From Alkalihalophilus pseudofirmus (GTDB taxonomy: Bacteria > Bacillota > Bacilli > Bacillales > Bacillaceae_D), in assembly GCF_029094545.1 (NCBI RefSeq), contig NZ_CP117835.1:2150001-2214000 (forward strand): DNA of 64,000 bases, written 5' to 3'. The position numbers and the translations under genes were made by a program. Shown here one piece after another: positions 1 to 64,000 of this stretch; position 1 is the stretch's first letter, and every line of letters starts with the position of its first letter. The notes under the pieces were generated by a model. That model had not been told where the DNA came from. It worked only from the letters and a program-made list of their open reading frames with translations, and ran no database searches.

Positions 1-434
1 AGCATATCCTCAAATGTTAAAGAGCCCATTTTCGAGTGTCCAAATCGTTGAGTAAAGTTTGAATAGGGCGATTGAGACATATTTTCAGCTCCGCCAGCTA
101 AAACCACCTTGGCATCTCCTACTAAAATATGTTGGCAAGCGCTCACCACAGCCTGCAGTCCAGAGCCGCATAACCGATTCAGGGTTAATGCCGGTACTTC
201 TTGTGGAATGCCGCCCTCTAGTCCAATATGCCTCGCTAAGTATGAGGCATTCTTTTCAGTATGAATCACATTGCCGTAAATCACATGATCCACTTGAGCA
301 GGTTCGATATGTGAGCGTCTCATTGCCTCAACTGCTGTTGAAACGCCTAGTTTTGTAGCCCCGACTCCGGCAAAAGAGCCACCAAAGGCCGTAAATGCTG
401 TTCTTGCCCCTTCCACTATATATACGTCCGTCAT
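1..434 (-). CDS. Thiolase (acetyl-CoA acyltransferase), N-terminal part, cut by window edge
   Basis: The translation from the ATG at 434 starts MTDVYIVEGARTAF, the classic thiolase N-terminus, and carries NRLCGSGLQA, whose Cys is the acyl-accepting nucleophile, followed by the GGAENMS motif. Thiolases cleave 3-ketoacyl-CoA with CoA to give acetyl-CoA and a shortened acyl-CoA, the last step of beta-oxidation. About 144 residues of roughly 390 are inside the window; the rest lies beyond position 1. The start is one base after the stop of the upstream MaoC gene, so the two are translationally linked and belong to the long minus-strand operon that begins near 11.6 kb. Thiolase identity is secure; substrate length is not visible. 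Confidence 0.93.
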   Translation of the reverse strand, partial: MTDVYIVEGARTAFTAFGGSFAGVGATKLGVSTAVEAMRRSHIEPAQVDHVIYGNVIHTEKNASYLARHIGLEGGIPQEVPALTLNRLCGSGLQAVVSACQHILVGDAKVVLAGGAENMSQSPYSNFTQRFGHSKMGSLTFEDM

Positions 435-435
435 T

Positions 436-813
436 TTATTCCTCCTCATGTAATGCAAATGAGCCTTTTAATTTAATCTCTTCTCTATCATCCGTTATCT
501 CTATTAGACCTTCTCTCCAACCACCCGTAGCCGACTCTGTGCACTTAGCTTGTATAATTAATTGATCATTTGGATAAGTAGGGCTCATAAACCGAACTTG
601 AATCCTTCTTAATTTTTGATGTGGAAACCATTCTTCAATGGATCTTGCAGCAAGCCCCATCACATACATCCCATGCGCAATAATATCTCGATGCCCTTGA
701 TTCTTGGCACAATCCGGCACTGTATGAATCGGATTAAAATCCCCAGATGCTCCCGCGTATTTCACAAGGTCAATCGGCTCAATCGGTCCCATCATCATCG
801 TTTTATGATTCAT
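436..813 (-). CDS. MaoC-like hydratase, catalytic half (125 aa)
   Basis: A single hot-dog-fold protein with the hydratase-2 signature SGDFNPIH followed by IAHGMYVMG, the Asp/His pair that hydrates enoyl-CoA in R-specific hydratases. The ribosome site AAAGGAGG lies inside the end of the preceding MaoC gene and the two overlap by 11 bp. Two half-size MaoC proteins in tandem are known from archaea and actinobacteria (HadAB/BC-type), where one carries the active site and the other completes the fold. By that precedent this is the catalytic subunit of a heteromeric enoyl-CoA hydratase. Substrate is inferred only from the beta-oxidation operon around it. Confidence 0.85.
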   Translation of the reverse strand: MNHKTMMMGPIEPIDLVKYAGASGDFNPIHTVPDCAKNQGHRDIIAHGMYVMGLAARSIEEWFPHQKLRRIQVRFMSPTYPNDQLIIQAKCTESATGGWREGLIEITDDREEIKLKGSFALHEEE

Positions 814-1246
814 GTCCGCCTCCTTTTATATCGATTATAGTGGACCGAGCAATTAAAACGAGTTCCCCAAATTGATTGTGATAAATAGTCTTAGTGTAGT
901 AAAATGTCTTCTTTTGTTTGACTACTTCACGCTCAAGGGTGACCTCTGCTGAGATTGTGTCGCCTGAGAACATATCCCTTACATACTCATACTCTAGCTC
1001 GCCGTGAAGGACATGTTGTGGACTGAGATTGAGCTCTTTGAAGAATTGATAGATATCACGTTGGTTTGTATAATCGATCACCGTGGCAAAAGTAGGGGGC
1101 GCCACCACCCCTCTGTATTCTTTTTCTATAGCTGCTTGTTGATCGTAATAAATAGGATTGGTCAAACCAAGTGATCGTGCGAACTCCCTTACTTTCCCTT
1201 GCTCTATTTTAAAAGGCGTATAGTTATGACTTCGATTAATTCTCAT
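803..1246 (-). CDS. MaoC-like (FAS1-type) hydratase, structural half (147 aa)
   Basis: Resembles the N-terminal MaoC dehydratase domain family: it opens with an N-terminal segment followed by FARSLGLTNPIYYD and VVAPPTFATV, and lacks the full GDxNPxH active-site motif present in its downstream partner. Such subunits form a double hot-dog with a catalytic partner and bind the acyl-CoA tail. It starts at an ATG preceded by AGAAGGG and overlaps the catalytic half by 11 bp, so the two are probably made in equal amounts. The role as a partner subunit is inferred from the family and the overlap; it could also act on its own substrate. Confidence 0.8.
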   Translation of the reverse strand: MRINRSHNYTPFKIEQGKVREFARSLGLTNPIYYDQQAAIEKEYRGVVAPPTFATVIDYTNQRDIYQFFKELNLSPQHVLHGELEYEYVRDMFSGDTISAEVTLEREVVKQKKTFYYTKTIYHNQFGELVLIARSTIIDIKGGGHES

Positions 1247-1304
1247 GTCATCCCTTCTTTATTTAAATAATCTGAATTTAGTTCCCGTAACTCATAAAAT
1301 AGAT

Positions 1305-2354
1305 TTAAATAATCTGATGAGATCGTGTTAAATGCGCCATTTCAAATAGATTGGCAACCGAGTGGTTTAAGTGTTTGAAACGAGGATCTTCTATCTCGCC
1401 TCGATGCCAGCGGTTATAAATCTGCTGCAAAATGACAGCAAGCTTATAAAAACCAAAGGCTGTATAATACGTAATCTCAGATACGTCACGCCCGCTTTCA
1501 TTCGCATAATGTTCGATAAATTCTCTCCGGCTTAAAAAACCTGGCTGGTCTGTGATAATATTTATACCTAAATCAGGATCATCCGCTTGACCCCAATAAG
1601 CAACTGTCGACCCAAGATCTGTCATCGGATCACCAATTGTTGATAGCTCCCAGTCTAGTACCCCGCAAACCATACTCGGGGCCTTTGGGTGTAATAAAAG
1701 ATTATTTAGTTTAAAATCGTTGTGAACGATCGTGGTCTCTTTTGTTTTCGGACGTTTTTCAGTGAACCAAGCTTCTAAGTCAGCTAACCCGGCATAGTCT
1801 TCCGTTTTCGCTTGTTTATATCGCTTCATCCACCCATATACTTGCCGCTCTAAGTACCCTTCAGGTTTTCCAATATCCGATAAATCAGCTTCCTGATAGT
1901 TAATAGACTGCAGCTCTATCATGGCATGAATCACACTTTTCGAGATAAGGGGCCCTGCTTCCTTTGATGTACCATACTCTTTAGGTATACAATCATCTAT
2001 TGTCACGCCTTGCTTTTTCTCCATTACATAAAAATGCCTGCCCATGACCTCTTGATCCTCACTAAATAAATAAGGTTTAGGAGCCAATGGATATACATGA
2101 CTAACCTTCTTTAAAATTGAGTATTCTCTTTGCATATCATGCGCTTTTGGCGGAATGGCTCCAAACGGCGGCCTTCTAAGAACGACCTCAAACTCTCCAA
2201 ATGATAATAAATACGTTATATTCGAATAGCCTTCTGAGAATTTTTTGACGATCATCTCTGCATCAGGAATATCATCCAATGATGCTCGCAGGAGATCTTC
2301 CAGCTTACCCCAGTTAACGTATTGATGATCGATACGTTCTTCAGATTTTCTCAT
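1305..2354 (-). CDS. APH-family kinase, ACAD10/11-type phosphotransferase (349 aa)
   Basis: Aminoglycoside-phosphotransferase fold: N-lobe with EGYSNITYLL and VLRRPP, then the catalytic loop VHNDFKLNN and the metal-binding GVLDWELSTIGDP. This matches the APH half of human ACAD10/ACAD11 and the LvaA group, which phosphorylate the 4-hydroxyl of 4-hydroxyacyl-CoAs, rather than antibiotic kinases. Length is typical for a free-standing member. An ACAD11-like dehydrogenase is encoded in the same operon at 8191-9396, so the two activities that are fused in the mammalian enzyme are both present here as separate genes. Phosphorylation of a hydroxyacyl-CoA is an inference from the family and this pairing. 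Confidence 0.85.
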   Translation of the reverse strand: MRKSEERIDHQYVNWGKLEDLLRASLDDIPDAEMIVKKFSEGYSNITYLLSFGEFEVVLRRPPFGAIPPKAHDMQREYSILKKVSHVYPLAPKPYLFSEDQEVMGRHFYVMEKKQGVTIDDCIPKEYGTSKEAGPLISKSVIHAMIELQSINYQEADLSDIGKPEGYLERQVYGWMKRYKQAKTEDYAGLADLEAWFTEKRPKTKETTIVHNDFKLNNLLLHPKAPSMVCGVLDWELSTIGDPMTDLGSTVAYWGQADDPDLGINIITDQPGFLSRREFIEHYANESGRDVSEITYYTAFGFYKLAVILQQIYNRWHRGEIEDPRFKHLNHSVANLFEMAHLTRSHQII

Positions 2355-2391
2355 AAAAGTCCCCTTTCTATTAGGTATTTTTTCTATAGGT

Positions 2392-3174
2392 TTATTTTCC
2401 TGTAAATTGAGGAGCGCGCTTTTCTTTAAAGGCCTTAACCCCTTCTTGCATATCTTCTGTTAAGCATAAACGGGAGAATAACCTGGACTCTAGCTTTTGA
2501 CCTTCTTCAAGAGTTCCTTCAAGTCCTTGATCTATGGCTAATTTAGCTTTTGAAATCGCAATGGGACCTTTAGTTGCTATTTGTTCAGCTAACTTTCGGG
2601 CTGCTTGATACGACTCACCGTCCTCAGCAACCTCCTCAATCAGGCCGAATGCATAAGCTTCAACAGCAGAGATAGCCGCTCCGGTAAAGATCATTTTCTT
2701 TGCCTTCCCTGGTCCGACTAACCTCGCTAGACGCTGAGTGCCTGCGTATCCCGGCAGAATTCCTAAGCTTGTTTCTGGAAGGCCTAGCTTTGCTCTTTTT
2801 TCTGCAATTCGAATGTCACAAGCAAGCGCCAATTCTAATCCCGCTCCTAGTGCCAGCCCGTTAATTGCACAAATGACTGGAAAAGGTGCGTGGGCGATTC
2901 GATCAAACACCTTTTTTCCTTTCTCAACGAGCTCTATGCCACTCGTTTCAGTTAAACTTGGAAACTGACGAATATCTGCGCCTGCAACGAACGCTTTCTC
3001 TCCAGCAGCTCTTATAATCAGAGCTCTGCACCTTGGCTCTCTCAATATATTTTCCATGACTACGTCTAGCTGGGTAATCACCTCATCTGTTAATACGTTT
3101 AAAGGAGAGTGATTGATGGTAAGAGAGGCAAAATCTGAGTTTATTTCATATGTGACAAGTTGTGTGTCCCCCAT
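2392..3174 (-). CDS. Enoyl-CoA hydratase/isomerase (crotonase family, 260 aa)
   Basis: Standard crotonase length and motifs: AGADIRQF forms part of the oxyanion hole, GLALGAGLELALACDIRIA contains the first catalytic Glu, and GLPETSLGILPG contains the second. The C-terminal half has the usual trimer-forming helices. It hydrates trans-2-enoyl-CoA to the S-3-hydroxyacyl-CoA. In this operon it coexists with a MaoC pair, which would yield the R-isomer, so the pathway may handle two different intermediates. The start ATG follows AAGGAAGGGAACT. Family assignment is certain; whether it is hydratase or isomerase cannot be decided. Confidence 0.92.
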   Translation of the reverse strand: MGDTQLVTYEINSDFASLTINHSPLNVLTDEVITQLDVVMENILREPRCRALIIRAAGEKAFVAGADIRQFPSLTETSGIELVEKGKKVFDRIAHAPFPVICAINGLALGAGLELALACDIRIAEKRAKLGLPETSLGILPGYAGTQRLARLVGPGKAKKMIFTGAAISAVEAYAFGLIEEVAEDGESYQAARKLAEQIATKGPIAISKAKLAIDQGLEGTLEEGQKLESRLFSRLCLTEDMQEGVKAFKEKRAPQFTGK

Positions 3175-3203
3175 AGTTCCCTTCCTTTCTCGTTCTTAAT
3201 CAT

Positions 3204-3926
3204 TTATTGAGCAGCTACAAAACGGCCATGTTGATAAATAGGTACTGCCTTCAAGTTTTCAATGTTTGAAAGAACCCAGTGAATGGTGTGTTCATATCCT
3301 GTTTGACTCAGCAAGTCGGCTGTTTCTGTTGTTAGCAGATTGATAAAATGTTTGGCCCGCGCCTGTTGATAGGATTCTCTCGCACTTGTTGCAGCATCTG
3401 AGAGAGTAAACGTGCCCTGAGTAAGAAGGTGATCAATCAGCTGACCTGCCCCGACAAAATCTTCGATCGAAAATCGTCCGGCATTTCCTGAACAGATGAG
3501 GACAACAGATGAATCATCCCCCTTTAAAACAATATCCTCTGACACTCGGTCTCCATTTACTAAGGAGGATGCATATAATCTCTTTGCAAACTGAGCTTTT
3601 TGTATCGCAACCGTTCCATTTGTAGAGCAAATTACAGCCGATTGCTTACCCACTGGATGTTCAATAAGGGTAGGATCGGGATAGATAAATTGATCGATCG
3701 ATTTTCCATTCGATTCTCCCATCAATAGGCAAGGAGTTTGAAGTGTATTTGCTTGGTCTAAAGCAATGGATGCATCTTTTACGGCAAAGACTTCCGTATA
3801 TTGACTCTCAATTAATGCCGTGATGGTTGATGTAGCCAAAAACACATCAATTACAACTGCCGTGCACCCACATATTAAGTGTGAATCTACAAGTTCTTTT
3901 TGAGTAATGACATGAATTTTCCGCAT
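3204..3926 (-). CDS. ComB / 2-phosphosulfolactate phosphatase family protein (240 aa)
   Basis: Full-length ComB-fold protein with VVIDVFLATSTI near residue 25, MGESNG near 90, VICSTNGTVAI near 125 and VLICSGNAGRFSIEDFVGAG near 165, all hallmarks of the family. The characterised member removes phosphate from 2-phospho-3-sulfolactate in coenzyme M synthesis with Mg2+. Bacillus does not make coenzyme M, and this gene sits between a TRAP transporter and beta-oxidation genes, so its substrate must be different, perhaps a phosphorylated carboxylic acid of the same pathway. The start ATG has GAGGTGCT upstream. Family is secure; function is open. Confidence 0.85.
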   Translation of the reverse strand: MRKIHVITQKELVDSHLICGCTAVVIDVFLATSTITALIESQYTEVFAVKDASIALDQANTLQTPCLLMGESNGKSIDQFIYPDPTLIEHPVGKQSAVICSTNGTVAIQKAQFAKRLYASSLVNGDRVSEDIVLKGDDSSVVLICSGNAGRFSIEDFVGAGQLIDHLLTQGTFTLSDAATSARESYQQARAKHFINLLTTETADLLSQTGYEHTIHWVLSNIENLKAVPIYQHGRFVAAQ

Positions 3927-3932
3927 AGCACC

Positions 3933-4505
3933 TCAACCTTTTTGATGATCAGCATTTTTATCGGATTTAAATAGTAAGGTCGGTTCTTTCACTAAAAAAT
4001 TTTTAAGTAATAGAAACATATTTTCAATAATGATTAAGAAAAACGAAAGCGGGATTAAAAAGAATAAAGGGTAGAGCGGATAGAGCGTTCCTGCTGCCGG
4101 AAACGACATTTGCCTGGCTAACCCATTCATGGCGTAATCGAGCGTATACTTTGCCATAATGACCAGGATAAAGACCTCAATTACCAGCATCCCAATAATT
4201 AAACACTTTCTAATCGAACGCTTACACTTTTCGATGAGTAAATCCATGCGCGGCAGTACACCAGACGCGTAAATATAAGCGAGTGCCGGGAAGACGACGA
4301 GGGGCATAAAGTAATTTTGTACGATTTCAAATCCCCCGTTAATAGAGTTGCTAAATACATTTCGCAATACCACATCAAAAACAATAAAAAACATCATGCC
4401 GAGTAAACTAATGCCACTGATCCATACACCGGCTATTTTCATATAGTCAAACCACTTGTACGCTATCTTTAGGCCATTCATATCCATCATCCTTTCGTTC
4501 CTCAT
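3933..4505 (-). CDS. dctQ: TRAP transporter small permease (DctQ type)
   Basis: About 190 residues with four predicted membrane helices (around 22-45, 58-80, 100-122 and 140-160), the DctQ topology. It pairs with the large permease to form the membrane part of a tripartite ATP-independent periplasmic-type transporter for organic acids, driven by an ion gradient. It overlaps the dctM stop by 4 bp (ATGA), showing translational coupling. Several in-frame ATGs follow the first; the one at residue 9, preceded by AAAGG, is an alternative start. Carried acid is not visible from the sequence, but the surrounding CoA ligase and dehydrogenase suggest a carboxylate that is then activated to its CoA ester. 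Confidence 0.88.
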   Translation of the reverse strand: MRNERMMDMNGLKIAYKWFDYMKIAGVWISGISLLGMMFFIVFDVVLRNVFSNSINGGFEIVQNYFMPLVVFPALAYIYASGVLPRMDLLIEKCKRSIRKCLIIGMLVIEVFILVIMAKYTLDYAMNGLARQMSFPAAGTLYPLYPLFFLIPLSFFLIIIENMFLLLKNFLVKEPTLLFKSDKNADHQKG

Positions 4506-5827
4506 TTCATGGAATCAGGCAAAAATGTTACGATACTAGGAAATGCAATCATTAAGCCACAAACGATTACTAATACTGCTAGAGCAAAAACCATACCGAT
4601 CTTAAAAATCGGTTCTAAGCGGATTTTACTCACACCTGAAACCGCGTATACACTCAACCCAACGGGCGGTGTGATGAGGCCGATTGTACATAGGATCCCT
4701 ACAAAGACCCCGAACCATAGTAAGTCAACCTGAAGAGCCGTCATTATCGGAAGAAGAACTGGAATGGACATTAAAATAACCGCAGCCCCTTCAATAAACA
4801 TGAATAGTACAAACAGAACGAGTGAAATGACAATCAACACAAGGGCTGGTGTATCCATAATTGGTTCTAGAAGCGAAAGCAGCTTTCTAGGTAGTAGAGA
4901 TAACGAAACAAAACGCCCGAAAATCTGAGCACCGATCATGATTAACATGACCATTCCTGTAAGTTTAAGAGTTTCAACAATTGAGACTTTGATAAATCTT
5001 GCATTCACTTTTCCAAGAACAAATGCCGTAACTAAACCTACAAATGCTCCGACTGCACCTGCTTCTGTTGGAGTAAAGACGCCCGAGTAGATCCCGCCAA
5101 AGATGATCATCATAATCAACATCGCAACAAAACTTACAATAAAAAGCCTGATCGGTGAAACGGTATGAGGAGCTTGTTCATTAATTAGTCCTGCTTCTAT
5201 TTCAGCTGGCATCTCTTTTTTCTGTAATTTCAAGTAGACCAGCATCACTAAGATAAAGACGATCATGACCATAATTCCAGGGATGATCGCCCCTATAAAA
5301 AGTTTTCCCACCGGAGTTTCAGTAGCTACTCCATATAAAATAAGGATAATACTTGGAGGAATGATCCCTGAAAGTGAACCTCCTGCTGCAGCAATGGCTC
5401 CTGCAAGCGGTGCACTGTAACCATGTCTTCTTAATTCCGGTATGGCAACTTGCCCCAATGAAGCTGCTGTAGCCGTACCAGACCCAGAAACAGCCCCGAG
5501 TACGCCTCCAATGCACATCGTTAAAATACCTAAGATACTATTTTTCCCTCTGGACACTTTATGAACGATATGAAAAATATCTTTGACGATGTCTGAGTGA
5601 AGGATAAACTGAGCCATCAAAACATATAAAGGAATCGTCGTCAGGGTATAACTTGCGACCCGGTTAAACGGTTCATTGCCTAAAAGACCAGGGAGAGTAG
5701 AAAAACCCTCCAGTAAAATCAACCCAATCACACCGCTTGCGAATAACACCGAATGGATATAGAGACCTGAACTGAGAAAGAGCACTAACATTGTAAGGAT
5801 AATGCCTATCACTATTAAACTGCTCAT
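4502..5827 (-). CDS. dctM: TRAP transporter large permease (DctM type, 441 aa)
   Basis: A hydrophobic protein with about 12 membrane spans and the DctM signatures GSGTATAASLGQVAIPEL, PPSIILILYG and GLITPPVGLS. It is the ion-coupled translocation subunit that accepts substrate from DctP. A longer frame reaches a TTG at 5854, but the ATG at 5827 has AAGGTAGGG six bases upstream and starts directly before the first helix, so 5827 was chosen. It is separated from dctP by a 130-bp gap that holds a long inverted repeat, and is coupled to dctQ by a 4-bp overlap. Confidence 0.92.
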   Translation of the reverse strand: MSSLIVIGIILTMLVLFLSSGLYIHSVLFASGVIGLILLEGFSTLPGLLGNEPFNRVASYTLTTIPLYVLMAQFILHSDIVKDIFHIVHKVSRGKNSILGILTMCIGGVLGAVSGSGTATAASLGQVAIPELRRHGYSAPLAGAIAAAGGSLSGIIPPSIILILYGVATETPVGKLFIGAIIPGIMVMIVFILVMLVYLKLQKKEMPAEIEAGLINEQAPHTVSPIRLFIVSFVAMLIMMIIFGGIYSGVFTPTEAGAVGAFVGLVTAFVLGKVNARFIKVSIVETLKLTGMVMLIMIGAQIFGRFVSLSLLPRKLLSLLEPIMDTPALVLIVISLVLFVLFMFIEGAAVILMSIPVLLPIMTALQVDLLWFGVFVGILCTIGLITPPVGLSVYAVSGVSKIRLEPIFKIGMVFALAVLVIVCGLMIAFPSIVTFLPDSMK

Positions 5828-5865
5828 CTGTATCCCTACCTTTCTTGTATTCAACCAACAAGAAA

Positions 5866-5929
5866 GAACCTATCACCATTCGCAATTGTCCATTAAAGAT
5901 AAACTGTCTGACATCGAAGTGATAGGTTC
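5866..5929 (-). promoter_or_regulatory. Inverted repeat between dctP and dctM
   Basis: GAACCTATCAC at 5866-5876 is perfectly complementary to GTGATAGGTTC at 5919-5929, and flanking AAGAAA/TTTCTT bases can extend the stem. The loop is 42 nt. On the transcribed strand the stem is followed by TTTCTTGTT, a weak U-tract. It probably acts as a partial terminator or an RNA-stabilising hairpin that lets the binding protein be made in excess of the permeases. Confidence 0.6.
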
Positions 5930-5958
5930 AACCTTTTTCTTATTTCCGAGCTTATTTG

Positions 5959-7101
5959 TTACTCCATTTCTTTTAATCCCTCTGGTACATCTCCACCTTG
6001 CTCGATGACAATATCACGCCATAAAGTAATTAAGTCCATGCCAGGCAGTCCTTGTGATTCTAATAGTTCTGCATAATTCTCCCATGTTTCTTCAATCCCT
6101 TGGTTAATCACATCTTGGACGCCTTGATCAAGATTGGTAAACTCAACAAACTCTCCGCCATCCTCAATATTTTGTTCAATTGCAGCTTCTGCACGGGTAA
6201 TCCATTCCTCCGCACCAGGTGTAAAGATTTCTTCATTCGCTTGAGTCATAGCCTCTTGCACATGTTCCGGAAGTCCTTCCCACTTTTCATTGCTCATCCC
6301 AATAAAGGCATTAAAGTGTCCAAAGTTGACCCCTGTTACGGTGTATTTGAATAGATCTTGGAATCCGTAACCAGACCAGTCTGCAATACTGTAATAGCTG
6401 CCATCAAAGGCTCCTCGGCTTAGGGCATCGTACATTTCAACAGCTGGCATCGTGATACTATTGACACCAATTTTGTCTGAATATACTTCATGAATACGTG
6501 AGGGCGTACGAAGAGCCGTTCCTTGTATATCTGCTGCTGAGTTGAACTCTTTACCAGTAGTTGAGATGGAATATTCTTGAGTGGTTGAAATAGGGAAAAC
6601 TTTAAAGTCGGCAAATTGCATCTCTTTATATGTTTTACCATCATCTAATTCAACGTCACTTTCTAATAGGGCTTTCCATGCATTCGATCCAATATGAGTA
6701 TCTGAATGAGCTAAAGGAAGCATCGTGACTTCAGCCATCGGATATTCACTTGGTTGATAGATTGGCAGAACGAGCCCCACATCAATGGTTCCATTTAATA
6801 CGGCATCCCCTTCATCTGGAACAGAAACGAGCTCTCCACCTGGGAATGTTTCAAATTCTACTTGACCTTCTGTTAACTCTTCTACTCTCTCCATCCAAGG
6901 AACCATCGTATCAGACCACCACGCATGCTGGGTACTTAAGCCAGTAGCTGCTCGAAGCGTAATAACTTCTTGATTTTCGGCTCCATCCTTATCCGTTTCT
7001 GGCTCGGAATCTGATGTAGTATTATCAGAACAAGCACCAGCTACAAGGAAACCGCTTACAACCACTGATAGGAAAAGATATTTCTTTAGACGTTTCATCA
7101 C
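5959..7101 (-). CDS. dctP: TRAP transporter solute-binding lipoprotein (DctP type, 380 aa)
   Basis: Begins with a lipoprotein signal peptide whose lipobox is VAGAC (Cys about residue 24), followed by an acidic, Ser/Thr-rich linker. The body shows the DctP pattern: LRAATGLSTQHAWW, FETFPGGELV, the conserved region with TALRTPSRIHEVY that holds the substrate carboxylate-binding Arg, and VEMYDALSRGAFDG. It captures an organic acid outside the cell and delivers it to DctM/DctQ. It is the first of the three transporter genes, so is likely the most highly expressed. The ligand is not known; the operon context suggests a fatty, keto or aromatic acid. Confidence 0.92.
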   Translation of the reverse strand: MMKRLKKYLFLSVVVSGFLVAGACSDNTTSDSEPETDKDGAENQEVITLRAATGLSTQHAWWSDTMVPWMERVEELTEGQVEFETFPGGELVSVPDEGDAVLNGTIDVGLVLPIYQPSEYPMAEVTMLPLAHSDTHIGSNAWKALLESDVELDDGKTYKEMQFADFKVFPISTTQEYSISTTGKEFNSAADIQGTALRTPSRIHEVYSDKIGVNSITMPAVEMYDALSRGAFDGSYYSIADWSGYGFQDLFKYTVTGVNFGHFNAFIGMSNEKWEGLPEHVQEAMTQANEEIFTPGAEEWITRAEAAIEQNIEDGGEFVEFTNLDQGVQDVINQGIEETWENYAELLESQGLPGMDLITLWRDIVIEQGGDVPEGLKEME

Positions 7102-7178
7102 TAAATCCCCCCAATAATAATGTTTCTCTTCATTCCTTCATAGTCTGTAACCTTTTATCAAATCAATTAGATAAATAC

Positions 7179-8159
7179 TCAAGGATGGACGACTAATTTT
7201 CCCCATGTTTGCCGGCTTCCTAATTCATCTAATGCCTGTGGAACTTCTTCAAAAGCATATTGCTGATAGATCAGAGGATCGATTTTCCCTGCCATATATA
7301 GTTGCATTAGATCCGCATGAGCTTTTTTCACTTTTTCCGGGAATAACTTTCTGAAGTAGCCAAAATGAACGCCGACGAGCGAATAATTTTTAATCAAGGC
7401 GTGATTCATTGGTGCATCAGGAATAGCTCCTCCTGCAAAGCCGATCAACAGCAGCCTACCGTCAAAAGCGATACATTTTCTAGAGCGGTGAAATACCTCT
7501 CCTCCCACTGGATCAAAAATGACATCAGCACCCTTACCTTTTGTCACCTCTTTTACCGTTTGATCAAAATCATCTTCACGATAATTGATGACTACGTCTG
7601 CTCCTAATCGTTTACAGACTTCCTGTTTTTCAACTGACCCAACTGTCGCAATAACTTTGGCACCAAGTGCTTTCCCTATTTGAATCGCAGCAGATCCAAC
7701 CCCGCCAGATCCTGCATGTATTAAAAGACTTTCCCCTTTTTGCAAATTGGCTTTTGAAGATAGCGCGTAATAGGCCGTATGGTACGTAATGTGCATTCCT
7801 GCCGCTTTTTCAAAAGGAAGGTCCTCTGGAATGGGGTACAAAGCATCTTCCCCTACGGTGACATATTCAGTAAAACCACCGTTTGGGAGCTTCGGTGTGG
7901 CCAGTACACGCTTTCCTCTTTCAATTTTCACTCCCTCACCCTTTGCAACAATGATTCCAGCTACTTCAGCACCAGGCGTAAACGGGAGGGAAGGCTTCTC
8001 TTGATAAGTACCTTGGCATTGCAGGATATCAAAGAAATTAAGCGAGAACGCTTTTACCTGAATAAGTACTTCTCCTTTTTGTGGAACGGGCTTTGGTGTT
8101 TCTTTTATTTCTAGTGCGTCGTTTGGTTCTCCTATTTTTGTTACAAACCATGATTGCAT
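7179..8159 (-). CDS. NADPH:quinone reductase-like MDR oxidoreductase (326 aa)
   Basis: Medium-chain dehydrogenase/reductase of the zeta-crystallin/QOR branch: GroES-like N-terminal half with FTPGAEVAGII, then a Rossmann fold with HAGSGGVGSAA around residues 148-158 and FDPVGGEVF. It lacks the zinc-binding cysteines of alcohol dehydrogenases. Enzymes of this branch reduce quinones or the double bond of enones/enoyl-thioesters using NADPH. In this operon it may reduce an unsaturated or keto intermediate. It lies between the acyl-CoA dehydrogenase and the TRAP genes, in the same direction, with a 31-bp gap to the upstream gene. Family certain, substrate unknown. Confidence 0.88.
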   Translation of the reverse strand: MQSWFVTKIGEPNDALEIKETPKPVPQKGEVLIQVKAFSLNFFDILQCQGTYQEKPSLPFTPGAEVAGIIVAKGEGVKIERGKRVLATPKLPNGGFTEYVTVGEDALYPIPEDLPFEKAAGMHITYHTAYYALSSKANLQKGESLLIHAGSGGVGSAAIQIGKALGAKVIATVGSVEKQEVCKRLGADVVINYREDDFDQTVKEVTKGKGADVIFDPVGGEVFHRSRKCIAFDGRLLLIGFAGGAIPDAPMNHALIKNYSLVGVHFGYFRKLFPEKVKKAHADLMQLYMAGKIDPLIYQQYAFEEVPQALDELGSRQTWGKLVVHP

Positions 8160-8190
8160 TCCAACAACACCTCCTCTGCGTACAAATCTG

Positions 8191-9396
8191 TTATAACTGT
8201 TCTCTTAATTCCAATTTAGCAATATCTCTTAAGTGAACTTTGTCAGGACCATCTACTATTCGAAGCGTTCTAGCATTTGCAAAGTGAGCAGCAAGCGGGA
8301 AGTCATCAGATACACCGGCTCCGCCAAATACTTCAATGGCTCGATCAATCACGTTGATTGACACACGCGGTACTGCAATCTTAATCATGGCTATATCTTT
8401 ACGGGCTGCCTTTGCACCTTCTTGATCTATTTTGTGAGCCGCCTGCAATGTCAGCAGTCTCGCTTGTTCAATTTCAATTCTGCTCTCAGCGATTTCCGTG
8501 CGGATCGTATCCTTATCCACAAGCTTAGAGTGAAACGCTTCTCTACTATTCGCCCGGTTGATTAATAGAGTTAAGGCTCTTTCCGCCGCACCAATTGCGC
8601 GCATGCAATGATGAATTCTTCCCGGACCTAATCTGCCTTGTGCAATCTCAAAACCGCGACCCTCACCGAGCAGCATATTCGAAGCTGGCACTCTGACATT
8701 ATCGTAGTGAACCTCTGCATGACCGTGCGGAGCATGATCATATCCAAACACTGGCAAATGCCGTTTCACAGTTACGCCAAGAGCATCAAATGGAATGAGA
8801 ATCATCGATTGTTGTTTATGTGGTTCTGCATTTGGATCTGTTTTACCCATTACAATCGCCACTTTACAGCGAGGATCCAGTGCGCCTGTTGACCACCATT
8901 TTTTTGCATTGATTACATACTCATCTCCATCACGTACAATGGAGCTTTGGATATTAGTAGCATCAGAAGAAGCAACATCAGGTTCAGTCATGGAAAATAC
9001 AGATCGGATCTTGCCTTCAAGCAGCGGCTCAAGCCATTGTTTTTTCTGCTCTTCTGTTCCGTATTTTACGAGCACTTCCATGTTCCCTGTATCAGGAGCG
9101 TTGCAATTAAAGATTTCTGGTGCCATCAATGAACGTCCCATGATTTCACAAAGGAAGGAATATTCATAGTTACTTAGACCACTGCCATGTACCGTGTCTG
9201 GTAGAAAGAGATTCCATAGCCCTTGCTGCTTTGCTTTTTGTTTTAATTCTTCAACGATCGGCGGGATCGCCCATCTATTCCCCTGTTCATTTAACTGTTC
9301 TTCAAACACGGATTCATTTGGATAAATATGTTCATCCATAAAAACGAGCAGTTCTTCTCTTAATTGATTTGCGTAACTTGAAAGTTCTTTTAACAT
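8191..9396 (-). CDS. Acyl-CoA dehydrogenase, ACAD11-like clade (401 aa)
   Basis: FAD-dependent acyl-CoA dehydrogenase with [53 protein letters not shown] and [13 protein letters not shown]. From memory these closely follow the dehydrogenase half of human ACAD11, including the Trp pair and the GRGFE...GPGRIHH stretch, which differ from ordinary short- and medium-chain enzymes. The ACAD10/11 group works on 4-phosphoacyl-CoA made by an APH kinase, giving a 2-enoyl- or 3-hydroxyacyl-CoA. The matching kinase is in the same operon at 1305-2354. It overlaps the CoA ligase gene by 7 bp and uses GGGGAG as ribosome site. Confidence 0.9.
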
Positions 9397-10976
9397 GGTA
9401 ACTCCCCTTTATCTGTTTTTAGTGCGTGTTTCATAATTTTTCCAGAGGCATTTTTGGGCAGCTCTGAAACAAATCGATAGACTTCAGGCACTTTGTATTT
9501 AGCTAAATACTGTGAGCAATGACTCTTAATTAAAGAAACATCATCTGCAGTAAGATGATCACTGACAATGTAAGCTTTTACTTTTTCCCCATATAACGTA
9601 TCCGGAATGCCGATGACAGCCGCTTCTTTAATAAGCTCATGCTTTTTAAGAGCATCTTCGACTTCAATGGAGAAGATTTTCTCGCCGCCATGATTAATCA
9701 TATCTTTAATCCGATCTCGAATATAAATGAACCCGTCCCTATCCATCATGCCAAGGTCTCCTGAATGCCAATATCCATCAGTAAAATTTATCTCATTTGC
9801 CTCAGGGTTCTTCCAATATTCTTTAATCACCATCGGTCCTTTTATATATAGCTCTCCTACCTCTTCTAGGGCGCATTCCTCCCCGTTTGCGTTCATAATC
9901 TTAATATCGCCAACAGGAACAGAACGTCCTACAGAAGTGACCTTGGATTCATCATAAGTAATCGGCATCAAAGTAGCTGGCGATGTCGTTTCCGTTGCGC
10001 CGTAGGCGTTATGAAGTTCCGCATGAGGAAATGCCTCTTTTAACATATTGAACGTTTGCTGGTAAATAGGAGACCCACCAAATGCTACTTTCGTTACAAA
10101 ATCAAAATTCATCTGTCTGAACGTTTCCTCTGTAGACATCATTAAGAAAATAGTAGGAACGTTAAATAAAAAATTGATTTTGTATGCTTGAATGTATTTA
10201 ATGTATTTTCTATTTTGATAGCGATCCATGGTGTAACATGTGCCACCTACATAAATCATGTGCAGCAATTGACCGACTAGACCTGTCACGTGAAACATGG
10301 GAACCGCTATTAATGTTGTCGTTTGGCTGTTCGTTTGAAACGTTCGCTGATAATTAAGCAAACTATGAATGACATTAATATGGGTAATGACAGCCCCTTT
10401 TGGCCTTCCTGTCGTTCCAGACGTATATAAAATGAAGAGAGGATCTAATTCGTCAACTACCACATTAACGAGCGCACTGTTTGGCTCTAGTAACCTAGTA
10501 AAGCTGTTCACACCCTCTATTTCAAAGATATTCTCTTTATTTGGAAGTGCTTTAGCGTTCTTCATCCTAACCTCTTCTAATTTGTTCATATGCTTCTCTT
10601 CACTAATGACGACTTTCACTTCTGAATGACCTAAGATATAGGACATCTCATCCGATGTGAGCTTTACGTTGACTGGTACTAGAATGGCTCCTATCTTAGC
10701 GCAGGCTAATACCACAAGTGGAAATTCGCTGCGGTTGCCGATAATAGCAGCGACTCTGTCTCCTCTTTCTACCTTACAATCCTGCTGAAGGTTAGAGGCA
10801 ATTCTTGAAGAAAGCGTGTCTAGTTCTTCGTACGTATACGTTTGGTCCTCAGTGACAATGGCTTTTCTATCTTTATATCGTCTTACACTGTTTTGCAGAA
10901 CGGCCGTTAGATTTTTAGGCCGCTCACTAAATACCTTCACATGGTCTCTTTCATAGAGAGTTATTTCTTCGATCAC
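9390..10976 (-). CDS. Acyl-CoA synthetase (AMP-forming, 528 aa)
   Basis: ANL-superfamily ligase: P-loop [11 protein letters not shown] at about residues 184-194, [24 protein letters not shown] and the C-terminal KNASGKIMK whose Lys (about 513) drives adenylation. It converts a carboxylic acid, ATP and CoA to acyl-CoA, AMP and PPi, presumably the acid imported by the adjacent TRAP system. It starts with GTG preceded by GAGAGGAGG at six bases. It lies 13 bp after the TetR gene, so regulator and enzymes are probably one transcript. Chain-length preference cannot be read from the sequence. Confidence 0.92.
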
Positions 10977-10989
10977 GAGTATCCTCCTC

Positions 10990-11598
10990 TCATTTCAACA
11001 GCTTTATAATGTATTGACTATATAAAGCAGTGAGTTCATCTATCGTTAGTCTTCCGTTAGGTTTATACCATTGCTGCACCCAGTTCATAGAACCCAGAAT
11101 GAACATTCGAATAAAGGCTGGTTCTTCTACACTGAATTCGCCGCTCTTCATTCCTCTTGAAATGATTTCTTCAAACAGCCCTTCATATTCTCTTCGCAAT
11201 TGAAGAACTAGTACCAATTGTTCTTTATTGAAGAACTGTTTAGGTTCCATAATTAAATTAAATGTTTCCTTTTCTTTAATCGCATATTTAATATGTGCAG
11301 CAATCATTAATTGAAGAAATTCTTTAATTGAACGTTCCTCAGTTGAACCTGCTTGATTTAAAATGTTCCTTAATTCATCGGTCGCTTGTGAGAGGACGAA
11401 GTTATGACATTGATACATCAGATCACTTTTATTTTTGAAGTAATAGTACAAGGAGCCCTTTGTCATCAGTAATTCTGCTGCGATCTCTTCCATCGTCGCT
11501 CCGTTGTAGCCCTTACGATTAATAATCTCAATCGCCGATGCGAGAATTTGCTTCTTTTTTTTAGATAATCTTTTCTCTGACAGTTTGACGATAACCAC
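10990..11598 (-). CDS. TetR-family regulator (202 aa)
   Basis: N-terminal helix-turn-helix in the segment ILASAIEIINRKGYNGATMEEIAAELLMTKGSLYYYF shows a TetR repressor; the helical C-terminal domain would bind the inducer, by analogy with FadR/PsrA-type members an acyl-CoA. It is the first gene of the minus-strand operon that runs through CoA ligase, dehydrogenases, TRAP transporter and hydratases, so it likely represses that operon and itself. The frame begins at a GTG inside the sequence GGAGGTGG; since the ribosome site overlaps it, the true start is uncertain by a few codons. Specific ligand unknown. Confidence 0.9.
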   Translation of the reverse strand: MVIVKLSEKRLSKKKKQILASAIEIINRKGYNGATMEEIAAELLMTKGSLYYYFKNKSDLMYQCHNFVLSQATDELRNILNQAGSTEERSIKEFLQLMIAAHIKYAIKEKETFNLIMEPKQFFNKEQLVLVLQLRREYEGLFEEIISRGMKSGEFSVEEPAFIRMFILGSMNWVQQWYKPNGRLTIDELTALYSQYIIKLLK

Positions 11599-11690
11599 CT
11601 CCAGACAATCAACGTAACCGCTTACAATTTATATCTATTAAATGTTTTCATCCACCTAATCCTCTTTAAAAATTAAACACTCTTCAATAT

Positions 11691-11780
11691 TTGAACCTCG
11701 TTAAGAAATTGAATTAGTCTATATATAGTTAGCAGGTACCTTTTCTAGAACGAAAAGTTAAAAATTGAACGTCGTTTAAC
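11691..11780. promoter_or_regulatory. Candidate TetR operators upstream of the beta-oxidation operon
   Basis: Two similar sequences, TTGAACCTCGTTAAG at 11691 and TTGAACGTCGTTTAA at 11765, lie 93 and 167 bp before the TetR gene. The second is an imperfect palindrome, TTGAACG-T-CGTTTAA. Their position before the regulator gene and repetition make them candidate repressor sites. No binding data can be read from sequence, so this is tentative. Confidence 0.4.
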
Positions 11781-11885
11781 TAATCGAGGGCTTTGGAGTC
11801 CGCTGTAGATACATTTTATTTGTATTGTTTTAAAGCTTTTATGCGCCGATATTGAGCTTAAGTACGCGGGATCAATAGTTATATG

Positions 11886-11992
11886 TGCGCATTTCCGACA
11901 CTATTGCGTCAATCTCATGTAATTGCGTCCGTTCACCTGCTGTATGCGTCAGTGCAAGGCACAATGGTATCCACTCTGACAGTAATTGCGCT
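11886..11992 (+). repeat. Degenerate ~20-bp-period ATTGCGTC array, locus 1
   Basis: In the 458-bp gap between the GH16 and TetR genes, ATTGCGTC occurs at 11903 and 11922, TATGCGTC near 11943 and ATTGCGCTC at 11985, with weaker copies near 11886 and 11964. The step is 19-22 bp. Sequence between the cores is not conserved. The same pattern, in the opposite orientation, recurs at 27.54-27.69 kb and again at 63.94 kb. It does not look like a CRISPR (no full-length repeat) and no gene is seen in it. The rest of the gap (11599-11880) holds the candidate TetR sites. Confidence 0.6.
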
Positions 11993-12012
11993 CATCCACC
12001 GCATGACAACAC

Positions 12013-12042
12013 TAAAAGGAGCTGCCTAATTCGACAGCTCCT
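12013..12042 (-). terminator. Rho-independent terminator after the GH16 gene
   Basis: On the minus strand AGGAGCTG, a 10-nt loop, CAGCTCCT and then TTTTAG lie just past the glucanase stop at 12057. Eight perfect base pairs and a short U-tract make this a clear terminator. Confidence 0.85.
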
Positions 12043-12056
12043 CCACGTACATATCA

Positions 12057-15000
12057 TCAATTATTCTTTTCTTTATTTATCCCTTTGCCTTTACCTTTTT
12101 CTTTAGCTTTTTCTTTCATATTCTTGCCTTTCTCTTTGCCTTTCTCTTTCTTATCCTTACCCTTGCCTGGCTTATCCGTTACCGGCTCTTCATTTCCTGG
12201 TTCCTCTGTACCCGGCTCTTCGGCAGCTGCTGCGCCATGTAAGGCATCTTGTGCGCCTTTTACTTCGAGGATGACATTATCGATCACAATGTCATGTGCG
12301 TTCCCGATTGTTTCTCCAGCTACTTTTCCGACTAAGAAGCTCAGTGTAACTGAATCACTTTCAGGCATCTCGAATTCATAGCTGAATGTTTGCCTCGTTT
12401 GATCTAATTGGACGATGTCTTCAAAATAACGATGATAATTTGGTGCCCCGTTGTCGACGACTAGTTCATTTTTTCGGTCCAAACTCGCTCTTGCGTCAAA
12501 TTGTAAAACATATGTTTCTCCTGATTTTAGTTCCATTTCTTGCTGAGATAAGGAGATATCCCAAGGGTTTTCCCCTTCGTTAGTGACAGAAATAACTGCT
12601 TCCCTGTCTCTTTCTTCAAAGCTCGCTTGTGACGGCCCGTCATAGCTACCTTGAACATGTCCATTCCAGTTGTCTAAACCACTAGAAAAATCACCATTAG
12701 CTAAAGGGAAAAACTTTTCTCTTTCGCCTTTCACTTCTAATTTTACTTGATCAATCTTCACCTCGTGAGGACCGATCGCTGCTGCGTCCCCTACTTTCCC
12801 CATTAAATACTTTAGGTCAACAAGATCAGTTTCCGTCATGTTAAATTCAAACGAATAGGTTTGCATATCCGGAGTTAACGAAATCACCTCATCGACATAT
12901 CGTTCATATGCACTGTTTTCAAGCACGACTTCTAGCTCTCGTTTTACAGTAGAAGAGGCATCAAATTCTAGAATATACGTTTGATTCGCTAGCAGCTGCA
13001 TCTGATTTTGCATTAATAAAACATGCCACGGCTCATATCCTTCATTTTCGATCGATGCTGACACCATTCCGTCTTGATGCTTAACTTCAGCTATGGATGT
13101 ACCTGCCTCATGATCGCCTTGAATATGTGTATCCCAGTAGTTCAGACCATTGACAAAGGCACCATTTTTAAGCGGGAAGCTTTCATCAAACGTTAATCCG
13201 TCAAATATATCGGTTAAACGTTCAAGTTTGATTGAATCAAGCATTACATCATGCGCAGATCCTCCAAAATAGAAGACTAATTGTCCTTCAATATCTGTCG
13301 TATCAGGCATTGTAAACGTCATGACGTGTTCATTCATTTCTGTTGTAATGGTTTCAGTCCCTTCAAAATAACTGATTGTTCCGTCTTTACTAAGCAAGGC
13401 TGCTCCGATCTCTCTTGCTTCATCTGCTCTTGCTTCAAATGACAATTGATATTCATTGTTTGCTAGAAGGTTCATCCCTTTTTGTGTGAAAGTGATCGCA
13501 TCAGTACTCTCGCCGCCATCTGAAATTTGTACATGAAGCTCACGTTGATCAGGTTCAACCGATGCTTCTGCTTCGGCGCCATTTGTCTCGAAGTTCCAGA
13601 ACGTCATACGATCCATGCGGCCTAAATCAAAGTTTCCATTGTACACATGGTTTCCATTTCTTAATGGATTTTTAGGAGCATCTTCTTGGTATGGATCTTC
13701 GGCATCTACTTCCTCAAGCGTCACATTCCCTAACCAAACGGGATTTGTGTTGAGCCCCATATTAAATTCTAAACGCGAGAGAATATCTGTATCGTGCTGC
13801 ATTTGAAACACCAATTCATACGTTTCCACTTGATTAGACAGGGTATAATCACGATTTGGTGAATAAGCGGTATAGCCACGGTCAGGCCCCCCGCCAAGCT
13901 TTACATTCAGTGGACGTGCTGTCGTAGATTTAGCATCAAAGCTCAGCTTATACCATCGGCCTTTTCCTAGCGTCACATTTTGAATCATCTGAACGGAATA
14001 AGACTGGCTTCCTCCGCGTGCAATATCTACTTTGGCAAAACGATATCCATCAAGTTCCTCTTTAGATACCGTTGCATCACCGTTGAAGTCTGATAAGTAA
14101 ACTAAGTTCCAATAATCTTTACTCCACTTCTGGTCAAGCTCTGCACCCGTTGCAATCGTCGTAATCTCCTGTTCAAAGCTTGAATCATACACATAATTGC
14201 CGTCTATAGCTTCTTTCGCATTTTCAGGCAGCTCTTCTGCCTCAAATACTGGCTCAACCGGCTCACGGTAGTCACGTCCTTCAAGCTCATATACTTTAAC
14301 GTAATCAACCTGCATCTCACCTGGGAAATCGGTTGTCGCATCAGGGTTGCCGCCATACCAGCCGCCGATTGCTAAGTTTAAGATCAGATAAAACTCTTGA
14401 TCAAACGGAGCAGGATAAGCAAATGGTGCAGGGCTGCCTGCATCTTGTGAGCTCCAGTTATTCAGTGTTTGGTACAGTTCACCGTTCACATACCAGCGGA
14501 TCTCACCAGGCTCCCACTCCACCGCGTACACATTAAAGTTTGTTACATCCTGTCCTTCAGGAAAATGATAGTCTTTTGCCGTGTATGTGTTATTCGGCCA
14601 TTGTCCGCCGTAGTGAATCGCCCCGCCAATTTCATTAGGCCGTCCGCCGGCATTTTCCATAATATCAATTTCCCCTGATGCAGCCCAGCCGCCATATACA
14701 TCATCCTCTGGCATCATCCAAAATGCCGGCCAGTAGCCTTGTCCTTCTGGAAGGGCCATTTTCGCTTCGAATTTGCCATACTTTTGCGAAAATTTACCCT
14801 GTGTATGGATCTTTCCTGAGGTATAATTGTACGTTCCATGTTCATCTGAAACGGATTCTTCCTGGCCCGTAAGTACAAGCTTGCCATCTTCTACTCGGAC
14901 ATTTTCTTGTTGATATGATTGCAGTTCTTCATTTCCCCATCCTGACACATATGTCCCATTTGAATCAACGAAACCATTTCCTGTGTCATAGCTCCATTTG

Positions 15001-15167
15001 TCTAAATCTAAATCAGTTCCTTCAAAATGATCCTCCCAAACAACTTTCCATTCGTCGCTTGATTCATTCGTATCGTTTTGCTCTCCGGCAGCTTGTGCGT
15101 TGATGTTCATGCTAATAAGTGAAGCTGCCATAACTGTTCCTGCAAGTAAACGAAATGATTTTTTCAC
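12057..15167 (-). CDS. Secreted GH16 endo-beta-1,3-glucanase with CBM-like repeats and Lys-rich tail
   Basis: Signal peptide (about residues 1-27, ending near INAQAAG), then a GH16 laminarinase domain (about 35-295) with the catalytic motif GEIDIMENAG (nucleophile and acid/base Glu at about 166 and 171). Next come four repeated beta-sandwich modules of CBM4/9 type, about 325-490, 500-655, 665-825 and 835-985; the last two share NGxFxxGLxxW...HxQG openings. The protein ends in some 50 residues dominated by Lys, Gly and Glu. It cuts beta-1,3-glucan outside the cell; the phosphorylase, importer and beta-glucosidase nearby complete the route. The GTG at 15167 is preferred over an ATG 18 bases upstream, because that ATG lies inside the GGGAGGGG ribosome site, which is correctly spaced for the GTG. 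Length then is 1036 aa. Confidence 0.93.
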   Translation of the reverse strand: MKKSFRLLAGTVMAASLISMNINAQAAGEQNDTNESSDEWKVVWEDHFEGTDLDLDKWSYDTGNGFVDSNGTYVSGWGNEELQSYQQENVRVEDGKLVLTGQEESVSDEHGTYNYTSGKIHTQGKFSQKYGKFEAKMALPEGQGYWPAFWMMPEDDVYGGWAASGEIDIMENAGGRPNEIGGAIHYGGQWPNNTYTAKDYHFPEGQDVTNFNVYAVEWEPGEIRWYVNGELYQTLNNWSSQDAGSPAPFAYPAPFDQEFYLILNLAIGGWYGGNPDATTDFPGEMQVDYVKVYELEGRDYREPVEPVFEAEELPENAKEAIDGNYVYDSSFEQEITTIATGAELDQKWSKDYWNLVYLSDFNGDATVSKEELDGYRFAKVDIARGGSQSYSVQMIQNVTLGKGRWYKLSFDAKSTTARPLNVKLGGGPDRGYTAYSPNRDYTLSNQVETYELVFQMQHDTDILSRLEFNMGLNTNPVWLGNVTLEEVDAEDPYQEDAPKNPLRNGNHVYNGNFDLGRMDRMTFWNFETNGAEAEASVEPDQRELHVQISDGGESTDAITFTQKGMNLLANNEYQLSFEARADEAREIGAALLSKDGTISYFEGTETITTEMNEHVMTFTMPDTTDIEGQLVFYFGGSAHDVMLDSIKLERLTDIFDGLTFDESFPLKNGAFVNGLNYWDTHIQGDHEAGTSIAEVKHQDGMVSASIENEGYEPWHVLLMQNQMQLLANQTYILEFDASSTVKRELEVVLENSAYERYVDEVISLTPDMQTYSFEFNMTETDLVDLKYLMGKVGDAAAIGPHEVKIDQVKLEVKGEREKFFPLANGDFSSGLDNWNGHVQGSYDGPSQASFEERDREAVISVTNEGENPWDISLSQQEMELKSGETYVLQFDARASLDRKNELVVDNGAPNYHRYFEDIVQLDQTRQTFSYEFEMPESDSVTLSFLVGKVAGETIGNAHDIVIDNVILEVKGAQDALHGAAAAEEPGTEEPGNEEPVTDKPGKGKDKKEKGKEKGKNMKEKAKEKGKGKGINKEKNN

Positions 15168-15248
15168 TCGATTTTCCCCTCCCATTTAATCATTGTTTCA
15201 AGATTTTGAAAGCAGCAGCCACTCCTCACCTCCTTAACAAGATATATC

Positions 15249-15260
15249 GAAAGCGCTTTC
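15249..15260. promoter_or_regulatory. LacI/CRE-type operator before the GH16 gene
   Basis: GAAAGCGCTTTC is a perfect 12-bp palindrome lying 82 bp before the GH16 start. The AAAGCGCTTT core recurs before the phosphorylase, binding-protein and beta-glucosidase genes. It fits LacI-family sites; both the local LacI protein and CcpA are possible binders. Confidence 0.7.
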
Positions 15261-15267
15261 AGTTCCT

Positions 15268-15306
15268 GTTAAAAGAGGCAGAGAAGGAATCGTACTTCCC
15301 TCTCTG
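15268..15306 (-). terminator. Terminator after the glucan phosphorylase gene
   Basis: On the minus strand CAGAGA-G-GGAA, a short loop, TTCC-T-TCTCTG and then CCTCTTTT follow the stop at 15315. About ten pairs with one mismatch. The downstream GH16 gene therefore probably has its own promoter, consistent with its own operator. Confidence 0.6.
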
Positions 15307-15314
15307 ACCAATTT

Positions 15315-18300
15315 TTAGCTTAAGTAAACGTTCATCTTGCTTACTTCACGGTTGCGGACTGCCTCTGCAAGTTCTCCAGTCACTTCATTCGCACCAGCTT
15401 CTTTTACTGCACCATCTTTAAACGTCAGTTCAATTCCAGATGGAGTGACTGCATCTTCTCCGTACGTAGAGCTCTTTGCACGATTGATATACGTCACAGA
15501 AATCTCACCAAGGAAGGTAAACGTGACTTCCCCATTCTCATCAAACAGCCAATCAGGCAGACGTGGAGATAATTCTAATGACAGCTCGCCTTCTTTAAGC
15601 TTAAATGGTGAGCCTCCTGTCATCATCACAAACCACATATTCATCAGTTCAATCGTTGAGCCGCTAAGACGTGACACAAATCCTTTGCCGTGAAGCTCAA
15701 CATTTGGATTGGCACTGCTAGCGATAAATGAAGAGTTCTCTAAGATACTTCGTCCATACATTTCTGGATCTAAAAATGGAATCAGTGCTTGTTTCATGTC
15801 CTCATAAAACTCATCATAGAGACCTGATTTAAGCGTTGCGAGCAAATACTTATATTCCATATGAAGGAAAATAGATTCATTTTCCAGCCAGCCTGGTGTA
15901 AAGGATTTTACTCGGCCAAGTTCATTGGGCTCACTGTTAATGCTCATAGATGTTTTGTACATCTTCAGTTTGCGGTCATAAATTGGTGACTGCTTCACTT
16001 CATCGTACAGTGCCTTAGCTGAATCGCGGTCATCTGTTAGCTTTAACTGTTTTACAACTCCCTCTAAATATGGAGTGACTGCTTTAGGCGACCAATCAAA
16101 CTCAAGACGCTCAAGCGATTCTTGTGTGAGATCTTCCTTTGGTTCAAAGTAGAAATACGTCGGGCTGAACGGTTTCGCATATGACTCAACACTTTCGATT
16201 CCTGTGTCAACTCGTTTAGCCAGTTGTTTTACGTAATCTTTGATTTCGTTTACGGTGTACGTAACTTCCTGACCGCTGATTCCTGCATACACGTTTTCAC
16301 GATACGCTTCTCGCTGAGATGTGACTTGCTTCCAGTAGCGTTGTTCTGCTTCATCAGAGCCCTCTTCAACCTCTTTCACTTCACCTGCGACTTGTAAAAG
16401 GAAGTCATTCACTTCAGCCGGCAGAGCAACCTCACCCTCACTTTCCACACTATCTAACAGCGTGAGCAGGCGTTTTAATTCATATAACTCAGACGTACTC
16501 GCCCCAATCATTCCAGGCAGTCCGTTTAATGAATCATTCCAGCCCGGCTTGTCCCCTTCCATCTCAATGCCTAACCCAAAAGGTGCCATTGTCGATGTTT
16601 TCACTAAAGCAAGTGTGACGAGCTTTGAATACAAGCTTGTATGATATATCTCTCCGCTTGCATCTTTGACCCAGAGGACGCCTTCATTTTGAGCCGCTTG
16701 AGATGCTTTTTCCGCGATTTTCTCTACAGCTTCATATTGTCGCAGACCGCTCTTTACGAAACGATACTTCTCCCGTCGTGTTTTCACTCGTACAGGACTG
16801 TCAAAGAATCGGTAGCCAGGCGTTAAGAAAAACTCGTCTGCTTTATCAGGATAAATAGCTAGATAACTATCAATTAAGTCTAAGTTATACGTCCAGTGAT
16901 CAACCCAGTATCCTTCACCAAACTCTGCCTGCTGCAGCTCTTCTGATGCATGCATCACATAAGCAAGAAATGATTCAAACGGCTCGGATAAAGAAATGTT
17001 CTCATCTTCAACAAAATGCTTCAGCTCACCCGGTGTATAGCTTTTTTCAAGAAACGATTGGAGCTTCTCTTCGCCTGCTTCTACATAGGATGCGAGATCC
17101 AAGGTGCTGTTTACTTTAAAACGAACTCCTTTAACCACTAGCGGATTGTATCCATCAAGCTGAATCAGATTCATAAACAGTTGAACATTATAGTCTTTAA
17201 CTCTTGGTTCTAGTAACACATCACAGCGGCGATTTTGATTAATATCACGGTAATTCCCGTTCCCTTGAGAATAATAGGTTGGACTGATTGAGAAGAAGTT
17301 ATAATCTCGCTCTAGGTCCCCGTGTTTTCTTGAGAATAAGTAGTACATTTTATCCTCGTTGTCACGTTCAATCACTAACGGGAATCCACCGCGCAAACCG
17401 TTGTCTAAATAGCTTTGCTTCACATACGCATCAAATAATGGCTGGCTCGTTTTCGTCGCCATTTTATTTGTAATCGAATCTGTGATTTTTTGGGCACGCG
17501 TCTTCATTTCACTAAGAGCATTGATAGAAAGAGTTTCTTTTACACCTGTATTTACAAGATCAAGGTTTTTTGCATATCCAATCACAGTGTATAGGTCGAT
17601 CTGTTCATTTGTTTGCAGACTGGCTGATTCACAAGAGAATCCGCATGAAACTTTATTAGTCGTATGCTGCGGCTTATCTTTTAAGGAGTCTACCGGCTCT
17701 TTAATAAATACTCGCGGCACCTGCAGTGAGGTGTCACTTCCAAAGATCGCATCTTTATCAATAATCGGTTCTAGGTGCGTTTCCTCTGATGCCGGTGTGC
17801 GTGAGAAGCTCGTATAGAAATGTCCGTGATGAATCTCTTTGACTTCAGCTGAATCTTCAATACTTCCTCTTAATTGATAAAAAGGAATCTTATTTTCGAT
17901 ATTTTTGACGTCGAACCAGCTTTTGATCGTATGGCCTAATTCTTTGTAGGCTGCATGCGGCACACCACTTGGAAAAATCGAAGGCAGACCGTCTACAATC
18001 TCAAACTCTCTTGCTGCATCTCCTAGATTCGTTAACGTAACCGTTCTCACCAGGCCGGCAAAAGGCGCTTCAGGAAGGATGAAATATTCAACATTTAACT
18101 TAAATGCATGTTGATGATGGACGTATTCAAGTGCAAGCATATTCTCTTCGATTTTCATCGTTTCCTGCACTTCCTCCTTACCTGATGTGAGAGGAGAAAA
18201 CGCTTCAATAAAGGTTTCCTTCCCATCTTCTTTGACTTTAATAAAGGTTCTAAATCCTTGAATCTGTACCTGCTGATAGGATTTATCTGCTGGCATAAAT

Positions 18301-18482
18301 TCTAGCATCGCATGATTTTTGTCTTGGACACCAAAGCTTGCAATGCCTTGTCCGCGGTTCACATAGAATACCCACATTGGAATGCCGTCGACCCCTGCAA
18401 TTCCTGGCAAGAAACTTGCAAACGGGGATTTTTGCTGATAATTAGTGATCTCAAAGCGTTTATGATCTTTTAATGTATACAT
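15315..18482 (-). CDS. GH94-clan phosphorylase, probably beta-1,3-glucan phosphorylase (GH161/GH149 type, 1055 aa)
   Basis: A large cytoplasmic protein without signal peptide. The N-terminal beta-sandwich region includes PGIAGVDGIPMWVFYVNRGQ; the middle holds an (alpha/alpha)6-barrel with YWVDHWTYNLDLIDSYL, whose Asp is a good candidate for the catalytic acid, and GDKPGWNDSLNGLPG, resembling the phosphate-loop GDWNDG of GH94. At 1055 residues it is longer than cellobiose phosphorylases (about 800) and fits GH149/GH161 enzymes, which split beta-1,3-glucan with phosphate to glucose 1-phosphate. The flanking GH16 laminarinase, sugar importer and GH1 support a beta-1,3 substrate. Cellobiose or another beta-disaccharide remains possible. 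Confidence 0.78.
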   Translation of the reverse strand: MYTLKDHKRFEITNYQQKSPFASFLPGIAGVDGIPMWVFYVNRGQGIASFGVQDKNHAMLEFMPADKSYQQVQIQGFRTFIKVKEDGKETFIEAFSPLTSGKEEVQETMKIEENMLALEYVHHQHAFKLNVEYFILPEAPFAGLVRTVTLTNLGDAAREFEIVDGLPSIFPSGVPHAAYKELGHTIKSWFDVKNIENKIPFYQLRGSIEDSAEVKEIHHGHFYTSFSRTPASEETHLEPIIDKDAIFGSDTSLQVPRVFIKEPVDSLKDKPQHTTNKVSCGFSCESASLQTNEQIDLYTVIGYAKNLDLVNTGVKETLSINALSEMKTRAQKITDSITNKMATKTSQPLFDAYVKQSYLDNGLRGGFPLVIERDNEDKMYYLFSRKHGDLERDYNFFSISPTYYSQGNGNYRDINQNRRCDVLLEPRVKDYNVQLFMNLIQLDGYNPLVVKGVRFKVNSTLDLASYVEAGEEKLQSFLEKSYTPGELKHFVEDENISLSEPFESFLAYVMHASEELQQAEFGEGYWVDHWTYNLDLIDSYLAIYPDKADEFFLTPGYRFFDSPVRVKTRREKYRFVKSGLRQYEAVEKIAEKASQAAQNEGVLWVKDASGEIYHTSLYSKLVTLALVKTSTMAPFGLGIEMEGDKPGWNDSLNGLPGMIGASTSELYELKRLLTLLDSVESEGEVALPAEVNDFLLQVAGEVKEVEEGSDEAEQRYWKQVTSQREAYRENVYAGISGQEVTYTVNEIKDYVKQLAKRVDTGIESVESYAKPFSPTYFYFEPKEDLTQESLERLEFDWSPKAVTPYLEGVVKQLKLTDDRDSAKALYDEVKQSPIYDRKLKMYKTSMSINSEPNELGRVKSFTPGWLENESIFLHMEYKYLLATLKSGLYDEFYEDMKQALIPFLDPEMYGRSILENSSFIASSANPNVELHGKGFVSRLSGSTIELMNMWFVMMTGGSPFKLKEGELSLELSPRLPDWLFDENGEVTFTFLGEISVTYINRAKSSTYGEDAVTPSGIELTFKDGAVKEAGANEVTGELAEAVRNREVSKMNVYLS

Positions 18483-18514
18483 GGTATCACCTTCTAAATA
18501 TATAGTAGACTTTT

Positions 18515-18530
18515 ACTAAAGCGCTTTCGA
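18515..18530. promoter_or_regulatory. LacI/CRE-type operator before the phosphorylase gene
   Basis: AAAGCGCTTT at 18518-18527, continued as TTTCGAAA, lies 36 bp before the phosphorylase ATG, a position that would overlap or follow the promoter and block transcription when occupied. Confidence 0.7.
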
Positions 18531-18571
18531 AACAAGTTAAACGAAGCCGTACAGAAAAAGAAGTGAAAGAA

Positions 18572-18601
18572 TGTAGACCAATGTTAAGAAATTGGTCTAC
18601 A
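18572..18601 (-). terminator. Hairpin at the end of the lacI gene
   Basis: TGTAGACCAAT and ATTGGTCTACA form an 11-bp perfect stem whose loop contains the lacI stop codon (18584-18586). On the minus strand it is followed by TTCTTTC, a weak U-tract. A terminator or mRNA-end hairpin. Confidence 0.6.
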
Positions 18602-19594
18602 AGAGTTTCTTTCAATAAGTGTTACTGGAATTTTGATCGACATATAATGCTTTTTCTTATCGTTAATTTGTTCTAACAACAATCCTGCTGCTGTTTTTCC
18701 AATTAAAAATGTATCCTGTTTAATGGTTGTAAGCCCTGGTGTCATATACCGAGCAATCTGGATATCATCAAAACCGATAACCGAGATGTCATTTGGGACA
18801 CTTAATCCTTGCTCTTGAATCGCAGTAATTGCACCTAGCGCCATTAAGTCCCCCGCCGCATACACAGCTGTCGGTCTATCTTCTAGCTTCAGTAAATCTT
18901 CCATCGCTTTTTTTCCGCTTTCAAAAGTGAAGTAGCCGCCATCTGCAATGTATTCATCTGGTATATTAAGATTATGCTTGTTCATCGCTTGAATATAGCC
19001 TTTTAACCTGTGAACGCCGACATATAAACTATTGTGACCAGCAATATGAGCAATCTTTCTATGTCCTAACTCATAAAGATGATCCACTGCTAATTCACTT
19101 CCATGAATATTATCACTAAAAACGACACTTGCTCCCCTTGTATCAAGGTCAATCACCACAGAAGGGAGATCAGATTCCATTAATATATCAAGGTCGGGAG
19201 AATCCATGGTTGAACAAACGACAACAACCCCGTCAACGCCACGGTATAGAAAATGGTCTAAATACGATCTCTGCTCCGTGCCGATCTTATTTGATGCAAA
19301 CAAAAGATCGTAGCCTTCTTTTTCGGCAGCCTTCTTGAAGCTTTCAATGACTGCGTTAAAGAAAGGATGCTCAATTCCAATCCCGGAGTCCTCTACAAAT
19401 ACAACGCCGATCGTCCATGATTTTTTTGTCGAAAGTGTTCTCGCACTAGAGCTCGGATAGTATCCCAGCTCTTCGACTGCTTCATTAATAATCCGCTTCG
19501 CTTTTTCACCAACATCACTATAATTATTTAACACTTTCGAAACCGTGCTGATTGAGTAGCCTGTTTTTTTCGCAATATCATAAATAGTAGCCAT
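18584..19594 (-). CDS. LacI-family transcriptional regulator (336 aa)
   Basis: N-terminal LacI helix-turn-helix, TIYDIAKKTGYSISTVSKVLN, followed by the hinge and a periplasmic-binding-protein-like sugar domain with GYYPSSSARTLSTKK, DNIHGSELAVDHLYELGHRKIAHIAG and ISVIGFDDIQIARYMTPGLTTI. It most likely represses the glucan genes by binding the AAAGCGCTTT palindromes and is released by a glucan oligosaccharide or sugar phosphate. The ATG at 19594 is preceded by AAAGGGGGG. The same frame extends another 75 codons upstream but that part is translation of a hairpin repeat and has no sense as protein. Confidence 0.93.
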   Translation of the reverse strand: MATIYDIAKKTGYSISTVSKVLNNYSDVGEKAKRIINEAVEELGYYPSSSARTLSTKKSWTIGVVFVEDSGIGIEHPFFNAVIESFKKAAEKEGYDLLFASNKIGTEQRSYLDHFLYRGVDGVVVVCSTMDSPDLDILMESDLPSVVIDLDTRGASVVFSDNIHGSELAVDHLYELGHRKIAHIAGHNSLYVGVHRLKGYIQAMNKHNLNIPDEYIADGGYFTFESGKKAMEDLLKLEDRPTAVYAAGDLMALGAITAIQEQGLSVPNDISVIGFDDIQIARYMTPGLTTIKQDTFLIGKTAAGLLLEQINDKKKHYMSIKIPVTLIERNSCRPIS

Positions 19595-19692
19595 ATGTAT
19601 CCCCCCTTTACTCTTTGATGCTGTTGATAAAATTTCTATTAAATAGTTATTCCGCCTGTCAGATACATGAATCAATAGATAAGCCCCGACTG

Positions 19693-19822
19693 TGATTGTT
19701 GATCTCCGCTGCAGGCACACGCTTTCCGCGGGCGGTCCGGGAGCTTCTTCGTCGCATTGGCTCCTGTGGGATCTCCCTGGTCTCCCGCATCCCGCTGGAG
19801 TCGGTGCCTTCCGCTCCAATCA
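19693..19822 (-). repeat. Hairpin repeat, copy 1 (minus orientation)
   Basis: A 130-bp GC-rich imperfect palindrome bounded by TGATTG and CAATCA, with inner complementary pairs GGCAC/GTGCC and GCGGG/CCCGC. Read on the minus strand it contains GACTCC...GGGAG and ends GCGGAAAGC, the same order of blocks as the plus-oriented copies below. It forms the left end of a composite element reaching 20083. It lies 99 bp upstream of the lacI start. Confidence 0.75.
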
Positions 19823-19979
19823 GCGGAGGAAGCATGTTGTATAGTGCTCCCATTTTTATAAACAGAGTTCAGTGAACTTAGCAAATGAACTCAAAAGTGT
19901 CTTCATTTTTCAAATTTGAACTGTACCATAACTAAATCACTCAACATAATAATTACAAAAACGCAATAACTTAGCGGAT

Positions 19980-20083
19980 GAACTATACGAAGACTCCTGT
20001 GTGGACTAGAGCAGGGGTGAGATCCCACAGGGCCCAAGCCCGAGGAAGCTCACCAGCTCCACACGGAAAGCGAAGTATAGTTC
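19980..20083 (+). repeat. Hairpin repeat, copy 2 (plus orientation)
   Basis: 104 bp bounded by GAACTATAC and GTATAGTTC, with nested stems GTGTGGA/TCCACAC, GGTGAG/CTCACC and GGGC/GCCC. Blocks in order: GACTCCTGTGTGGA, GGGGTGAGATCCCACAG, GCCCGAGGAAGCTCACC, TCCACACGGAAAGCGAAG. Its outermost stem differs from copies 3 and 6 at both strands so that pairing is kept. Confidence 0.8.
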
Positions 20084-20197
20084 AGGAGCGGAGATGCTGC
20101 TATAACCCATGTTTAAAGCATTTAAGGTATTTAAGGCTTTGAGTCTGTTATCACATCACTCCACGTAAAAGTCATTTAGAGCAATCACTTAGCGGAT

Positions 20198-20300
20198 GAA
20201 ATATGCGTAGACTCCTGTGTGGACTAGAGCAGGGGTGAGATCCCACAGGGCTTAGCCCGAGGAAGCTCACTGGCTCCACACGGAAAGCGAAGCATATTTC
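20198..20300 (+). repeat. Hairpin repeat, copy 3 (plus orientation)
   Basis: 103 bp bounded by GAAATATGC and GCATATTTC with the same nested stems as copy 2 and more than 90 percent of the central blocks identical by eye. It lies directly after copy 2 and 52 bp before the yesL stop. Confidence 0.8.
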
Positions 20301-20351
20301 AGGAGCGGCGACTATGCTAAAAATCATGTTTAAGCATGTTGATGTTTATAG

Positions 20352-20951
20352 TTAAACCGCATTATATTTCTTAAAAACAGAATAATTCACATTCATCAGC
20401 ACATAAGCAAACACACTTATCCCTATCACAAAGGACACTCTCGGGAAATTGACCACAATTAAAAAGTACGCAAGAAGCCAAACAAGCTGCGTAAGGGTCA
20501 TTAATGGATGAGCAAAAACAAGTCCAAGTGATGCTTTAATATAAGAGAACGTTTTATATTCAAAATGCGCCATAACAGAAAATACATTTAAAAATGTCAT
20601 TAGTATAATAGCTGCAATGGCAGCAATGACGAGGTAAACGAATAATTGTGTCGACTCACTGTAGAAATATCCAGCAAATGAAAAGTTTACATAAATAATA
20701 TAAAACAATCCGGTAAAGATTGCACCTACAAGATTTGAACGTATAAATTCCGCTTTATAATATGTGAAGTAACTTGAAAATAAATTGAACTGATTTCCTT
20801 TGATCCAGTCTCTTATGACTCGAAACAAAGCAAGGGTTGCTGGCATAAATCCAAATAAACCAAGCCCTGCTACAAAAAAGAACAGCCATAGGATATTCAG
20901 TGCAATAAACTTATAGACGACTTCGGTTATTTGAACGATTAACTTGCCCAT
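20352..20951 (-). CDS. yesL: YesL-family membrane protein (DUF624, 199 aa)
   Basis: Polytopic protein with about five membrane helices and the DUF624 pattern: VYKFIALNILWLFFFVAGLGLFGFMPATLALFRVIRDW near the N-terminus. YesL proteins occur beside carbohydrate ABC importers and glycoside hydrolases in Bacillales, but their molecular role is unknown; an aid to importer assembly has been suggested by association only. Here it lies between the permeases and lacI, in the same direction, but is separated on both sides by long repeat-filled gaps (606 and 757 bp). The start ATG is preceded by AAAGGAGGG. Confidence 0.85.
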   Translation of the reverse strand: MGKLIVQITEVVYKFIALNILWLFFFVAGLGLFGFMPATLALFRVIRDWIKGNQFNLFSSYFTYYKAEFIRSNLVGAIFTGLFYIIYVNFSFAGYFYSESTQLFVYLVIAAIAAIILMTFLNVFSVMAHFEYKTFSYIKASLGLVFAHPLMTLTQLVWLLAYFLIVVNFPRVSFVIGISVFAYVLMNVNYSVFKKYNAV

Positions 20952-21013
20952 TTGAAACCCTCCTTTTACGTAAGAATACTAATAGTTGGTTGTAATGCAG
21001 ATTCCCTGCAATA

Positions 21014-21075
21014 ATTGTTGATTTCCGCTGCAGGCACTCGCTTGCTCTTGTGGAATACCTCTTGGCCACGCATAT
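21014..21075 (-). repeat. Degenerate partial hairpin repeat, copy 4
   Basis: The sequence keeps TTGTTGATTTCCGCTGCAGG, then CACTCGCTTGC, and a later TTGGCCACGCATA, matching the ends of copy 5 but lacking the central GC-rich stems. It appears to be an internally deleted copy abutting copy 5. Confidence 0.5.
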
Positions 21076-21102
21076 ACTGAAAAAGTCTCCCCTGCGATAG
21101 GT

Positions 21103-21228
21103 GTTGATCTCCGCTGCAGGCACTCGCTTTCCGCGGACGGTCCGGGAGCCTCCTCGGGCTTTCGCCCTGCGGGGTCTCCCCTGGCCACGCACATCCCGCA
21201 GGAGTCGGTGCCTTCCGCTACAATCAAC
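21103..21228 (-). repeat. Hairpin repeat, copy 5 (minus orientation)
   Basis: 126 bp bounded by GTTGAT and ATCAAC, inner pairs GGCAC/GTGCC and CGCGG/CCGCA-type, central GGGCTTTCGCCC hairpin. Near-identical to copy 1 over long blocks (TCCGCTGCAGGCAC, CTTTCCGCGG, GGAGTCGGTGCCTTCCGCT). It forms the left end of the second composite element. Confidence 0.75.
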
Positions 21229-21379
21229 CGAGGAGGGATATTGTAAGTGCTCCCTTTCTATATGCAGCTGTTCACTGTTTTTAGCAGATAACCCACGGAT
21301 GTCTGCTTTTTTTAATTTGAACCTATGCATTACTAAATCGCTCAACATAATAATTACAAAATGCAATAACCTAGCGGAT

Positions 21380-21483
21380 GAAATATGCGTAGACTCCTGT
21401 GTGGACTAGAGCAGGGGTGAGATCCCACAGGGCACAAGCCCGAGGAAGCTCACCGGCTCCACACGGAAAGCGAAGCATATTTC
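21380..21483 (+). repeat. Hairpin repeat, copy 6 (plus orientation)
   Basis: 104 bp bounded by GAAATATGC and GCATATTTC, with the GTGTGGA/TCCACAC, GGTGAG/CTCACC and GGGC/GCCC stems. Right end of the second composite element; ends 75 bp before the stop of the downstream-strand permease gene. Confidence 0.8.
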
Positions 21484-21557
21484 AGCCGCGGTGACTTCGC
21501 TCTAACCAATATTTAAGTGAATTACCTTAAACAGACACCGCAAAGAGCTGATGGTGA

Positions 21558-22409
21558 TCAGCTCTTTACTGCTCCTTCTGATAAACTTTGAATGAACAAA
21601 CGGTTAAATAATAGGAAGACAATTAGTAATGGTACTGTTGCCCAGAACGTACCAGACATTATCATACCATAATCCATCTGTCTGGAATCATTTAATGCAC
21701 GAAGCGCTACTTGCAAGGTGTGCATCGATGGGTCGCGAAGAACAACGAGCGGCCATAAGAAGTCGTTCCATACATGCATGAATACGATAATTCCTAATGT
21801 TGCAAACGCCGGAAGCGTCATCGGTACAACAATATTCCAATAAATTCGGAAGTTAGAGCAGCCATCAATTTTTGCTGCTTCAATCATTTCAAACGGTACA
21901 CTTTCTTTAATATACTGCCTCATCCAGAAAATACCGAATGCATTTATTAAACCAGGAATGATCAATGCTTTAAAGTCATTTAACCAGCCTAATGTTGTAA
22001 TAATATAATATTGTGGAATCAACCCAAGCTGCGGCGGGACCATCATCGTAACAAGAATCATGACAAATAGTACGTTTTTTCCTTTGAATTCTAACTTAGC
22101 AAAGGTATACCCAGCTAGGGAACATAAGAATAATGTCCCAATGGTAATCGTCGTGGAAACAAAGAATGAATTCCACATCGCACCGAAGAAATCAATATTA
22201 CTCGTTACTTTTTGAAAGTTTTCAACTAAATGTGTACCTGGTGTAAATGGCGGCGGTACAGAATTGATTTCTCGGTTTAATCGTGTTGCCATAACGAACA
22301 TATAATAAAAGGGAAACAGGGAAACTAAAGATCCAGTGATCAAGAACAGATAAACCAGAACCTTATTTAGTGAAAATTTCCCTTCTCCAACTTCTTTTTT
22401 AGCTGCCAT
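21558..22409 (-). CDS. Sugar ABC transporter permease, MalG type (283 aa)
   Basis: Six predicted membrane helices and the EAA loop EMIEAAKIDGCSNFRIYWNIVVPM (about residues 180-203), which docks to the ATPase. It closely follows the MalG/LacG group of CUT1 importers. No ATPase gene is present in the cluster; Bacillus CUT1 systems typically share the multitask ATPase MsmX encoded elsewhere. It lies 11 bp after the MalF-type permease. Substrate by context: beta-1,3-gluco-oligosaccharides. Confidence 0.92.
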   Translation of the reverse strand: MAAKKEVGEGKFSLNKVLVYLFLITGSLVSLFPFYYMFVMATRLNREINSVPPPFTPGTHLVENFQKVTSNIDFFGAMWNSFFVSTTITIGTLFLCSLAGYTFAKLEFKGKNVLFVMILVTMMVPPQLGLIPQYYIITTLGWLNDFKALIIPGLINAFGIFWMRQYIKESVPFEMIEAAKIDGCSNFRIYWNIVVPMTLPAFATLGIIVFMHVWNDFLWPLVVLRDPSMHTLQVALRALNDSRQMDYGMIMSGTFWATVPLLIVFLLFNRLFIQSLSEGAVKS

Positions 22410-22420
22410 GCCAATCCCTC

Positions 22421-23338
22421 CTAACTAATCTTTTTTGATCGGCCGATTCTGTTTGTAATCCATAGGTTAATTGCAGTTAACGTAATAATGATTAAGAATA
22501 AAACGATTGCTGCAGCTGATGCGGTTCCAAATGAGTTGTAAACAAACGCATCTCTCCATAAGTATGCAACCATTGTAATCCCTTCTTCACGTAAATTACG
22601 TCCTAAGAAAATTAATGGTTCTGTGAATAATTGAAAGCTTCCGATCGTTGCTGTGAATACAACAAACATCGTAATCGGCTTAAGCATAGGAAGGGTAATG
22701 AGACGAATTTGCTGGCTCAATGTAGCCCCGTCCATTTTTGCTGCTTCATATAATTCTTTTGGAATACTTTGCATCCCTGCTAAGAAAATAATCGTGTTAT
22801 AACCAACCCATCTCCAAAATACCATCGTTGCAATGGCAATCTTTACAGGCCAGTATTCAGCATCCCAGCGAATAGGCCCTACATCAAAGAAGCTTAAAAT
22901 ATAGTTTGCAAATCCAAACGGCTGATTATTGAATACAACACCGAAGATGATTGCTACTGCTACAATTGATGTAATATACGGCAGGAAAATCATCGTTCTG
23001 AATGTGTTACGAAAACGGATCAAAGTAGAATTTAAGGCAAATGCTATTAAAATAGCAATGATAATCTGCGGTAATGTTCCCATGATCCCAATAATGAACG
23101 TGTTTTTGATAGAAGAATAAAACACTGGATCATTAAAGATAAATTCAAAGTTTTTAAATCCATTAAATGTCATTGGATTTAATCCATCCCACCTAAAGAA
23201 GGATAAATAGAAGCTGAATATCATTGGGAATAGCCCAAAGATAGCAAATAGAATGAAAAAAGGAGAAATAAATAAGTAGGCTGATAAAGCGGTACGTCGT
23301 TTTTCTGTCAGCCATTTGGCTTTTTTAGATGTCTCCAA
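22421..23338 (-). CDS. Sugar ABC transporter permease, MalF type (305 aa)
   Basis: Six-helix permease with the EAA loop ELYEAAKMDGATLSQQIRLITLPM. Starts with TTG at 23338, preceded by AGGGAGGT eight bases away; a longer frame from an ATG at 23437 adds 33 polar residues with no ribosome site and is rejected. It follows the binding-protein gene by 220 bp and is translated together with the MalG-type gene. Together with the lipoprotein it imports oligosaccharides released by the secreted GH16 enzyme. Confidence 0.9.
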   Translation of the reverse strand: METSKKAKWLTEKRRTALSAYLFISPFFILFAIFGLFPMIFSFYLSFFRWDGLNPMTFNGFKNFEFIFNDPVFYSSIKNTFIIGIMGTLPQIIIAILIAFALNSTLIRFRNTFRTMIFLPYITSIVAVAIIFGVVFNNQPFGFANYILSFFDVGPIRWDAEYWPVKIAIATMVFWRWVGYNTIIFLAGMQSIPKELYEAAKMDGATLSQQIRLITLPMLKPITMFVVFTATIGSFQLFTEPLIFLGRNLREEGITMVAYLWRDAFVYNSFGTASAAAIVLFLIIITLTAINLWITNRIGRSKKIS

Positions 23339-23558
23339 TCGTATGTACCTCCCTGCAAAATAATTTTGACTGCTGTTAGAATGGCTTGCTGGTTTTCGAG
23401 AGTGGCTTATATTCCCTATGGTCACTTGAATGTTCATTTATAGGTGTAGAAGCCAGCCTCGAAACGATGTAATATTAGTCCAACAAGCAAAGATAACTGT
23501 CAATTTCTTTGTGAGTGAGAGGGAATACCTGTGTAGTCAGGCATCCCCATTCACTTAG

Positions 23559-24875
23559 TTATTGTCTGTCAAGAATACGCTCCATACGTACTAGCGCTGC
23601 TTCCCACTCTTCTTGTGGATCGCTGCCTGCTGCTACGTTATCAATCGCTTCTTTCACTTCGCCGTCAACAGGGTAGTAGTTTCTGCCTTTGTATACAGGT
23701 ACAACTGCTTCTGCAGCTTCAGAGAAGATTTGAGCAACTGGCGCACCCCCGAAATACGAATCTTCATACTCTAAGAATTCAGGCATTTCATATACAGCTG
23801 GTGCTGATGGGAATAAACCGTAATCTAAGAATGCTTTTAGCTGCTGTTCTGGAGCAGTAAGCCACTCAATGAATTTATACGCTTCTTCCGGATGCTCACT
23901 CTCAGCTGGAACTGTTAAGTAAGAACCGCCCCAGTTTCCTGCACCTTCAGGCATTGTCGTTAGAGACCATACGCCTTCTTCAGGGCTGTTGTCTTTAATA
24001 ACCCCTTGCATCCAAGCAGGAGCTAACATTGTTGCATAGCTTCCTTCATCCATTCCAGCAAACCATTCAGGCGTCCAAAGCGGAATGTTTCCAATTAAAT
24101 CTTGGTCAAGTAAACTAGCTACATAGTTATAAGCATCACTAATTTGGTTATGCTCTTCTACGATTAGCTCATCGTCTGTGTTAAAGTATTGCTCCGTTGC
24201 TTGATCACGCCTTGCATTGTATACAAGCTCCGCTCCATCAACCATTTGCTTTCCTGTTTTCTCTTGAATCTCTTTGGCTACATTTTCAAAGTCGTCCCAA
24301 GTTGCAACTAAATCAGATACAGCTTCTGGTGAAGAATCAAAGCCAGCTTCTTCAAACACATCTGTGCGGTAGAACATAACAGTTGGTCCAATGTCTGTTG
24401 GCAGTCCGAACAGGAAGTCGCCGTCTGCATTTTCACCATTTTGCCAAACCCAATCAAGGTAGTTCTCAGACACTTCTTCTGCTCCAAGATCGTATAGGTT
24501 TGTAAACGCATGTTCAGCATTACGGTATCTCTCGATTTGAGCTTCTTCGATCATCGTAATGTCAGGAGCACCCGTCCCAGCAGAGATCGATGTAAATAAG
24601 TTATCATGTAAATCATTCATATCACTGTTTTGTAGGTTAATTGTTACATTTGGATTCTCTTCTACATATTCTTCAATTAATTTATCGTAGCCTGTATTAC
24701 CGAACTCCCAAAAAACTAACTCAATGTCACCATCGCCAATTGTTTCTGACGTTGTGTCATCTCCTGCGTTATCAGTGTCACCGCCATCGCCGTTCGTGTT
24801 TTCATTTCCTCCACAAGCAGCTAGAACGGATAGAGCTAATACAGTTGTTGCTGTTAATCTCAAGAATTTTTTCAT
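23559..24875 (-). CDS. Sugar-binding lipoprotein of the ABC importer (438 aa)
   Basis: Lipoprotein signal with lipobox VLAAC (Cys about residue 21), then an acidic Gly/Asn/Asp linker and a cluster-B (MalE-like) solute-binding fold: IELVFWEFGNTGYDKLIEEY, GTGAPDITMIEE, YRTDVFEEAGFD and the C-terminal PEEAYKFIEWLTAPEQQLK. It captures oligosaccharides at the outer membrane face for the two permeases. Many surface acidic residues suit a saline or alkaline habitat. An AAAGCGCTTT palindrome lies 146 bp upstream, so this gene probably begins a transcript with the two permeases. Confidence 0.92.
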   Translation of the reverse strand: MKKFLRLTATTVLALSVLAACGGNENTNGDGGDTDNAGDDTTSETIGDGDIELVFWEFGNTGYDKLIEEYVEENPNVTINLQNSDMNDLHDNLFTSISAGTGAPDITMIEEAQIERYRNAEHAFTNLYDLGAEEVSENYLDWVWQNGENADGDFLFGLPTDIGPTVMFYRTDVFEEAGFDSSPEAVSDLVATWDDFENVAKEIQEKTGKQMVDGAELVYNARRDQATEQYFNTDDELIVEEHNQISDAYNYVASLLDQDLIGNIPLWTPEWFAGMDEGSYATMLAPAWMQGVIKDNSPEEGVWSLTTMPEGAGNWGGSYLTVPAESEHPEEAYKFIEWLTAPEQQLKAFLDYGLFPSAPAVYEMPEFLEYEDSYFGGAPVAQIFSEAAEAVVPVYKGRNYYPVDGEVKEAIDNVAAGSDPQEEWEAALVRMERILDRQ

Positions 24876-25020
24876 TTTTATTGCTCCCCCTTATACCAGT
24901 TATTTTCTGTCTGAAACAGTGATGTTATTTACTTTACAACAATTCTCTACCCCTCACCCCCCTTAATGAAGTAAAAAGTAATAAAGGAAAAGGCTGCAAT
25001 CTTAAGCTCGAATTAGCTAC

Positions 25021-25032
25021 TAAAGCGCTTTA
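25021..25032. promoter_or_regulatory. LacI/CRE-type operator before the binding-protein gene
   Basis: TAAAGCGCTTTA is a perfect palindrome in the gap between the GH1 stop (25057) and the binding-protein start (24875). It carries the core shared with the other sites of this locus and suggests a separate regulated promoter for the importer. Confidence 0.7.
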
Positions 25033-25056
25033 GTTCATTGTAAAAAAATATATCAC

Positions 25057-26400
25057 TTACACTTCAAAGAAATTATTCGCAACCGTTTGTTTGTACCAGT
25101 AAAAGCTGTCTTTTTTCGTACGTTCAAGCGTTCTGTAATTCACGTGAACGATTCCAAAGCGCATTGTATAGCCTTCTGCCCATTCAAAGTTATCTAATAG
25201 AGACCAAGTAAGATATCCTTTAATGTTCACACCAGATTCGATGCTGCGCTGCAAAGCTACTAAATGCTGCTTCAAATAATCTGTGCGGCGATCATCTTTC
25301 ACTTCACCGTTTTCCACACCGTCATTAATGCAAGCACCATTTTCCGTGATATAGATCGGAACATTTCCGTAATTCTCATTAATATGTGTTAACACTTTAT
25401 AGAAACCTTCAGGGTAGATGTTCCAGCCAATATCTGTTTTCAAGTATCCTGCATCGACTTTTTCGTGGTCGAATAATCCTTCATTTTCTTTGTAGCGTCC
25501 GACCCCGCCAGAGTAATAATTAATTCCTAGAAAATCGATCGGCTGTGAGATGATCTCCATGTCGCCTTCTTCAATTTGCAGTACCGCTCCCTTTTCTTCA
25601 AACCATTTCACCATGAAATCTGGGTACGTTCCTTTGAATACCGGGTCAAAGAACCAATCCATAAAATAGCCATTCACTCGCTTACATGCATCAATATCTT
25701 CTTCTTTATTGCTGTATGGCTCATTCCATTCAACATTCGGAGCGTAACCAATCTGTCCTTTTATTCCAAGTTCTCTAAAGCGAATAACTGTTTTGCCGTG
25801 TGCCACAAGCAGGTGATGCGCCACATTCATTGCTAGCTGCAAATCATTATTACCAGGAGCATGAGCACCTACGTAATTGGATAAGAATGACACACACCAA
25901 GGTTCATTAAACGTAATCCAATGCTTAATTTTCCCTTCGAATTCTTTGAACATTAACTCTGCATACTGCAAGAAAGCTTCAATCGTTTCACGGTTATCCC
26001 AGCCGCCTTGATCTTGAAGTGCTTGCGGAAGATCCCAGTGATAAAGGGTACACATCGGCTCGATACCTTTCTCAAGCAGACGGTCTACTAAGTTATGATA
26101 ATAATCTAAGCCCTCTTGGTTTACTTCTCCAGTGCCTTCTGGAAAAATTCTCGGCCATGCCACTGAGAAGCGGTAGAAATCAACCCCAAGGTCGTCCATA
26201 ATCTCAATGTCTTCTTCATACTTGTGATAGCTGCCGCAAGCGACATCTCCGTTATCTCCGTTTACTACTTTGCCTGGAGTTTTTGAAAATGTATCCCAAA
26301 TCGATGTTCCTCTGCCGCCCTCATTTGCGGCGCCCTCTATTTGATAGGATGCTGTAGCGACTCCCCATTTCATATCTTTAGGAAATTGGATAATAGTCAT
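25057..26400 (-). CDS. GH1 beta-glucosidase (447 aa)
   Basis: Family 1 glycoside hydrolase of normal length, without signal peptide, so cytoplasmic. TFNEPW (acid/base Glu at 166) and ITENGA (nucleophile Glu at 353) are intact, as are the substrate-binding QIEGA near residue 20 and WSLLDNFEW near 410. It would hydrolyse imported beta-gluco-oligosaccharides or laminaribiose left over by the phosphorylase. 6-phospho-beta-glucosidase activity is less likely since the companion importer is an ABC system, not a PTS. It is preceded by three operator-like palindromes. Confidence 0.93.
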   Translation of the reverse strand: MTIIQFPKDMKWGVATASYQIEGAANEGGRGTSIWDTFSKTPGKVVNGDNGDVACGSYHKYEEDIEIMDDLGVDFYRFSVAWPRIFPEGTGEVNQEGLDYYHNLVDRLLEKGIEPMCTLYHWDLPQALQDQGGWDNRETIEAFLQYAELMFKEFEGKIKHWITFNEPWCVSFLSNYVGAHAPGNNDLQLAMNVAHHLLVAHGKTVIRFRELGIKGQIGYAPNVEWNEPYSNKEEDIDACKRVNGYFMDWFFDPVFKGTYPDFMVKWFEEKGAVLQIEEGDMEIISQPIDFLGINYYSGGVGRYKENEGLFDHEKVDAGYLKTDIGWNIYPEGFYKVLTHINENYGNVPIYITENGACINDGVENGEVKDDRRTDYLKQHLVALQRSIESGVNIKGYLTWSLLDNFEWAEGYTMRFGIVHVNYRTLERTKKDSFYWYKQTVANNFFEV

Positions 26401-26444
26401 GTATGATAACTCCCTCCATGTCGTTTTGAATATTCTGTCTAGTA

Positions 26445-26454
26445 AAAGCGCTTT
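26445..26454. promoter_or_regulatory. LacI/CRE-type operator before the GH1 gene
   Basis: AAAGCGCTTT with TTTCG extension, 45 bp before the GH1 start codon. Same core as the sites at 15249, 18518 and 25022. Confidence 0.7.
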
Positions 26455-26564
26455 CGTAGTTAGCGAAAAAAATAGATCGCTGTATTCTACTAAACGTAAA
26501 CGTATTATTGGAACCTCGACTGCCTGCTAGCAGTGTGAGATCTCGTTTATATAAAATTGTTTAA

Positions 26565-26635
26565 GAAAGCCCTTTCGTAAAGTTATTATATACTCTCCTT
26601 TTCTAGTATGCAATACTTTTTTCGAAACCGCTTTC
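26565..26635. promoter_or_regulatory. Two variant operator sites further upstream of the GH1 gene
   Basis: GAAAGCCCTTTC (26565-26576) and GAAACCGCTTTC (26624-26635) each differ by one base from the perfect palindrome at 15249. They lie 59 bp apart, and the nearer is 111 bp from the proximal site, permitting DNA looping or mixed LacI/CcpA control. The remaining part of this 347-bp gap shows no gene. Confidence 0.5.
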
Positions 26636-26747
26636 CTAAATTTTTTCGAACAATTAGAATAAGACGCCGCCCTTTTTCGGACAGCGCCGCTGCAACACCC
26701 CATATCTAGCTATGAGATAAAATACTTAGTGACTCACTAAAATTCTT

Positions 26748-27428
26748 TTATTTAGCCCCTTCAAAATATGGCTGAACAATGACAAAGCCATTTCCTTCAA
26801 ACGCCATTTGAATGGACTCGCCGCTTCCTCTGCCTAAAAAGGTCCGGTAGTTCATATCGGTTTTAAATTTCGGTTCGAGATGACCTGACCAAGCGACAGT
26901 TGCACTAGGGTCTGTAAATACAGGCTTTCCAGGCTCAACGAGTAAGGTCAGCGGCTCGTAATGCGTCGTAATTGCTACTTTCCCACGCCCCTCTAAACCA
27001 ATATTAAATAGCCCTCCGCTCATCATCCCTGCTACCTTCCGCATCATATGAATATCCCAGTCAACCGAAGGCTCAAATGCTAACACATCGTCTCCATTGA
27101 CAGTGATTTTATCTCCAAGCAAATCTAAAATTGTAATCTTTTTTCCTTGATCTGATAAATAAAGAATGCCGTTTCCTTTCGCTTTCATCAGCTCGTTGCC
27201 TTCATTCGTGAAGGCTTTTTTAAACATCCGGTTTGCCCCGTGCTCAAGCATCCCTTCACGTTCAAAGCGAATATCCCCTTCATAGGCAATCATTGAGCCC
27301 ATTTTAGACCAAATTAAATCATCAAGCTCCACTCTTAATATGCGGTCCGTCTCTAATCCGAACGTATCGTATTGCTTCTCTTTGTTCATCGTCTTTTGAA
27401 TAAATTCTTGGATCGAGTATTCGCTCAC
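26748..27428 (-). CDS. AIM24-family protein (226 aa)
   Basis: Belongs to the AIM24 (formerly DUF124) family, a beta-rich fold also related to the TRAP-like superfamily: the pattern GSMIAYEGDIRFER, GNGILYLSDQGKKI, NGDDVLAFEPSVDW and GKVAITTHYEPLTLLV is well conserved. Bacterial members are cytoplasmic and their function is not established; the yeast member acts in mitochondrial membrane organisation. No neighbour gives a hint: the gap upstream has the 20-bp-period array and the downstream one the glucan operators. Family is recognised with good confidence; no function is assigned. Confidence 0.85.
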   Translation of the reverse strand: MSEYSIQEFIQKTMNKEKQYDTFGLETDRILRVELDDLIWSKMGSMIAYEGDIRFEREGMLEHGANRMFKKAFTNEGNELMKAKGNGILYLSDQGKKITILDLLGDKITVNGDDVLAFEPSVDWDIHMMRKVAGMMSGGLFNIGLEGRGKVAITTHYEPLTLLVEPGKPVFTDPSATVAWSGHLEPKFKTDMNYRTFLGRGSGESIQMAFEGNGFVIVQPYFEGAK

Positions 27429-27537
27429 TCGTGCCTCACCTCTTATTCATTATCTATCACCCTATGTCAAGATTCTACCATTATATGGTTTAGGTGGTAA
27501 AGAGATGTGAGTTGGAGTGCTGAGTGTCTTGAGACTG

Positions 27538-27690
27538 ACGCAATTATTATTGGACTAGATACAATTGCGACTGACACCGACGCAATTGTCCTCTCAATCG
27601 GCGGAATTAATGCAGACAGACGCAATTGACCCCAGAACAGACGCAATAACCTATGCAACCCGCTCAATTATCTCCGCAACCTACGCATAA
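27538..27690 (-). repeat. Degenerate ~20-bp-period GACGCAATT array, locus 2
   Basis: ACGCAATT at 27538, ACAATTG near 27561, ACGCAATTG at 27580, CGGAATT at 27602, ACGCAATTG at 27620, ACGCAAT at 27641, GCTCAATT at 27662 and CGCAAC near 27675. Steps are 19-22 bp. Orientation is opposite to locus 1. The 325-bp gap (27429-27753) contains nothing else recognisable; a 66- and an 81-codon frame through it are translations of the array. Confidence 0.65.
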
Positions 27691-27753
27691 AGCGTGTGAA
27701 AAGATACAATTGCCGGCAAGGTACACCTACAAACGACCTCAAATAAATGACCT

Positions 27754-29124
27754 TTATTTCACCATCATCACAAAACTGATTCCTAAAATGGCCAGAACAA
27801 GCAGGTGAACACCATTCGTTCGCAGTCCTGTCTGTACTCCTGTCATGCCGACTAGCCGGCTGACCATTAAATTTAATCCTGAAAAAGGACTTAAAGCAGC
27901 TGATATGGACCAAGTGAGCAACAAAAGCATAGCCAGTGACAGCGTACTGATTCCTAACTCATCTGCATTAAGCTGCATGGCAAGAGCAGCAATAACGGCA
28001 ATTTGATGAATGCCGATATAAGTGACAAGCAGGACAAGAGCCATGATAGCCATGGCAAATAATAAAAATGATTGTTCAGCTATTACGATTAGCAGCTCAC
28101 TAATCTTATTTGCGAAAGTGGTCCCTTGAAGAGCGTGAGCTAATACGCCGGCACTCATAAACAGCATAATTTCATTGTTTAACATCGGGACCGATTGATC
28201 ACGGTACCCCTTTAATAGTGGATTGAGTTTCCTCCAGCTTTTCGTTAATACTCCCCACATTAGCGGAAGGATCACAGAAATCATGCTCACGATTATGACC
28301 ATCGACCACTTTGTCACATACTCTATTGCTAAGGACGAACTCATAAGGATCATCACAAATAAGACTAGTTTCAGCAGCTGCCATTTATGTGTTTTATCTA
28401 ATTGCTTTTGGGGAAATCCTTCTGCAGAAACGGTATGGTTTCTACTCCATAGATAAAATAAAAGATTGCCAATAAGGAGTGAAAGAATAGAGAGCCCCAT
28501 GCCATAGATAATATAGCGGCCCACTGGCATATTTAAGTAATATAAGATTAGAGAAACAGAAGCAAAGTAGGGAGACCACATTAGTGCTGATGAGAATCCA
28601 ATTAAATAGCTTTTAGCTGACATTTCTGATGGGAGCTTTAGACTCTCTAAAAACTCACTGACGATTCTTATCGATCCTAAATTTAAGATTGGACTCAAAA
28701 TAAATAATGAACTTGTAATGCCGAAGAACAGTTTTCTCGGATGATGCAGCAGATTTTGTAAGAACGACTCTACGGATTGGAAATATCCATTCAGTTTGAG
28801 CGGCATCGAGAGCATAGGAGAAAGTGTTACTAAGCAAAGAAGAGGCAAAATGAGTAAAACCCCCTCACTCACCCCATGAAACCCAGCTCCTTTACTAAAT
28901 TCCAACGCTATCCCTGTTCCCATCATGATAAAACCAATTATTCTTGGAAATCCTCGAGAAAAATAGGCACTTGTAATGAAGGCTAGCACAGCTATCACAA
29001 CGACCACGTACCCTAACCATGTAAGCTCTGCGAAGTATTGTATAAGAAATAAAAAACACATCGATAAAATGAGATAACTACGCAGCAGCTGCCCCTTTCC
29101 ACTAAACGAAGACATGGCGTTCAA
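27754..29124 (-). CDS. Polytopic membrane protein, putative sugar-acid permease (456 aa)
   Basis: Very hydrophobic, with about 12 membrane helices spread over the full length and a loop rich in Lys/His near residue 240. The order of helices and repeated Pro/Gly breaks recalls ion-transporter-superfamily carriers, but no signature motif was recognised. The start lies directly at the garD stop (29125), so it is the last gene of the hexarate operon and translationally linked to garD. B. subtilis has an MFS-type glucarate permease in the analogous place, which this protein does not resemble. A role in hexarate uptake or efflux is an inference from position only. Confidence 0.6.
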   Translation of the reverse strand: MNAMSSFSGKGQLLRSYLILSMCFLFLIQYFAELTWLGYVVVVIAVLAFITSAYFSRGFPRIIGFIMMGTGIALEFSKGAGFHGVSEGVLLILPLLCLVTLSPMLSMPLKLNGYFQSVESFLQNLLHHPRKLFFGITSSLFILSPILNLGSIRIVSEFLESLKLPSEMSAKSYLIGFSSALMWSPYFASVSLILYYLNMPVGRYIIYGMGLSILSLLIGNLLFYLWSRNHTVSAEGFPQKQLDKTHKWQLLKLVLFVMILMSSSLAIEYVTKWSMVIIVSMISVILPLMWGVLTKSWRKLNPLLKGYRDQSVPMLNNEIMLFMSAGVLAHALQGTTFANKISELLIVIAEQSFLLFAMAIMALVLLVTYIGIHQIAVIAALAMQLNADELGISTLSLAMLLLLTWSISAALSPFSGLNLMVSRLVGMTGVQTGLRTNGVHLLVLAILGISFVMMVK

Positions 29125-30651
29125 TTAAGAGATCGGCGCAGGATTAAATAGTGTTAGATCATTACTAATTCCCCACTGATCAGCCCATGTTTGTTTTCTT
29201 CCGCTCGCAACATCGAGGATAAAATGAAATAATTCCCAACCTACTTCTTCAATCGTCGCTTCACCAGTTGCAATGGTACCGGCATTTATATCAATTAAGT
29301 CCTTCCATTCTTCCATTAATGAATTTCGGGTGGACACTTTAATCACTGGTGCCATTGAGAGGTTATACGGTGTACCTCTCCCTGTTGCAAACACCTGTAA
29401 GTGCATACCAGCAGCCAACTGCAACGTACCGCAGACAAAATCACTCGCTGGAGTGGCTGCAAAAAGCAGTCCTTTTTCCGTTGCTCTTTCCCCAGGGGGG
29501 ACAACCCCTGAAATGGGACTGGTGCCTGATTTCACAACAGACCCTAACGATTTTTCCACCACATTGGATAGCCCGCCTTTTTTATTACCTGGAGATGGGT
29601 TTGCACTGCGGTCTGCCTCGCCTTTTTCTAAATAGGTATCATACCACTTCATCTCTTGAATAAGCGAGCGGCCTACCTCTTCATTTACTGCCCTTTCTGT
29701 TAATAAATGAATCGCGTCTCTGACTTCTGTCACTTCAGAAAACATCACAGTTGCACCTGCCCGAACAAGTAAATCTGCTGCATATCCTATTGCCGGATTC
29801 GCTGTTACACCCGAGAATGCATCACTTCCACCGCACTGCAAACCTACGACTAACTCTTTCACAGGGATCGTCTCTCTTTGCCTTTCATTTAACTTCGCTA
29901 ACCTAACTTCAGCCATTTGGCAAATCTCCGTCACCATCGCCTCAAATCCAGGCTGTTGTTGAAGGGATAAAATATTTGATGGCCCGCTTAGTTGTTCAGG
30001 CTGAAGCTTCTCACACCCTAACCCCACTACTAACACTTCTCCACCAAAATTAGGATGAACGGCGATATGTTGAATGGTACGAATTGGTATTTTTGCTTCA
30101 GGTGCACCAATCGCTACCCCGCAGCCATAGGCGTGATTTAGAGCAACAACATCGTGAACATTTGGGTACTGCGGCAGAATGTCTTTTTTGATTTTCTCTA
30201 CTGCATAATCTAGGACACCTGTTACACACTGTACGCTTGTCGTAATTCCTAAAATATTTTTGATTCCTGCTGTTCCGTTTGCATTTCGATATCCTTCAAA
30301 TGTATAACCCTCTAGAGGCGGAAGGGGTTCGTGTTTTCGCGAAGCTATCGACAAATGATCTAAATCAGGCGGTTTAGGCAAGTCTATTAATGACTCCTTG
30401 ACCCAGCTTCCGGTCGGAATAGAAGATAATGCATAGCCGATAATTTCCCCGTAACGTATAATTGGTTGATTTTGCTCGATGTCAAAAAGAGCCACTTTAT
30501 GCCCTTGCGGAACAAATTCGATCAACTCTAAACCACAGGTGAAGGCTGTTCCCTTTTTGAGGCCGCCTGAGTTTACAATAATCGCAACGTTATCATTCTC
30601 ATGTACTTTAATATAAAGCGGGATGTCATTTACTTTTGTATGTACATCCAT
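29125..30651 (-). CDS. garD: Galactarate dehydratase, UxaA/GarD family (508 aa)
   Basis: N-terminal SAF domain (about 5-80) followed by the UxaA-type catalytic region, with [42 protein letters not shown] and the Cys/His ligands of the iron site. GarD removes water from galactarate to give 5-dehydro-4-deoxy-D-glucarate, the same product as GudD, so both feed KdgD. The neighbouring glucarate genes favour galactarate over altronate dehydratase. The start at 30651 (ATG after AAGGAGAGG) is preferred; the longer frame's first ATG at 30675 lies upstream of that ribosome site. Confidence 0.82.
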
Positions 30652-30716
30652 CCGAACCTCTCCTTTCTTAGTCATAAAGCAGATTGGTTGACTGGCCAGC
30701 TGGGCTTTTTACCTGT

Positions 30717-30812
30717 TCATACTGCATTACTAATAACGGCATACCCTTTTTCCATTAAATAGGAAGAACCGACACCTGAAACACCTTTTGCAATCACTAC
30801 TTTATAGCCCAC
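30717..30812 (-). pseudogene. 31-codon ORF between gudD and garD, likely relic of a 2-hydroxyacid dehydrogenase
   Basis: A GTG at 30812 sits eight bases after a perfect AGGAGG site and opens a 31-codon frame encoding a peptide that begins VGYKVVIAKGVSGVG and continues SYLMEKGYAVISNA, then TGA. This resembles the first beta-alpha-beta unit of D-2-hydroxyacid dehydrogenases (phosphoglycerate or glycerate type). Nothing of the remaining 290 residues is present; garD starts 66 bp later. The likeliest reading is a gene truncated by deletion, retaining its ribosome site. A functional small peptide is possible but without support. Confidence 0.5.
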
Positions 30813-30824
30813 AGCCTCATCCTC

Positions 30825-32186
30825 CTACTCTCGAACAAGGCATGGTCGTTTATTGTCAAACTTCCAACCTGGGATCAAATACTGCATCGCGATTGAATCA
30901 TCACGCACCCCAAGACCCTCTCTTTTATAAAGCTCATGTGCTTCTTCAATCTGATCAAAATCTACCTCTACCCCTAAACCTGGAGTATTTGGAACATCGA
31001 CTTTCCCATCTTTAATTTGGAACGGGTTTTTCGTAAGATACTGCCCATCTTGCCAAATCCAATGCGTATCAATTGCCGTGATCTCACCAGGCGCAGCAGC
31101 TGACACATGTGTAAACATAGCAAGGGAGATATCAAAGTGATTATTAGAATGAGAGCCCCATGTTAAGCCCCAATCGTGGCACATTTGAGCGACACGTACC
31201 GAGCCTTGCATCGTCCAGAAGTGAGGATCTGCTAGTGGAATATCGACTGATTGTAAAGTAATAGAATGCCCCATCTGTCTCCAGTCCGTAGCAATCATAT
31301 TTGTGGCTGTTTTTAACCCGGTTGCCCGTCTGAATTCTGCCATAACCTCACGGGCGGAATAGCCATTTTCTGCACCACATGGATCTTCTGCATAAGCGAG
31401 CACATCATGTTTATCACGACATAGTTCAATCGCTTCAGCTAGAGACCAGGCACCGTTTGGATCAAGTGTAATTCTTGCCTTTGGAAAACGCTCGGCAAGG
31501 GCTGTCACTGCTTTCATTTCTTCTTCACCAGATAAAACTCCGCCCTTTAGTTTAAAATCATTAAACCCGTAGCGTTCATGAGCAGCTTCAGCTAAACGAA
31601 CGATAGCCTCTGGTGTCATCGCTTCTTCGTGACGAAGACGCATCCACTCATCCTCATTATCAAGATTACTTAAGTATGGCAGGTCTGTTTTCGTTCGGTC
31701 TCCTATATAAAACAAGTAACCTAGCATTTCAACTTGGTCACGCTGCTTGCCTTCTCCGAGCAATTCGGCTACTGGCACACCTAAATGTTTCCCGAGTAAA
31801 TCTAGAAATGCAGACTCTAAAGCTGTAATCGCATGTATGGTAATGCGCAAATCAAATGTCTGCAGTCCACGGCCGGCTGAATCACGATCAGCAAATTGAT
31901 GCCGAATGACGTTTAAAATAGAATTGTAGGTGGCTATCGATTTTCCAACAATTAAAGGTGCCGCATCTTCAATTGTTTTTCGAATGCCTTCTCCTCCAGG
32001 AACTTCGCCAACCCCAATATTTCCAGCGCTATCTTTTAATATGACAATATTTCTAGTGAAAAACGGGCTGTGTGCTCCGCTTAAATTTAAGAGCATACTA
32101 TCATGACCTGCTACAGGAATGACCTTTACCTCACTTACAACCGGAGTAGATGTAGCTTTTTCTTCTTTAACTTGTTCGATATGCAT
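30825..32186 (-). CDS. gudD: Glucarate dehydratase (453 aa)
   Basis: Enolase-superfamily enzyme of the GlucD subgroup: catalytic KxK in FKLKGG, metal ligands in [15 protein letters not shown] and NMIATDW, and the His of [10 protein letters not shown] that abstracts the C5 proton. It dehydrates D-glucarate (and L-idarate) to 5-dehydro-4-deoxy-D-glucarate. The ATG at 32186 with AAGGTGG upstream is chosen; the frame's earlier ATG at 32246 adds 20 residues without ribosome site. It lies 91 bp after the semialdehyde dehydrogenase gene. Identity is near certain. Confidence 0.95.
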
Positions 32187-32277
32187 CCTGATCCCACCTT
32201 TATAGATTGAATAAATAAATTGATAGACTGATTCAAGCGCGACCACCAGAATGATTTATTCTAGTGGTCACGCTCTT

Positions 32278-33741
32278 TTATTTAACAAATACAGTTTTAA
32301 TTGAAGTGAAGAACTCTTTCGCTGCCTGCCCTTGCTCACGAGAGTGCGAGCTTGATTGCTTCATTCCGCCAAACGGAGCTTGCAGCTCAACTCCAGCACT
32401 TTCTGAATTCACACGGACAAGTCCCGCTTCCATCTCATCCACAAAGGAAAGCATCTGTTGGATATTTGTTGTAAAGATGGAGGCACTTAACCCAAACTCC
32501 ACGTCATTTGCCACTTTAATCGCATCTTCTAAGCGATTCACTTGAATAAGGGCAATGACAGGACCGAAAATTTCTTCTTGAGCAATCGTCATATCAGGTG
32601 AAACATTTTCAAAAATGGTAGGTTCTACAAAATAACCTTTATCAAATACTCCCCCTTTTAATCTGTTCCCACCAGCAATGAGTGCCGCTCCTTCTTCTTT
32701 TCCTTTTTCAATGTAGTGAAGTACCGTATTTAACTGATTTTCACTTGCAGAAGGGCCCATCCACACATTCTCACCAAGACCATCACCTATTGTAATTTCT
32801 GCTGTTTTTGCGAGAAGTTTCTCTTTAAATTCTTCATACACGTCAGCTTCCACTATCACTCTGCTTGTTGCGGTACATTTCTGGCCTGTTGACCGGAATG
32901 CCCCGCTGATCGTTGCTTCAACAGCTAGATTAAGATCTGCATCTTTTGTTACAATCACAGGGTTTTTACCGCCCATCTCAAGCTGATACTTCGCTCCGCG
33001 GGCAAGACAACCTTGGCCTATTCTTTTTCCAACTGAATTTGATCCAGTAAACGTAATCCCAGCCACATCCGGATGATCTGTTAATGCCTGACCGATCACA
33101 GAGCCAGAACCTGTAACCAAGTTCACTACACCTTTAGGAAATCCTGCTTCTTCTAAACATTCCACTACTTTTGCACATGTCACAGCTGCCTCTTGAGCCG
33201 GCTTTATGACGACTGCATTGCCATAAATTAAGGCTGGGGCCATTTTCCATAATGGGATCGCGACCGGAAAATTCCACGGAGTAATCACACCAACAACACC
33301 TAATGGAGCTCTTTTGGTAAACATGAGGGCACTTGGGTCTGTGGAAGGAATGACGTCCCCTTCGCTGCGCAGACCTTCCCCGGCATAATACCTGAGGATT
33401 GCCACACCACGAGCGGTTTCTCCTTTCGCTTCCGGTAAGGTTTTGCCCATCTCGCGAGTCATACATTCTGCGATTTCATTTAATCTGTTCTCTAAAATGT
33501 CTGCTGCCTTAAATAAGTACGCGCCTCGCTCATTTCCGGAGAGCTTTCTCCAAGCTTGCTGAGCTTGTTTAGCGGCCTTTACTGCATCATTAAGTTCTTC
33601 TTTTGTAGACATTTGAATTGCACCCACAACATCATCCGTATTAGCTGGGTTGAGGTTCGTTTTCACTTCTCCGCTTACTGATGCAACCCATTCACCATTT
33701 ACAAAATTTAAGTACGTTTTATTTTTTGTTTCAACTGTCAT
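32278..33741 (-). CDS. gucD: 2,5-dioxovalerate (alpha-ketoglutarate semialdehyde) dehydrogenase (487 aa)
   Basis: Aldehyde dehydrogenase fold: [13 protein letters not shown], catalytic Glu in LEMGGKNP (about 255) and nucleophile Cys in GQKCTATSR (289). The B. subtilis counterpart YcbD/GucD sits next to kdgD and gudD and oxidises the KdgD product to 2-oxoglutarate with NAD(P)+, completing the oxidative hexarate route into the TCA cycle. The gap to kdgD is 32 bp, showing co-transcription. General ALDH assignment is certain; substrate is by synteny. Confidence 0.92.
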
Positions 33742-33773
33742 GAAATATAATCCTCCTTCTTTTTTAAATAGAT

Positions 33774-34712
33774 TTATAGATTGGAGATTTCTTTTTGTTC
33801 TGCAGGGTATTTTTCTAACGCTTTCTTAATGATTTTGCTTAGTGTTTCGTAATGATCGCTTTCTACAGCAATACACGGCGGTCTTACTGAATTCTCTACT
33901 GGGAAGCCCTGAATGTTCATTCCAGCCTTAATCAATGAAACAGCATATCCTTTTCTCGCTTTTCTAATTGAATTAATCGGCAGTAACACATTTACATAAA
34001 TATCATTGACGACATCCTCGTTGCCTTCTTTAAGTGCTTCAAAGAAAAGGCGTGAAATATGCGGCATGTAATTTGACATCGCTGATGAGTAAGAATTAAA
34101 ACCGATTTTTGCATAAGCCGGCATTGTAATCTCAGCAAACGGCATTCCATTTAACCATTCCAATCGATCACCAATTGTTTGAACGAGCTCTAAATTCAAC
34201 TCCATATTACCCAGACCGTCTTTTAACCCTACAATTTGAGGGAATTCATTAACTAAACGTTGGAGTGTGTCAAGATTAACAATTGCATTGTCACGGTTAT
34301 AAAGAATCGCGTCTAGCTCACTCTCTTTGACAATGGCTTTGTAGTACTGATACAATCCTTCTTGCTCCCCGTCAATTAGGTATGGAGGTAAAATTAAATA
34401 TCCATCTGCCCCAAGATCCTCAGACAGCTTAACTAATTCAATAGCATCGGTGATGTTGCCGCCAACACCTGTGTATACAGGAACTCTGCCAGCAGTCGTT
34501 TCAACCGCAACCGCAACCATTTTCTGATATTCTGCTCGACTGATCGCATGAAATTCACCAGAACCGCAAGCAATAAATATAGAGCTGAGTCCTTCATTTA
34601 TTAGAAAATCGATATTCACTGCCAGTGCTTTCTCGTCAATTGTACCTTTTTCATTGAAAGGTGCTGTTGGGAAACCAAGAATACCTGTTGGGAATTTTTT
34701 TCTAGAATTCAT
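33774..34712 (-). CDS. kdgD: 5-dehydro-4-deoxyglucarate dehydratase (312 aa)
   Basis: DHDPS/NAL-family TIM barrel: [11 protein letters not shown] at the N-terminus, Schiff-base Lys at 164 in VGLKDGLGN and the Tyr of LYNRDNA at 138. It dehydrates and decarboxylates 5-dehydro-4-deoxyglucarate to 2,5-dioxopentanoate. It is the first gene of the unit kdgD-gucD-gudD-garD-permease. A GntR-type operator and presumed promoter lie 35 bp upstream. High similarity to YcbC of B. subtilis by motif and synteny. Confidence 0.93.
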
Positions 34713-34741
34713 CTCTTCATCTCCTATTGTTTGTTTTATGA

Positions 34742-34761
34742 TTTAATTGTCTTACAAATAA
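34742..34761. promoter_or_regulatory. GntR-family operator before kdgD
   Basis: TTTAATTGTCTTACAAATAA with TTGTCTTACAA at 34747-34757. The reverse complement of this core appears at 39039 and 39884, both also before genes of this locus. Confidence 0.75.
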
Positions 34762-34804
34762 CTCTAAAAATTTTTTGTTCTTATACTAGCTATAATTAAT
34801 CTGT

Positions 34805-35833
34805 TTATTCTTCTGCATACAGCTCCTCATAATAGGCTTCTGCTTCCTGCATGTAGCTTGCAGCCTCTTCTGGACTCATATAAGTTGGTGCTACTAAATA
34901 CTTTTCAGCTTCTGCGCGGTACTCATCATTTGCAACAACTGTTTCTACAGCGTTTGTAAATGTCTCAACTACTCCGTCTGGTGTATCAGTTGGAAATCCG
35001 AAAAAGAAGAATTTCTCGAAGCTGCTATTAACACCTTGCTCTATAAAAGTAGGTACATCAGGCATTAAGTCAGATCTTTCAGCTGCCATTATTCCAAGCG
35101 TTCTCATATCACCCGACTCAACATACTCTTGCACTAAACCTAACGACGTTGGAACGATATCAATATGCCCTCCGAGTAGTGCAGCAACTTTATCAGCAGC
35201 GCCGCCCACATCAACGATATTCAGCTCGATATCTTGATCTTGCTCAAGTGCTAACAGCTGCAAGTGAGTAAAACCGCCAACTTCAGTTGCAATCGATACT
35301 TCATTTGGGTTTTCACGAGCATACTCTACTAAGTCTTGCAAGTCTTCAAATTGAGAATCACTGTTGACCATGAACGTATTTCCTTCATCTAAGATTGGGA
35401 TGCCAGCTAGTTTAAAATCATCAAAACTAAAGTCAACCAAGCCCAGGATCTTGTTTAGAAGCAGAGAATTGTGGAAAAACAGAACGGTTTGTCCATCTGC
35501 AGCAGAATCTAGCACTTCACGAGCTCCAACTGTTCCACCTGCTCCTGTTACATTTGAAATGACAACTGGCTGCCCAAGTTCTTGCTCTAAGTATTTAGCG
35601 AATGTTCTAGCGTTAATGTCTGTGTCGCCGCCAGCACCGGCAGGAACGACAACGGTGATTAGACCTGCTGGATAGTTAGACGCAGCGGCTTCCGAACTAC
35701 TTCCTTGCTCTCCGTTTCCTGATGATTCACTTGCCTCACCAGATCCACCCTCACTAGAACAGCCTACAATCGCAGCACCTAGAAATAAAACAGCGAACAT
35801 AAATACAAGCTTTTTCATATAACCTATCATCAT
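34805..35833 (-). CDS. tctC: Tripartite tricarboxylate-type transporter, binding lipoprotein (TctC type, 342 aa)
   Basis: Lipoprotein with lipobox IVGC (Cys about residue 25) followed by a Gly/Ser/Glu-rich linker. The body holds the TctC/Bug signature PAGAGGDTDINARTFAKYLE, INxVTGAGGTVGAREV and VDVGGAADKVAALLGGHIDI. It binds an organic di- or tricarboxylate outside the cell for TctA/TctB; hexarates are a likely ligand in this locus. Two ATGs in a row (35833, 35830) follow GGGGAGG; either could start. It is the last gene of the unit uxuA-like, tctB, tctA, tctC. Confidence 0.9.
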   Translation of the reverse strand: MMIGYMKKLVFMFAVLFLGAAIVGCSSEGGSGEASESSGNGEQGSSSEAAASNYPAGLITVVVPAGAGGDTDINARTFAKYLEQELGQPVVISNVTGAGGTVGAREVLDSAADGQTVLFFHNSLLLNKILGLVDFSFDDFKLAGIPILDEGNTFMVNSDSQFEDLQDLVEYARENPNEVSIATEVGGFTHLQLLALEQDQDIELNIVDVGGAADKVAALLGGHIDIVPTSLGLVQEYVESGDMRTLGIMAAERSDLMPDVPTFIEQGVNSSFEKFFFFGFPTDTPDGVVETFTNAVETVVANDEYRAEAEKYLVAPTYMSPEEAASYMQEAEAYYEELYAEE

Positions 35834-35890
35834 ACAACCTCCCCAATTGTTTTTATCTATCTTAATAGAGTTTCTCTATTAAAATCTTAA

Positions 35891-37402
35891 TTAGATTCCT
35901 GTGTTAATTCCGCCAGCCTCATCTAGTTTTTTCTTTTTGTACGTATCTCTTAACTTAAATACAATGGATAAAACAGCGAGGATCAGAAAGACTGCTGCAA
36001 TCGGCTGAGTAAGAAATGGAATAAAATCTCCTTGAGAATACATCAAGCCACGACGCAAATTCGTTTCAACAAGCGGTCCAAGGATAAATCCAAGAATGAT
36101 CGGTGCAATCGGAAATTTATATTTAATGAGTAAATAACCAAGGATCCCAAAGAATAACAATGCCGCAGCATCGAACATTCTGTTGTTTACGCCAATGGCC
36201 CCTACTACACATAAAACGAGAATGATCGGCAGCAAAATGTATTTAGGTATACTTAGGATTTTCGTAAAGAACCTCATTCCGTAATAGAGAAAAGCAATCA
36301 TCGCAATATTGGCAATAATTAAAGCGATGAAGATCCCATACACTACATCCCCGTTATTTTGAAATAACAGCGGTCCTGGAGTGAGGCCATGAATCACTAA
36401 CCCGCCTAGTAAAAGGGCTGTAACTGTGTCTCCTGGTATCCCTAGAGCAATTAACGGTACAAGCGCTCCGCCGACTGCAGCATTATTAGCTGACTCTGAT
36501 GCAACAACGCCATCAGGGGTGCCTTTCCCAAATTCCTCTGGATGTTTAGAGCGGTTTTTCGCTGTTACATAGGCAATTATATTAGCTGTTCCGCCGCCAA
36601 TACCAGGCAGAATCCCAATCCCTGTTCCAATAAAACTTGACCTTAGCCCATTCCAACCCTGCTTAAAGAAATCTTTAACCGAAAAACCGAAGCCTTTCAT
36701 TTTGTAGTCAACGGACTGCCCTTTTGAAATTTTCCGTTCGGACGCTTTGATAATTTCTGCAACAGCAAAGAGTCCAATCAGCACTGGCAAGATATTAAAT
36801 CCGGCATCGAGGGCACTATAACCGAACGTGAACCTAGGAAACGCATCAATTGGTGCAGATCCGACCATCGCTAGTGCAATCCCTAATAATCCGGCGATCA
36901 ACCCTTTGACAAGTGAATTCCCTGCAAGACTAGAAATCATCGTTAATGCAAATATCGTAATGGCAAAATATTCGTAAGGTCCAAATTTCAATGCAATCGT
37001 TGCCAGCGGCGGTGATAAGAGCATTAAAATGATAATACTTAATAAACCACCTAAAAATGAGAAGAGAATTGCATACCCAAACGCTTTACCGACTTCTCCT
37101 TTTCTAGCCATCGGATACCCATCAAATGTCGTTGCGATTGAAGATGGTGTGCCTGGCAGTTTAAGCAGGATAGCAGGAATGAGCCCGCCTGAAATCCCCC
37201 CTATATACAAACCCATCAATATAGCCATGCCTTCCATTGGACTCATCCCAAACGTCATCGGAAGAACGATCGCGATGGCCATCGTTGCTGTTAAGCCTGG
37301 TATTGAGCCAAATACTAATCCTACTGCCGTTCCAAGTAAGATTAATAATATCGTTGATAAAGTCATGACTTCAGAAAAGCCTTGCATGAAAAGATCAAAC
37401 AC
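35891..37402 (-). CDS. tctA: Tripartite tricarboxylate-type transporter, large permease (TctA type, 503 aa)
   Basis: About 12 membrane helices with TctA landmarks: GSIPGLTATMAIAIVLPMTFGM, PGTPSSIATTFDGYPMARKGEVGKA and ALGIPGDTVTALLLGGL. It carries the substrate across the membrane, coupled to sodium or protons. It overlaps none of its neighbours but lies 12 bp after tctB and 57 bp before tctC. In B. subtilis the hexarate permease is an MFS protein, so this locus uses a different, binding-protein-assisted uptake system. Confidence 0.93.
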   Translation of the reverse strand: MFDLFMQGFSEVMTLSTILLILLGTAVGLVFGSIPGLTATMAIAIVLPMTFGMSPMEGMAILMGLYIGGISGGLIPAILLKLPGTPSSIATTFDGYPMARKGEVGKAFGYAILFSFLGGLLSIIILMLLSPPLATIALKFGPYEYFAITIFALTMISSLAGNSLVKGLIAGLLGIALAMVGSAPIDAFPRFTFGYSALDAGFNILPVLIGLFAVAEIIKASERKISKGQSVDYKMKGFGFSVKDFFKQGWNGLRSSFIGTGIGILPGIGGGTANIIAYVTAKNRSKHPEEFGKGTPDGVVASESANNAAVGGALVPLIALGIPGDTVTALLLGGLVIHGLTPGPLLFQNNGDVVYGIFIALIIANIAMIAFLYYGMRFFTKILSIPKYILLPIILVLCVVGAIGVNNRMFDAAALLFFGILGYLLIKYKFPIAPIILGFILGPLVETNLRRGLMYSQGDFIPFLTQPIAAVFLILAVLSIVFKLRDTYKKKKLDEAGGINTGI

Positions 37403-37414
37403 CTTCTCACCCCC

Positions 37415-37915
37415 TTATCCTAAAATCCCTGCTGGAAGTCTTAAGTAAAAAATATTCTTGAAACAATAATAGATAACACCAGATGAAATGACAGAGACCA
37501 CTAAAAATAGTACGATTCTTCTTTGTGATTTTTCAGCCAATATATACATCTGTAAAAATAAGTAGACGACTGTCATAAGCAAAAATCCAATGATTGGAAT
37601 GAGCGCAACATACCCAATCAATAATCCAATTGTTAGGAAAACAGACTTTTTGCTTATTGGCACGTTCTGATCAGCTTCAGTATCTTCATCACTCTCTTCT
37701 TCTGCTTGGGAAGCAGGGTTCTTTTGTTTTCTTATCGAGGTAATAAGCATGATGAAGCTAAGGATAAATAACCCTCCAGCTACTAATCTAGGAGCAAAAT
37801 CTGCTCCTATCGCTGAAACAGTCATTTGTTGAATATTGTATGTGGCAATAAACATTAGCACTGAAACCGCTAATAAGAAAACGCTTGCAAAAGCATCTTG
37901 ATTTCGTTGGATCAT
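37415..37915 (-). CDS. tctB: Tripartite tricarboxylate-type transporter, small permease (TctB type, 166 aa)
   Basis: Four predicted helices (about 10-28, 43-60, 82-115 in two segments, 130-155) with a charged acidic loop around residues 68-85, as in TctB proteins. It partners TctA. It begins 28 bp after the UxuA-like gene, supporting a common transcript. TctB sequences are poorly conserved, so the call rests on size, topology and position beside tctA. Confidence 0.85.
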   Translation of the reverse strand: MIQRNQDAFASVFLLAVSVLMFIATYNIQQMTVSAIGADFAPRLVAGGLFILSFIMLITSIRKQKNPASQAEEESDEDTEADQNVPISKKSVFLTIGLLIGYVALIPIIGFLLMTVVYLFLQMYILAEKSQRRIVLFLVVSVISSGVIYYCFKNIFYLRLPAGILG

Positions 37916-37943
37916 CGCATCCTCCCCCTCTCACTCTATTATG

Positions 37944-38957
37944 CTACCCTTCAAATTCTACTAAAGCTGCTAACAAGGCTTTAATGTAGCCGATTGAATA
38001 CGCAAAGCCGACACTTCCATAACTCCAGCCAATATTCGAATGAGCCCAATTCCCGTCAAGGTCTGGGTTATCTCCTTCCATCATTGGTACGTGGTCTGGG
38101 TTTAAGCAGCCATTGTATCCAACTTTTCTAAGTTCTAATAAAATCTTATACATATTCATATCACCATCATCTAAGAGAGCTTCTTCAAATGCACCTGCTG
38201 TAGGCAAGGAACCGCGCACATTTCGAAAATGAACTAGAAAGATGCGGTCTTTTCTGCCGTATTGATTAATTTCATTCAATACAAGAGGGCTCCCACCTTC
38301 TTCTGCCCTCGTACCTACGCAATAGATGTAGCCTACATTTTTGCTTGGGAATTCATCCATGATCCTGCGGTATCCAAGTCCACCGAAGGGAGTATCATGA
38401 TTAGGCGAATCCGATGGGTGCATCCCTAAATTCACATCGTAGTCTTCACAAGCTGGCACCAGTTCAGCGTAGGCCGCTCTAAAACGTGACCACCATTTTT
38501 CATGCTCTTCTAAAGTTGGTGTTACATAAGGTTCTTTTTGAAAGCCTAAGCTTTCTCCTCTAGCAATGGCACCGCCTCGCTGCCTGGCTTGATAGCTTTT
38601 TGTCATATAATTGTATGTATCTCCTGCAAATCGCTGTCTGACAATCTTAATACCAGCCTCACCGAAAACTTTTACAGCTTTAACGGAGTTTTCAAGCTCC
38701 AGCTCACTTCCATCGTCTTCGTTCATAAAGCGCTCGGAGAGATCCGGAAGCGTCACTCTGTTTACATCTAAACCGAATGAGCGAACCCGTTTTTTCATCT
38801 TAAGTACCTTATCTAAATCAGGAAAACCTTGTTCTTTCACTCCAGGAAAAGAAGAACCTGTACCAAAGTCCACACAATCCACACCAAGCTGGCACATTTG
38901 TCTCAATTCTGCGTCTGTTAAATCAAATTTAGTCGTGGTAACCGATACCTTCATCAT
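37944..38957 (-). CDS. Divergent mannonate dehydratase-like protein (UxuA family, 337 aa)
   Basis: Related to UxuA, a TIM-barrel Mn2+ enzyme: HPSDSP (canonical HPDDPP), CVGTRAEEGG (canonical CTGS), VHFRNVRG, GDMNMYKI and NPDHVP (canonical PDHGH). The His/Cys/His-type metal ligands look kept while residues around them are changed, and the N-terminus is not the usual one. It may dehydrate a different sugar acid, possibly one entering the hexarate route. The frame opens at 38972, but GGAG lies after that ATG and suits the ATG at 38957. It heads the transporter operon and has a GntR-type site upstream. Confidence 0.75.
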   Translation of the reverse strand: MMKVSVTTTKFDLTDAELRQMCQLGVDCVDFGTGSSFPGVKEQGFPDLDKVLKMKKRVRSFGLDVNRVTLPDLSERFMNEDDGSELELENSVKAVKVFGEAGIKIVRQRFAGDTYNYMTKSYQARQRGGAIARGESLGFQKEPYVTPTLEEHEKWWSRFRAAYAELVPACEDYDVNLGMHPSDSPNHDTPFGGLGYRRIMDEFPSKNVGYIYCVGTRAEEGGSPLVLNEINQYGRKDRIFLVHFRNVRGSLPTAGAFEEALLDDGDMNMYKILLELRKVGYNGCLNPDHVPMMEGDNPDLDGNWAHSNIGWSYGSVGFAYSIGYIKALLAALVEFEG

Positions 38958-39038
38958 ATTGGTCATCTCCATTCAGATAAGAATACGCTTACATAGTTTT
39001 GTATTGTATTTGATTCAGCTATTTGTTTGTTATTTTAA

Positions 39039-39049
39039 TTGTAAGACAA
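39039..39049. promoter_or_regulatory. GntR-family operator before the uxuA-like/tct operon
   Basis: TTGTAAGACAA within TTTTAATTGTAAGACAAATG, 82 bp before the UxuA-like start. Confidence 0.75.
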
Positions 39050-39100
39050 ATGAATTTATAAGTCAATATTGAATTTTCTAAAAATATAGATTTTAAAATC

Positions 39101-39137
39101 AGCCAAATAATGATTAAAAGGTAACCATTATTTGGCT
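39101..39137 (-). terminator. Terminator of the gntR gene
   Basis: AGCCAAATAATG (39101-39112) pairs fully with CATTATTTGGCT (39126-39137); the stop codon lies in the distal arm. On the minus strand GATTTTAAAAT follows. The 12-bp stem ends the regulator transcript and separates it from the next unit. Confidence 0.65.
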
Positions 39138-39847
39138 TCTTCCATCTTTTTCTTTAACGCTCGTAAGGCTTTCTTTCTTACAAAGTCTAAATGCCGATAC
39201 ATCGCACTGTATGCTTCGATTGGATCTCTTTTTGCAAGTGCATCATAGATGTCTTGATGATAGTTTAATGTAGCATTCAAATCACGATCCTCAATAGGGA
39301 TCTGTTCTAACACTTTCATGTGAGATTTCTGCAGAGCATCAATCATCCCTTCAAATAGCGGGTTTCTGGCACTATGAGCAATTAATTTATGAAAACGCAT
39401 ATCAATCTCAGATGAATCATCAGTTGGCAGCTTTTTCATATCATCTATAGAATCTTTTAATTTGGCTAGCTCCCCGTCCGTAATTTTTTCAGCTGCAAGG
39501 GTTACGAGCCCCAATTCCAAAGCAATACGTGTTTCAATGATCGAAACCACATCACCTGCTGAGAGGGCGAGCATCATGGAAAATGGTTTACTCCCTATCT
39601 TTTCTGAAAAAAATGTCCCATGGCGCGTTTTCCGATTCACAATTCCCATCACTTCAAGTGATGTTAAGGCTTCCCGGATTACGGGCCTGCTCACATCACA
39701 TATTTCCATTAACTCCATTTCAGATGGGATTTTATCACCTGGCTTCAACTGACCTGTCATAAGTAAATTTATGATTTCATCTATCACTTGTTTCGATAAT
39801 GATTTCCGACTAAGCGATTTAATATCAACTTCTTTATTTTCTTCCAC
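39128..39847 (-). CDS. GntR-family regulator, FadR subfamily (239 aa)
   Basis: N-terminal winged helix (LSKQVIDEIINLLMTGQLKPGDKIPSEMEL, then SRPVIREALTSLEVMGIV) and an all-helical FCD ligand domain with metal-binding His residues (MRFHKLIAHSARN). FadR-type members in sugar-acid loci respond to the acid or its dehydrated product. It begins with GTG, nine bases after GGGGGG. Three copies of TTGTCTTACAA-type operator, one before its own gene, mark its regulon: itself, the uxuA-like/tct unit and the kdgD unit. Confidence 0.93.
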   Translation of the reverse strand: MEENKEVDIKSLSRKSLSKQVIDEIINLLMTGQLKPGDKIPSEMELMEICDVSRPVIREALTSLEVMGIVNRKTRHGTFFSEKIGSKPFSMMLALSAGDVVSIIETRIALELGLVTLAAEKITDGELAKLKDSIDDMKKLPTDDSSEIDMRFHKLIAHSARNPLFEGMIDALQKSHMKVLEQIPIEDRDLNATLNYHQDIYDALAKRDPIEAYSAMYRHLDFVRKKALRALKKKMEEAK

Positions 39848-39883
39848 TGGAAAATCCCCCCTTCTTCTAAAGATGTATTTTAA

Positions 39884-39894
39884 TTGTAAGACAA
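39884..39894. promoter_or_regulatory. GntR-family operator before gntR
   Basis: TTGTAAGACAA within TTTTAATTGTAAGACAAATAA, 37 bp before the GTG start; indicates autoregulation. Confidence 0.75.
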
Positions 39895-39974
39895 ATAACT
39901 AGAAATTGAAAGCGTTTAATAAATATTAGAGATATAAATTAATTTATATGAATTTTGATGTAAGTTCCTCGCTA

Positions 39975-40013
39975 CAAAAAACCCGAATAAGAGAACACTT
40001 CTCTCTACTCGGG
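39975..40013 (-). terminator. Terminator after the multicopper oxidase gene
   Basis: On the minus strand CCCGAGTA-GAGAGA, a short loop, TCTCTTATTCGGG and then TTTTTTG. Strong stem and U-tract just past the stop at 40028. Confidence 0.88.
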
Positions 40014-40027
40014 CCATTGTTTATTTT

Positions 40028-41635
40028 TTATTCGGGTTTATTAGGAATATCAGGATCTACCGTGAAATCAGGTGCAAAACCTTTGTAGCGAACTTCGGCC
40101 ATCATTCCTGCATTCGCATGATGGAATTCATGACAGTGGAACATCCATATCCCCGGATTTTTTGCTTCAAACACAATTTCATACGTTTCTCCTGGTCTGA
40201 TATTCAAGGTATCTTTTACAATAGGCGACCCAGAAATTGGAGTGCCATCTTTTGAAATGACGTTGAAAAATTCACCATGCATGTGCATAGGGTGATCTAC
40301 TTCTGTGTCGTTTTCAATAGTAAACTTTACAACATCGCCTTCTTCCACTTCATAGCTTTCATGGTTTGGAAACTGCTTATCATTAATTGTACAGGTTTCC
40401 CCTCCATCATCTGTCCCTAGAATCATCTCATATTCTCTTGTTATTTCGCCGTAATCTACTTCTTTTGTTTCACCGTAAGAACTTATATCAAAGAAAGAGG
40501 AGCTTGCTTCTTCAGTTTCAAGATCATTATCTTCATAACCTTCGTAAACAAGTGGAACGATTGCATCTAATCTCTCTTTATTTTCTTCTGCATAAATTTG
40601 AATGCCCCACGCACCAGTTTGATCCAGCTCAATTTCCACATCAAATCGTTCAGCAGGAGCTATACGGAATGGTGTACCTTGAATCGCCTCTGGTTCGTTT
40701 ACAGCCTGTCCATCATAATGAGTGATTTTATAAGAGTGCCCAGGTATAGATACAACTTGGGTAAAGAGCCCGGCATTAACAAAACGAAGCTTTGTTTTTC
40801 CAACTTCCTGTACCTCAATCGCTTCAATTTCAGGCGCTGCCTTCCCGTTAATTAAAGGGGTATCATACATGCGGTTCATCATTTCTGCATGAGTCATACC
40901 GTCCATGTTATGATTCTCCCCTTCCTCATTAGAGTTCATATTTCCATGGTTCATGTGTCCATCATTCATATTTCCATGATCCATGTCTCCATCATTCATA
41001 TTTCTATGATCCATGTCTCCATCATTCATGTTTCCCTGGTCCATATCACCCATCCCCATAGAAGACCATTCATCTATAACAATAACTTCGTCTATATCAT
41101 AGTCTTCTTCATCTTTGGGCTCTACAATAAAGACTCCGTATAGTCCTTTATCTACTTGTCTAGCTCCATCTTGATGAGAATGATACCAATACGTTCCTGG
41201 AATGTCTGCTTCATACTCATAGGTAAATGTTTCCCCAGGCATAATTGCATTTTGCGTAATACCTGGCACCCCGTCCATTTCATTTGGAACCGGAAAACCA
41301 TGAAGATGAAGGGCAGTAGGTTCATCTAATTGATTTTCTACATTGACAATCACCTTGTCTCCTTCTTGAACTCTAATCTCTTCACCAGGTAAACTGCCAT
41401 TATATGTCCAAGCATCTTCCATTACCTCTTCATTGAACATCCAATGGGTTTCTTCTACAGTTAAATTAAATTCTTTGACTCCCTCATTATTTGAAGATGT
41501 GTTGATCGTCTCTTCTTTTTCCTCTTGAGTGACCTCCTCATCTGATACCTGCAGGTCAACCGCTTCATTTGAGCAGCCTGCTATTACGAGGGCAAAAGCT
41601 GTTGCAATCCCTGTCGCTTTCAAAGTCTTTTTCAT
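40028..41635 (-). CDS. Lipoprotein multicopper oxidase with Met/His-rich insert (535 aa)
   Basis: Signal peptide with lipobox VIAGC (Cys 21). All four copper motifs are present: LHLHGFP (about 109-115), YWYHSHQ (149-155), HPMHMHG and HCHEFHHANAGM near the C-terminus, giving the type 1 and the trinuclear centre. Between domains 1 and 2 lies an insert of four 10-residue units rich in Met, Asp, Asn and His (about 196-235). In CueO-like cuprous oxidases such Met-rich parts bind Cu(I), which is then oxidised to less toxic Cu(II). The setting beside copA, copZ and csoR makes copper detoxification the likely role. Confidence 0.92.
   Translation of the reverse strand: MKKTLKATGIATAFALVIAGCSNEAVDLQVSDEEVTQEEKEETINTSSNNEGVKEFNLTVEETHWMFNEEVMEDAWTYNGSLPGEEIRVQEGDKVIVNVENQLDEPTALHLHGFPVPNEMDGVPGITQNAIMPGETFTYEYEADIPGTYWYHSHQDGARQVDKGLYGVFIVEPKDEEDYDIDEVIVIDEWSSMGMGDMDQGNMNDGDMDHRNMNDGDMDHGNMNDGHMNHGNMNSNEEGENHNMDGMTHAEMMNRMYDTPLINGKAAPEIEAIEVQEVGKTKLRFVNAGLFTQVVSIPGHSYKITHYDGQAVNEPEAIQGTPFRIAPAERFDVEIELDQTGAWGIQIYAEENKERLDAIVPLVYEGYEDNDLETEEASSSFFDISSYGETKEVDYGEITREYEMILGTDDGGETCTINDKQFPNHESYEVEEGDVVKFTIENDTEVDHPMHMHGEFFNVISKDGTPISGSPIVKDTLNIRPGETYEIVFEAKNPGIWMFHCHEFHHANAGMMAEVRYKGFAPDFTVDPDIPNKPE
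40931..41050 (-). repeat. 30-bp tandem repeat encoding Met-rich units in the oxidase
   Basis: About four in-frame 30-bp units encode MDQGNMNDGD, MDHRNMNDGD, MDHGNMNDGH and MNHGNMNSNE. The middle units are nearly identical at DNA level, pointing to recent expansion by slippage or unequal crossing over. Confidence 0.85.
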
Positions 41636-41757
41636 TATTGGCGCTCCTTTCTTAAATCCTTATACTCCTAAAATAAACAAAAAATATTTAGAAAGTATGA
41701 AGAAACGATAGATATCTTAAAATTTATTATTGAAATTAGATAACCCTTGTCCCCTCT

Positions 41758-42102
41758 CTACATTTCTAATTTGTGTAGCAGTATTAAACCATCTTTTTCT
41801 CTTACATGAATACGAAAGCGATCACCTTTACAAAAGCCCGCACGCTTGGTTATTTCAGACGGGATCCGAATAGAGCCATTTTCACTAACGACCATTTTAT
41901 TATCAACCAAAGATCCTATATCTTTTTTAATAAAAATGCTTGTTGTCCCAGGTACCAGACCAACAGTAATCAATACGCCTGGTTCAATTAGTAATGTTTT
42001 TCGAACGGTATAAGGAAGAGTGATATCTTGTCTGCTATTAAGTTTACAGTAAAAGGAATTCCCTTCTAGTTTTTTTAATGTTTCATCCTTTGTTCTACGC
42101 AT
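41758..42102 (-). CDS. Protein with two SpoVT/AbrB-like domains (114 aa)
   Basis: Two tandem segments each fit the swapped-hairpin AbrB fold: the first about residues 15-58 (SRQDITLPYTVRKTLLIEPG), the second 70-112 (GSIRIPSEITKRAGFCKGDRFRI). AbrB-fold proteins are usually DNA-binding transition regulators or antitoxins with one such domain, forming dimers; here one chain could make a pseudo-dimer. No toxin gene is beside it. It lies between the oxidase and the copper-ATPase genes in the same direction. The ATG at 42102 with GAGGG upstream was chosen over an ATG at 42132 that has no ribosome site. Confidence 0.65.
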   Translation of the reverse strand: MRRTKDETLKKLEGNSFYCKLNSRQDITLPYTVRKTLLIEPGVLITVGLVPGTTSIFIKKDIGSLVDNKMVVSENGSIRIPSEITKRAGFCKGDRFRIHVREKDGLILLHKLEM

Positions 42103-42181
42103 CTTGTATCCCTCATTTCTAACGATCATCATAAAGAATAGATGATATGTATTTAGAAAGTATTAAGATCTTTAAAAAACG

Positions 42182-42220
42182 AAAAAAGCTGGATCTACTG
42201 AAAAGCAGACCACAGCTTTT
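42182..42220 (-). terminator. Terminator after the 52-aa membrane protein gene
   Basis: On the minus strand AAAGCTG, a loop of 21 nt, CAGCTTT and TTTTC-GTTTTTT. It ends the copA / small-protein transcript before the AbrB-like gene. Confidence 0.65.
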
Positions 42221-42299
42221 AATCATTCTCTCGTTTTTTAATACAAAACTGTTAAGGGCGTAGTGACTTCTTTTATCCCGTCACCATATCTTTTAAGAG

Positions 42300-42458
42300 T
42301 TAGGAAGAATGTTCTCCATGTTCAGTCTCTGATTGAGGATGGTGATCATGGAAATCTCCTCGCTCAAATGGATCTTCTCCAGTAATTGCACCATATGCAA
42401 CCATTACGAGCGCGACATACACAAATCCAGCTAACGCCCAATTTCTTTTATTGTTCAT
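42300..42458 (-). CDS. Small His-rich membrane protein in the copper cluster (52 aa)
   Basis: A short frame easily overlooked: ATG at 42458 preceded by AGGAGG, 15 bp past the copA stop. It encodes an N-terminal MNNKRNW segment, one membrane helix (about residues 8-25, ALAGFVYVALVMVAYGAI) and an acidic, His-rich tail (DFHDHHPQSETEHGEHSS) with six His. The His-rich end could bind Cu or Zn on one face of the membrane, perhaps handing metal to CopA or the oxidase. No family was recognised. Codon use and ribosome site support real expression; the role is an inference from context. Confidence 0.7.
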   Translation of the reverse strand: MNNKRNWALAGFVYVALVMVAYGAITGEDPFERGDFHDHHPQSETEHGEHSS

Positions 42459-42473
42459 AAAAGGAGCCTCCTT

Positions 42474-44903
42474 TTATTTTGTAAACTTCACCTTCTGTAA
42501 ACGTAGAGCATTTAATACAACCGATACGGAACTAAACGCCATTGCAGCACCTGCAACCCACGGGGCTAACAGGCCGACTGCAGCAATTGGGATGGCAGAT
42601 GTGTTGTAAATAAAAGCAAAGAATAAGTTTTGCTTGATATTTTTCATCGTCTTGCGGCTCATATGAATCGCATCTGCTACACTATTTAAGTCGCCTCGCA
42701 TAAGTGTGATATCTGCCGCTTCAATCGCAACATCTGTACCTGTTCCGATGGCCATTCCGATGTCAGCAACTGCAAGGGCAGGCGCGTCATTAATCCCGTC
42801 ACCAACCATCGCTACTTTCTTCCCTTGCTTTTGCAGCTTCTTAACCTCAGAACTTTTTTGCTCTGGAATGACTTCTGCTATGACGTGCGTGATCCCAACT
42901 TGGCTGGCAATAGCCTTGGCAGTACGTTCATTGTCACCGGTTAGCATGATCACTTCAAGCCCCAAATCATGCATTCTTTCAATTGCTTCTTTTGAGGTTT
43001 CTTTCACCGTATCAGCAACCGCGATAATCCCTGCAAATTGCCCTTCCACAGCTATTAGCATCGCCGTCTTCCCTTGGTTTTCTAGTTCTTCCATTAAAGA
43101 ATCTGCGTTCTTCATAGGAACAGAATGTTGTTTCATTAAGTTTCTAGTCCCAGCTAGAATCTCTTTATTATCGACAATAGCACGGATTCCATAGCCTGGA
43201 ATTGCCTCAAAGTCCGTTGAGTCATTTAGACTGATCCCTTTTTCTTTAATTCCTTTGACAATTGCCTGAGCTAAAGGGTGCTCTGAATGTTTTTCGGCAG
43301 AGCCGACATAATATAAAACGTTTTCTTCAGTGAAGCCCTCAGCAATTTCTACATCCGTTAATTCCGGCTGTCCTTTTGTGACGGTCCCTGTTTTATCTAA
43401 CACAACTGTTTGGATGTTCTGCGTATTTTCTAAGTGTTCGCCGCCTTTAAATAATAACCCCATCTCAGCTGCACGGCCTGATCCCGCCATAATAGAAGTT
43501 GGAGTAGCTAGGCCTAGTGCGCATGGGCAGGCAATAACTAAAATGGAGATCATTGGAATTAATGCTTGACGTAAATCTCCAGGCGCAACAATAAAATACC
43601 AAATAAGAAATGTAGCAATGGCAATAGCTACTACGACTGGAACAAAGATTCCTGACACTTTATCCACTAAACGCTGGATGTCAGCTTTAGATCCTTGCGC
43701 TTCTTCGACGACTTTTACGATTTGTGATAAAGCTGTATTTCTACCGACTTTTGTTGCCTTTACTTTAATCGATCCATTCTTATTAATAGTGGCACCGATC
43801 ACCGGATCGCCTACACTCTTATCAACCGGAATACTCTCACCTGTAATCATTGATTCATCTATCGCAGATCTGCCTTCGATCAACTCTCCATCAACTGGAA
43901 CTTTTTCACCTGGCTTGATGATAACGACATCTCCCACAATAACTTCTTCTGCAGGAATTTCCACCTCTTCTTCGTTCCGGATGACTCGTGCTGTTTTGGC
44001 TTGAAGACCAAGCAATTTTTGAATGGCTTGGCTTGTGCGGCCTTTGGCACGAACTTCAAACAGCTTTCCTAGCACAATTAAAGTAATGATCACAGCAGCA
44101 GCTTCAAAGTAAAGCTCAGGCATCCCTTGACCTCCGGCTGCCATCCATTCCCATCCTAAATAGATACTGTAAAAATAAGCTGCACTCGTTCCAAGCGCCA
44201 CTAGCACATCCATATTGGCACTTTTGTTTTTTAGAGCTTGGTAAGCACCTTTATAGAATTGAGCACCTACAATAAATTGAACAGGTGTTGCGAGCGCTAA
44301 TTGCACCCACGGATTCATGAACATACCTGGCATATACAAAAACGCCGTCATTTCAAAATGAGTAACCATCGTCCATAAAAGCGGTAATGTTAGAATGGCT
44401 GAGAAGATAAACTTCCCGTATTGCTTTTCAATTTCTTTTTCTTTATGGTCGACCGTCTCCCTTGCATCTTGCTTGGGAATGAGTGTGAATCCTAATTTTT
44501 TAATTGTTTCTACCATTTCATTCGGGTTAATAGCCCGGTTATCATATTCAACGGAAAGAGTTTCTAAGGCAAAGTTAACATTGGCAGATGAAACGCCCTC
44601 TAGTTTATTCATTCTTTTCTCAATCCGGTTTGCACAAGCCGCACATGTCATACCTGATATATCAAATTCTGTCTTGTCGTGAATGACCTGATATCCTAGT
44701 TTCTCGATTTTTGCTTCGAACTCTTTCTTATCAACGATAGAAGGGTCATACTTAATTGTTGTTTTCTCAAGGGCAAAGTTTACGTTAGCTTCTTCTACCC
44801 CTTCGACTCTAGATAACCCTTTTTCTATTTTATTGGCACAGGCTGCACATGTCATACCTGTTATAGTTAACGAAACTTCTTTTTGTTCCAATGTAAATCC
44901 CAC
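42474..44903 (-). CDS. copA: Copper-exporting P1B-type ATPase (809 aa)
   Basis: Two N-terminal heavy-metal-binding domains (GMTCAAC at 16-22 and 84-90), eight transmembrane helices with the CPC motif in IACPCALGLATP, phosphorylation site DKTGTVTKG, HP motif SEHPLAQAIV and hinge GDGINDAPALA. It pumps Cu(I) out of the cell, receiving it from CopZ. It is the same length and domain set as B. subtilis CopA. It follows copZ with an 86-bp gap that contains an ATACC...GGTAT palindrome, so may also have its own CsoR-regulated promoter. Confidence 0.97.
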   Translation of the reverse strand: MGFTLEQKEVSLTITGMTCAACANKIEKGLSRVEGVEEANVNFALEKTTIKYDPSIVDKKEFEAKIEKLGYQVIHDKTEFDISGMTCAACANRIEKRMNKLEGVSSANVNFALETLSVEYDNRAINPNEMVETIKKLGFTLIPKQDARETVDHKEKEIEKQYGKFIFSAILTLPLLWTMVTHFEMTAFLYMPGMFMNPWVQLALATPVQFIVGAQFYKGAYQALKNKSANMDVLVALGTSAAYFYSIYLGWEWMAAGGQGMPELYFEAAAVIITLIVLGKLFEVRAKGRTSQAIQKLLGLQAKTARVIRNEEEVEIPAEEVIVGDVVIIKPGEKVPVDGELIEGRSAIDESMITGESIPVDKSVGDPVIGATINKNGSIKVKATKVGRNTALSQIVKVVEEAQGSKADIQRLVDKVSGIFVPVVVAIAIATFLIWYFIVAPGDLRQALIPMISILVIACPCALGLATPTSIMAGSGRAAEMGLLFKGGEHLENTQNIQTVVLDKTGTVTKGQPELTDVEIAEGFTEENVLYYVGSAEKHSEHPLAQAIVKGIKEKGISLNDSTDFEAIPGYGIRAIVDNKEILAGTRNLMKQHSVPMKNADSLMEELENQGKTAMLIAVEGQFAGIIAVADTVKETSKEAIERMHDLGLEVIMLTGDNERTAKAIASQVGITHVIAEVIPEQKSSEVKKLQKQGKKVAMVGDGINDAPALAVADIGMAIGTGTDVAIEAADITLMRGDLNSVADAIHMSRKTMKNIKQNLFFAFIYNTSAIPIAAVGLLAPWVAGAAMAFSSVSVVLNALRLQKVKFTK

Positions 44904-44911
44904 CTAACCTC

Positions 44912-44928
44912 ATACCCAGTATAGGTAT
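44912..44928. promoter_or_regulatory. Palindrome before copA, possible CsoR site
   Basis: ATACC-CAGTATA-GGTAT, 9 bp from the copA start. The ATACC/GGTAT arms resemble the copper-responsive operator half-sites near csoR and copZ. Confidence 0.45.
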
Positions 44929-44989
44929 ATTTTTTTGAAAAAATATCGTGCTTCACAAGTAAGCACGACATTTTCCTAAATAGGGATGC

Positions 44990-45199
44990 TTATGATACTA
45001 CATCATATCCTTGGTCTTCGATTACTTCCTTGATCGTTCCAAGGTTTAATTCGTTTTCGTTATAAGATACTTCCACTTGACCTTTATCAAGGGCAACCTT
45101 TACAGATTCAACTCCTGATAATTCGCCAACACTTCCTTCTACTGAACTTACACAATGCCCGCAAGACATTCCTTTTACTGTGAGTGTTTCTTGTGCCAT
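44990..45199 (-). CDS. copZ: Copper chaperone CopZ (69 aa)
   Basis: One heavy-metal-associated domain with the Cu(I) site GMSCGHC (residues 9-15) and the beta-alpha-beta-beta-alpha-beta spacing of the Atx1 fold. It carries Cu(I) to CopA, whose gene follows. Length and the GHC variant match B. subtilis CopZ. The upstream gap contains a perfect 9-bp inverted repeat that is the best candidate operator of the copZ-copA unit. Confidence 0.95.
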   Translation of the reverse strand: MAQETLTVKGMSCGHCVSSVEGSVGELSGVESVKVALDKGQVEVSYNENELNLGTIKEVIEDQGYDVVS

Positions 45200-45243
45200 T
45201 TTGAACCCTCCAAGAAATAGTTTTTAATCACTTCAACCTCAAT

Positions 45244-45265
45244 ATACTATACTAGGGTATAGTAT
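45244..45265. promoter_or_regulatory. CsoR operator candidate before copZ
   Basis: ATACTATAC-TAGG-GTATAGTAT is a perfect inverted repeat of nine bases around TAGG, 45 bp before copZ. Position, size and the TATAC/GTATA arms agree with CsoR control of copZA in Bacillus. Confidence 0.7.
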
Positions 45266-45325
45266 TCAAGGGTTAAATAAAAAGTAAAGTATTAATTGCT
45301 TTTTTACATCTAGTATGAAGGCTTA

Positions 45326-45604
45326 TTAGAGCATTTTCTTCATTACATCCATTAGTTCATCAATTGCCTTTTCACCGTTATCATTTTTAATAGCATTGGC
45401 TACACAATGACGAGTATGGTCCTCGACAAGTCCTAAAGATACTTTATTTATAGCAGCTTGGATAGCTGAAATTTGAGTCAATACATCTACACAATAGCGA
45501 TCATTTTCAATCATATTATGGATTCCTCTAACTTGTCCTTCTATTCGTTTCAATCGGTTTAGCATTTGCTGTTTATTCGGCTGGACTGTTTTTTTTGCTT
45601 CCAT
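45326..45604 (-). CDS. csoR: Copper-sensing repressor CsoR (92 aa)
   Basis: DUF156/CsoR family: LNRLKRIEGQVRGIHNMIENDRYCVDVLTQISAIQAA carries the first Cu(I) Cys, and the HTRHC segment gives the second-helix His and Cys ligands. The protein is an all-helical tetramer that leaves DNA when Cu(I) binds. The second ATG (45604), six bases after AAGGAGG, is chosen because the first ATG abuts the ribosome site. It lies upstream of copZ and copA in the same direction, the standard Bacillus arrangement. Confidence 0.95.
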   Translation of the reverse strand: MEAKKTVQPNKQQMLNRLKRIEGQVRGIHNMIENDRYCVDVLTQISAIQAAINKVSLGLVEDHTRHCVANAIKNDNGEKAIDELMDVMKKML

Positions 45605-45731
45605 AACCATCCTCCTTATACGTATACCCCGTAAGACTATCCTAACACAGCCTATTCAAAATTTCTAATACATCCTCCTCTTTTGCTTATTAATATAAGA
45701 AGAATCGTCTAATTACTCACAAAAAAATTCA

Positions 45732-45760
45732 TTGACACTTAGAAATTCTAGACTTATAGT
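45732..45760 (+). promoter_or_regulatory. SigA-type promoter of the siderophore operon
   Basis: TTGACA at 45732-45737, a 17-bp spacer and TATAGT at 45755-45760. It reads towards the plus-strand iron-uptake genes. Confidence 0.75.
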
Positions 45761-45771
45761 GTAATCATAAA

Positions 45772-45792
45772 TGATAGTGATAATTGTTTTCA
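45772..45792. promoter_or_regulatory. Fur box
   Basis: TGATAGTGATAATTGTTTTC at 45772 closely matches the Fur consensus of overlapping TGATAATNATTATCA units. It lies 12 bp after the -10 element, so Fur with iron would block transcription. Confidence 0.8.
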
Positions 45793-45822
45793 GTTAGATG
45801 GAGGGATTGGAGGCTACATAAA

Positions 45823-46671
45823 ATGACTCGTCTTTATACAGAAGATTTACGTATCGGTTACGGTGAGAATGTCATTGTAAAGAATTTGAGTATAAACATA
45901 CCTGATGGCAAAATCACAACCATTATCGGTCCCAATGGCTGCGGAAAGTCGACGCTGCTTAAAGCGATTACGCGTGTGATTTCCTCGCAATCTGGCAACG
46001 TCATACTAGACGGCGAGAGTATTTTCACGAAGGATACGAAGGCTCTTGCCAAGCAAATGGCGACATTGCCGCAGACTCCTGAGAGTGCAAGCGGATTAAC
46101 GGTTGGAGAACTTGTTTCCTACGGTCGTTTCCCCTACCAGAAAGGATTTGGTCGTCTAAGTAAAAGAGATATCGAAGTCATTGACTGGGCTCTTAGTGTG
46201 ACAGGTACTCTCGAGTATAAATATCGTTCGGTCGATGCCTTATCAGGCGGACAGCGGCAGCGGGTCTGGATTGCGATGGCCCTTGCACAGGAGACTGAGA
46301 TTATCTTTCTGGATGAACCTACCACTTACCTTGATATGGCTCATCAGCTTGAAGTGCTTGAGCTGTTGCAGAGGCTTAATCATGAAGAAGGCCGTACGAT
46401 TGTGATGGTGATTCATGACTTGAATCAAGCTGCACGATTCGCTGATCATATCATTGCGCTAAAAGACGGTCGCATCATTCAATCTGGTACATGTGAAGAC
46501 GTCATTAAAAATGATGTTCTCAAGCAAGTGTTTGGAATTGATGCTGTCATCGGACGCGACCCGAATACGAACAAACCAATGTGTATTACTTACAATTTAC
46601 TTAAAGGAGAAAACCACCATGAAAAAACAACTGCTCATTCCCTTTCTTATGCTCTTAGTGCTAGTTCTTAG
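45823..46671 (+). CDS. Iron-siderophore ABC transporter ATPase (282 aa)
   Basis: FecE/FhuC-type nucleotide-binding subunit: Walker A GPNGCGKST (36-44), ABC signature LSGGQ (140-144), Walker B IIFLDEPT (158-166) and the switch His in MVIHDLNQAARF. The ATG at 45823, nine bases after GGAGG, is used; a frame from 45784 adds 13 unlikely residues. Its end overlaps the binding-protein gene by 53 bp in another frame, an unusually long overlap. Energises uptake through the two FecCD permeases. B. subtilis YusV is the nearest functional analogue. Confidence 0.93.
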   Translation: MTRLYTEDLRIGYGENVIVKNLSINIPDGKITTIIGPNGCGKSTLLKAITRVISSQSGNVILDGESIFTKDTKALAKQMATLPQTPESASGLTVGELVSYGRFPYQKGFGRLSKRDIEVIDWALSVTGTLEYKYRSVDALSGGQRQRVWIAMALAQETEIIFLDEPTTYLDMAHQLEVLELLQRLNHEEGRTIVMVIHDLNQAARFADHIIALKDGRIIQSGTCEDVIKNDVLKQVFGIDAVIGRDPNTNKPMCITYNLLKGENHHEKTTAHSLSYALSASS

Positions 46672-47554
46672 CGCTTGCGGCAGCACATCAGAAGACTCTG
46701 CTTCTTCAGCTGAAGAAGATACAAATACTGAAGAGACTGGTACAATCACTTATCAGTCAGAAAACGGTCCGATTGAAGTTCCAGCTGATCCACAGCGTGT
46801 CGTTGTGTTATCTTCATTTAATGCAGGAAGCGTCATGGCTCTAGATGTTCCTATTGTCGGTGTTGATTCTTGGGCAAAAATGAACCCACGCTATGAGGAA
46901 TATATTGGCGATGCAGCGGAAGTGACCGATGAAAGCTTAGAGCAAATTATTGAGCTTGACCCTGACCTTATTATTGCAGCACCAACAAACAACAACCTAG
47001 ACAAACTGGGTGAAATAGCTCCAACTGTTACGTTTACGTACGGAGAGGTCGATTATTTAACGCAGCATGTTGAAATTGGCAAGCTGTTAAATAAAGAAGA
47101 AGAAGCACAAGCTTGGGTTGATGACTTCAAAGAACGTGCACATAAAGCAGGCGAAGAAGTGAAGGAAAAAATCGGCGAAGACGCGACGGTTACAGTTATA
47201 GAAAATTTTGATAAACAATTATATGTATTCGGCGATAACTGGGGCCGCGGCACGGAAATTCTTTATCAAGAAATGAAGCTTGAGATGCCTGAGAAAGTTC
47301 AAGAAATGGCTCAAAACGAAGGCTACTATGCTCTTTCTGTTGAAGTATTGCCAGAATATGCTGGTGATTATATGATCGTCAGCTCAGATGGTGCGGATAC
47401 AGCGTATCAAGAAACGGAAACGTATAAGAACATCCCTGCTGTTGCAAATGAGCGTGTATTTACAGCAAATGCATCTGAATTTTATTTTAATGACCCAATT
47501 ACACTAGACTTCCAATTAGACTTTTTCACTGAAAGTTTTTTAAGCAGTAATTAA
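46619..47554 (+). CDS. Iron-siderophore binding lipoprotein (311 aa)
   Basis: Signal peptide with lipobox LSAC (Cys about residue 18), a Ser/Glu-rich linker, then the class III helical-backbone fold: PIEVPADPQRVVVLSSFNAGSVMALDVPIVGV and DPDLIIAAP in lobe 1, and NVTVIENFDKQLY-like and DPITLDFQ parts later. It binds a ferric siderophore (hydroxamate or carboxylate type, not determinable). The ATG at 46619 follows AAAGGAG and lies inside the ATPase gene; a frame from 46493 gives 42 extra residues that only mirror the ATPase in another frame. Confidence 0.92.
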   Translation: MKKQLLIPFLMLLVLVLSACGSTSEDSASSAEEDTNTEETGTITYQSENGPIEVPADPQRVVVLSSFNAGSVMALDVPIVGVDSWAKMNPRYEEYIGDAAEVTDESLEQIIELDPDLIIAAPTNNNLDKLGEIAPTVTFTYGEVDYLTQHVEIGKLLNKEEEAQAWVDDFKERAHKAGEEVKEKIGEDATVTVIENFDKQLYVFGDNWGRGTEILYQEMKLEMPEKVQEMAQNEGYYALSVEVLPEYAGDYMIVSSDGADTAYQETETYKNIPAVANERVFTANASEFYFNDPITLDFQLDFFTESFLSSN

Positions 47555-47576
47555 TAGTTGTTTCAATGATTAATTT

Positions 47577-47606
47577 GGGAGGAATCTAAAGCGGATTCCT
47601 CCTCTT
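47577..47606 (+). terminator. Attenuating terminator between binding protein and permeases
   Basis: GAGGAATC, a 7-nt loop, GATTCCTC and TCTTATTTT, directly after the binding-protein stop and 43 bp before the first permease. It probably lowers permease expression relative to the binding protein. Confidence 0.75.
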
Positions 47607-47644
47607 ATTTTATCCTATTATTTCAGAAGAAGAGTTGAGATGTG

Positions 47645-48655
47645 ATGGTACATACTAAACGATTAATTAAATCTAAATCCGCAGCATTTCTTATAGCTGC
47701 AGCAGTATTTATCGCCATTTTTATAAGCTCCGTCTTGTTTGGCGCAGCTGATGTGACGATTCAGGATGTGCGGGCGGCTATGTTTACAAGTGATTCTGGT
47801 GAGAAGCTGTCGATGCTTCGTGAAATCCGCTTCCCACGTGCAGTTGGTGCAATGGCTGTTGGAGCTGCTCTTGCGGTTTCAGGTGCGATTATTCAAGGGT
47901 TAACGAGAAACCCGTTAGCTGATCCCGGCCTTTTAGGAATTACAGCAGGTGCGAATGTTGCGCTCGCTATTACAATCGCCTTTATCCCTGCCGCTAATTA
48001 TTTCGGCATGATGATTGCCTGTTTTATTGGTGCAGCTGTCGGAACTCTTATGGTGCTTGGCATAGGTGCCTCCCGCCGCGGCGGGTTCTCCCCGTTTCGG
48101 ATCGTTTTAGCCGGGGCTGCCGTAACGGCTTTTTTAACAGCCATCGCTGAAGGGATCGGGATATATTTTAAGATTTCTAAAGACGTCTCAATGTGGACGG
48201 CAGGCGGGTTGATCGGTACGTCTTGGGGACAGCTTGAAATAGTTACGCCCTTTATTTTTGGGGGAATTTTAATTGCGATCCTTCTGTCTAAGCAGCTGAC
48301 AATTCTCAGCCTAAGTGAAGAAGTGGCTGTGGGGCTTGGCCAGCATACGACCAAAGTCAAAATCATGCTATTTATTGTAATTGTGATTCTCGCAGGTGCT
48401 GCAGTCGCGCTTGTTGGTAATATGGCATTTATCGGCCTCATGATCCCGCATATCGTTCGGGCAGTAGTTGGAACAGATTATCGCAATGTATTGCCGATGT
48501 CCGTCTTATTTGGTGCCGGTTTTATGCTTCTTTGTGACCTTGTTGGACGTACAATCAGTGCACCTTATGAAACCCCTGTTGCTGCAATTGTTGCAATCAT
48601 TGGGCTTCCATTTTTTCTCTTTATTGTTCGAAAAGAAGGGAAGGCATTTTTATGA
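47645..48655 (+). CDS. Iron-siderophore ABC permease, FecCD family, first subunit (336 aa)
   Basis: About ten membrane helices with FecCD marks: LREIRFPRAVGAMAVGAALAVSGAIIQGLTRNPLADPGLLGI and GNMAFIGLMIPHIVRAVVGTDYRNVLPMS, the loop that contacts the ATPase. Either the GTG at 47642 or the ATG at 47645 may start; the ATG is given. It overlaps the second permease by 4 bp (ATGA). Two different permeases form the heterodimeric channel of this importer. Confidence 0.93.
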   Translation: MVHTKRLIKSKSAAFLIAAAVFIAIFISSVLFGAADVTIQDVRAAMFTSDSGEKLSMLREIRFPRAVGAMAVGAALAVSGAIIQGLTRNPLADPGLLGITAGANVALAITIAFIPAANYFGMMIACFIGAAVGTLMVLGIGASRRGGFSPFRIVLAGAAVTAFLTAIAEGIGIYFKISKDVSMWTAGGLIGTSWGQLEIVTPFIFGGILIAILLSKQLTILSLSEEVAVGLGQHTTKVKIMLFIVIVILAGAAVALVGNMAFIGLMIPHIVRAVVGTDYRNVLPMSVLFGAGFMLLCDLVGRTISAPYETPVAAIVAIIGLPFFLFIVRKEGKAFL

Positions 48656-49659
48656 TTCATCCAAGTATTATCAAAAAACAGCGCATGATTTTAATTGTCT
48701 TAACGGTTCTAATCATACTTACAGCGGCCATCGGAGCAAGCATAGGCCCCTCTTCCCTCTCTTTTAACCGCATCCTCCCTACTCTGTTTGGTCAAGGAGA
48801 ATTTAAAGAGGAATTTATCTTATTTTCTGTGAGGCTGCCTAGAATTGTTGTAACTCTTCTTGCAGGTATGGCCCTTGCGTTATCGGGCGCAATCTTACAA
48901 GGCATTACACGAAATGATTTGGCTGACCCGGGTATTATCGGCATTAATTCTGGAGCCGGCGTTGGAGTAGCTGTCTTTTATTTATTTTTCCCGGTTAGTA
49001 ATGGCAGCTTTGTCTTTTTGCTCCCTCTGATCGCCTTTGCCTCTGCCCTCATTACAGCAATAGCGATCTACTTATTCGCCTATAATCGTACAACAGGCCT
49101 TGCTCCTGTGCGGTTAGTATTAACGGGTGTAGGGTTTTCGATGGCTTTATCAGGTGTGATGATCTTGCTCTTTTCATCTGTTGATCCATTTAAAGTAGAT
49201 TTTATTGCCAGGTGGATGGCAGGAAATGTGTGGGGGGCGGATTGGCCATTTATTTGGGCGATACTGCCTTGGCTTGTTATTTTAATTCCTTTTACGCTCT
49301 ATAAAGCAAACCGATTGAACATTCTCGGGCTTGGTGAGCCGGCTGCGATTGGAGTTGGCATCCGTGTTGAGCGTGAACGATTTGTACTGTTGATCACAGC
49401 CGTAGCTCTTGCTGCATCAGCTGTTTCAGTTACTGGCGGCATTGCGTTTATTGGTTTGATGGCTCCTCATATGGCAAAGGCGTTGGTTGGACCAAGAAAT
49501 CAGCTCTACATTCCTGTCGCAATCCTGCTTGGCGGCTGGCTCTTAGTGTTAGCTGATACGGTTGGACGAAATCTTGTCGAACCTGATGGGATCCCGACAG
49601 GCATCATGGTCGCGTTAATCGGTGCTCCTTATTTTATGTATTTGTTGATGAGAAAATAA
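48652..49659 (+). CDS. Iron-siderophore ABC permease, FecCD family, second subunit (335 aa)
   Basis: Partner of the preceding permease with LPRIVVTLLAGMALALSGAILQGITRNDLADPGIIGINSG and GGIAFIGLMAPHMAKALVGPRNQLYIPVAI. About ten helices. The 4-bp overlap with the first subunit gives translational coupling. It is the last gene of the Fur-controlled operon ATPase, binding protein, permease, permease. No siderophore biosynthesis gene is in the window, so a foreign siderophore may be the substrate. Confidence 0.93.
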   Translation: MIHPSIIKKQRMILIVLTVLIILTAAIGASIGPSSLSFNRILPTLFGQGEFKEEFILFSVRLPRIVVTLLAGMALALSGAILQGITRNDLADPGIIGINSGAGVGVAVFYLFFPVSNGSFVFLLPLIAFASALITAIAIYLFAYNRTTGLAPVRLVLTGVGFSMALSGVMILLFSSVDPFKVDFIARWMAGNVWGADWPFIWAILPWLVILIPFTLYKANRLNILGLGEPAAIGVGIRVERERFVLLITAVALAASAVSVTGGIAFIGLMAPHMAKALVGPRNQLYIPVAILLGGWLLVLADTVGRNLVEPDGIPTGIMVALIGAPYFMYLLMRK

Positions 49660-49806
49660 TAGATATTTATACGTTTACCTAATATAGCCCTAGTTATTTC
49701 ATGGAGAGACAACCCTTGTTGAATAGAAGAAATTGAGATACAATATTTGAATCGATAAAGCAGGGATTGTATTAAATCTTGATCCCCAGAAAGGGTTGTA
49801 TGAACG

Positions 49807-51570
49807 ATGGAGAAAACAGATTCTCTATATACATTACTACAAAAAAAGAATCATATAGACTCCATCCAAGCCTACTATACTTACACTGAGCGTGAAAAAT
49901 ATTTACATCATGCGTTCCAGTTTGTAAGTTTTGCATTAAAGCATAATTATAAAGTCATATGTATAGAAGATGACTCTCTATATCAAGAATTGCTTTCTCA
50001 ATTATCACTAGTATACTCTGATGATTTACTTAGGAATATCACTTTTTATGACAGCAGCGAATTTTATCTTGCCTCAAATGTATTTAAAGGCGAGGACCAG
50101 TCTTCAAAGCTATTAAATGCAATGAGGCCTGTTATTAACAATGGGGATCGTCTCATGATATGGGGCAATATAAAATTTGCAAATGAAAAAGTTGTTCTTC
50201 AACAACTCAAAAAGTTTAAAGTTTATTGCGATCCATATATTACAGAGCATCAAATATCAACAGTGTGTGCGATGAATGGGTTTAACACCCCTGCCTATAT
50301 TCAAACTGAATTACTTAAAACACATAAATATTTTATGACCGATGATGAAATTACTAAATCAGGTATCTTTAAGATGGGGTATTACCACGTCGAAGAAGAA
50401 TTAGAGAATAAACGTATACATATGATTGAACAACAGAACAGACAACTCTCTATTGATAATGAAAAATTGAGTAACGCGTATGAACTGCTTAGTAGAAAAA
50501 AGAAGGAATATCGCAAGTTATTAACCGAGTTACCCATTGCTACATTTATTACCAAATCAGATTGTATAGTATATGCGAACGAAAAAGCTCTCATAGATTT
50601 AGAGCTCCCGAACTTTGAATTTATTCATGATGTAAATGTATTTGATATCATTCAATTTATCGATCATTCCATTAAAGAGCAATGGTTACTTAGCCTTCAA
50701 TCAAATCAAGATTTTCAACTGAAAGAAGTAGAACTAATCCTTTCTAATGGGCAGGTTAAAACGTTTGAGCTAAAGTCGATGCGTACTTGGTATCAAGGCG
50801 GCGAAGCCATTTTGCATGTTCTAATTGATTTAACTCCATATAAAGTGTTAGAAAAAGAAATGATTCGTTCAGAAAAATTAAATATCGCCGGGCAGTTGGC
50901 TGCAGGAATTGCCCATGAAATTAAAAACCCGCTTACTGCGATCAAAGGGTTCTACAAATTGTTTAAACTTAATATGGGGAAAGAATTCTATTATAAAATA
51001 ATTGAAGATGAACTTAATCGGATCGAACAAATTGCTAATGAATTCCTAGCTTTATCTAAACCTCATTCAAATGTATTTGAAGTTCACTCGATTTCAAAAA
51101 TCATTCAAGAAGTGAAAACTTTACTAGAAACAGAAGCGATTCTTAAAGGAAATGAAATTATAACGTCCTTTCAGAAAAGTGACGAGCTTTTCATTTATTG
51201 CGAGGAAACAAAAATGAAACAAGTATTTGTTAACCTCATTAAGAATGCCATTGAAGCTACAACAAACGGACACATATTTATAACGACCAATCTACGAGGC
51301 GAGAATGTAGAAATCAGCATACAAGATCAAGGCTGCGGGATTTCAGAAACCACTTTAAAAAAAGTGGGAGAGCCTTTCTTTACAACGAAAGAAACAGGAA
51401 CTGGCTTAGGTTTATTGATTTGCGATAAAATTATTGACACTCATAATGGTACTAGGAGCATTGAAAGTACTAAAAATGTAGGAACTACGTACACAATCTT
51501 ATTACCTCTAGCACAAAAACATTTGTCTTTAGATGCAGATTCACCTTCTTATAGTAAACAGTATATCTAA
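49807..51570 (+). CDS. MEDS-PAS orphan sensor histidine kinase, copy 1 (587 aa)
   Basis: N-terminal MEDS-type domain (about 15-190; YYTYTEREKYLHHAF, the RecA-like strand YKVICIEDD), a coiled segment (205-235), one PAS domain (236-345), HisKA with phospho-acceptor His370 in AAGIAHEIKNPLTAIKGF, and HATPase (about 470-575; NLIKNAIEA, GTGLGLLICDKI). No transmembrane helix, so it is cytoplasmic. No response regulator is adjacent; the HEIKNPL box is typical of Bacillus sporulation kinases that phosphorylate Spo0F. The MEDS domain is thought to sense small organic molecules. A near-identically built paralogue follows. Spo0F as target is inferred. Confidence 0.88.
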   Translation: MEKTDSLYTLLQKKNHIDSIQAYYTYTEREKYLHHAFQFVSFALKHNYKVICIEDDSLYQELLSQLSLVYSDDLLRNITFYDSSEFYLASNVFKGEDQSSKLLNAMRPVINNGDRLMIWGNIKFANEKVVLQQLKKFKVYCDPYITEHQISTVCAMNGFNTPAYIQTELLKTHKYFMTDDEITKSGIFKMGYYHVEEELENKRIHMIEQQNRQLSIDNEKLSNAYELLSRKKKEYRKLLTELPIATFITKSDCIVYANEKALIDLELPNFEFIHDVNVFDIIQFIDHSIKEQWLLSLQSNQDFQLKEVELILSNGQVKTFELKSMRTWYQGGEAILHVLIDLTPYKVLEKEMIRSEKLNIAGQLAAGIAHEIKNPLTAIKGFYKLFKLNMGKEFYYKIIEDELNRIEQIANEFLALSKPHSNVFEVHSISKIIQEVKTLLETEAILKGNEIITSFQKSDELFIYCEETKMKQVFVNLIKNAIEATTNGHIFITTNLRGENVEISIQDQGCGISETTLKKVGEPFFTTKETGTGLGLLICDKIIDTHNGTRSIESTKNVGTTYTILLPLAQKHLSLDADSPSYSKQYI

Positions 51571-51614
51571 ATGATTCAAATAAGCGACTGCAAATGTAAT
51601 TAAATGTAAATTTA

Positions 51615-51647
51615 CCTCGAGAGCATATTTTCTCTCGGGTTTTTTTA
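51615..51647 (+). terminator. Terminator after kinase copy 1
   Basis: CTCGAGAG, loop CATATTTT, CTCTCGGG and TTTTTTT on the plus strand. It isolates the two kinase genes into separate transcripts. Confidence 0.85.
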
Positions 51648-51811
51648 CTTAAATTGGGTTATTATTCCTATTAACCACGTATGAAGAAAGTCATCCATGT
51701 TTGCAAATATTTTTTATAATAAACAGAAAATTCAGTCCTTTTAAAGGGTATCTTTGCTCTTATGTTGAATACTATCAGCAATGACTAGTAAGAAAGGGTG
51801 AAGTTTTAGTT

Positions 51812-53578
51812 ATGAAAAATATGACAACTCTACAACTGTTCTTAGACCAGAAGGATCGGGTTGAGCCCCTCCATATTTACTACACATTCTCAGAACGTCA
51901 TAAATATATTAGAAACGCTCTCTACTTTCTTAGTTATGCACTTGAACATAATTTAAACGTGCTTTTTCTTGAAGAAGATACTGTCTATCAAGAAATAAGA
52001 GTTCAGCTTCTCAAAACCTACTCTTCTGAAAAAGTAGATACAATTATGTATCAAGATAGCATGCAATTTTATCTCAATGGGAAACAATTCGATGCAGACC
52101 GTAACTCAGAGCATGTTTTATCGCTCTTAACTCCCCTGCTTCAAAAAGGAGAACATATATTAATATGGGGTCAAGTACTTTTCCCAAGTGAAAACTCTCT
52201 ATCTCAACTTAGACAATATGAAATGAACTGCGATAAATTTATTTCGGAAAAACATATTACCAGCGTATGTGCTTATAATGGCCTTACCATTCCTGCTTAT
52301 GTTCAAACGGAGCTCCTCAAAACACATAAATACTTTATGACCGATGATGAAGTAACCATATCAGGTCTATATCAACGTGAACACCTTCAAAGTTTTTCAG
52401 ATCATGATAGAAAACGCATAGCTAATATTGAGCGAAAAAACAGACAGCTTATTCATGATAATGAAAACTTATGTGAAGCCTATGAAATAATCGCTAGAAA
52501 AAAGAAAGACTACTGGAAGCTACTAAAAGAATTGCCTATCCCCATCTTAATCTCTAAAGATGATACCCTTGTGTATGCCAACGAAAGAGCCCTCGCAGAC
52601 TTAGAACTTCCACCTTTTGAAAATATAAAAGGGGAAAGTATTTTTAACTTCATTCATTTTACAGATCATTTCCTAGAACAAAAATGGATAAATACCTTGC
52701 AATCGAATCAAGAATTTGAAATGAAAGAAGTTGAATTGAAGCTAGAAAATGACTCTATTAAAACGTTTAAGCTTAAATCAATCTTTACTTGGTATAAAGA
52801 ATCTGAGTCTATTCTGCATGTATTAATTGATTTAACTCCATATAAATTATTAGAAAAGAAAATGATTCGTGCTGAGAAGCTAAATTTAGCTGGTCAGCTC
52901 GCTGCTGGGATTGCTCATGAAATTAAAAATCCTCTCACATCAATTAAAGGCTTTTACAAGCTGATCAAATATGGAATGGGCAAGGAAAAGTACTTTAACA
53001 TTATTGATGACGAGCTTGACCGGATTGAACAAATTGCTAACGAATTTCTTATCTTATCTAAACCTCATTCAGATATCTTTAAAATTCATTCCATTTCTAG
53101 AATTATCGAAGAAGTGAAAACTCTCCTTGAAACACAAGCCATCATTAAAGGTAATGATATTATTACATCTTATCCCGAAGAAGAGCTGCTTATTAAATGT
53201 GAGGAAACGAAAATTAAACAAGTATTTGTGAACCTCTTAAAAAATGCTGTAGAAGCAACAAAAAATGGTCATATTTATGTTACGGTGAAAAAGCAGCTTG
53301 ATTTTGTTGATATCATCATTCAGGATGAAGGCTGCGGAATCTCAAAAGAAGCTTTATCAAAAATATCTGAGCCTTTCTTCACGACAAAAGAAAAAGGCAC
53401 AGGCTTAGGCTTACTTATTTGCGACAAGATTATCGAAAATCATAACGGAATGAGATCAATTGAAAGTACAGAAGGCGTTGGTACTACTTTTACAATTACA
53501 TTTCCTTTAACAAAAGGACAACAGACTTATATTCCTGTAGATCCAATCCTATATAATGACCTTTCTACCCATGTTTAA
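51812..53578 (+). CDS. MEDS-PAS orphan sensor histidine kinase, copy 2 (588 aa)
   Basis: Same domain order and length as copy 1: MEDS (about 15-190), coil, PAS (235-345), HisKA with His369 in AAGIAHEIKNPLTSIKGF, HATPase with NLLKNAVEA and GTGLGLLICDKI. The two share long identical blocks (for example QTELLKTHKYFMTDDE and the kinase core), while the PAS and early MEDS parts diverge more, suggesting duplication followed by sensory divergence. ATG at 51812 follows AGAAAGGGTGA. No adjacent response regulator. Likely input to the sporulation phosphorelay, by analogy. Confidence 0.88.
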   Translation: MKNMTTLQLFLDQKDRVEPLHIYYTFSERHKYIRNALYFLSYALEHNLNVLFLEEDTVYQEIRVQLLKTYSSEKVDTIMYQDSMQFYLNGKQFDADRNSEHVLSLLTPLLQKGEHILIWGQVLFPSENSLSQLRQYEMNCDKFISEKHITSVCAYNGLTIPAYVQTELLKTHKYFMTDDEVTISGLYQREHLQSFSDHDRKRIANIERKNRQLIHDNENLCEAYEIIARKKKDYWKLLKELPIPILISKDDTLVYANERALADLELPPFENIKGESIFNFIHFTDHFLEQKWINTLQSNQEFEMKEVELKLENDSIKTFKLKSIFTWYKESESILHVLIDLTPYKLLEKKMIRAEKLNLAGQLAAGIAHEIKNPLTSIKGFYKLIKYGMGKEKYFNIIDDELDRIEQIANEFLILSKPHSDIFKIHSISRIIEEVKTLLETQAIIKGNDIITSYPEEELLIKCEETKIKQVFVNLLKNAVEATKNGHIYVTVKKQLDFVDIIIQDEGCGISKEALSKISEPFFTTKEKGTGLGLLICDKIIENHNGMRSIESTEGVGTTFTITFPLTKGQQTYIPVDPILYNDLSTHV

Positions 53579-53599
53579 AACAAATTTGAGTAATTAAAA

Positions 53600-53641
53600 T
53601 TTAAAAAGGGGCTTGCCCTATTTAGTAATAGGTAAGCCCCT
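53600..53641 (-). terminator. Terminator between kinase copy 2 and the BCCT gene
   Basis: AGGGGCTTGCC (53607-53617) pairs with GGTAAGCCCCT (53631-53641), 11 positions with one G-U. On the minus strand it is followed by TTTTTAAATTTT and ends the BCCT transcript; it may also stop the convergent kinase transcript. Confidence 0.8.
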
Positions 53642-53650
53642 GCATTCTTA

Positions 53651-55180
53651 TTAACTCACTTTTTTCTTCTTCAATTCAACAGTTGGATTCGCACCTAAAT
53701 CTTTTAATTCTTGATTCAGTGCTTTGACTAATCCGTACGTCATCAAAAGAACAATGAACGTTAGCGGCAAGGCACTGACGATAATCGCTGTTTGCAGTCC
53801 TTGCAAGCCTCCTGACACCATTAGAACACATGTTGCAGCAACTAAAATAATGCCCCACGTGACTTTAACCTTATTAGACGGGTTAAGCTTTCCGCCGGTA
53901 GTCATCATACCAAGTACAAACGTTGCCGAATCAGCTGATGTCACAAAAAATGTGGTGATTAGGGCAATTGTTAAGAATGATAACAAAGCACCTAACGGCA
54001 GCTGCTGGTATACATAGAATAATGCTGTCTCAAGAGACTGACTAGATACAGCGAGTCCCTGTGTCAACTCTAAAAACATTCCTGTCCCGCCAAAAACGGT
54101 AAACCACATTGCACATACTAGTGATGGAACCAAAATAACGGCTACAGTAAATTCTCTAATCGTTCTTCCTTTTGAGACTCTGGCAATAAACATACCGACA
54201 AACGGCGTCCATGAAATCCACCATGCCCAGTAAAAGACGGTCCAGCCTTGAGTCCAAGCTGCTTCATTTTCATCAAACGGAGATAAACGTAAGCCCATTT
54301 GCATTAAATTCTGCATGTAGCTTCCAAGACTCGTGGTAAACATATTCAGTAAAAATAAGGTTGGTCCTAAAATAAGCATCGCAGCAAATAATACAACTGC
54401 GATTGACATATTCGCATTACTTAAGTATTTAATACCTTTAGAGATTCCTGTATTGGCTGAAACAATAAAGAGAACGGTGATAATCCCCATAATCAGCATT
54501 TGAATGCCGAATGTATTAGGTATTCCAAATAGATATTCAAGCCCGGCATTAATTTGCTGTGATCCAAGTCCAAGCGATGCTGCTACACCAAATAATGTAG
54601 CGAAAACAGCAGCAACATCAACCGCATGCCCAATTGGCCCTTTCACTTTATCACCTAATACGGGATACAGGGTTGCACTCATTAATCCCGGTGCGCCTTT
54701 TCTAAATTTTTGATAAGCCAGCGCCATCGCAACAACAGCGTAGATTGCCCAAGCATGAAGGCCCCAATGCAGCCATGTATAACGCATACCCATAATAGCG
54801 GAAGCTTCTGTGCTTCCTTCTCCCATCGGAGGTGCAGAGAAGTGAGCAATTGGTTCTGATACTCCGTAAAATAACAGCCCTATTCCCATCCCTGCTGAAA
54901 ACAGCATTGCAAACCAAGTAGGACGGCTGTATTCAGGTTTAGAATCAGGCGCTCCTAATTTGATCTTTCCGTACTTACTAAAAATCATAAATGCTGCAAA
55001 CAGCAGGAAGAACGTCGCAACAAGCTGATAAAACCAACCAAATGATTCAAGCACAAAGGCTTGAGCGATATTCATTGCCTCACCTAACTGTTCTGGAATT
55101 AACGCACCGATTAATACAAAAATGACGGCAATTCCAACTGAAATCTTAAACACTATCCTGTCGTCTTTAATAGTCAACAC
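53651..55180 (-). CDS. BCCT-family osmolyte transporter (509 aa)
   Basis: Twelve-helix carrier with the BCCT signature WTVFYWAWWISWTPFVGMFIARVSKGRTIREF (about residues 310-341) and GLFYGVSEP near 100. Family members such as OpuD and BetP import glycine betaine, choline or ectoine with sodium to protect against salt. The C-terminal tail is short and charged, as in OpuD, without the long sensor domain of BetP. Its gene stands alone with a terminator. Betaine is the most likely substrate; carnitine or choline cannot be excluded. Confidence 0.92.
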   Translation of the reverse strand: MLTIKDDRIVFKISVGIAVIFVLIGALIPEQLGEAMNIAQAFVLESFGWFYQLVATFFLLFAAFMIFSKYGKIKLGAPDSKPEYSRPTWFAMLFSAGMGIGLLFYGVSEPIAHFSAPPMGEGSTEASAIMGMRYTWLHWGLHAWAIYAVVAMALAYQKFRKGAPGLMSATLYPVLGDKVKGPIGHAVDVAAVFATLFGVAASLGLGSQQINAGLEYLFGIPNTFGIQMLIMGIITVLFIVSANTGISKGIKYLSNANMSIAVVLFAAMLILGPTLFLLNMFTTSLGSYMQNLMQMGLRLSPFDENEAAWTQGWTVFYWAWWISWTPFVGMFIARVSKGRTIREFTVAVILVPSLVCAMWFTVFGGTGMFLELTQGLAVSSQSLETALFYVYQQLPLGALLSFLTIALITTFFVTSADSATFVLGMMTTGGKLNPSNKVKVTWGIILVAATCVLMVSGGLQGLQTAIIVSALPLTFIVLLMTYGLVKALNQELKDLGANPTVELKKKKVS

Positions 55181-55435
55181 TTCCTATTCAATTATTTTTT
55201 CCCTATCGTCAATGAAAACACTTTACTATTTAACCACAAACTTGATGTTGATTTAAAACGTCGTTCGTATGGATAAATCGTGATATGCAGTGATATACTA
55301 TAGCAATCTAGTATTAGGATGGAGATCTTAACTATTCCGCTAGATTCGTAACAAATCCTTATGTTTCCTCAATAATTTTAGGATTTATTGGAAGAGTTTA
55401 CAGCGGTGGCGCTTACATCATTCTAATTTTAATGA

Positions 55436-55475
55436 AAAAAGCAGTCCATACCCTGATGACATGGACTGCTTTTAT
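55436..55475. terminator. Bidirectional terminator after the SDR gene
   Basis: AAAAAGCAGTCCAT, an 11-nt loop and ATGGACTGCTTTT form a nine-pair stem flanked by A- and T-runs on both sides. It lies directly after the SDR stop at 55479. The rest of the 298-bp gap 55181-55478 shows no gene. Confidence 0.85.
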
Positions 55476-55478
55476 GCA

Positions 55479-56231
55479 TTAAAATTTAGTATTCGTAAAG
55501 CCTCCATCAATTCTAATGACCTCACCGTTGATATATTCTGCTTTTGACGTCAGCAAAAATGTGACCAGTTCCGCTACTTCTTCTGGTGTTCCAAGCCGTT
55601 TTTGCGGGATGCCGCTTTCTGCACTTTCTTTCATTTTCGGATTCGCTTCAAAATAAGACTTCACCATAGGCGTTTCAGTAGGTCCTGGAGCAATCGCATT
55701 TACCCTGAGCCCGTCTTTTGCATACTCTGCGACCAGACTCTTCGTTAAGCCGACGATCCCATGCTTTGTTGCTGAATAGGTGACAACCGTATCCTGCCCA
55801 ATTACGCCAGCACTTGAAGCAGTGTTGACAATCGAGCCGCCTCCATTTTTCAGCATTACTTCTGCGACATATCGAATGCCATATAAAGCACCGAGCAAGT
55901 TAATTCCGACAATCTGTTCAATTTCCTTAATATCAGTCTCAAGAAAATACGCTCCGCTTCCTGAGATTCCTGCATTATTGAAAAAATAATCAATCGTGCC
56001 AAAATACTCTATCGTCTCATCTACATATCTTTTCACATCTTCTGCTTTTGAGACATCTGCTTTAATAAAAATCGCATCCTGGCCGAGTTCTTTAACCGCT
56101 TCAACTGTTTGATTACCACCTTCATCACTTACATCGACAACTGCAATATTTACCCCTTCTTCAGCTAAACGAATTGCACAAGACTGACCTAACCCGCTGC
56201 CGCCGCCAGTAATAACCGCTACTTTACTCAC
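55479..56231 (-). CDS. Short-chain dehydrogenase/reductase (250 aa)
   Basis: Classical SDR: NAD(P)-binding TGGGSGLG (about 8-15), VDVSDEG where the Asp after the second strand favours NAD+, NNAGISG, and catalytic Ser (TASSAG), Tyr and Lys (YSATK). C-terminal NGEVIRIDGGF is typical of the SDR family with 3-oxoacyl-ACP-reductase-like fold. The GTG at 56231, seven bases after GGAGG, is chosen; the upstream ATGs overlap or touch the ribosome site. Substrate unknown; many alcohol/ketone pairs are possible. It is divergently arranged with the exporter gene. Confidence 0.92.
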   Translation of the reverse strand: MSKVAVITGGGSGLGQSCAIRLAEEGVNIAVVDVSDEGGNQTVEAVKELGQDAIFIKADVSKAEDVKRYVDETIEYFGTIDYFFNNAGISGSGAYFLETDIKEIEQIVGINLLGALYGIRYVAEVMLKNGGGSIVNTASSAGVIGQDTVVTYSATKHGIVGLTKSLVAEYAKDGLRVNAIAPGPTETPMVKSYFEANPKMKESAESGIPQKRLGTPEEVAELVTFLLTSKAEYINGEVIRIDGGFTNTKF

Positions 56232-56408
56232 ATACATTCCTCCTGTCATTTACTATGTACAAAATTGGACCACATTTTTCCTACTACCATACAATACCCT
56301 GTTTGGATAAAAAATATCATCGACTGAAAGAATTTTTCCCCTGACTTGATAAACTCTGAATATGGTAAAATGAACTTTACTACCTCTTGAAAAGAGTTGT
56401 CATGTTGA

Positions 56409-57356
56409 ATGAGTGTTATTGAAAAATTATATTCCATCATTATTTTAGCGGCGGTTATCCTTGGCTTAAGCCTAGGTCAAGTCGATCTGATACGTATTCA
56501 TGCTGAGAGTCTTATTGTTCCTTTTTTATTAGCCATGCTCTACATCACCTTTTTACAAATACCGCTTGATCAATTGAAAAAAGCGTTCAAAAACATCAAA
56601 TTCACATCAACCTCACTCTTGCTGAATTTTGTCTGGACACCTGTTTTTGCTTGGTTATTAGCAATGATTTTTTTAAGTGATCATCCTGCACTCTATATTG
56701 GTTTCATCATGTTGATGGTGACACCTTGCACAGATTGGTATTTAATTTTCACAGGCATTGCAAGAGGAAATGTTGCCTTATCTACCGCAATCCTCCCCTT
56801 AAACCTACTGCTTCAAGTAATGCTGCTGCCTATCTATTTATTGCTGTTCGCAGGGTCAACTGGTGTTGTGGAGGTTAGTTTTTTAGTAGAAAGTGTGCTG
56901 GTTGTGTTGATGATACCTCTTATACTGGCTGTTATGACGAATTTCCTTTTAAAAAGGCATAAAGGACTCCAAGAAGCGATACTAGTAAAGCTAAGTCCCT
57001 TGCCTATTCTCTTGTTGAGTCTCGCGATTATGGCGATGTTTGCTGCACAGGGACAATTGCTGCTTCAGAACTTAGAATTGCTATGGATCATTTTCGTACC
57101 GATCCTCCTCTTCTTTATTGTAAATTTATTTATCTCTCAAAAAGCGGGCAAGCTCCTTAAGTTTTCATACAGCGATTGCGTGAGTTTAAGTTTGACGACA
57201 CTCGCTAGAAATTCTCCGATTGCTTTGGCAATTGCGATGACAGCCTTCCCCGATGAGCCTTTCATTGCACTGATACTTGTGATCGGCCCGCTGATTGAGC
57301 TTCCTATTCTAGCAGGGATCTCACAAGTGTTGTTGTGGAGTTCAGCTCGAAATTAG
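56409..57356 (+). CDS. ACR3/bile-acid-symporter superfamily transporter (315 aa)
   Basis: About ten membrane helices. VTPCTDWYLIFTGIARGNVALSTAILPLN (about 118-146) and LARNSPIALAIAMTAFP (about 265-281) match the two discontinuous-helix regions of the BASS/ACR3 superfamily, including a Cys in the position used by arsenite exporters. No arsR or arsC gene is nearby, so arsenite export is not supported by context; an organic anion is equally possible. Start at 56409 has only a weak purine-rich site. It diverges from the SDR gene and ends at a bidirectional terminator. Confidence 0.78.
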   Translation: MSVIEKLYSIIILAAVILGLSLGQVDLIRIHAESLIVPFLLAMLYITFLQIPLDQLKKAFKNIKFTSTSLLLNFVWTPVFAWLLAMIFLSDHPALYIGFIMLMVTPCTDWYLIFTGIARGNVALSTAILPLNLLLQVMLLPIYLLLFAGSTGVVEVSFLVESVLVVLMIPLILAVMTNFLLKRHKGLQEAILVKLSPLPILLLSLAIMAMFAAQGQLLLQNLELLWIIFVPILLFFIVNLFISQKAGKLLKFSYSDCVSLSLTTLARNSPIALAIAMTAFPDEPFIALILVIGPLIELPILAGISQVLLWSSARN

Positions 57357-57370
57357 CTTTTTAAAGCCCT

Positions 57371-57406
57371 AAAAACACCCTCGCTTCTTGCTCGAATCGA
57401 GGGTGT
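57371..57406. terminator. Bidirectional terminator between the ACR3-like and maeN genes
   Basis: ACACCCTCG, a 14-nt loop and CGAGGGTGT. On the minus strand TTTTTAGGG follows; on the plus strand CTCATTTATT follows. It separates two convergent genes. Confidence 0.85.
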
Positions 57407-57424
57407 CTCATTTATTCTATAAGC

Positions 57425-58765
57425 TTAAACGAGCAGCGGTATAATCAATCCGGCTAAAAGAAGGATGAGCGCGCCGCCAAGTCTTGATGCAATTTGTGCA
57501 AAAGGCATTAACTGCATGCGTTTAGCTGCAGATAAAACGGCAACGTCTCCCGTACCGCCCATATTGGCCATACATAAACCAGCTGAGATTGCAGACTCGA
57601 TCGGATAGAATCCAACTAAACGACCAAGTAATGCTGCTCCTAACACTGCTCCGAAAACCACACCCGCAACAAGTAGAATATACTGCAGGCTTAGTGCGGC
57701 TAAGACTGAATCAAGATCCGTGAAGGCTACCCCAATTCCGAATAATAAAGCAAGCGTCCATGTTTTTGCGACAAATTGATACCACTGGCTTGCTCCTTCA
57801 ACGACTGTTTCAGGAATAAGATCAAGTATTTTCACCAACGCGACTAACATAATCATTAACGCATATGGGTGAAGCGGAATAAATGCTCCTAGCAGATGCC
57901 CTAATGCAAAGAATAAAAGAGCAGTTAGAAGTCCGATACCCATTTTAGAAATATCAAAGCTTGACTGTTTTTCTTCAATTTTAAATCCTGGAATCAACTG
58001 ACCATTTCCAGATAAAGACGGCATTTTATTTCCAAGCGAGTTTAACAGACTCGCAAAAACGATTGCAAAGACATTTCCGAGTGCGAGTGCCGGCACGAGA
58101 ATTGAAATATAATAGCTCGGAGGATTCCCTAAAAACTCAGAATACACCTGCGCCATTGGGATTGCCCCAGCCCCCATGCCGCCGCCTAAGATTGGCAGGG
58201 CGATTACTAACACAGCATCTTGAACGGAAAACCCAATTAAGAAACCTACAATCCCGGCAATCACCATTGCACCGATGACCGCTCCAAAAATCGGTACAAA
58301 ATAACGTACGCCTATTTTGACTAGCACTTTTGAATTCATTCCTAGGATACTTCCTGTAATTAACGCAGCAATATAGAAATCAAGAAATCCGCCTGTTGTC
58401 ATAAATTCATCGACGCCTGTAATCACACTTTCAGGAAGGAGACCAGCATACACCATATATGCCGATCCAAAAATTGCAACAATCGCTCCCCCGCCTAAAT
58501 ACGACTTAATAATTGGCAGCCTGTCACCAATCCAGCCAAGCGCCTCTCCTAAAACCACCATTACTAGAAGACTTCCAATCATTCCTGTTGGCAGGTTTCC
58601 TGTATATAGTGTCACTAGTGTAATCGCTAAAAAAACAGCAAACCAAATTAGCGGCAGTCCCATAATTTTGAGTTGGTCTTTTCTTTTCCTATCATACACT
58701 TTCAGTTCGTTTGCAGTTAATTCTTCTGTGTGAAGTTTCTTTGCTGATTCTCCCATCTCCTGCAC
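57425..58765 (-). CDS. maeN: 2-hydroxycarboxylate symporter, Na+/malate type (446 aa)
   Basis: 2HCT family with 11-12 helices and the two pore-loop motifs: LGGGMGAGAIPMAQVY (about 195-210) and NMGGTGDVAVLSAAKRM near 400. The family includes MaeN (malate), CimH and CitS (citrate). The 446-residue length matches B. subtilis MaeN, and the malic enzyme and MalK/MalR-like pair directly upstream make malate the best guess. The four genes are all minus strand with short gaps of 22 to 127 bp. Confidence 0.88.
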   Translation of the reverse strand: MQEMGESAKKLHTEELTANELKVYDRKRKDQLKIMGLPLIWFAVFLAITLVTLYTGNLPTGMIGSLLVMVVLGEALGWIGDRLPIIKSYLGGGAIVAIFGSAYMVYAGLLPESVITGVDEFMTTGGFLDFYIAALITGSILGMNSKVLVKIGVRYFVPIFGAVIGAMVIAGIVGFLIGFSVQDAVLVIALPILGGGMGAGAIPMAQVYSEFLGNPPSYYISILVPALALGNVFAIVFASLLNSLGNKMPSLSGNGQLIPGFKIEEKQSSFDISKMGIGLLTALLFFALGHLLGAFIPLHPYALMIMLVALVKILDLIPETVVEGASQWYQFVAKTWTLALLFGIGVAFTDLDSVLAALSLQYILLVAGVVFGAVLGAALLGRLVGFYPIESAISAGLCMANMGGTGDVAVLSAAKRMQLMPFAQIASRLGGALILLLAGLIIPLLV

Positions 58766-58787
58766 TCCTCTCTACTCTATCTATGCT

Positions 58788-59981
58788 CTAGCTCGTTTTC
58801 ACTGCTTGCTTCCTTGTTTTTAAAGCTTCATCTGCTACTGATTTCGCAACAACGTCAGCGACTTGCTCGTTAAGTGCATGCGGAATGACGTAATCAGGCG
58901 CGAGTTCTCCTTCTGGTATAACGTTCGCGATCGCATAGGCTGCAGCAATTTTCATCTCAATAGTAATGTCTGTGGCTCCTGAATCAATCGCCCCTCTGAA
59001 AATTCCTGGGAATGCGAGGAGATTATTAATTTGATTCGGATAATCTGAACGGCCGGTGCCGATCACTTTTGCTCCTGCAGAAAGCGCCTCTTCGGGATAT
59101 ATTTCTGGGATCGGATTTGCCATAGCAAAGACGATCGGATCAGCTGCCATCAATTTGACCTCTTCAGCTTTTAAAGCAGCGGGACCAGAGACGCCAATAA
59201 AGACATCCGCCTCAACGATCGCATCCTTCAAGCGACCTTTACGATTCTGTTTATTAGTGAGAACTGCCATCTCTTTTTGACTAGGATTAAGCCACGCTTC
59301 ATCTTTGTGAACGATTCCTTCTAAGCTGACAAGAGTCAGATCACGAAAGCCTGCTTCAAGCAGCAATTTAGCAATCGAGATGCCCGCTGCCCCTGCGCCG
59401 TTAATGACGACTTTAACCTGGCTCATATGCTTGCCCACCACTTTCAAACTGTTCAATAACCCTGCTAATACGACAATCGCTGTTCCGTGTTGATCGTCAT
59501 GAAAAACAGGAATGTCGAGCTCCTCTTTCAACCGCTTTTCAATTTCAAAACAACGCGGAGCTGAGATATCTTCTAAATTAATTCCGGCAAATGTCGGTTG
59601 CAGCGCTTTCACAATTGCCACAATTTCATCAACGTCTTTTGTATCCAAACAAATAGGGGAAGCATTAATATCTGCAAACTTTTTAAACAGCATACACTTG
59701 CCTTCCATCACAGGCATCGCTGCTCCAGGTCCGATATCACCCAGACCCAAGACAGCGGTTCCATCAGTGACAACGGCTACTGAATTCCCTCTTGAAGTTA
59801 AGGTGTTCAGCTGTTCAGGATTTTTCTCAATTTCCTTGCATACATCTCCTACTCCGGGTGTGTAAACAAGGCTGAGATCAGATTCAGTATGGATATCTAT
59901 TTTGCTCACCATTTCAATTTTACCTTTATGTTCTCTATGTAGTTGAATGGCTCTCTCACGAAGATTGCTTTCAGTCATCAT
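58788..59981 (-). CDS. Malic enzyme (397 aa)
   Basis: Short-form malic enzyme with the catalytic Tyr in YTPGVGDV, Lys in GKCMLFKKFADI, metal ligands in FHDDQHGTA and a Rossmann motif GAGAAGI. It oxidises and decarboxylates malate to pyruvate. The length corresponds to YtsJ/MaeB-type bacterial enzymes without the phosphotransacetylase extension; NAD or NADP preference is not clear. It lies 22 bp before maeN, so import and use of malate are co-expressed. Confidence 0.94.
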   Translation of the reverse strand: MMTESNLRERAIQLHREHKGKIEMVSKIDIHTESDLSLVYTPGVGDVCKEIEKNPEQLNTLTSRGNSVAVVTDGTAVLGLGDIGPGAAMPVMEGKCMLFKKFADINASPICLDTKDVDEIVAIVKALQPTFAGINLEDISAPRCFEIEKRLKEELDIPVFHDDQHGTAIVVLAGLLNSLKVVGKHMSQVKVVINGAGAAGISIAKLLLEAGFRDLTLVSLEGIVHKDEAWLNPSQKEMAVLTNKQNRKGRLKDAIVEADVFIGVSGPAALKAEEVKLMAADPIVFAMANPIPEIYPEEALSAGAKVIGTGRSDYPNQINNLLAFPGIFRGAIDSGATDITIEMKIAAAYAIANVIPEGELAPDYVIPHALNEQVADVVAKSVADEALKTRKQAVKTS

Positions 59982-60080
59982 GTTTTCCCCCTTGGTGTAA
60001 TCGGTTTCAATAATCTTGAACCTAAGTCTATACTCATCACATCAAATCGAATAGTTTATGAAAGATAAGTAACCTTTTGT

Positions 60081-60112
60081 AATTAAAAAAAGCAGCCATA
60101 ACGGCTGCTTAT
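60081..60112 (-). terminator. Terminator after the malR-like gene
   Basis: On the minus strand AAGCAGCC, GTTAT loop, GGCTGCTT and TTTTTAATT. The stop codon of the regulator gene overlaps the stem. Confidence 0.88.
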
Positions 60113-60816
60113 ACTAAATCTTGAAAAGACGATTTCGTTAAATTTCTATTCACGTATACATAATATGGTCTTCCGATCGCTCCATACGTCATTCTCTCTG
60201 CCAAGGCCCCAATCTCTTTTAAATACTTAATGTATTTTCTGACAGAAACACGTGAGATTTGTACAGTTTCTGCTATTTCATCCGTTGTAAAGGGTTGATT
60301 TTCTTTATCGACAATCGCTGCTGCTATCACCTGAAGCGTATTCGGAGTAAGGCCTTTTGGCAGCGTCATATTCTTTTTCTCATGTTGGTGAAGAATGCTT
60401 GCATCTAATTCTTCTTGCTTTAAAGACTGCTGGGCCGTGAGCAGACTGTGCTTTTCACGATAGGTTGTTAATGCTTTATTAAAGCGTTCAAATTCAAACG
60501 GCTTAATAATGTAATCAACTGCCCCGTACCTGAGCGCCGTTTGAATACTATCCACATCGTCTGCAGCTGTAACTAGAATTACATCCACATTGTAAGCCGT
60601 TTCTTTACGAATATATTGCAGCAATTCAAGCCCATTTTTACCCGGCATATAAATGTCTAGTAAGAGCAATTGTACATCGTTTTCCTCTAACAGCTGCTTC
60701 GCCTCATCGAAGGATTTTGCCAAACCTGCCAGTTGAAAGCCTTTTATTTCTTCTACATATTGTTTATTAAACGATGCAACCATTGGATCATCATCTAAAA
60801 TAAGTACGTTAATCAC
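60109..60816 (-). CDS. malR: Response regulator, CitB/MalR type (235 aa)
   Basis: Receiver domain (1-120) with acidic pocket DDD (8-10), phospho-acceptor Asp54 in LLLDIYMPGKNG, the Thr in VTAADD and the Lys of IIKPFEF; then a C-terminal CitT-type winged helix (about 165-228; TTDEIAETVQISRVSVRKYIKYL). It activates malate-transport genes in the B. subtilis MalKR system. The GTG at 60816, seven bases after AGAGGAG, is preferred to the ATG that touches the ribosome site. It overlaps the kinase stop by 8 bp. Target maeN and malic enzyme, by position. Confidence 0.88.
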   Translation of the reverse strand: MINVLILDDDPMVASFNKQYVEEIKGFQLAGLAKSFDEAKQLLEENDVQLLLLDIYMPGKNGLELLQYIRKETAYNVDVILVTAADDVDSIQTALRYGAVDYIIKPFEFERFNKALTTYREKHSLLTAQQSLKQEELDASILHQHEKKNMTLPKGLTPNTLQVIAAAIVDKENQPFTTDEIAETVQISRVSVRKYIKYLKEIGALAERMTYGAIGRPYYVYVNRNLTKSSFQDLV

Positions 60817-62407
60817 TGTCATTCTCCTCTGCATCATATGGTATATCAATCATAATCGTTGTTCCTGCACCTACGACCGTATCGATCGTCAAGTGACCAG
60901 AAAGCTGATCAATACTGTCTTTAACGTTGGCTAAACCGTATCCGCGCCCTTCTCCTTTTGTAGAGTAGCCTTTAGTGAATATTTCTTTCAATTGTTCAGT
61001 CTTAATGCCCGGACCTGTATCCTTCACTTCTATGTGCAATTTTCCCCTTTTTACTGCAAGAGTCATTTCTACTTTTTTAAACGGTGACTCAGCAACAGCT
61101 TCAATCGCATTATTGATCACATTTCCGAGGATTGTAATCATCTCATGCACCATTTCTTGATCAGGCGATTTATGAATAGGTGTCTGACTTTTTATGGTCA
61201 GGGTAACACCGCATTCTTTCGCATAGCTTAATTTACCTAATAGAAAACCTGATAAGACAGGGTCTCGTACGTGTTGCACTTGGCTGATTTCATGACTTTT
61301 GTGATCGACTAATTTCAGGATAAACTCCTTTAACTGATCATACGCCCCAATCCGAAGCATCCCTAAGATCACATGCAGGTTATTTTTCACCTCATGGGAT
61401 TGTGAGCGAAGAGCTTCGACATACAGCTTTACTCCAGTTAATTGCTGCGCGAGCTCTTTCACTTCTGTTTTATCACGTAATGTCGAGATCGCTCCAATTA
61501 CTTTATCATCAACGATAAGCGGCGCACGATTCACAATGAAGGACATGTCATTAATAACAAGCTCATCTCCTAGCTCTGCCCTGCCTGTCTTAAGCACTCG
61601 TTCTAGTCCTGTCATAGGCAGGAACGAAGCAATATCAACTCCGATCGGATCTTCTGTTAGTCCGGCTCGCTTTAACAACTTACGAGCAGATTTATTAACG
61701 AGCGTTATTTTCCCCTCTTCATCTACGGCAATAATCCCTTCATGTACCGATTCAAGCATCGCATTCCGCTCTCCTAAAATGCTTGCAATCTGTTTAGGTT
61801 CAAGGCCGTATAATGTTTTCTTTATGTATCTTGCCATAAAAAAAGCCCCGAGAACCCCAGCCAGCAAGCCAAACAGCGATCCTAGCAGAATATTTCTGTG
61901 GTTCTGGTTAATCATCTGCTCAATATATTCAAGCGAGATCCCAACGACTACAGCCCCAATTTGTTCCCCCTCATCATCTAAAACGGGTGTAAAGGACCGA
62001 AGTGAAGTAGTTAGAGTTCCTTCGGAGATTGAGCTATACTCTTGATTTAAAAAGACCTCTTTCTCATCACCGCCTTCAAACGGTTGGCCGACCATCTCCT
62101 CATTTGGATGGGAATAACGGATACCGTTCATATCTAACACGACCACAAACAGCACCTCAGCAGAGCTTCGTACACGATTCGCATATACTTGTACGGCATC
62201 TGTTTCTTGGTTTTCTAACCCGCTTATCACAATATCAGAATCAGCAACAATCCTAGCTGTCGTAAGAGCCTTCTCTTCTTCATAACGCATGCTGTTCTCA
62301 TTAATCGACCTTGAGACTAAGAGGTCTGTGATAAACAAAGATAATAAAACGACCATACATACAAGCAGCAGAATCACGGTACGAAGCTTTACTTTTCTCA
62401 TCAACAT
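60809..62407 (-). CDS. malK: Sensor histidine kinase, CitA/DcuS/MalK type (532 aa)
   Basis: Two membrane helices (about 10-30 and 172-193) enclose an extracellular CACHE/PAS sensor of about 140 residues (RYSHPNEEMVGQPF, FTPVLDDEGEQIGAVVVGIS), followed by a cytoplasmic PAS (about 210-310), a dimerisation segment with the phospho-acceptor His in RSQSHEVKNNLHVILG, and HATPase (NVINNAIEA, DTGPGI, GRGYGLANVK). CitA-family kinases sense C4-dicarboxylates or citrate. Gene order with malR, malic enzyme and maeN points to malate. Start ATG at 62407, or the ATG two codons later. Confidence 0.9.
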   Translation of the reverse strand: MLMRKVKLRTVILLLVCMVVLLSLFITDLLVSRSINENSMRYEEEKALTTARIVADSDIVISGLENQETDAVQVYANRVRSSAEVLFVVVLDMNGIRYSHPNEEMVGQPFEGGDEKEVFLNQEYSSISEGTLTTSLRSFTPVLDDEGEQIGAVVVGISLEYIEQMINQNHRNILLGSLFGLLAGVLGAFFMARYIKKTLYGLEPKQIASILGERNAMLESVHEGIIAVDEEGKITLVNKSARKLLKRAGLTEDPIGVDIASFLPMTGLERVLKTGRAELGDELVINDMSFIVNRAPLIVDDKVIGAISTLRDKTEVKELAQQLTGVKLYVEALRSQSHEVKNNLHVILGMLRIGAYDQLKEFILKLVDHKSHEISQVQHVRDPVLSGFLLGKLSYAKECGVTLTIKSQTPIHKSPDQEMVHEMITILGNVINNAIEAVAESPFKKVEMTLAVKRGKLHIEVKDTGPGIKTEQLKEIFTKGYSTKGEGRGYGLANVKDSIDQLSGHLTIDTVVGAGTTIMIDIPYDAEENDSD

Positions 62408-62518
62408 TCTAACCCTTCTCTCAAAACATCATTAGTTGATATTGTAACGGTTGTTTCTTTTTTTAGAAAGATTCAACTTGAGAAAGTTTCTTATCGTTAA
62501 AGTAATTGAAGCTAAACA

Positions 62519-62547
62519 ACTCCCGGATATCAGAAGATCCCGAGAGT
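62519..62547 (-). terminator. Possible terminator after the uvrX-like gene
   Basis: On the minus strand CTCTCGGGAT, a short loop, ATCCGGGAG and TTGTTTAG. One or two mismatches in the stem, weak U-tract. Confidence 0.45.
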
Positions 62548-62554
62548 TTCTCAC

Positions 62555-63832
62555 TTACTTTTTATGTCCGGCGATCAAGCCGCTCCTATGTCTCGTTGTC
62601 CCGCCTTTTGTATACGAGCTTGCACGAAGAATCGCTGTTGCCCCGTACTTTTCTCGAATTGAATCCATCACATAACCAAGCTCCCGCTTACGAGTCACTT
62701 CTTCCTCATCTACAAATAGAGATAACTGGCGCTCGGTATCCGGCTGTACTTTTGAAAGGGCCACATACACCTGCCTAACCGTTTCCCCATGATAATGTTT
62801 GTTTAAAAGTTTTAAACAGGCATTGTAAATATCGAGCGTGCTGTTTGTCGGCTCATCAACTGTGAGCTGCCGGGAAAACCCTCCCCCGCCTTCGTTTTTA
62901 CTATAGCCTAGACCAAGGCTGATCGTTCGGCCTGCTGCTCTTTTCTTCCTTGCACGGCGCACAACCTCCTCACACATTTCAAGAATGACCGTTTTAATTT
63001 CTTCGGTCCCGACATAATCTCTAAGTAAAATTTGGCCGACGGAATAGCTTTTCGATTTGATTTTTGCTGGCTTATGAATGTCACTGACATCGATTCCCCA
63101 CGCATGCTGATACAACTGCTGTCCCATCACTTTGCCGAATTTAAATTCAAGACGTTTAAGAGAGGAATTCGCAAGCTGTGCGACCGAGCGGATTCCCATA
63201 TTCATTAATGTTTTCTCATAGCGGCGCCCAATCCCCCACATATCTGATAATGGCTGAATTCTCCACAGCTTCGTTTCAACGTCCTCATAATCCCAGTGGG
63301 CAAAATGATCCTCCTGCTTTTTAGCTTCGATGTCTAAAGCTACTTTAGATAAAAGCATATTGCAGGAAGATGAGCCGACAGCAAGCGTTAATCCGAAGCA
63401 TGATTTAATCGACTGCTGCAGCATACGTGCAAACCCACGCTGATTCTCCCTTCCTTGATGACGCTTTGAGGTAAGTTTAATAAATGCCTCATCAATCGAA
63501 TACACAAAGATGTCCTCTGGCGGAACATATTGTTCCATATGTAATGTAATCTCGGTCGAAATTTTTAAAAACTCCTCCATTTCCGCGTTCACAACGACGA
63601 TATCAGGATCTTTTGGAATCTCGAACAGCCTTGAACCAGTTTTGATGCCCATTTCTTTTAATTTAGGTGTCGCCGCAAGCACCACGCTTCCGTTACGTTT
63701 TGTATCTCCAACGACAGCAAGCTTTGTTACAAACGGGTGCAGACCAAGCTTCACAGCCGACACACTCGCATAAAAACTCTTTAAATCACAGCATAAATAA
63801 GACTGTTTAGGGAATGCTTCATAATTGAACAT
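62555..63832 (-). CDS. uvrX: Y-family DNA polymerase, UvrX/YqjW type (425 aa)
   Basis: ImpB/MucB/SamB family: DLKSFYASV (16-24, first metal Asp, steric-gate region), YSIDEAF (second acidic pair), helix-hairpin-helix WGIGRRYEKTLMNMGI and a C-terminal little-finger domain. QLSLF near residue 380 is a sliding-clamp binding motif. It copies past DNA damage with low fidelity. B. subtilis UvrX and YqjW are the closest known types. An SOS box 40 bp upstream shows LexA control. It stands alone, not inside a visible prophage. Confidence 0.93.
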   Translation of the reverse strand: MFNYEAFPKQSYLCCDLKSFYASVSAVKLGLHPFVTKLAVVGDTKRNGSVVLAATPKLKEMGIKTGSRLFEIPKDPDIVVVNAEMEEFLKISTEITLHMEQYVPPEDIFVYSIDEAFIKLTSKRHQGRENQRGFARMLQQSIKSCFGLTLAVGSSSCNMLLSKVALDIEAKKQEDHFAHWDYEDVETKLWRIQPLSDMWGIGRRYEKTLMNMGIRSVAQLANSSLKRLEFKFGKVMGQQLYQHAWGIDVSDIHKPAKIKSKSYSVGQILLRDYVGTEEIKTVILEMCEEVVRRARKKRAAGRTISLGLGYSKNEGGGGFSRQLTVDEPTNSTLDIYNACLKLLNKHYHGETVRQVYVALSKVQPDTERQLSLFVDEEEVTRKRELGYVMDSIREKYGATAILRASSYTKGGTTRHRSGLIAGHKK

Positions 63833-63871
63833 CCTACTTCCCCCTTTTTCTCTCTTTAAGCTTATTATACA

Positions 63872-63885
63872 CGAACAAACGTTCT
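63872..63885. promoter_or_regulatory. LexA (SOS) box before uvrX
   Basis: CGAACAAACGTTCT; the minus strand reads AGAACGTTTGTTCG. It fits the Bacillus consensus CGAACNNNNGTTCG with one mismatch. Confidence 0.85.
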
Positions 63886-63938
63886 TACAAACATAAAATA
63901 TTGGTCGGCTGGGTTGAGGGATTATGAGATGTGATTCG

Positions 63939-63990
63939 ATTGCGTCAGTGTAAGCAGAAATTGCGTGGATGCTGCAGCTGATTTTGCAAG
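63939..63990 (+). repeat. Degenerate ~20-bp-period ATTGCGTC array, locus 3, cut by window edge
   Basis: ATTGCGTC at 63939, ATTGCGTGG at 63960 and ATTTTGCAAG near 63981 give steps of 21 bp; the array may continue past the window. Confidence 0.5.
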
Positions 63991-64000
63991 TGTTTGGCTT

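Follow-up and report, generated by a model that had tools for sequence, protein, structure and literature searches.

A structured hairpin repeat that forms outward-facing pairs in Alkalihalophilus and seems to be a landing site for two transposase families

In the window, i.e., the whole 64,000-nucleotide stretch analysed here (C1:2150001-2214000 of a 4.24-Mb genome whose main contig is 4.08 Mb long), a yesL-like gene lies between two units of similar build, each consisting of two oppositely oriented repeats and a spacer, and the question that this locus raises is what such a paired unit is and how it may have arisen. An earlier note on this DNA had described the two repeat types as the same element in opposite orientation, and this holds, as reversed M ("minus") copies and P ("plus") copies align as one hairpin; they are two subfamilies of a single ~130-nt structured hairpin, named H here. 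The repeats, the extra plus copy and the decayed minus copy that the note had listed were all found, by sequence and repeat search, where it had placed them, and the locus reads as follows (window positions; R1 is the model of H introduced below):

19695..19831, minus strand: H hairpin of the M subfamily, unit 1 (R1 match at C1:2169695-2169831, 102.7 bits)
19832..19961, no strand: 130-bp spacer of unit 1, homologous to the spacers of other units
19962..20099, plus strand: H hairpin of the P subfamily, unit 1 (R1 match, 108.2 bits)
20180..20316, plus strand: extra P copy, a tandem repeat with a period of about 217 bp (R1 match, 112 bits)
20352..20951, minus strand: yesL-like gene (DUF624, PF04854; domain match), between both units
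about 21004..21087, minus strand: decayed M copy with an internal deletion (repeat search, families D4 and D7)
21072..21085, no strand: possible remnant of an IS1182-type end, GGCCACTGAAAAAG, with 4 mismatches, overlapping the decayed M
21100..21235, minus strand: H hairpin of the M subfamily, unit 2 (R1 match, 125.1 bits)
21236..21361, no strand: 126-bp spacer of unit 2, homologous to the spacers of other units
21362..21499, plus strand: H hairpin of the P subfamily, unit 2 (R1 match, 114.7 bits)

The M copies of the two units match at 85% (blastn). The extra P copies are the product of tandem duplication, and their number differs from that in A. pseudofirmus OF4: the yesL locus has two P in the window and one in OF4 (orthologous locus L356), while a second OF4 locus (L376) shows three P pattern matches at 217-bp spacing where the host genome has one P.

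Model R1 was derived from an alignment of 38 H sequences, 11 from the host and one from each of 27 relatives. In the host genome it gave at least 108 matches, all on C1 and a lower bound because 150 of the 613 candidates were scored, and these fall into 67 clusters (H matches within 400 bp of one another) of the types '<>' (25), '<>>' (5), '<<>' (2), '>>' (2), '<' (20) and '>' (13). The second contig, C2 (157838 bp), carries no H match on the R1 list, against 108 on the main contig. Adjacent pairs are '<>' in 32 clusters and '><' in none; 31 of these 32 pairs are clean, and the one at C1:2295853 consists of two overlapping matches. Hence, the paired form recurs across the genome, and the paired, opposite orientation noted earlier stands, but the copies do not face each other: M-P pairs point outward. 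M and P are 115-136 bp apart in 26 of the 32 pairs. When 30 spacers were compared all against all, 114 blastn links joined every one of them into one connected group (shuffled spacers gave 0 links), which bears out the claimed relatedness of the spacers. They have diverged, with the spacer of unit 1 directly matching 15 and that of unit 2 matching 11 of the 29 others; an alignment was made of 27 units. Neither of the two outcomes that the earlier note had named as refuting its reading, a pair that does not recur or spacers that are unrelated, was observed. No target duplication was seen at the units.

Going inwards, the alignments of H show by eye an outer stem, the loop pair GACTCC / GGAAAGCG, a second stem (TGCGGG / CCCGCG), an internal loop that is asymmetric, and a third stem (GTGAG / CTCAC) with GGGC..GCCC at the apex. 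Covariation supports this architecture: of the 20 pairs called by RNAalifold in the 38-sequence alignment (28 genomes), 13 have changes in both partners in one or more sequences. In a second set, i.e., 79 R1 matches from stretches of three other genomes (G080, G044 and G015), 93.0% of the cells are paired, against 35-53% in slid controls, and 169 cells carry double changes, against 53.7 in shuffles, although this alignment was fitted to R1 and hence leans towards it. Mismatches in H are more often G.T (45) than A.C (19). An optional module of ~60 nt (CGAAAATG..CATTTTCTTCG..CCTTCCTTGTCCT) occurs in some H copies at GACTCCT^GCGGG, in G080 and G044, which belong to two genera (copies L200:14328, L207:11870, L207:18946, L236:7307 and L238:12192). 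On Priestia megaterium plasmids, H is annotated as the hypothetical proteins WP_080754389.1 and WP_205664564.1 (L121:2444-2626 and L123:2487-2624). Rfam 15 returned 0 matches in the window and, at a relaxed threshold, three hits that all scored below half the gathering score; no match to H was found in phages, and no description of it was found in the published literature, where papers holding H strings were judged by title and the start of the abstract.

A whole-unit query against 60 genomes (host included) gave, among the matches listed, a full-unit match only in the host and in A. marmarensis DSM 21297 (G001), a member of the same genus, and all 71 stretches recovered by a P-subfamily pattern scan of named contigs come from A. 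marmarensis DSM 21297 or A. pseudofirmus OF4. The M-P pairing is thus mainly a matter of the genus Alkalihalophilus. Some form of H was present, among the matches listed, in at least 38 of the 60 genomes (host included) and at least 24 of the 31 genera, in line with the remark in the earlier note that similar single hairpins are scattered in many Bacillaceae. Counts per genome are lower bounds (the search scored the best candidates); G080, for instance, has at least 150 H (all 150 scored candidates matched), with one adjacent pair, in tandem. In 1.2 Mb of G080, G044 and G015 together, H is mostly single, as the 79 matches include three pairs, all '<>', two of which lie in G015, a genome of the same family as the host.

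In ten of 12 A. marmarensis unit loci, which were picked for good unit matches, H is found at the same place in the host, in blocks that are 83-98% identical and sometimes hold a partial pair; judging by these shared positions, the sampled H units are old. The one A. marmarensis locus tested for an empty site of a whole unit (L190) gave none, as the host has an unrelated gene there, and flank queries from the Priestia plasmids gave only themselves and short repeat matches.

The genomic positions of H raise the possibility that it is a functional RNA element (a terminator, attenuator or mRNA stabiliser) of 3' untranslated regions, with the pair as its bidirectional version. Among the 51 of the 67 host clusters that could be placed, 18 lie between converging genes, 32 in tandem contexts and only one between diverging genes. 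Of the 79 copies in the three other genomes, 77 lie between ORFs and two inside an ORF, and, based on ORF-based gene calls, H sits between diverging genes in 4 of 28 copies in G080, 3 of 23 in G044 and 1 of 26 in G015, while diverging gaps make up 33 of 147, 39 of 144 and 26 of 127, respectively, of the intergenic gaps of at least 150 bp. That is, the deficit between diverging genes is clear in G015 and weak in G080. Single H copies in tandem contexts of these genomes are on the coding strand in 41 cases and on the other strand in 12, which, together with the covarying, RNA-like structure and the excess of G.T over A.C mismatches, argues for an RNA role and is more than a reading of H as a pure DNA parasite would require. 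A replication-strand bias, which single-strand transposition would be expected to leave, was not evident in G080 (first half 44+/38-, second half 40+/28-); in the G015 stretches, the H copies above 60 bits all lie on one strand of the sequence. Against a functional RNA, the paired units of the host show no order bias in tandem contexts (M first in 12, P first in 11; hand tally), H lacks an Rfam match, and it is interrupted by insertion sequences (below). Further, H-bearing elements in G044 insert at terminators with one polarity, which could explain both the position and the orientation of H, so we consider the functional-RNA reading unlikely.

These elements show H in another role. Flank alignments reveal H as the core of MITE-like elements in G080, G044 and G015, with conserved arms that differ between the genomes. 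In G044, one type has IS1182-like ends (CAGTGTGTAGACAAAG..TTTGTCAACAGTCTG) and a second type has the ends GGCCACTGAAAAA..TTTTTCAGTGGCC; in G015 and on the Priestia megaterium plasmids, the ends of the H elements are of the GAGGCTGGGACA type. Of the first G044 type, 400 kb of that genome (C1:100001-500000, L220-L239) yielded ten elements; they are 175-442 bp long, carry no transposase gene, and their ends match, by eye, those of the IS1182 copy L126 and its relatives. At eight of the ten, a terminator stem-loop of 21-26 nt is duplicated right at, or at most one base from, both ends (shuffled maxima, 12-14), and at the other two a decayed hairpin duplication is visible by eye. Therefore, terminators are the insertion sites of these G044 elements, the entire stem-loop is copied in the process, and all ten show one polarity. 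MITE-b of G044 lies within the apical loop of an H copy and brings in a further H. With their short length, IS1182-matching ends and target duplication, the transposase-free G044 elements are MITEs in kind, and the non-autonomous part of the earlier note's suggestion, a non-autonomous element with long inverted ends, stands to that extent; the long inverted ends are not supported (below). One of the closest published cases is IS1272, likewise a system with an IS1182-family transposase and stem-loops as targets, which, according to passages of Wan et al. (PMC5678879), replaces its target hairpin without duplication. In contrast, insertion of the G044 MITEs duplicates the hairpin in full, which the passages concerned mention only as a possible pathway, and the IS1182 copies of the host make 8-9 bp duplications inside H. 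The terminator-copying elements of G044 are well suited, by their simplicity, to experiments on the reading of DNA hairpins by transposases.

As for transposases, 38 of the 60 genomes (host included) have PF13751 matches, and the host has three. One host element (L290, C1:4063.9-4065.6 kb) encodes a transposase with an open frame of 486 aa (NF033551, 357 bits; cut-off 270) between the ends GGCCACTGATAAA and TTTTTCAGTGGCC. GGCCACTGA ends flank IS1182-family transposases in the host (L290, L291) and G044 (L292), and the PF13751 genes at L272 (G047) and L266 (G025) lie between GAGGCTGGGACA-type ends (2 mismatches at most). No enzyme dedicated to H was found, and hairpin-seeking transposases of the IS1182 family most likely move the H-bearing elements in trans.

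The two are also linked inside IS1182 itself, as H lies between a terminator-like left end hairpin and the transposase gene at 15 loci of five families, in the same orientation at all 15 (transposase DNA 72-93% identical to the query). This arrangement could mean that H was originally a functional part of IS1182, e.g., a control element before the transposase gene, from which other copies descended. Yet relatives at nine loci (L162, L166, L167, L169, L172, L176, L177, L180 and L183) have no H, some of them at 83-86% transposase identity, the spacers around H look unalignable between lineages, and the intact host copy L290 has no H inside; we regard such an origin as rather improbable. At one locus (L181, genome G157), the transposase of an IS1182 copy is preceded by H and followed by another H in opposite orientation. 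A Peribacillus copy had suggested that H is the true end of IS1182, which was rejected, as H lies inside the IS ends and some relatives have no H.

How, then, did the pair arise? The sequences next to M and P were searched for IS1182-type ends in 30 of the 32 units, the two with a partial M being left out. A significant match to the end GGCCACTGAAAAAG lies within 45 nt outside M in 12 of the 30 (1 and 0 of 30 in two controls), and a different IS1182-type end, ACTTTTGTCCCAGCCTC, lies outside P in seven (1 and 1 of 30 in controls). An outer end, GAGGCTGGGACATAACTAAA, was seen left of M in three units, hardly more than a chance expectation of 1.5; at C1:669689, the clearest case, the outer end is followed by the inner end in the left flank. 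Unit 2 of the window is one of the 12 with GGCCACTGAAAAAG, where this remnant is ambiguous because it overlaps the decayed M. The units of the window themselves show no clean terminal repeat and no target duplication. Since M and P are each complete and, in part of the units, IS1182-type ends lie outside them, the pair looks like two H-bearing elements joined. In addition, the spacer is similar by eye, in its right half (ATAACTAAATC..AAGCAATAACTTAGCGG), to the left arm of the P elements of G015.

The long inverted ends proposed earlier would make M-spacer-P a single MITE, with M and P as its termini. The order and spacing of the parts are constant and arms of ~58 nt are 74-76% complementary, as expected of such an element, but M and P are each complete hairpins, the three genomes aligned have single H copies between conserved arms of their own, remnants of terminal repeats lie outside M and outside P in part of the 30 units, and tandem P copies occur. 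A single MITE is thus quite improbable, and the M-spacer-P pair is probably a nested relic.

The reading that we favor, and judge fairly likely as a whole, joins these elements. H is a family of structured, ~130-nt repeats in Bacillales and the core of several small non-autonomous elements, some with IS1182-type ends; IS1182-family transposases would be the motor. In Alkalihalophilus, an M-type and a P-type H element would have been joined, in the simplest case through insertion of one beside or within the other (in one variant, the M-type element into the left arm of the P-type element), and the resulting ~400-bp composite would then have multiplied to about 32 pairs, with tandem duplication adding P copies. 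The data show the H family, its pairing and covarying structure, the MITE ends and hairpin duplications of G044, insertions into H (with one pre-insertion site) and the shared positions of 10 of the 12 sampled units, whereas we infer the nested origin, the IS1182 motor of the composite and the lack of a host function. Finally, H is itself a preferred target of insertion. An IS1182-family element (ends GAGGCCACTGA..) enters H at one internal loop and leaves an 8-9 bp duplication there, while the conserved GACTCC of H is where an IS110-family element goes in.

The evidence for a landing pad starts with the host, where an intact IS1182 element interrupts M in one M-spacer-P unit and has CACGCACAT at either flank, and a second copy interrupts a P and has GCCTAGAG at either flank. 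The IS1182-type terminus pattern GGCCACTGANAAA occurs 4 times in the host (G000), 17 times in G001 and 56 times in G044, against 1, 0 and 0 for the backwards pattern. Among the 31 distinct termini with at least 25 nt readable outside (of 77 listed), 26 abut H, i.e., 4 of 4 in the host, 10 of 13 in G001 and 12 of 14 in G044. The insertion point is one internal loop of H in the host and G001 and the apical loop in G044. Several of the G044 insertions, at lengths of 441-442, probably derive from a single nested element, so the independence of the insertions into H is best supported in the host and G001. One site in G001 (L300/L303) is not an H and has GGTTGGAC on both sides.

An IS110-family element of A. 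pseudofirmus OF4 (NF033542, 225.7 bits) lies in a P, and the host genome is uninterrupted at that locus, providing a pre-insertion site. Across the whole OF4 genome, all four copies of this element are in H, at the same base (CAGGAG / TCTACG) and in the same orientation. The IS110 genes of the host are 24% identical, and each is more than 5 kb away from the nearest H of the R1 list. H seems to be a preferred, precise landing site for two unrelated transposase families, IS1182 and IS110. The OF4 element resembles the RNA-guided IS110/IS1111 elements, as described in passages of PMC11187229, in its family, its single target sequence and its longer non-coding region downstream of the transposase, which is structured (L392:2690-3110). 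Within this region, GCAGGAGTAGA bears a short resemblance to the target halves CAGGAG|TCTAC, which is no more than suggestive of a candidate guide RNA.

One might go further and hypothesize a self-renewing pad. The elements that insert into H would carry H inside, as MITE-b does, so that using a target H would create a new H; at least two unrelated recombinase families, IS1182 (DDE) and IS110 (RNA-guided), would have converged on the same target, and this use, rather than a benefit to the host, would conserve the structure of H across Bacillales and steer insertions away from genes. We consider this extension possible but doubtful. If the shared landing pad is real, H would provide an IS110-type recombinase with a target that occurs in nature, as seen in the 4 of 4 copies inserted at one base.

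What appears to be new is H as a landing site for IS110 and IS1182 elements, a role that the earlier note had not anticipated, in parallel to the known targeting of REPs by insertion sequences. According to passages of Tobes and Pareja (PMC1525189), 7 of 7 copies of ISPpu9, 6 of 6 of ISPa11 and 4 of 4 of ISRm19 lie in REPs, and the REP-targeting elements (IS621, ISPpu9, ISPpu10, ISPa11 and ISRm19) often belong to the IS110 family and, in the table rows examined, are from Proteobacteria. Like the REPs and BIMEs of those passages, H is a high-copy, intergenic hairpin and the target of particular insertion sequences, and it would be their Gram-positive counterpart in this respect if the landing pad holds. 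Unlike them, H is ~130 nt long with conserved internal loops, belongs to Bacillota, showed no RAYT link in this analysis and is targeted by both IS1182 and IS110. REPs are defined (PMC3733652) as units of 20-40 bp with a GTAG or CGTC tag, and no constant tag of this kind was seen in the H alignments. Among repeats of the same order, bcr1 (Bacillus cereus group, 167 bp) and Bhal-1 (B. halodurans, 74 bp) are, in passages of PMC2267715, type I repeats and likewise stem-loop families with tens of copies; the sizes listed there differ from that of H, although Bhal-1 may correspond to a part of H. Some Bacillales genomes hold at least 150 copies of a structured repeat that has no Rfam match and no description that we found in the literature.

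The same parallel suggests that H could be a REP-type repeat moved by a RAYT (a Y1 tyrosine transposase), with the pair as a BIME, since H is high-copy, intergenic, a hairpin, an insertion-sequence target and found in oppositely oriented pairs. We consider this highly improbable: 43 of the 60 genomes (host included) have a Y1_Tnp match, but the H-rich host and G001 do not, none of 30 Y1 loci shows M or P (blastn), H far exceeds the REP size of 20-40, and two of five RAYT-like loci scanned have other inverted repeats near the gene (GGGACAGG.., GGGGACGGTTCTC..). A RAYT/Y1 transposase as the motor of H is disfavoured on the same grounds, i.e., H-rich genomes without Y1_Tnp and Y1 loci without M or P. 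At L117 and L120, the palindrome family near the RAYT-like genes (GGGACAGG.., GGGGACGGTTCTC..) possibly represents their own REPs.
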